Assembly: GCA_007127425.1 (NCBI GenBank)
Contig: SKZJ01000332.1
Coordinates: forward strand, 1-15,559
DNA length: 15,559 nucleotides
Source of the DNA: Wenzhouxiangella sp.
Lineage (GTDB): Bacteria; Pseudomonadota; Gammaproteobacteria; Xanthomonadales; Wenzhouxiangellaceae
Reading direction: 5' to 3'
Shown: positions 1-15,559 of the stretch, piece by piece
How the letters are laid out: each line of letters opens with the position of its first letter
Position numbering within the stretch: position 1 is the first letter of the stretch
Program-made: the position numbers and the translations under genes
Notes under the pieces: generated by a model
What the model saw: only the letters and a program-made list of their open reading frames with translations
Database searches by the model: none
What the model was told of the DNA's origin: nothing

Positions 1-2103
1 CAGGAAAAAGTCGAAGCCGAAGAGCGCGAGAAGCGCGAAGCCGAAGAGGAAGTGCTCCGCAAGGAAGCCGACCGCGCACGTGCTGAGCTCGAGGCGCAGC
101 GTCGCGTCGAGGAAAAGGTGGCACGCGAGGCAGCCCGCAAGGAAGCCGAACGCAAGGCCGCCAAGGGCAAGGAAAAGCCGGGCGCCAAGGATGCCGGCAC
201 CCGTTACGGCCGCGAAGAATTGCACATCGGACCGAAGTCGAAGCGCCGCAAGCCCAAGGGCAAGCAGCGCCGCGTCGGCAAGGTGGCCGGCGTATCCACC
301 GAACACGGTTTCCAGAAGCCGACCGCTCCGGTCAAGCGCGTGGTCGAGGTGCCGGATACCATCACGGTTGGTGAATTGGCCAAGGAAATGGCGGTCAAGG
401 CCGGCGAAGTGATCAAGGCGCTGATGGGCATGGGCACCATGGTCACCATCAATCAGCCGCTGGACCAGGAGACGGCCATCCTGGTGGTCGAGGAAATGGG
501 CCACGAGGCCAAGGCGGCCACGGACAAGGATATCGAGCAGCAACTGGTGGCCGAAGAAGAAGTCGCCGAAGGCGAACAGGTCACGCGTCCGCCGGTGGTC
601 ACGGTCATGGGCCATGTTGACCATGGCAAGACCTCGTTGCTCGACTATATCCGTCGCGCCAAGGTGGCCTCGGGCGAACAAGGTGGCATTACCCAGCACA
701 TCGGTGCCTACCACGTCGAAACCGATAACGGTGTCGTGACTTTCCTCGACACCCCGGGCCATGCCGCGTTCACGGCCATGCGCGCCCGCGGTGCCAAGGC
801 GACTGACATCGTCATCCTGGTCGTGGCCGCCGATGACGGCGTCATGCCGCAGACCAAGGAAGCCATTCAGCACGCGCGCGCCGCCGGCGTGCCGCTGATC
901 GTGGCCGTCAACAAGATGGACAAGCCCGAGGCCGATCCGGAGCGGGTCAAGTCCGAGCTGGCTGCCGAGGAAGTCGTGTCCGAAGATTGGGGCGGCGAAG
1001 AAATCTTCGTGCCGGTTTCAGCGATTACCGGTGACGGCATCGACAACCTGCTTGAGTCCATCCTGCTGCAGTCCGAGGTGCTCGAACTCAAGGCCGTTCC
1101 CTCGCGCCGCTGCCGCGGCGTGGTGGTGGAGTCCTCGCTCGACAAGGGCCGTGGCCCGGTCGCCACCATCCTGGTGCAGGACGGCACGCTCAAGCGTGGC
1201 GACACCATCCTGGCCGGCGAAGAGTTCGGTCGCGTCCGTGCCATGTTCGACGAGGCCGGCAATGCCATCGACGAGGCCGGACCGTCCATTCCGGCCGAGG
1301 TGCTCGGCCTGTCCGGTGTGCCGAATGCCGGGGACGAAGTGCTGGCCGTGGCCGACGAGCGCAAGGCCCGCGAGGCCGCCGACCAGCGCAAGCAGTCTGC
1401 CCGTGAGGGCCGCCTGGCCGAGAAGCAGGCCGCCAAGCTGCAGAGCCTGTTCGACCAGATGGGCGAGGGCGGCTCCGAGGAGCAGCAGACCGTCAACCTG
1501 GTCATCAAGGCCGATGTGCAGGGGTCGGTCGAGGCGCTCAAGGATGCGCTCACCCGCCTGTCCAACGACGAGATCAAGGTCAACGTGGTTGCATCCGGGG
1601 TTGGTGGCATCACCGAGTCCGACGCCAGCCTGGCCCAGGCAAGCGGGGCCATCATCATCGGCTTCAATGTCCGTGCCGATGCCACCGCACGCAAGATCAT
1701 CCAGGAAGCCGACCTGGACCTGAACTACTACAGCGTCATCTACAACGCCATCGACGACGTCAAGAATGCCATCACGGGTCTGTTGGGTACCGAGACCAAG
1801 GAACAGATCGTCGGCCTGGCCGAGGTCAAGGACGTGTTCCGTTCCTCCAAGCTTGGTGCCGTCGCCGGTTGCCTGGTGATCGAAGGCGTGGTCAAGCGCG
1901 CCAACCCGATCCGCGTACTGCGCGACAACGTGGTGATTTTCGAGGGCGAGCTGGAGTCGCTGCGGCGCTTCAAGGATGACGCCAGTGAAGTCCAGGCCGG
2001 CACCGAATGCGGCATTGGCGTGAAGCAGTACAACGACGTCAAGCCGGGCGATCAGATCGAGTGCTTCGAGCGCATTGAAGTGCAGCGCACGCTGGACGAC
2101 TGA
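1..2103 (+). CDS. infB: Translation initiation factor IF-2 (5' end cut by window)
   Basis: GTPase that brings initiator fMet-tRNA to the 30S subunit and promotes 50S joining. The frame is open from base 1, so the start lies outside; 700 residues are visible against about 890 in E. coli. In order: a charged Lys/Glu/Ala-rich helical linker (to about residue 60), an IF2_N domain (about 117-168), and the GTP-binding domain with G1 GHVDHGKT (204-211), G3 DTPGH (250-254), G4 NKMD (304-307) and a G5-type SAITGDG (340-346). Beta-barrel domain II and the C-terminal fMet-tRNA-binding part follow. All key G motifs are intact. The TGA is 2 nt before the rbfA ATG, so the two are probably co-transcribed and translationally coupled, as in the usual nusA-infB-rbfA cluster. 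Identification is certain; only the start is missing. Confidence 0.98.
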
Positions 2104-2105
2104 TC

Positions 2106-2453
2106 ATGAGCATCCCGCGTTCCGAGCGCGTGGCCGGGCTGCTCCGGCGCGAAGTGGCTGAAATCCTGCACGGGGAGTTCGAGTATGAACTCCCCACCGG
2201 CCTGATCACGGTCACCGATGTCGAGGTCGCGCGCGACCTGTCGCACGCCAAGGTCTACGTGGCCGTGCTCGAGATCGAGCAGGCACCCGAAATCATCCGC
2301 TTTCTCAACGAGCATGTCGGCCAGGTGCGCCACGAACTCGGCAAGCGCATACGTCTGCGCCTCACCCCCAGCCTGAAGTTCATCCACGACACCTCGTCCG
2401 ACACCGGCGACCGCATCGAACAACTCCTGGCCGCCGCAAAGAAGAAATCGTAG
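2106..2453 (+). CDS. rbfA: 30S ribosome-binding factor A
   Basis: Small KH-like protein that binds the immature 30S subunit and helps mature the 5' end of 16S rRNA, including during cold adaptation. The 115 aa length is typical of the family. The N-terminal pattern IPRSERVAGLLRREVAEIL is the classic RbfA start, and ITVTDVEVARDLSHAKVYV followed by RIRLRLTPSLKFIHD matches the core of the fold. The ATG sits 2 nt after the infB stop with no clear Shine-Dalgarno sequence, which argues for translational coupling. The position between infB and truB supports the call. Nothing is truncated. Confidence 0.97.
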   Translation: MSIPRSERVAGLLRREVAEILHGEFEYELPTGLITVTDVEVARDLSHAKVYVAVLEIEQAPEIIRFLNEHVGQVRHELGKRIRLRLTPSLKFIHDTSSDTGDRIEQLLAAAKKKS

Positions 2454-2567
2454 TATCTCCCTGAACACTGAATCCTAAATCCTGGATTCTCGGCGGATCG
2501 TGGTTCTGCCACCAAAGAGTGGGCTCCAGTACAACGATCCACGTGGCCCCTAATCTCCAGTTAATTG
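2454..2567. repeat. rbfA-truB gap with faint heptamer remnant and weak hairpin
   Basis: This 114-bp gap holds no gene. At 2461-2490 there is a loose run of 7-bp steps (TGAACAC, TGAATCC, TAAATCC, TGGATTC), with GAATCC and GGATTC in inverted orientation. A similar CCTAATCTCC string lies just before truB (2549-2558). GGATCGT (2495-2501) and ACGATCC (2534-2540) could form a 7-bp stem with a 32-nt loop. It resembles a decayed version of the arrays elsewhere in the window, but the evidence is weak. It is also the likely place for any separate truB promoter; I see no convincing one. Confidence 0.3.
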
Positions 2568-3446
2568 ATGTCTACCAACGGAATCCTGCTGCTCGACAAG
2601 CCACCCGGCATCAGCTCCAATGCCGCGCTGAGCCGGGTCAAGCGTCTTCTCGGCATCAAGAAGGCGGGGCATACCGGCACGCTTGATCCCCTGGCCTCGG
2701 GGTTGCTGGTGCTGTGCTTTGGCGAGGCCACCAAGGTCTCGGCCTTCCTGCTGGATGCCGACAAGGGCTACGAGGCCGAACTGCACCTGGGCGTGACCAC
2801 CGACAGCGAGGATGCCGAGGGCGAGATCATCGCCGAACGTGAAGTGCCCGCGCTGGACGAGGCGGCCATCGAGGCCGTGCTGAAGAGATTTCGCGGCGAC
2901 ATCGAACAGGTGCCTCCCATGTACTCCGCCCTCAAGCACAAAGGCCAGCGCCTCTACGAGCTGGCGCGCAAGGGCGAGACTGTCGAGCGACCGCCGCGTG
3001 CTGTCACCATTCGCGAGCTGACGCTGCTTGATCTTGAACTGCCCAGGGTTCGGCTGGCAGTGCGCTGCACCAAGGGCACCTACATCCGCTCGCTGGCGCG
3101 CGATATCGGTGAGGCGCTGGACTGCGGCGCCCATCTCAGCGGTTTGCGGCGTACCTTGAGCGCCCCCTTTCACGTTGATGCGGCTGTTTCCTTCGAGGCA
3201 CTGGATGCACTCGAGCGCGATCAGGCTCGCAGCCTGTTGCTGCCGCCTGACCGGGCGCTGGAGCACTTGCCCGGGGTTCATCTCGACGCGGACCAGACCC
3301 GGCGTGCCCGGCACGGCCAGACGATTGCCGGTCTATCGGAGGTGCATGAAGGATCGGTGCGGATTTACGGCGAGGATACCTTTATCGGCATCGGGGAAAT
3401 GGACGGCCAGGGCCGCCTGCGACCGAAACGCTTGCTGGCGGAATAA
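2568..3446 (+). CDS. truB: tRNA pseudouridine(55) synthase
   Basis: Converts U55 of the tRNA T-loop to pseudouridine. The 292 aa length is close to the E. coli enzyme (314). The N-terminus ILLLDKPPGISSNAA and the catalytic block GHTGTLDPLASGLL carry the catalytic Asp (residue 40). YEAELHLGVTTDSEDAEG, VPPMYSALKHKGQRLYELAR and the RCTKGTYIRSLARDIGE block are further TruB signatures, and a short C-terminal PUA-like region follows. ATG 2568 is preferred; a TTG immediately before it (2565) is possible. No clear Shine-Dalgarno sequence is seen. The gene follows rbfA as in many gammaproteobacteria, but the usual rpsO-pnp continuation is absent: suhB converges only 9 nt downstream with no terminator between. 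Confidence 0.97.
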   Translation: MSTNGILLLDKPPGISSNAALSRVKRLLGIKKAGHTGTLDPLASGLLVLCFGEATKVSAFLLDADKGYEAELHLGVTTDSEDAEGEIIAEREVPALDEAAIEAVLKRFRGDIEQVPPMYSALKHKGQRLYELARKGETVERPPRAVTIRELTLLDLELPRVRLAVRCTKGTYIRSLARDIGEALDCGAHLSGLRRTLSAPFHVDAAVSFEALDALERDQARSLLLPPDRALEHLPGVHLDADQTRRARHGQTIAGLSEVHEGSVRIYGEDTFIGIGEMDGQGRLRPKRLLAE

Positions 3447-3455
3447 GCGCGCCGG

Positions 3456-4274
3456 TCAGTCCGTTCTTGCCACCCGTGCGCGTATGGCTTCGGTCACGTG
3501 CGGTTCGATCGCGGCCCTCATGGGGGTGATCAGCTTGTACGGAGCGGCGATGAGATGGCCGGAGTGCAGCCAGTTGTCACCACCGGTGATGTCCATGACC
3601 ACGCCGCCGGCTTCCTGCACCATCAGGGCACCGGCTGCCGTGTCCCAGGGCTGCAGTCCCAGCTCCCAGTAGCCGTCGAGGCGGCCGCAGGCCACGTAGG
3701 CCAGGTCCAGCGAGGCGGTGCCGGCACGGCGAATGTCCTCGATCTTCTCGAACAGGGCACTGAACATGCCCTGGTAGCCGTCCATCAGCCGCCGCTTGCG
3801 GAACGGGAAGGCGGTACCAAGCACCGCGCCGGAAAGGTCCTTGCGACCTGATACACGCATGCGCTGGCTGTTGACAAAAGCTCCTTCGCCGCGGCTGGCG
3901 GTGAACAGTTCCTCGCGCACCGGATCGTAAATCACACCGTGCTCGATGCGGCCATGGGCCTTGAAGGCAATGGACACGGAGAAGTGCGGAATGCCGCGCA
4001 GGTAGTTGCTGGTGCCGTCGATGGGATCGACAACCCAGACGAATTCGCTTTCGCCGCGTTGCCCGTTTTCCTCGCCCAGGATGGCGTGGTCGCGGTGATG
4101 CTTGAGAATGTAATCGGTGATGACCTGTTCACAGGCGCGGTCGACGTCGCTGACGTAATCGTGGCGAGCCTTGCGCTCGACCGGAATCCCCTCCAGCCGC
4201 GAACGATATTTCATCATCAGGTCGCCGGCCCGGCGGGCGGCTTCGGTGGCGAGATTGATGTAGGGGTTGGTCAT
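3456..4274 (-). CDS. suhB: Inositol-1-monophosphatase family protein SuhB
   Basis: Mg-dependent inositol-phosphate phosphatase family. In E. coli, SuhB also takes part in rRNA transcription antitermination complexes. The 272 aa length is typical (267 in E. coli). Metal-binding residues are all visible: Glu68-Glu69 in ILGEENG, Asp83 and Asp86 in VVDPIDGTSNYLRG, and Asp211 in the WDTAAGALMVQEAGG block. The start is ATG 4274, and a tandem GGTRAAA array begins 8 nt upstream of it, leaving no room for a normal Shine-Dalgarno sequence. It is divergent from trmJ, a gene pair also adjacent in E. coli, which supports both names. It converges on truB with a 9-nt gap. Confidence 0.95.
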   Translation of the reverse strand: MTNPYINLATEAARRAGDLMMKYRSRLEGIPVERKARHDYVSDVDRACEQVITDYILKHHRDHAILGEENGQRGESEFVWVVDPIDGTSNYLRGIPHFSVSIAFKAHGRIEHGVIYDPVREELFTASRGEGAFVNSQRMRVSGRKDLSGAVLGTAFPFRKRRLMDGYQGMFSALFEKIEDIRRAGTASLDLAYVACGRLDGYWELGLQPWDTAAGALMVQEAGGVVMDITGGDNWLHSGHLIAAPYKLITPMRAAIEPHVTEAIRARVARTD

Positions 4275-4282
4275 TGGAAAGC

Positions 4283-4443
4283 GGTTGAAAGGTAAAAGGT
4301 GAAAGGTAAAAGGAAAACGGCAAAAGGTCAGTAACCGGGGTGCGAAAGGTTAGGCACCCCAACGGCGTATGATACACGCTGCACCCGTCCCTCTTACCAC
4401 CTTTCACCTTTCACGTTTTACCTTTCCACCTTTTTCCTTTCCC
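4283..4443. repeat. Inverted pair of GGTRAAA heptamer arrays (suhB/trmJ)
   Basis: Left arm 4283-4328 is six tandem units close to GGTAAAA or GGTGAAA (one of 8 bp, two degenerate) plus a partial unit. Right arm 4402-4443 is the complement: TTTCACC, TTTCACG, TTTTACC, TTTCCACC, TTTTTCC, TTTCCC. The 73-nt spacer contains a hairpin of GGGGTGC (4337-4343) with GCACCCC (4354-4360), and TATGAT at 4368-4373. The arms reach to 8 nt before the suhB start and to the base before the TATAAT of trmJ, so the array occupies the regulatory DNA of both divergent genes. The units and orientations are directly visible; any function is unknown. Confidence 0.85.
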
Positions 4444-4449
4444 TATAAT
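4444..4449 (+). promoter_or_regulatory. Consensus -10 element TATAAT before trmJ
   Basis: A perfect TATAAT ends 6 nt before the trmJ ATG (4456). A start point 7 nt after the -10 would fall on the A of the ATG, giving a leaderless mRNA. No good -35 is present: TTTCCA (4423-4428) is 15 bp away and lies inside the heptamer array. No Shine-Dalgarno sequence can fit. Confidence 0.55.
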
Positions 4450-4455
4450 TACCCC

Positions 4456-5205
4456 ATGACTTCATCACTGGCCAACATCCGCATCGTTCTCGTCGGTACC
4501 ACGCATCCGGGCAACATCGGCGCGACGGCGCGGGCGATGAAGGTGATGGGGTTGGAGCGACTGGTGCTGGTGTCGCCCGAGCGCTATCCCAGCGGCGAGG
4601 CCACGGCCATGGCCTCCAGCGCCGACGATGTGCTGGCGCGTGCTGTGGTGGTCGATGATTTCATGGACGCGATTGCCGGCTGCGGCCTGGTGCTGGGTAC
4701 CACCGCCCGCATGCGCTCGTTGCCGCAACCGGTGCTGGATCCGCGCACGGCCGCTGAACGCATGGTCGCGGAGGTTGGTTCGCACGAGATCGCGCTGGTG
4801 TTCGGGCGCGAGAAAAGCGGCCTGAACAACGAGGAAGTGCGTCACTGCAACTGGCTGATCAATATTCCGACTTCGGAGCATTACTCATCACTCAACCTGG
4901 CACAGGCCGTGCAGATCCTGTGCTACGAGCTGCGCCTGGCGGCCCTCGGCGGCAGCCCCGGCGAAACCACGCCACCGGACTGGGAGCCGCAGCCGCCCGA
5001 GCGGCTGGAGTTCTACTTCCAGCGCCTGGAAGAGGCGCTGCTCGAGATCCGTTTTCTCAATCCGGCCCAGCCGAAACGGCTGATGCAGCGCCTGCGGCGT
5101 TTGTATCTGCGCGCGCGCCCGGACGAGAACGAACTCAACATCCTCAACGGCATCGTCTCGGCGATGCTGGAGACGGCCCGTGAGCGATCAACGAAAGAGG
5201 ACTGA
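4456..5205 (+). CDS. trmJ: tRNA (cytidine/uridine-2'-O-)-methyltransferase TrmJ
   Basis: SPOUT-class, SAM-dependent enzyme that 2'-O-methylates position 32 in the anticodon loop of tRNAs. The 249 aa protein has the SpoU N-terminal RNA/SAM motif GTTHPGNIGATARAMK (about 14-29), then LVFGREKSGLNNEEV (114-128) and NIPTSEHYSSLNLAQAVQI (136-154), the three SPOUT motifs that form the trefoil knot. The C-terminal helical extension (about 180-249) is typical of TrmJ and not of TrmL. ATG 4456 is chosen because the protein homology begins there; an in-frame ATG at 4369 would run translation through the repeat array. The end overlaps the next gene by 26 nt. Divergent pairing with suhB matches E. coli. 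Confidence 0.95.
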   Translation: MTSSLANIRIVLVGTTHPGNIGATARAMKVMGLERLVLVSPERYPSGEATAMASSADDVLARAVVVDDFMDAIAGCGLVLGTTARMRSLPQPVLDPRTAAERMVAEVGSHEIALVFGREKSGLNNEEVRHCNWLINIPTSEHYSSLNLAQAVQILCYELRLAALGGSPGETTPPDWEPQPPERLEFYFQRLEEALLEIRFLNPAQPKRLMQRLRRLYLRARPDENELNILNGIVSAMLETARERSTKED

Positions 5206-5557
5206 GCTTTCCGACGAGGACCGCTACCAGCGCATCTGGGAGATCGTGTCCGGCATCCCTGAAGGCTGCGTGCTCAACTACGGCGAAGTCGCCCGCCTGG
5301 CCGGGCTGCCCGGCAAGGCCCGGCTGGTCGGACGCGCACTGGGCCGGGCACCGAAAAGGATGCAGCTGCCCTGGCACCGCGTGGTCAACGCCCAGGGCCA
5401 GATCAGCTTTCCCGACGACAGCAGCAAGGGCAGCCGCCAGCGTGATCTGCTCGAATCCGAGGGCGTGGAATTTGTCGACGACGCCATCGACCTGGAGCGT
5501 TTCAGTCCGGAGCGGGCGATCGATCGGATGTTGTGGGGGCCGGAAGAGAAGGGCTAG
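5180..5557 (+). CDS. atl: Alkyltransferase-like protein (MGMT family, no active-site Cys)
   Basis: DNA-binding domain of the O6-alkylguanine-DNA alkyltransferase family with the PCHR active-site motif changed to PWHR (residues 64-67). Cys replaced by Trp is the hallmark of ATL proteins, which bind O6-alkylguanine and flag it for nucleotide excision repair without removing the alkyl group. At 125 aa it matches E. coli YbaZ/Atl (129) and lacks the N-terminal domain of full Ogt/Ada enzymes. The winged-helix part is VLNYGEVARLAGLPGKARLVGRAL (written in two halves by the motif NYGEVA at 33-38 and the recognition helix near 45-53). The start is GTG 5180, inside the last 26 nt of trmJ, implying coupling. 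The TAG stop lies within a repeated GAGAAGGGC string. Confidence 0.9.
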   Translation: MSDQRKRTELSDEDRYQRIWEIVSGIPEGCVLNYGEVARLAGLPGKARLVGRALGRAPKRMQLPWHRVVNAQGQISFPDDSSKGSRQRDLLESEGVEFVDDAIDLERFSPERAIDRMLWGPEEKG

Positions 5558-5710
5558 GGAGAAGGGCCACCGAAGAAGAGTCTGTAGGAGCGGTCTCCAG
5601 ACCGCGACTCGGGAGTGAGTTCAGCCCTCGGCAGTCGCGGTCTGGAGACCGCTCCCACGAATCCAGCCCTCGTCTCTTGCCTCTCTCTCCCTCTCCCTTC
5701 TACTCCTCTT
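5546..5710. repeat. Purine-rich outer arms around the REP pair
   Basis: GAGAAGGGC occurs twice with a 13-bp period (5546-5554 and 5559-5567). The first copy covers the last codons of the alkyltransferase-like gene and its TAG stop lies between the two. On the other side, 5665-5710 is a CT-rich run that is loosely complementary (CCCTTCTACTCC, CTCTCTCCCTC) and touches the stop codon of the mtfA-like gene. Together they look like imperfect inverted 7-8-bp arrays enclosing the REP-like hairpin. Low complexity makes this weaker than the other loci. Confidence 0.45.
5585..5658. repeat. REP-like inverted pair (BIME-like, GTAGGAGC head)
   Basis: Arms 5587-5609 and 5633-5655 are perfect 23-bp reverse complements separated by a 23-nt loop. 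Each arm is itself a hairpin: GCGGTCTCCAGACCGC (5590-5605) folds on a 2-nt loop. Both ends carry a GTAGGAGC / GCTCCCAC head, the layout of REP sequences mobilised by RAYT tyrosine transposases in Pseudomonas and Xanthomonas relatives. It lies between convergent genes and would give a strong hairpin in either transcript, so it may also end transcription. No RAYT gene is in the window. Confidence 0.8.
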
Positions 5711-6470
5711 ACCGTCTACCCAGCGAAGGCCAATAAAACGCCTCCAGCAACCGATAAACCTCCGGCTCGTGCTCCCGCAACCAATCCGGCGCATCGAAAT
5801 AATACTCGCTGGTCACCGCAAAATACTCGGCCGGTGATTCGGCGGCGTAGGGATCGATGGGTGGGTCGATGCCAGAATCGAGCTGCTGTTCCAGCCGTTG
5901 GAAAGCCTTGGCGAAGGTGTTGGCCCATTCATCGGCGTCCATGTCGCGATGGAGCGGGGGAAAGCCGTCCATGTCGCCGTTGAGCTGGTCGAGCTGATGG
6001 GCCAGTTCGTGTACCACCACGTTGTAGCCCTGGCCCTGGCCGGAGGCCTCGATGTCTTCCAGCGACAGCACCACCGGTCCATGCGCCCAGGCCTCGCCGG
6101 CGCGCAGGTCGCGCCCGCGATGCACCACCCCGGCTTCGTCGGCTTCCTCGTAGTCGGCGAAGAAATCGGAAGGGTAGACGATGAAGGTGTGGAAGTCGCG
6201 GTACCAGTCCGTGCCCAGCGTCAAGACCGGCATGGCGGCCAGCACGGCCACCGCCAGGTGCTCCTCGGGCGCCAGCTCCAGCCCGGCGGCACCGTGGAAG
6301 TCCTTGTCGGCCAGGATCTCGGTGGTGCGTTGGTTCAGCCGCTCGCGGGTTGACGAGTCCATGCCATCGAGCGCCGGAAAGAAATCCATCACCCGTGCGA
6401 ACAGCCCGGGATCGGGCGCGTGGCGGGCCAGCTTGCGCTGGCGCAGGTGTTGGCGGAGAGCGGTAAGCAT
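5709..6470 (-). CDS. mtfA: MtfA-like zinc-dependent peptidase
   Basis: Member of the MtfA (YeeI) family of zinc peptidases. In E. coli, MtfA binds the glucose repressor Mlc (DgsA) and has peptidase activity. The 253 aa length is close to E. coli MtfA (265). The zinc motif HELAHQLD has ligands His154, His158 and catalytic Glu155; a downstream ESPAEYFAVTSEYYF block supplies the likely third ligand. The conserved family segments DWYRDFHTFIVYPSDFF and EAWAHGPVVLSLEDI are also present. The start is taken as ATG 6470 (MLTALRQHLRQRKL); longer readings run into the upstream octamer array and are not protein-like. No signal peptide, so cytosolic. Convergent with the alkyltransferase-like gene and divergent from dapE. 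Whether an Mlc partner exists in this organism cannot be told. Confidence 0.88.
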   Translation of the reverse strand: MLTALRQHLRQRKLARHAPDPGLFARVMDFFPALDGMDSSTRERLNQRTTEILADKDFHGAAGLELAPEEHLAVAVLAAMPVLTLGTDWYRDFHTFIVYPSDFFADYEEADEAGVVHRGRDLRAGEAWAHGPVVLSLEDIEASGQGQGYNVVVHELAHQLDQLNGDMDGFPPLHRDMDADEWANTFAKAFQRLEQQLDSGIDPPIDPYAAESPAEYFAVTSEYYFDAPDWLREHEPEVYRLLEAFYWPSLGRR

Positions 6471-6482
6471 GGATTTTGTTTT

Positions 6483-6596
6483 GTCGTTTCGTCGTTTCGT
6501 CGCTTGGTCGTTTGAATTATGCCTATGAATCTGTCGTTTTGCCGTTTCGTACCTTCGTTGTTTCGAAACGACCAAAAGACCAACCGACAAAACGAC
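6483..6596. repeat. Three octamer arrays (GTCGTTTC), last one inverted (mtfA/dapE)
   Basis: 6483-6514 is four octamers in direct orientation (GTCGTTTC twice, then GTCGCTTG and GTCGTTTG). After an 18-nt AT-rich spacer, 6533-6564 is four more, increasingly degenerate units starting with GTCGTTTT. Directly abutting this, 6565-6596 is four units in inverted orientation (GAAACGAC, CAAAAGAC, CAACCGAC, AAAACGAC). The last two arrays form one 64-bp imperfect palindrome. The element fills nearly all of the divergent mtfA/dapE promoter region and would lie in the 5' UTR of mtfA, 12 nt from its ATG. Confidence 0.85.
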
Positions 6597-6617
6597 GATA
6601 TCGGCTAAGCTGTCTCC

Positions 6618-7763
6618 ATGAACCCAACCTCCGTATTCGAACTGGCTGCCGAGCTGATGCGGCGCGAGTCGGTGACGCCGGACGATGCCGGCTGCATGGA
6701 GCTGATCGCTGCTCGCCTGGAGGCCGCCGGAATGGTTGTCGAGCGCATCGATGTCGGTGAGGTGTGCAACCTGTTTGCCCGTCATGGTGAAGGTGCGCCG
6801 CACCTGATGCTGCTGGGGCATACCGATGTGGTGCCGCCCGGCCCCCTGGAAAAATGGACCTCGCCGCCATTTGCACCGGAGGTGCGTGACGGATTCCTGT
6901 ATGGACGTGGCGCGGCGGACATGAAGTCATCCGATGCGGCCTTCGTGGCGGCCCTTGAAGAGTATCTGACCGAATGTCCGGATCATGTCGGCATGGTCTC
7001 GTTGTTGCTGACCTCCGACGAGGAGGGGGCGGCCAGGAACGGGGTGCGGGCGGTGGTGCCGGAGTTGGAGAAGCGCGGTCTGTTGCCCGATGCCTGCCTG
7101 GTCGGTGAGCCGTCCAGTCGCGAGCGGCTGGGCGACAATATTCGCATCGGTCGGCGCGGCAGCATCCAGGCGAAGCTCAGGATCAGCGGCATCCAGGGGC
7201 ATACGGCCTATGCCGATCCGGCCGACAATCCAGTCCATCGTGCCGGGCCGTTGATTGCCGCGCTGGGACGGATGAGCTTCGACGACGGCGACGAATATTT
7301 TCCGCCCACGCGCCTGCAGATATCCAATATCCATGCCGGAACCGGTGCCGACAACGTCACGCCCGGCGAGCTCGAGGTCTGGTTCAACCTGCGCAACAAT
7401 CCCAACAGCCCGGCCGAAGTGCTTGAGGAGAATCTGCGCGGCTTGATCGGCGGATATGACTTGGGTGACTGGACACTGGACTGGCGGGTGTCCGGCGAGC
7501 CCTTCGGCCCGGCCACCGGCCCCTTGCCGGCGGTGGTCAGCTCGGCCTGCCGGGATCTTCTGGGCATTGAGCCGGTCGCCGATACCGGCGGCGGCACCTC
7601 CGATGGGCGTTTCCTGGGGCCGCGCGGCATCCCCGTGGTCGAGCTGGGGCCGGTCAATGCCACCATTCACCAGGTCAACGAATGCATCCGGGTCGATGAT
7701 CTTGACCGCCTGCCGGCACTGTATCGCGCTATCATCGCCGGCATGCTGGTTGACCATTCCTGA
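6618..7763 (+). CDS. dapE: Succinyl-diaminopimelate desuccinylase
   Basis: Di-zinc M20-family hydrolase that converts N-succinyl-L,L-diaminopimelate to L,L-DAP for lysine and peptidoglycan synthesis. The 381 aa length is typical (375 in E. coli). Metal and catalytic residues: His68 and Asp70 in LLGHTDVVPPG, bridging Asp101 in GRGAADMKSS, the general base Glu135 with Glu136 in SDEEG, Glu164 in LVGEPSS, and His351 in NATIHQVNECI. The GRGAADMK and GTSDGRF motifs favour DapE over ArgE or CPG2-type relatives. The start ATG 6618 follows the octamer element by 21 nt without a clear Shine-Dalgarno sequence. ftsB follows 9 nt after the stop, so these two are probably one transcript. Confidence 0.95.
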   Translation: MNPTSVFELAAELMRRESVTPDDAGCMELIAARLEAAGMVVERIDVGEVCNLFARHGEGAPHLMLLGHTDVVPPGPLEKWTSPPFAPEVRDGFLYGRGAADMKSSDAAFVAALEEYLTECPDHVGMVSLLLTSDEEGAARNGVRAVVPELEKRGLLPDACLVGEPSSRERLGDNIRIGRRGSIQAKLRISGIQGHTAYADPADNPVHRAGPLIAALGRMSFDDGDEYFPPTRLQISNIHAGTGADNVTPGELEVWFNLRNNPNSPAEVLEENLRGLIGGYDLGDWTLDWRVSGEPFGPATGPLPAVVSSACRDLLGIEPVADTGGGTSDGRFLGPRGIPVVELGPVNATIHQVNECIRVDDLDRLPALYRAIIAGMLVDHS

Positions 7764-7772
7764 CATCGAAAC

Positions 7773-8057
7773 ATGCGCATCATTCTGATCGTGCTGGCCG
7801 TGATGCTGCTGCTGGTGCAATTCCGGTTCTGGCAGGAAGTGCGCGAGGTGCGTTCGCTGCGTGTCATGGTCGAGCAGCAGCTGGAGGAAAACGAGCGCCT
7901 GGAAGCGCGTAACGAGGCGCTGGCGGCCGAGGTCGAGGATCTGCGCGCCGGGCTCGAGGCAATCGAGGAACGGGCGCGCTCCGAGCTGGGACTGATCCGC
8001 GAGGGCGAGGAGTTTTTCCTGATCGTCGACCCGGAACACGCCGAGCCGGATTCCTGA
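7773..8057 (+). CDS. ftsB: Cell division protein FtsB
   Basis: Small bitopic inner-membrane protein of the FtsQLB divisome subcomplex that controls septal peptidoglycan synthesis. At 94 aa it fits the family (103 in E. coli). Residues 1-4 are a short cytoplasmic tail, about 3-18 the membrane helix (IILIVLAVMLLLVQF), about 25-70 a Glu/Arg/Leu-rich coiled coil, and the periplasmic motif ARSELGLIREGEEFFLI (68-84) is the FtsB signature. It starts 9 nt after dapE. In many gammaproteobacteria ftsB is followed by ispD and ispF and then truD; here truD comes directly, 58 nt later. Confidence 0.93.
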   Translation: MRIILIVLAVMLLLVQFRFWQEVREVRSLRVMVEQQLEENERLEARNEALAAEVEDLRAGLEAIEERARSELGLIREGEEFFLIVDPEHAEPDS

Positions 8058-8115
8058 ACTGATCCCCGGGCGGTTGTTCTGAGATAATGCCGCCCCTTTC
8101 GAACGAGTTCCCTGC

Positions 8116-9123
8116 ATGACCGATTACGCTTGGGGTGGCCCGCCGGCCACCGGTCGCATCCGCATTGCCCCCGAAGATTTCGTGGTCGAGGAGATCCTCG
8201 GTCACGAGCCGGACGGGCAGGGCGAGCACCTCTGGCTGTGGGTGGAAAAGCGCGAATGCAATACCGTGGACGTGGCCGGCCGGCTGGCCGAGGCCGCCGG
8301 GGTGCATCCGCGCCAGGTCAGCTTCGGGGGGCTGAAGGACCGCAACGCGGTCACCCGGCAGTATTTCTCCATCCACCTGCCGGGAAGTGACGACCCGCAG
8401 ACTCAAGACTGGGATCTCGACGGCATCCGCATCCTGGAAGCCGGCCGCTCGTCGCGCAAGATCAAGCGCGGACGGCTGAAAGCCAACCGGTTCCAGTTGC
8501 GTGTGCGTGAGCTGGACGGGGATCTCGACGCCCTGACCGACCGGCTCGAGTCCCTGCGCGACCACGGCGTGCCCAACGGCTTCGGCGAGCAGCGCTTCGG
8601 CGGCAACAATATTGCCCGTGCGCATGCGTTATTTCGCGGCGAACTCCGGCGCAAGCCCTCCAAGTCCAAGCGCGGGTTCTACCTGTCGGCCGCGCGCAGC
8701 CTGGTGTTCAATCTCGTACTGGCCGAGAGACTTCGCCGCGGCGACTGGAACCATCTGATCGACGGTGATCTGGCCATGCTCGACGGCTCGCGCTCGTTCT
8801 TTGCTGCCGACGCCGACGACCCCGAGCAGGTCCAGCGCTGCGAGGAAATGGACATCCACCCCAGTGGCCCCCTGCCGGGCCGCGGTGAATCGCCGGCCGA
8901 CGGGGAGGCGGCGGCCATCGAGCAGGCGGTGTTCGCCGAGCAGGCCGAACTGGTCGAGGGCCTGGCCAAATTTGGCATGCAACAGGAACGCCGCCCCCTG
9001 CGCATGCGGGTGAAAGATCTCGAGTGGTCCTTCCCCAACCCGACCACGCTGGAACTGACCTTCGAACTCGGCACCGGCAGCTACGCGACGTCAGTGTTGC
9101 GCGAGTTGGTGGATTACGGATGA
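8116..9123 (+). CDS. truD: tRNA pseudouridine(13) synthase
   Basis: Modifies U13 in tRNA-Glu and relatives. The 335 aa length is close to E. coli TruD (349). The N-terminal IRIAPEDFVVEEIL and VEKRECNTVDVAGRLA lead to the catalytic loop FGGLKDRNAVTRQYFSI, with catalytic Asp75. The NGFGEQRFGGNN motif (about 155-166) and the C-terminal LRMRVKDLEWSF and ELGTGSYATSVLREL are characteristic. The middle TRUD insertion domain is present. The ATG at 8116 has no clear Shine-Dalgarno sequence; a GATAAT at 8083-8088 hints at an own promoter. The TGA stop is formed by the first three bases of the downstream TGACGGG repeat array. Confidence 0.96.
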   Translation: MTDYAWGGPPATGRIRIAPEDFVVEEILGHEPDGQGEHLWLWVEKRECNTVDVAGRLAEAAGVHPRQVSFGGLKDRNAVTRQYFSIHLPGSDDPQTQDWDLDGIRILEAGRSSRKIKRGRLKANRFQLRVRELDGDLDALTDRLESLRDHGVPNGFGEQRFGGNNIARAHALFRGELRRKPSKSKRGFYLSAARSLVFNLVLAERLRRGDWNHLIDGDLAMLDGSRSFFAADADDPEQVQRCEEMDIHPSGPLPGRGESPADGEAAAIEQAVFAEQAELVEGLAKFGMQQERRPLRMRVKDLEWSFPNPTTLELTFELGTGSYATSVLRELVDYG

Positions 9124-9200
9124 CGGGTGACAGGTGACAGGTGACGGGTGTGATTGGGTATCATTAGACCTATCACCCGTTACCCGTCACCCGTCACCCG
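9121..9200. repeat. Inverted pair of four TGACGGG heptamers (truD/FHA gene)
   Basis: Left arm 9121-9148 is exactly four heptamers, TGACGGG or TGACAGG. Right arm 9173-9200 is exactly four heptamers, TCACCCG or TTACCCG. The arms are reverse complements with about three mismatches in 28, and the spacer is 24 nt. The truD TGA is the first triplet of the left arm, and the right arm ends 5 nt before the ATG of the FHA gene. The spacer contains TATCAT (9159-9164), which would place the right arm inside the 5' UTR if used as a -10. Confidence 0.9.
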
Positions 9201-9205
9201 AAAAA

Positions 9206-9613
9206 ATGACCTTCCGCCTGAAAGCCGCCTCCGGCCCCCACACCGGCCAGTCCTTCGACCTGGACGAATCCGATACCGCCATCGGCAGTGCCGGTGGTGC
9301 CGATATTGCCGTGGACGGGCTGCTGGAGCAGCATGCCCGGATCACGTTCGACGGCGAGGTGCTGATGCTGGAAGCGGCCGACCAGGCCTGGGTCAACGGC
9401 GAGCCGGTCACGCGTCAGCCGTTGAAATCGGGTGACGAGATTCGCCTCGGCGAGCACCGCTTCGTGCTGCAGGCGCCCGGCTTGCGCCCGCCCAGCGTGC
9501 TGCGCGAAGTCGAGCAGCGCCCGGCGATCAGCCCCTGGACCTGGGTGGCCATCGCCGCGGCCGCCGCCGGCGGCTTCATCGCCGTGGCCACTTTCGTTCT
9601 GACGCGCCTGTAA
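9206..9613 (+). CDS. Small FHA-like protein with C-terminal membrane anchor
   Basis: A 135 aa protein. Residues 1-90 have the forkhead-associated fold pattern: TFRLKAASGPHTGQSFDLDES, then a strand, an EQHARI segment with His43, and a WVNGEPV segment with Asn64-Gly65, ending GDEIRLGEHRFVL. The Gly-Arg pair that normally contacts phosphothreonine is replaced by Gly27-Ser28, and the following Ser is not evident, so phosphopeptide binding is doubtful. Residues 91-110 form a linker and 111-132 an Ala/Gly-rich transmembrane helix, leaving the FHA part probably cytosolic. ATG 9206 is preferred; an upstream GTG/ATG reading would translate the heptamer array. No Shine-Dalgarno sequence is seen. The partner and role are unknown. 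Confidence 0.75.
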   Translation: MTFRLKAASGPHTGQSFDLDESDTAIGSAGGADIAVDGLLEQHARITFDGEVLMLEAADQAWVNGEPVTRQPLKSGDEIRLGEHRFVLQAPGLRPPSVLREVEQRPAISPWTWVAIAAAAAGGFIAVATFVLTRL

Positions 9614-9636
9614 CCGTTCGTTCGGTTCAATCAGTG

Positions 9637-9705
9637 CACCACAGAGACACGGAGCACACAGAGAATAAAAAATAATCTCTCTGTGCTCTCTGTGTCTCTG
9701 TGGTG
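9637..9705. repeat. CACAGAG-type inverted repeat, possible bidirectional terminator
   Basis: Left arm 9637-9664 and right arm 9676-9705 are imperfect reverse complements; the outer 14 bases (CACCACAGAGACAC) match perfectly, and the inside consists of CACAGAG-like units with 1-2-base fillers. An 11-nt AT-rich loop separates them. It lies between the convergent FHA and cystathionine gamma-lyase genes. On the plus strand the stem is followed by ATCTTTCTTTCC, so termination of the plus transcript is plausible; the minus side lacks a T-run. Confidence 0.8.
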
Positions 9706-9721
9706 ATCTTTCTTTCCGACT

Positions 9722-10873
9722 TCAAACGTGAGCCAGCGCGGTGTCGAGGTCGGCGATGAGATCGTCGATGTCTTCGATGCCGACCGACAGGCGGATCAGG
9801 GTGTCGGTAATGCCGAGCACTTCGCGCCGATCTTTCGGCACCGAGCCGTGGGTCATGATGGCGGGGTGATTGACCATCGATTCGACGCCGCCGAGTGACT
9901 CGGCCAGGGCGAACAGGTGGGTGTTCTCCAGGAAGCGCCGGGCACGGTTGAGGTCGCCGCCGATGTCGAAACTGACCATGCCGCCGAAGCCGTCCATCTG
10001 CTGTTCGGCCAGTGCTTTCTGCGGGTGGCTGTCGAGGCCGGGGTAGATCACTTTCTCGACCTTGGGGTGTTTGGTCAACCATTCGGCGATGCGGCCGGCG
10101 TTCTCGCAGTGGGCTTTCATGCGCAAGGCCAGGGTCTTCACCCCGCGCATCACCAGGAAGGAATCGAACGGGCCCTGTACGCCACCCGATGAGTTCTGGA
10201 TGAAGCCGATCTTTTCGGCGAGGTCATCGTCTTTGACTGCCACCGCGCCGCCGACCATGTCGGAGTGGCCGTTGAGGTACTTGGTCACCGAGTGGACGAC
10301 GATGTCGGCGCCCAGTTCCAGTGGCCGTTGCAGCATGGGTGTGGCAAAGGTGTTGTCGACCACCAGCCAGGCGCCACACTCACGCGCCAGTTCGGCCATG
10401 GCAGCGATGTCGACCAGCTGCAGCATGGGGTTGGTCGGCGTTTCCACCCAGATCATCTTCGTGCGCTCGGTGATCGCGGCACGGGCGGCATTGGCATCGG
10501 TCAGGTCGACAAAGCTGAACTCCAGCCCCGAGGCGGGGCGCCGGACCTTCTCGAACAGTCGCCAGGTGCCGCCGTAGAGGTCGTGCATGGCCAGTACGTG
10601 ATCGCCGGGCTCGAGCAGGTGCATCAGCGCATCGATGGCGGCCATGCCCGAGGCATAGGCGAAACCGTGTCTGCCGCCTTCCAGGTCGGCGATGCAGGCC
10701 TCCCAGGCCTTGCGGGTGGGATTGTGCGTGCGCGAGTACTCGTAGCCCTGGTGATCGCCGGGACTGGCCTGCACGTAGGTCGAGGTGGTGTAGATCGGCG
10801 TCATGATCGCCCCGGTGGAGGGGTCGGGGGACTGGCCGGCGTGGATGACGCGGGTGGAAAGCTTGTCGGACAT
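9722..10873 (-). CDS. Cystathionine gamma-lyase / gamma-synthase (Cys/Met PLP family)
   Basis: Fold-type I PLP enzyme of the Cys/Met metabolism family, 383 aa. YEYSRTHNPTR (44-54), the PLP-ring Asp173 in VVDNTFATPMLQ, and the Schiff-base Lys198 in SVTKYLNGHSDMVGGA are intact. The C-terminal AESLGGVESMVNHPAIMTH and RLSVGIEDIDDLIADL are standard. The family holds gamma-lyase (cystathionine to cysteine, 2-oxobutyrate and ammonia) and gamma-synthase (MetB), which sequence reading alone does not separate well. The cystathionine beta-synthase gene two genes upstream on the same strand favours gamma-lyase and the homocysteine-to-cysteine route. ATG 10873 is chosen; the longer frame runs through an octamer array. 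No clear Shine-Dalgarno sequence. Confidence 0.9.
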   Translation of the reverse strand: MSDKLSTRVIHAGQSPDPSTGAIMTPIYTTSTYVQASPGDHQGYEYSRTHNPTRKAWEACIADLEGGRHGFAYASGMAAIDALMHLLEPGDHVLAMHDLYGGTWRLFEKVRRPASGLEFSFVDLTDANAARAAITERTKMIWVETPTNPMLQLVDIAAMAELARECGAWLVVDNTFATPMLQRPLELGADIVVHSVTKYLNGHSDMVGGAVAVKDDDLAEKIGFIQNSSGGVQGPFDSFLVMRGVKTLALRMKAHCENAGRIAEWLTKHPKVEKVIYPGLDSHPQKALAEQQMDGFGGMVSFDIGGDLNRARRFLENTHLFALAESLGGVESMVNHPAIMTHGSVPKDRREVLGITDTLIRLSVGIEDIDDLIADLDTALAHV

Positions 10874-10878
10874 ATTTC

Positions 10879-11027
10879 GGTTGGCTCGTTGGCTTGTTGG
10901 CTCGTTCGCCGGTGATGGCCTGCGAGCGAGCTGAATGGAGAAAGTCCGTATTCTATCGGTTTTGCGTGATGGTTCGTCAGACAACCGGTAAACGAGCTAA
11001 CCAGCTAACCAGCTAACCAGCCAACCC
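10879..11027. repeat. Inverted octamer arrays GGTTRGCT (overlaps chrA 3' end)
   Basis: Left arm 10879-10906 has TTGGCTCG, TTGGCTTG, TTGGCTCG in tandem. Right arm 10991-11027 has AACGAGCT, AACCAGCT (twice) and AACCAGCC, its reverse complement. The spacer is 84 nt. The right arm encodes the last residues of ChrA (GWLVSWLAG) and its TAG stop. The left arm ends 5 nt upstream of the next gene's ATG. The spacer holds TAGAAT on the minus strand (10955-10950), a possible -10 for that gene, which would put the left arm in its 5' UTR. Confidence 0.87.
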
Positions 11028-12271
11028 AGAAGTGCCATGACCAGTACCGTACCGACCAGACCCAGTCGGGTGAGAAACAGCAAAACGGCGGCCAGTACTG
11101 TCAGGGCCAGGGCCCAGACGTCGATGCTGGTGGCGGGCAGGTCGAAATCAAGCCCAAATCCCTCGATCGCGCGACTTTCGGCAAACAGCAGATTGATGGC
11201 GAACCAGGCGGCGAGATTGGCGATGACGCCGACCACCGCGGCGGTGATGCCGCGCAGTGCACCGCTGATGCGGGCGTTGCCGCGCAGTTTCTCCACGTGA
11301 GGTGCAAGCAGGAAGATCCACAGGAACGAGGGGGCGAAGATCACCCAGGTTGTCAGCAGCCCACCCAGGCTGCCGGCCAGCAGGGGTTCGAGCAGGCCGG
11401 GGTTGCGCCAGGCGGCAAGAAAGCCGATGAACTGGGTGACCAGCACCAGCGGCCCCGGAGTCGTTTCGGCCAGGCCCAGGCCGTCGAGCATTTCCGTGGC
11501 CGTAAGCCATTCGCGTGATTCGACCGCGAACTGCGCCACCCAGGCCAGGGCCGCGTAGGCGCCGCCGAAGCTCAGGCTGGCCAGCAGGCTGAACAGAACC
11601 GCCAGTTCGGTCCAGACCGACTGTATACCGAACAGTAGGGCCAGGCCGGCCACGGGGGCCATCCAGGCCAGCAAGGACCACAGCCAGGGACGATGGCCGA
11701 TCACGGCCGGGGTGTCGATGGCGGCTGGATCGACCGAGCCTTTGCGAAACAGGATCAGGCCGACCAGTCCGGCGGCAAGTATCACCAGCGGAAACGGCAG
11801 TGAGAAGAAAAACATGGCGATGAAGCTCGCCGCGGCTATCATGCCGGCAGCCGGTCCCTGGACCACCTTGCCGGACATGCGCATCAGCGCCTGGGCGACG
11901 ATGGCCAGCACGGCGCACTTGAGTCCGAACAGCAGGCCTTCGACTACGCCGGTCTGGCCGACGGTGACGTAGAGCAGGCTCAAGGCCAGCATCACCGCCG
12001 CTCCGGGCAGGATGAAGACGATGCCGGCGATGAGTGCGCCGCGCACACCGTGCATCAGCCAGCCCAGGTAGGTGGCCAGCTGCTGGGCCTCGGGGCCGGG
12101 CAGCAGCATGCAGAAGTTCAGCGCGTGGTTGAAGCGGTCCTGCCCGATCCAGCCCTTATCCTCCACGATCAGTCGCTGCATCACCGCGATCTGCGCCGCG
12201 GGCCCGCCGAAACTGAGGAAGGCGACCTTCCACCAGACTTTCCAGGCTGCACGTGGTGAGACAGGGTTCAC
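10997..12271 (-). CDS. chrA: Chromate transporter, CHR family (long, two-domain)
   Basis: Inner-membrane protein of the chromate ion transporter family, 424 aa, the long form made of two homologous halves. The first half carries FGGPAAQIAVM (21-31) and MLLPGPEAQQLATYLGW (55-71). The second carries the matching FGGAYAALAWV (235-245) and LAETTPGPLVLVTQFIGF (267-284). About 10-12 hydrophobic helices lie between. Known members export chromate, a sulfate analogue. The start is GTG 12271, with no clear Shine-Dalgarno sequence. The final nine residues are encoded by a tandem octamer repeat that also gives the stop codon, so the native C-terminus may have been replaced. It sits between the two transsulfuration genes on the same strand. 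Confidence 0.92.
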   Translation of the reverse strand: MNPVSPRAAWKVWWKVAFLSFGGPAAQIAVMQRLIVEDKGWIGQDRFNHALNFCMLLPGPEAQQLATYLGWLMHGVRGALIAGIVFILPGAAVMLALSLLYVTVGQTGVVEGLLFGLKCAVLAIVAQALMRMSGKVVQGPAAGMIAAASFIAMFFFSLPFPLVILAAGLVGLILFRKGSVDPAAIDTPAVIGHRPWLWSLLAWMAPVAGLALLFGIQSVWTELAVLFSLLASLSFGGAYAALAWVAQFAVESREWLTATEMLDGLGLAETTPGPLVLVTQFIGFLAAWRNPGLLEPLLAGSLGGLLTTWVIFAPSFLWIFLLAPHVEKLRGNARISGALRGITAAVVGVIANLAAWFAINLLFAESRAIEGFGLDFDLPATSIDVWALALTVLAAVLLFLTRLGLVGTVLVMALLGWLVSWLAG

Positions 12272-12290
12272 GAGGCCGGTGTCTTGGTGA

Positions 12291-12441
12291 ACGGAAATCG
12301 TAAAACGGAAAACGGGAGCCGGTCTGTACTGATCCCCTCGCCCGGGTGGCCAACGTCGATGGCACTGCCATTGGCCACCGGAGCTTTGCAGAAATTCATG
12401 GCCTTCCCCTCGATTCCCGTTTTGACGTTTTACGCTTCCGT
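12291..12441. repeat. Inverted ACGGAAA heptamer arrays around an inner hairpin
   Basis: Left arm 12291-12318 is four heptamers (ACGGAAA, TCGTAAA, ACGGAAA, ACGGGAG). Right arm 12414-12441 is four heptamers in inverted form (TTCCCGT, TTTGACG, TTTTACG, CTTCCGT). In the 95-nt spacer, GGTGGCCAA (12345-12353) pairs perfectly with TTGGCCACC (12371-12379), with a further TGGC/GCCA pair in its loop. The 210-bp gap between chrA and the cystathionine beta-synthase gene holds this element and no gene. It would lie 5' of chrA in the minus transcript. Confidence 0.83.
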
Positions 12442-12481
12442 GCGGCCTGTTCGGTTTATCCCGAATTCGAAACCGCAGAAA

Positions 12482-13855
<1,374 letters not shown>

Positions 13856-13888
13856 GGCAGATTCATTTCGGTCGGAAATTTGGCCGTC

Positions 13889-13917
13889 ACCATAGCCCGT
13901 TACCGTCAGGCCGGCAA
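13889..13917 (-). promoter_or_regulatory. Weak promoter candidate for cystathionine beta-synthase
   Basis: Reading the minus strand, TTGCCG (13917-13912) and TATGGT (13894-13889) are separated by 17 bp, each matching 4 of 6 consensus bases. It lies between the upstream terminator and the start codon, where a promoter is expected. The match is weak. Confidence 0.3.
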
Positions 13918-13929
13918 GAGATGAAACGA

Positions 13930-13960
13930 AAACACCCGATGCCGGGGGCATCGGGTGTTT
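13930..13960 (-). terminator. Rho-independent terminator after the ydcH-like gene
   Basis: A perfect 14-bp stem (13930-13943 with 13947-13960) closes on a 3-base loop. On the minus strand the stem is followed by TTTTCGTTTC, a T-rich tract. It lies 31 nt after the ydcH-like stop and separates that gene from cystathionine beta-synthase. On the plus strand it is followed by a G-rich stretch, so it is directional. Confidence 0.85.
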
Positions 13961-13990
13961 GTGGGGATTTCGGGGGGTGGCTGGTTGCGG

Positions 13991-14209
13991 TCAGGCGGCC
14001 TGGGCCTGCTCCATGATGCGGGAGAGCTGATCCTTGGCCCTGAGTTTCTCGCGCTTGAGCTGGTTCAGCGCCAGATCTCCCATCGGGGCGGTGCCGGTTT
14101 CGGCGGCCAGGACGCGTTTTTCGAGCTGCTGATGACGATTGTAGAGATGCCGAAAGTCGTCGTTGTTCTTGAGCAGGATTTCCATCTGGTCCTTTCGGTT
14201 TTCAAACAT
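13991..14209 (-). CDS. YdcH family protein (DUF465)
   Basis: A 72 aa, highly charged helical protein beginning MFENRKDQMEILLKNNDDF. The block HLYNRHQQLEKRVLAAE followed by LNQLKREKLRAKDQLSRIM is the DUF465/YdcH signature; it is probably a short helical hairpin or coiled coil. The function is not established. ATG 14209 has the clearest Shine-Dalgarno sequence in the window (AAGGAG about 7 nt upstream), so the long in-frame extension is not used. It ends before a strong terminator and has a promoter candidate about 220 nt upstream, so it looks like a single-gene transcript. Confidence 0.88.
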   Translation of the reverse strand: MFENRKDQMEILLKNNDDFRHLYNRHQQLEKRVLAAETGTAPMGDLALNQLKREKLRAKDQLSRIMEQAQAA

Positions 14210-14429
14210 GGGAAGACTCCTTTGGTTTTCTTGGTCCAGCGGGACAGGTCGTCGTGTGCCACAAGGGCCGCGACGACATAAACACCGGGCCGAGCTGGGG
14301 CGGCCCCGGAGAAGTGGGAGGGGATTGAGTCTCGACGCTTCGACTGAACCGGCACCGGTGAGGCGGTGGGTGTCGAGGTCAGCGGGTGAGGTGAGCGAGT
14401 CGCTCGAAAGATCCACCATGATAGGAATA

Positions 14430-14458
14430 GTTATAGCGCCATCGCCGGAACACTTCAA
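14430..14458 (-). promoter_or_regulatory. Sigma70-type promoter candidate for ydcH-like gene
   Basis: On the minus strand TTGAAG (14458-14453) and TATAAC (14435-14430) are spaced by exactly 17 bp; the hexamers match 4/6 and 5/6. Transcription would start near 14423 and give a leader of about 210 nt. It is the best-spaced promoter in the window. Confidence 0.5.
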
Positions 14459-14496
14459 GGGCACAGGCGTGGCGAAATCCGTCGAGGTACGCGAAT

Positions 14497-14512
14497 GCGC
14501 CGCTAGCGGCGC
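14497..14512 (-). terminator. Perfect palindrome after the OmpA gene, possible terminator
   Basis: GCGCCGCTAGCGGCGC is a perfect 16-bp palindrome located 8 nt after the OmpA-type gene stop. It could form a GC-rich hairpin in the minus transcript, but no T-tract follows, so it may instead be a protein-binding site or a Rho-assisted stop. Confidence 0.3.
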
Positions 14513-14519
14513 GCTCGGG

Positions 14520-15506
14520 TCAATCATTGAGCAGGATGACGTCGACGCGCCGGTTGCGGCTGCGCCCTTCCGGATCCTCGTTCGAGGCGATCGGGAAGTC
14601 CTCGCCCATGCCGACGGCGCGAATGCGGTCGGCGGCAATGCCCATGGCCACGAGCTGGTCGCGTACCGCTTCGGCACGTTCCTGAGAAATACGCATGTTG
14701 ACGTTGGCCGCCCCGGTCGAGTCGGTATGGCCTTCGATGCGAATGCGCTTGTCGGGTTCGGTTTGAAGCAGATCGACGACATCCTGAAGATTTGATCGGG
14801 CGTCGGGCTGAAGTACCGTCTCTCCGGTTGCGAACAGCACATCCCCCAGGGTGACGACGACACCACGGTCGGTTTCGCGCAGTTCGAGGTACTCCAGCCG
14901 ACGGCGCAACGAGGCGGCCGTTTCGGTGGCCAGGTCAGCCTCGCGACGGGCCAGCTCGATTTCACTGGCCTGGGCTTCAGCCAGGCGGCGGGCCGCATCG
15001 GCTTCCTCCCGGGCTTCGCGTTCGCGCCGGGCGGCCTCACCGCGCAGTTCCTCGGCGGTTGTCGCTTCGCGCCGGGTGCGCTCGATTTCTTCCAGCGTGG
15101 CCCGACTCATCAGCAGAGCTTCCTCGGCCTCGCGCCGGGCCTCTTCGACTTCCAGCCGGCTGGCCCGAAGCAGGAGCTCGGTGCGGCGCTGATCGATCGC
15201 CTCGACTTCAGCACGGGCCTGGGCGCGGAAGGCCTCCGAGCGGGCAATCTCCAAATGCTTGTTGGCAATGTGTATACGGTGGGCGCGTTCCTGATCGGAC
15301 AGGTGATCAGCGCCGGCGGCACGCACGGCGCGTTCGGCCGCGGCCAGGGCCAGTGGCACGCGGCCCGACAGATCCTGGTTGGCACGAAACTCTTCGAGAT
15401 CGAACCGGAGATTGCGAAGCTCGGCATCGTCCTGCGGCTGCTGGGTGGCGCAAGCGGCCACGGTTGCGGCCATGGCAACGATCAACAGAATGCGGAAAAT
15501 CTTCAT
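14520..15506 (-). CDS. OmpA-family lipoprotein with long coiled coil
   Basis: A 328 aa envelope protein. Residues 1-18 are a lipoprotein signal with lipobox VAAC and lipidated Cys19; Ala at +2 predicts the outer membrane. Residues about 30-212 are an almost continuous Glu/Arg/Ala-rich helix (coiled coil) whose first part looks like the DUF4398 type. Residues about 215-328 are an OmpA/Pal-type peptidoglycan-binding domain: GDVLFATGETVLQPDA, then RIEGHTDSTGAANVNMRISQERA, ending RNRRVDVILLN. The helix could span the periplasm between lipid anchor and cell wall. ATG 15506 has AGGAGG about 11 nt upstream and overlaps the stop of the preceding gene (ATGA), so the two are coupled. Confidence 0.9.
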   Translation of the reverse strand: MKIFRILLIVAMAATVAACATQQPQDDAELRNLRFDLEEFRANQDLSGRVPLALAAAERAVRAAGADHLSDQERAHRIHIANKHLEIARSEAFRAQARAEVEAIDQRRTELLLRASRLEVEEARREAEEALLMSRATLEEIERTRREATTAEELRGEAARREREAREEADAARRLAEAQASEIELARREADLATETAASLRRRLEYLELRETDRGVVVTLGDVLFATGETVLQPDARSNLQDVVDLLQTEPDKRIRIEGHTDSTGAANVNMRISQERAEAVRDQLVAMGIAADRIRAVGMGEDFPIASNEDPEGRSRNRRVDVILLND

Positions 15507-15559
15507 CGTGCAATCGCCTCCTCGCCGAATACTTCACTGATATCGGCCTCGATCTGCTC
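15503..15559 (-). CDS. C-terminal tail of an upstream gene (cut by window)
   Basis: The minus-strand frame is open from the window edge and ends EADISEVFGEEAIAR at a TGA that overlaps the OmpA-gene ATG by 4 nt (ATGA). Only 18 residues are visible, so the product cannot be named. The overlap and the Shine-Dalgarno sequence inside this tail support a real gene in operon with the lipoprotein; a DUF4398-type lipoprotein would be a reasonable guess from similar gene pairs. Confidence 0.5.
   Translation of the reverse strand, partial: EQIEADISEVFGEEAIAR

Follow-up and report, generated by a model that had tools for sequence, protein, structure and literature searches.

Inverted arrays of 7- and 8-nt units in bacterial intergenic gaps, possibly shaped by slippage and template switching

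Inverted unit arrays in the gaps of one contig

The sequence analyzed here, referred to as the window, is a stretch of 15,559 nucleotides from Wenzhouxiangella sp. (assembly GCA_007127425.1, contig SKZJ01000332.1). Six of its intergenic gaps, from suhB/trmJ to chrA/cbs, contain arrays of one common geometry, in which tandem units of 7 nt (less often 8 nt) adjoin gene edges, are often followed by the same unit inverted, and have their G-rich strand pointing into the gap (Table 1). The genes flanking them look like housekeeping genes. In the truD/FHA gap, the truD stop codon lies inside the left arm and the FHA start codon bounds the right arm.

Table 1. Repeat features in the gaps of the window
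Position	Strand	Feature	Gap	Remarks
4276..4442	.	GGTRAAA array and inverted partner (4281-4328; 4393-4442)	suhB/trmJ	64-nt core
5546..5708	.	Weak outer purine/pyrimidine arms flanking a 26-nt non-periodic palindrome (5584-5658)	MGMT-like/mtfA	Other architecture
6478..6600	.	GTCGTTTC octamer array and inverted GAAACGAC array	mtfA/dapE	
9111..9203	.	TGACGGG array and inverted array	truD/FHA	Core ~22 nt
9637..9705	.	CACAGAG palindrome (arms 9637-9664, 9678-9705)	FHA/metB-like	
10879..11026	.	GGTTRGCT octamer array and inverted array	metB-like/chrA	84-nt core
12290..12441	.	ACGGAAA array and inverted partner of weak periodicity	chrA/cbs	96-nt core

The six main arrays are genuine and greatly exceed chance expectation. 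A hairpin scan of the window returned nine hairpins, five of which had 7/8-periodic arms (periodicity ≥0.6); four of these lie at gaps listed in Table 1, and the fifth is a 16-nt match in coding sequence, apparently due to chance. In 100 Markov shuffles of the window, the number of periodic hairpins averaged 0.03 and never exceeded 1. The scan missed the chrA/cbs element, for which a repeat search gives 17 nt at 82%.

A preliminary description of the window had named six clear array-bearing gaps, and inverted pairs were located at all of them, the first at 4276-4437. It overstated two of the six: the CACAGAG palindrome is clear (28 nt, 89%) but has poorly periodic arms (0.53 at the best period, 9), and periodicity in the right arm of the chrA/cbs element reaches just 0.48. 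Arms said to have often exactly four units contain 3 to 6 copies, so that this number is approximate. The gap at 5546, considered a likely further member, instead holds a palindrome whose arms match at 25 of 26 positions with no periodicity, and a genome search for it as a REP family gave one further partial match. Scans of the gap at 2461, a doubtful member, found no tandem or inverted array. No Rfam family matched the window at gathering score.

Period 7, inversion and polarity across genomes

Period-7 runs are far more frequent than in shuffled sequence, an excess on which the preliminary description had made its reading depend. We counted 77 of them in 348 kb of genome G000 (18 of its 40 contigs, picked by GGTRAAA match) against 2 in one shuffle, and 45 in a 400-kb stretch of G019 against 0, 0 and 1 in shuffles; this stretch was picked for the window's ortholog, in a genome already known to be GGTGAAA-rich. 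The unit may shift along a single array, for example from GGTGAAA to GGGAAGA. That inversion is not random, as had also been supposed, is seen in 86 neighboring array pairs, 39 of which carry the same unit inverted and 5 the same unit in direct orientation, while 42 share no common 6-mer either way. The permutation control gave a mean of 23 inverted neighbors and a maximum of 34 in 500 permutations.

The polarity is equally regular. The G-rich strand points away from the flanking ORF in 110 of the 126 arrays located within 50 bp of a gene edge, and the left arm is G-rich in 32 of 33 outermost matched pairs. Even among 16 unmatched outer pairs, whose arms have different units, 10 are G/C and none C/G. 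Single arrays are G-rich on the left in 24 cases and on the right in 2, C-rich on the right in 16 and on the left in 10, and without skew in 3. Elements are present in every gene orientation.

The unit was initially described as unrelated between loci, which holds within the window; genome-wide, however, units often form multi-copy families. With at most one mismatch, GGTGAAAGGTRAAAGG has 69 + 74 overlapping matches genome-wide, and its reversed control has 0. The distribution of GGTGAAA is patchy (11 of 30 genomes of the home genus, 2 of 31 others).

Unit turnover in orthologous gaps and the CACAGAG family

In some bacteria such palindromes lie in many intergenic gaps, and related species often keep the shape in the same gap with another unit, which suggests a process that copies shape, not sequence. 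In relatives, the suhB/trmJ gap contains GGTRAAA again in G009 and other units in G025, G022 and G028, local seeding being judged by eye in this comparison. In G019, the truD/FHA gap has a one-way AACACCT/AACACTT array and the chrA/cbs gap AACACCT and CCCACTT arrays, and octamer arrays adjoin the metB start in G003, G017, G008 and G009. One transposon family was rejected as the source, in agreement with the preliminary description, because units differ and change at orthologous gaps.

Some elements persist: the CACAGAG element is found in four congeners, and the window element is orthologous in G008, G009 and G019. Between G000 and G008, mismatched arm positions of the CACAGAG element have been left unrepaired (by eye). 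Palindromes of this kind occur in at least seven phyla, with outward ends that are mostly TTAA, TGAA or TTCA, and form a widespread, sequence-conserved family, an exception to the proposed change of sequence from locus to locus. A target duplication was looked for at 82 copies of CACAGAG and not found; the largest excess (3 nt, 22 vs 13) lies within the element's own conserved end. Convergent gaps hold 21 of 74 placed copies, compared with 40 of 242 gaps in general. Carriage by phages was considered and rejected, two stretches in a viral collection having the palindrome, and a plasmid search with the 75-base element gave no match (blastn, 1e-3). A universal dictionary of units was also considered and rejected: GGTTGGCT triplets have no match in 396 other Pseudomonadota genomes, and hence CACAGAG alone is demonstrated across phyla.

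Arm similarity versus unit similarity

The pattern of the window is repeated in an acidobacterial genome, G061, where a 358-kb sample contains 76 strong hairpins, 52 of them 7/8-periodic. In these 52, whose entry required ≥0.85 mirrored positions, arm-arm identity is 0.963 and unit-unit identity 0.769, and perfect mirroring is seen in 19 of the 46 arms whose units vary. When arrays were picked by periodicity, 116 of 136 had an inverted partner, with an arm-arm identity of 0.945 vs 0.913 between units (arms ahead in 76 arrays, tied in 12 and behind in 28). The result thus holds under two opposite selection schemes, more weakly in the second.

The home genus shows the reverse. In the first 20 contigs of G000 together with G019, an inverted partner was present for only 28 of 88 arrays. 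Arm-arm identity (0.844) is below unit-unit identity (0.907), the arms scoring higher in 9 cases and lower in 19. Twenty further G000 contigs gave 28 of 59 arrays with a partner and 0.908 vs 0.939, again with 9 cases favoring the arms and 19 the units. The window matches this trend; for example, the arms of its metB-like/chrA element agree at 23 of 28 positions and the units at 0.85-0.93. Slippage would therefore dominate in the home genus, and arm copying is not supported there.

Gaps beside one gene were compared in 20 of 40 matching Acidobacteriota genomes and contain palindromes with mostly unrelated units. Upstream, a palindrome is present in 7 of 9 comparable gaps, the other two being overlapping genes; downstream, it is present at 8 of 20 loci. 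The likeness of downstream arms across genomes equals the shuffled level (28 pairs, 5.4 vs 5.4), and that of upstream arms is slightly above it (21 pairs, 6.7 vs 5.2).

Copies of most G061 families have mostly unrelated loops. In a family-copy comparison subject to the same ≥0.85 entry rule, with part of the material fetched by the CACAGAG pattern, loop pairs above 0.7 identity numbered 0/45, 0/45, 0/28, 0/3, 1/66 (AATGGTR) and 1/45 (AGTAGGC), and 60/1176 for CACAGAG; arm identity was 0.61-0.81 between copies and 0.93-0.98 within one element. High arm identity could reflect recent birth rather than repair. At several loci the AGTAGGC-AGATGGC families have block-like arms, and one CACAGAG palindrome is nested within another element's loop; both look like dispersal by insertion.

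Searches for associated enzymes

An associated RAYT or IS200-like gene, initially named as something to look for, is not required: Y1_Tnp (PF01797) is present in 7 of the 14 genomes searched, with no match in G000, G009, G020, G025, G029, G061 and G067, several of which are array-rich and several incomplete MAGs (completeness 65% for G000, 99% for G020). A reverse transcriptase domain, present in 8 of 27 genomes without visible link to array load, was rejected as well; it was not found in array-bearing G003, G020, G022 and G025 (94-99% complete). Ku-type end joining was discarded, with Ku in 0 of 27 genomes. SbcD scored above cut-off in 2 of 24 genomes (G022, G071) against 8 of 14 controls, some weaker match being present in 21 of 24. 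Relatives with few arrays in the samples taken (G016, G018, G026, G027) also lack SbcD, and thus loss of the hairpin nuclease SbcCD does not discriminate.

Possible origin of the arrays

We tentatively propose, at somewhat less than even probability and from sequence comparison, that these gap repeats are fast-evolving products of ordinary DNA synthesis and not one transposon. Slippage would amplify a short sequence in 7- or 8-nt steps, and template switching at the resulting hairpin would copy one arm onto the other, so that the geometry is passed on as the unit drifts or gives way to another. Lineages may differ in the dominant step, with arm copying prevailing in the Acidobacteriota examined and slippage in the home genus, and some palindromes (GGTRAAA, CACAGAG, AGTAGGC) would also turn into multi-copy families. 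The data show periodicity, inversion, G-strand polarity, unit change in the same gap, and the similarity of arms with mostly unrelated loops in G061; slippage, template switching, the mode of family dispersal and the cause of the 7-8-nt step are inferred. A generating process with fixed geometry and changing sequence, as first suggested, is favored by the other units in orthologous gaps and by the acidobacterial arms, and not by the home genus. Arms more alike than units, with mostly unrelated loops, favor arm copying plus one-unit slippage over one transposon in G061, and arm homogenization by template switching is documented in other systems (PMC8604942; PMC8794818). Counted against this reading are the home-genus reversal, which lowered our confidence from nearly even to its present level, the unrepaired CACAGAG mismatches, and the 42 of 86 pairs without a common 6-mer. 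Close strains showed no event of slippage or switching.

Many small non-autonomous palindrome families of MITE or REPIN type, each mobilized in trans and with tandem arm units as a secondary feature, would explain the multi-copy families, the spread and preferred ends of CACAGAG, its nested copy and the patchiness of GGTGAAA. We regard this as rather unlikely, given the lack of target duplication at the 82 copies, the mostly unrelated loops in G061, the genomes in which Y1_Tnp was not found, and the repeated occupation of the same gap by different families. Selection for regulator, IHF/HU or gyrase sites, or for terminators, has a precedent, as paired 7/8-mers of Geobacter metallireducens were taken as putative IHF/HU sites (Aklujkar 2009, PMC2700814), and the convergent-gap enrichment of CACAGAG agrees with it; yet units have no obvious common sequence and change in the same gap between relatives, elements occur in every gene orientation, and the window lacks Rfam matches at gathering score, which leaves such selection improbable.

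If both 3' ends of a gap break received one and the same G-rich 7-8-nt repeat and were then joined, as in head-to-head telomere fusions, this could account for G-rich strands running into the gap even when arms differ, for the same polarity in most single arrays, and for the mostly unrelated loops. It would imply a break-healing activity in diverse bacteria whose template changes quickly, giving each lineage its own units, and seems highly improbable, as mirrored unit variants demand a long common template and the reverse transcriptase and Ku results speak against it. Ordinary 7-mer microsatellites with incidental inversion are already disfavored, and scarcely probable in our estimate. A bacterial heptamer excess is known (Mrazek 2007, cited in PMC4692102 and PMC4679880), and home-genus arrays lacked an inverted partner in 60 of 88 cases under the test used, with units agreeing better than arms; against this stand the excess of inverted over direct pairs, the polarity near gene edges and in outermost pairs, and the inverted partners of most G061 arrays.

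If geometry is inherited while sequence is rewritten, homology searches and Rfam- or REP-style classification would miss much of the class, and in some bacteria a sizeable part of intergenic DNA would be the trace of a mutational process, not of an element family. The arrays would provide a natural setting in which to study arm-from-arm template switching and the bacterial heptamer excess, long known but unexplained, and they make the question "why seven" testable.

Relation to known repeats

REP/REPIN elements with RAYT and MITEs are likewise short, intergenic, multi-copy palindromes; the arrays described here differ in having no target duplication found (CACAGAG), no required Y1 transposase and a varying unit. 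Integron attC sites are marked by RYYYAAC/GTTRRRY boxes and an integrase. Cyanobacterial STRR are degenerate heptamers, and heptamers in P6b of the tRNA-Leu intron form both arms of a stem.

The arrays belong to a known, poorly understood kind, with precedents in G. metallireducens and Xanthomonas. A literature search with six unit strings found no match in the papers covered, and concept-level searches turned up the work on Xanthomonas, Beggiatoaceae and Geobacter. The paired "global regulator binding sites" of G. metallireducens comprise four octamers GTTGCTYN (class 1), three TCTCCGTS[Y] (class 2) and five heptamers MTYCTGA (class 3), classes 1 and 2 being opposite-strand pairs at variable distance; they were described from one genome as possible IHF/HU sites, with sets 1-3 called unique to it (PMC2700814). 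The window arrays are likewise opposite-strand pairs of tandem 7/8-mers with variable spacing (3 to 6 copies per arm vs 3-5), and the CACAGAG/CACGGAG family, read on the opposite strand, is similar to class 2. Same-gap unit turnover, arm homogenization, the polarity rule and cross-phylum spread are absent, as far as that paper's description of these sites goes (PMC2700814).

The TAACTGA repeats of Beggiatoaceae and some Cyanobacteria and Bacteroidetes are also intergenic tandem heptamers common to distant lineages, but are direct and of one unit, with a single inverted case in the main genome described (MacGregor 2015, PMC4679880). Template switching at quasipalindromes similarly homogenizes inverted-repeat arms, and 7-8-nt periodic arms are not described in the accounts cited here (PMC8604942, PMC8794818, PMC7202029). 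In Xanthomonas, GGGAATC heptamers are mostly intergenic and form 70 and 75 close convergent pairs in two species, where the repeats largely occupy gaps between the same genes; this one GGG-containing unit was studied as a G-quadruplex, and its G-rich strand mostly runs outward from the neighboring ORF (Rehm et al. 2015, PMC4692102). By inspection, TGACGGG is the sole GGG-containing unit among the six of the window, and GGG tracts for G-quadruplexes are thus not a common feature here, whereas the Xanthomonas polarity recurs in the 110 of 126 arrays near gene edges.

Inverted arrays in the window

Repeat scans found, as had been claimed, tandem 7- or 8-nt units with an inverted partner in six gaps of the window. 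Over the whole window, five periodic hairpins (one of them coding) were observed vs. a mean of 0.03 in 100 Markov shuffles. The preliminary description had listed two more gaps, one as likely and one as doubtful: that at 5546 holds instead a non-periodic 26-nt palindrome inside weak outer arms, and scans of the window show no array at 2461. Given its single additional partial match genome-wide, a REP family was ruled out for the 26-nt palindrome. The window genes are of housekeeping type, with Pfam assignments for ten (inositol monophosphatase, SpoU methylase, MGMT DNA-binding domain, M90 peptidase, M20 peptidase, TruD, FHA/Yop-YscD, Cys/Met PLP enzyme, chromate transporter, and PALP plus CBS); gene names such as suhB, trmJ, dapE, rbfA, and infB are our own reading.

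Coordinates of additional features in the window and in compared sequences
Sequence	Position	Feature	Remark
Window	5584-5658	Near-perfect non-periodic 26-nt palindrome	GTAGGAGCGGTCTCCAGACCGCGACT
Window	13930-13960	Perfect 14-bp hairpin directly 3' of the stop of a ydcH-like gene	By its look, probably an ordinary intrinsic terminator
L316 (compared locus)	15550 onward	AGTAGGC palindrome whose loop encloses a CACAGAG palindrome	Nested elements
G019 (complete relative), C1	3.79-3.82 Mb	Nine RVT_1 matches clustered in ~30 kb	Several equal in score

Abundance and turnover in the genus

The sequence GGTGAAAGGTRAAAGG alone has 69 + 74 overlapping matches in the genome of the window (G000; 2.08 Mb, 65% complete), vs. 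0 for a reversed control. In 40 of its 333 contigs (348 kb; 18 of them picked for a GGTGAAAGGTRAAAGG match), 77 tandem runs of period 7 and 18 of period 8 were counted, whereas one shuffled version gave 2 and 5. There is also an excess at periods 6, 9, 10, and 12 (25, 15, 9, and 22 vs. 4, 4, 1, and 4), likely because of coding sequence. The complete relative G019 has 45 runs of period 7 and seven of period 8 in 400 contiguous kb (shuffles 0-1); further runs number 14 (period 9), 11 (period 12), 17 (period 15), and 41 (period 14, a harmonic). The units include GGTGAAA, AAGTGTG, AACACCT, GGGAGAC, GGGAAGA, TTCAGGG, CCCACTT, GGTTGGCT, GTCGTTTC, and others, and the unit frequently shifts along a single array. 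GGTGAAA triplets (≤2 mismatches) occur in 11 of 30 genus genomes and two of 31 other relatives; a search of 397 Pseudomonadota genomes for GGTTGGCT triplets gave no further positive genome.

The same gap was then compared among relatives. Between suhB and trmJ, GGTRAAA is found in G000 and G009, inverted AAGGCTC in G025, and one-way GGTTTAC or GGTTTCC arrays in G028 and G022; no array is present in G003, G011, G016, G017, G020, G024, G026, or G027, and seed-like sequences were judged by eye in array-free species. The G019 orthologs (L129-L130) lie ~2 kb apart with an extra open frame between them. At truD|FHA, the window has TGACGGG, G019 has AACACTT, and G020 has CACCTTT, with no array in G003, G011, or G024; the chrA|cbs gap has ACGGAAA in the window and AACACCT/CCCACTT in G019. 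By contrast, G000, G008, G009, and G019 share an orthologous CACAGAG palindrome between FHA and a metB-like gene, and several species have octamer arrays adjoining the metB start. Thus, some elements persist whereas others turn over.

Polarity of the G-rich strand

Polarity was scored in 190 arrays (20 inside predicted genes, 157 with usable flanks), with genes called by a simple codon-score script that, within the window, got dapE wrong and overlooked mtfA. The G-rich strand is directed away from the gene in 110 of 126 arrays lying ≤50 bp from a gene edge; with skewless arrays scored as C-rich, this holds for 47/48 at starts and 64/78 at stops. Convergent gaps, which lack a start codon, keep the rule in 39 of 43 arrays. 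Where the two outermost arrays of a gap share a unit in inverted orientation, they run G-left/C-right in 32 of 33 cases; 16 outermost pairs with differing units comprise 10 G/C, 0 C/G, four C/C, one G/G, and one skewless on one side, and one additional outermost pair is direct. Polarity therefore belongs to the gene edge and not to the palindrome alone.

Similar elements in other phyla

G061, an Acidobacteriota metagenome-assembled genome, reproduces the pattern of the window. A scan of 358 kb gave 76 hairpins, of which 40 have period 7, 12 period 8, one period 6, and 23 none; a shuffle gave 2. The elements lie a median of 12 bp from each neighbor in gaps with a median of 125 bp. Among periodic non-CACAGAG hairpins of the G061 material, 61 of 66 have a G-rich 5' arm. 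Scanned in the same way, E. coli K-12 has 0/1 periodic hairpins (200 kb), G019 7/26 (400 kb), the relative G024 1/9 (120 kb), the first 20 contigs of G000 (with the window) 5/9, and the other 20 13/19. A dispersed non-periodic palindrome (GGTCAGAACCGCC...; L303, L304, and L314) has four copies in the G061 sample.

Flanks of one gene were compared in G061 and 19 relatives, from 40 with a match. Of nine comparable upstream gaps, seven hold a palindrome, as do eight of 20 downstream loci; downstream arms are no more similar across genomes than shuffled ones, and upstream arms slightly more, those of G061 and G071 being clearly related. An element shared by G061 and G068 vs. an empty G069 sits, by eye, immediately past the stop codon and ahead of a TATAAT-like box.

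A 32-position CACAGAG palindrome pattern (two positions two-fold) gave at least 120 matching stretches in the species genome collection. Among the matches listed, 80 loci were kept; by their titles, these come from Chloroflexi, Acidobacteriota, Verrucomicrobia, Planctomycetota, Gemmatimonadetes, Cyanobacteria, and Pseudomonadota; one is a Wenzhouxiangella whose unit types match those of the window. TTAA, TGAA, or TTCA predominate at the outward ends of 82 copies. The two ends agree in 35 copies, where 15 would be expected and shuffles reach 26 at most, and no target duplication was found around them. Kindred octamers with similar ends (CACCAAG, CGCGGAG, CGCGAAG, and CGCAAAG) occur in these loci, and two viral contigs (L351 and L352) carry the CACAGAG palindrome.

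Possible origin of the palindromes

In the sections consulted, Aklujkar et al. 2009 (PMC2700814) describe 7/8-mer arrays paired on opposite strands in one Geobacter genome, and Rehm et al. 2015 (PMC4692102) convergent heptamer pairs in Xanthomonas. A 2026 inverted-repeat survey (PMC13155455), as described in the part consulted, restricts spacers to 8 bp, which places most of these palindromes outside its reach. The literature searched gave no description that combines a multitude of units with a fixed 7/8 step, polarity, same-gap turnover, mirrored arms, and occurrence in several phyla.

Tentatively, the palindromes may be generated by slippage with template switching: together these would make the arrays, and copying of one arm from the other would yield mirrored unit variants with unrelated loops. 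According to the parts of the sources consulted, template switching homogenizes inverted-repeat arms (PMC8604942, PMC8794818), heptamer slippage was proposed previously (cited in PMC4692102 and PMC4679880), and DNA polymerases elongate repetitive DNA in vitro (Ogata papers, referenced in PMC13061963). In G061, a scan that demands 0.85 mirroring gives an arm-arm identity of 0.963 vs. 0.769 between units, and of 46 arms whose units vary, 19 are perfect mirrors. Because of this demand, an opposite-bias re-test chose arrays by periodicity: 116 of 136 had an inverted partner, with 0.945 between arms vs. 0.913 between units (arms ahead in 76, level in 12, and behind in 28). By the same criterion, 28 of 88 arrays in the first 20 G000 contigs plus G019 had a partner (0.844 vs. 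0.907; arms ahead in nine, behind in 19), as did 28 of 59 in 20 further G000 contigs (0.908 vs. 0.939; nine and 19). In the home genus, therefore, units within an arm are more alike than arms, as slippage alone would give, which counts against a single arm-copying account and lowers its odds. The arm mismatches that persist in the CACAGAG element between FHA and the metB-like gene also count against it, as do dispersed block-like families and one nested case.

Palindromes mobilized in trans, which we consider somewhat less likely as the source, would fit these dispersed families and the nested case, which show that something also spreads copies. A Y1 transposase, found in 7 of 14 genomes searched, is not required, however, and in G061 arms share 0.61-0.81 identity between family copies vs. 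0.93-0.98 within a single element, with loops mainly unrelated between copies (both under the 0.85 mirroring filter); this would speak against a mobile element copied whole, since such a copy should bring its loop along. RT (8 of 27 genomes) and Ku (0 of 27) are not required either. Among 24 genomes of palindrome-carrying lineages, SbcD is above cut-off solely in G022 and G071, and its scarcity could permit palindromes.
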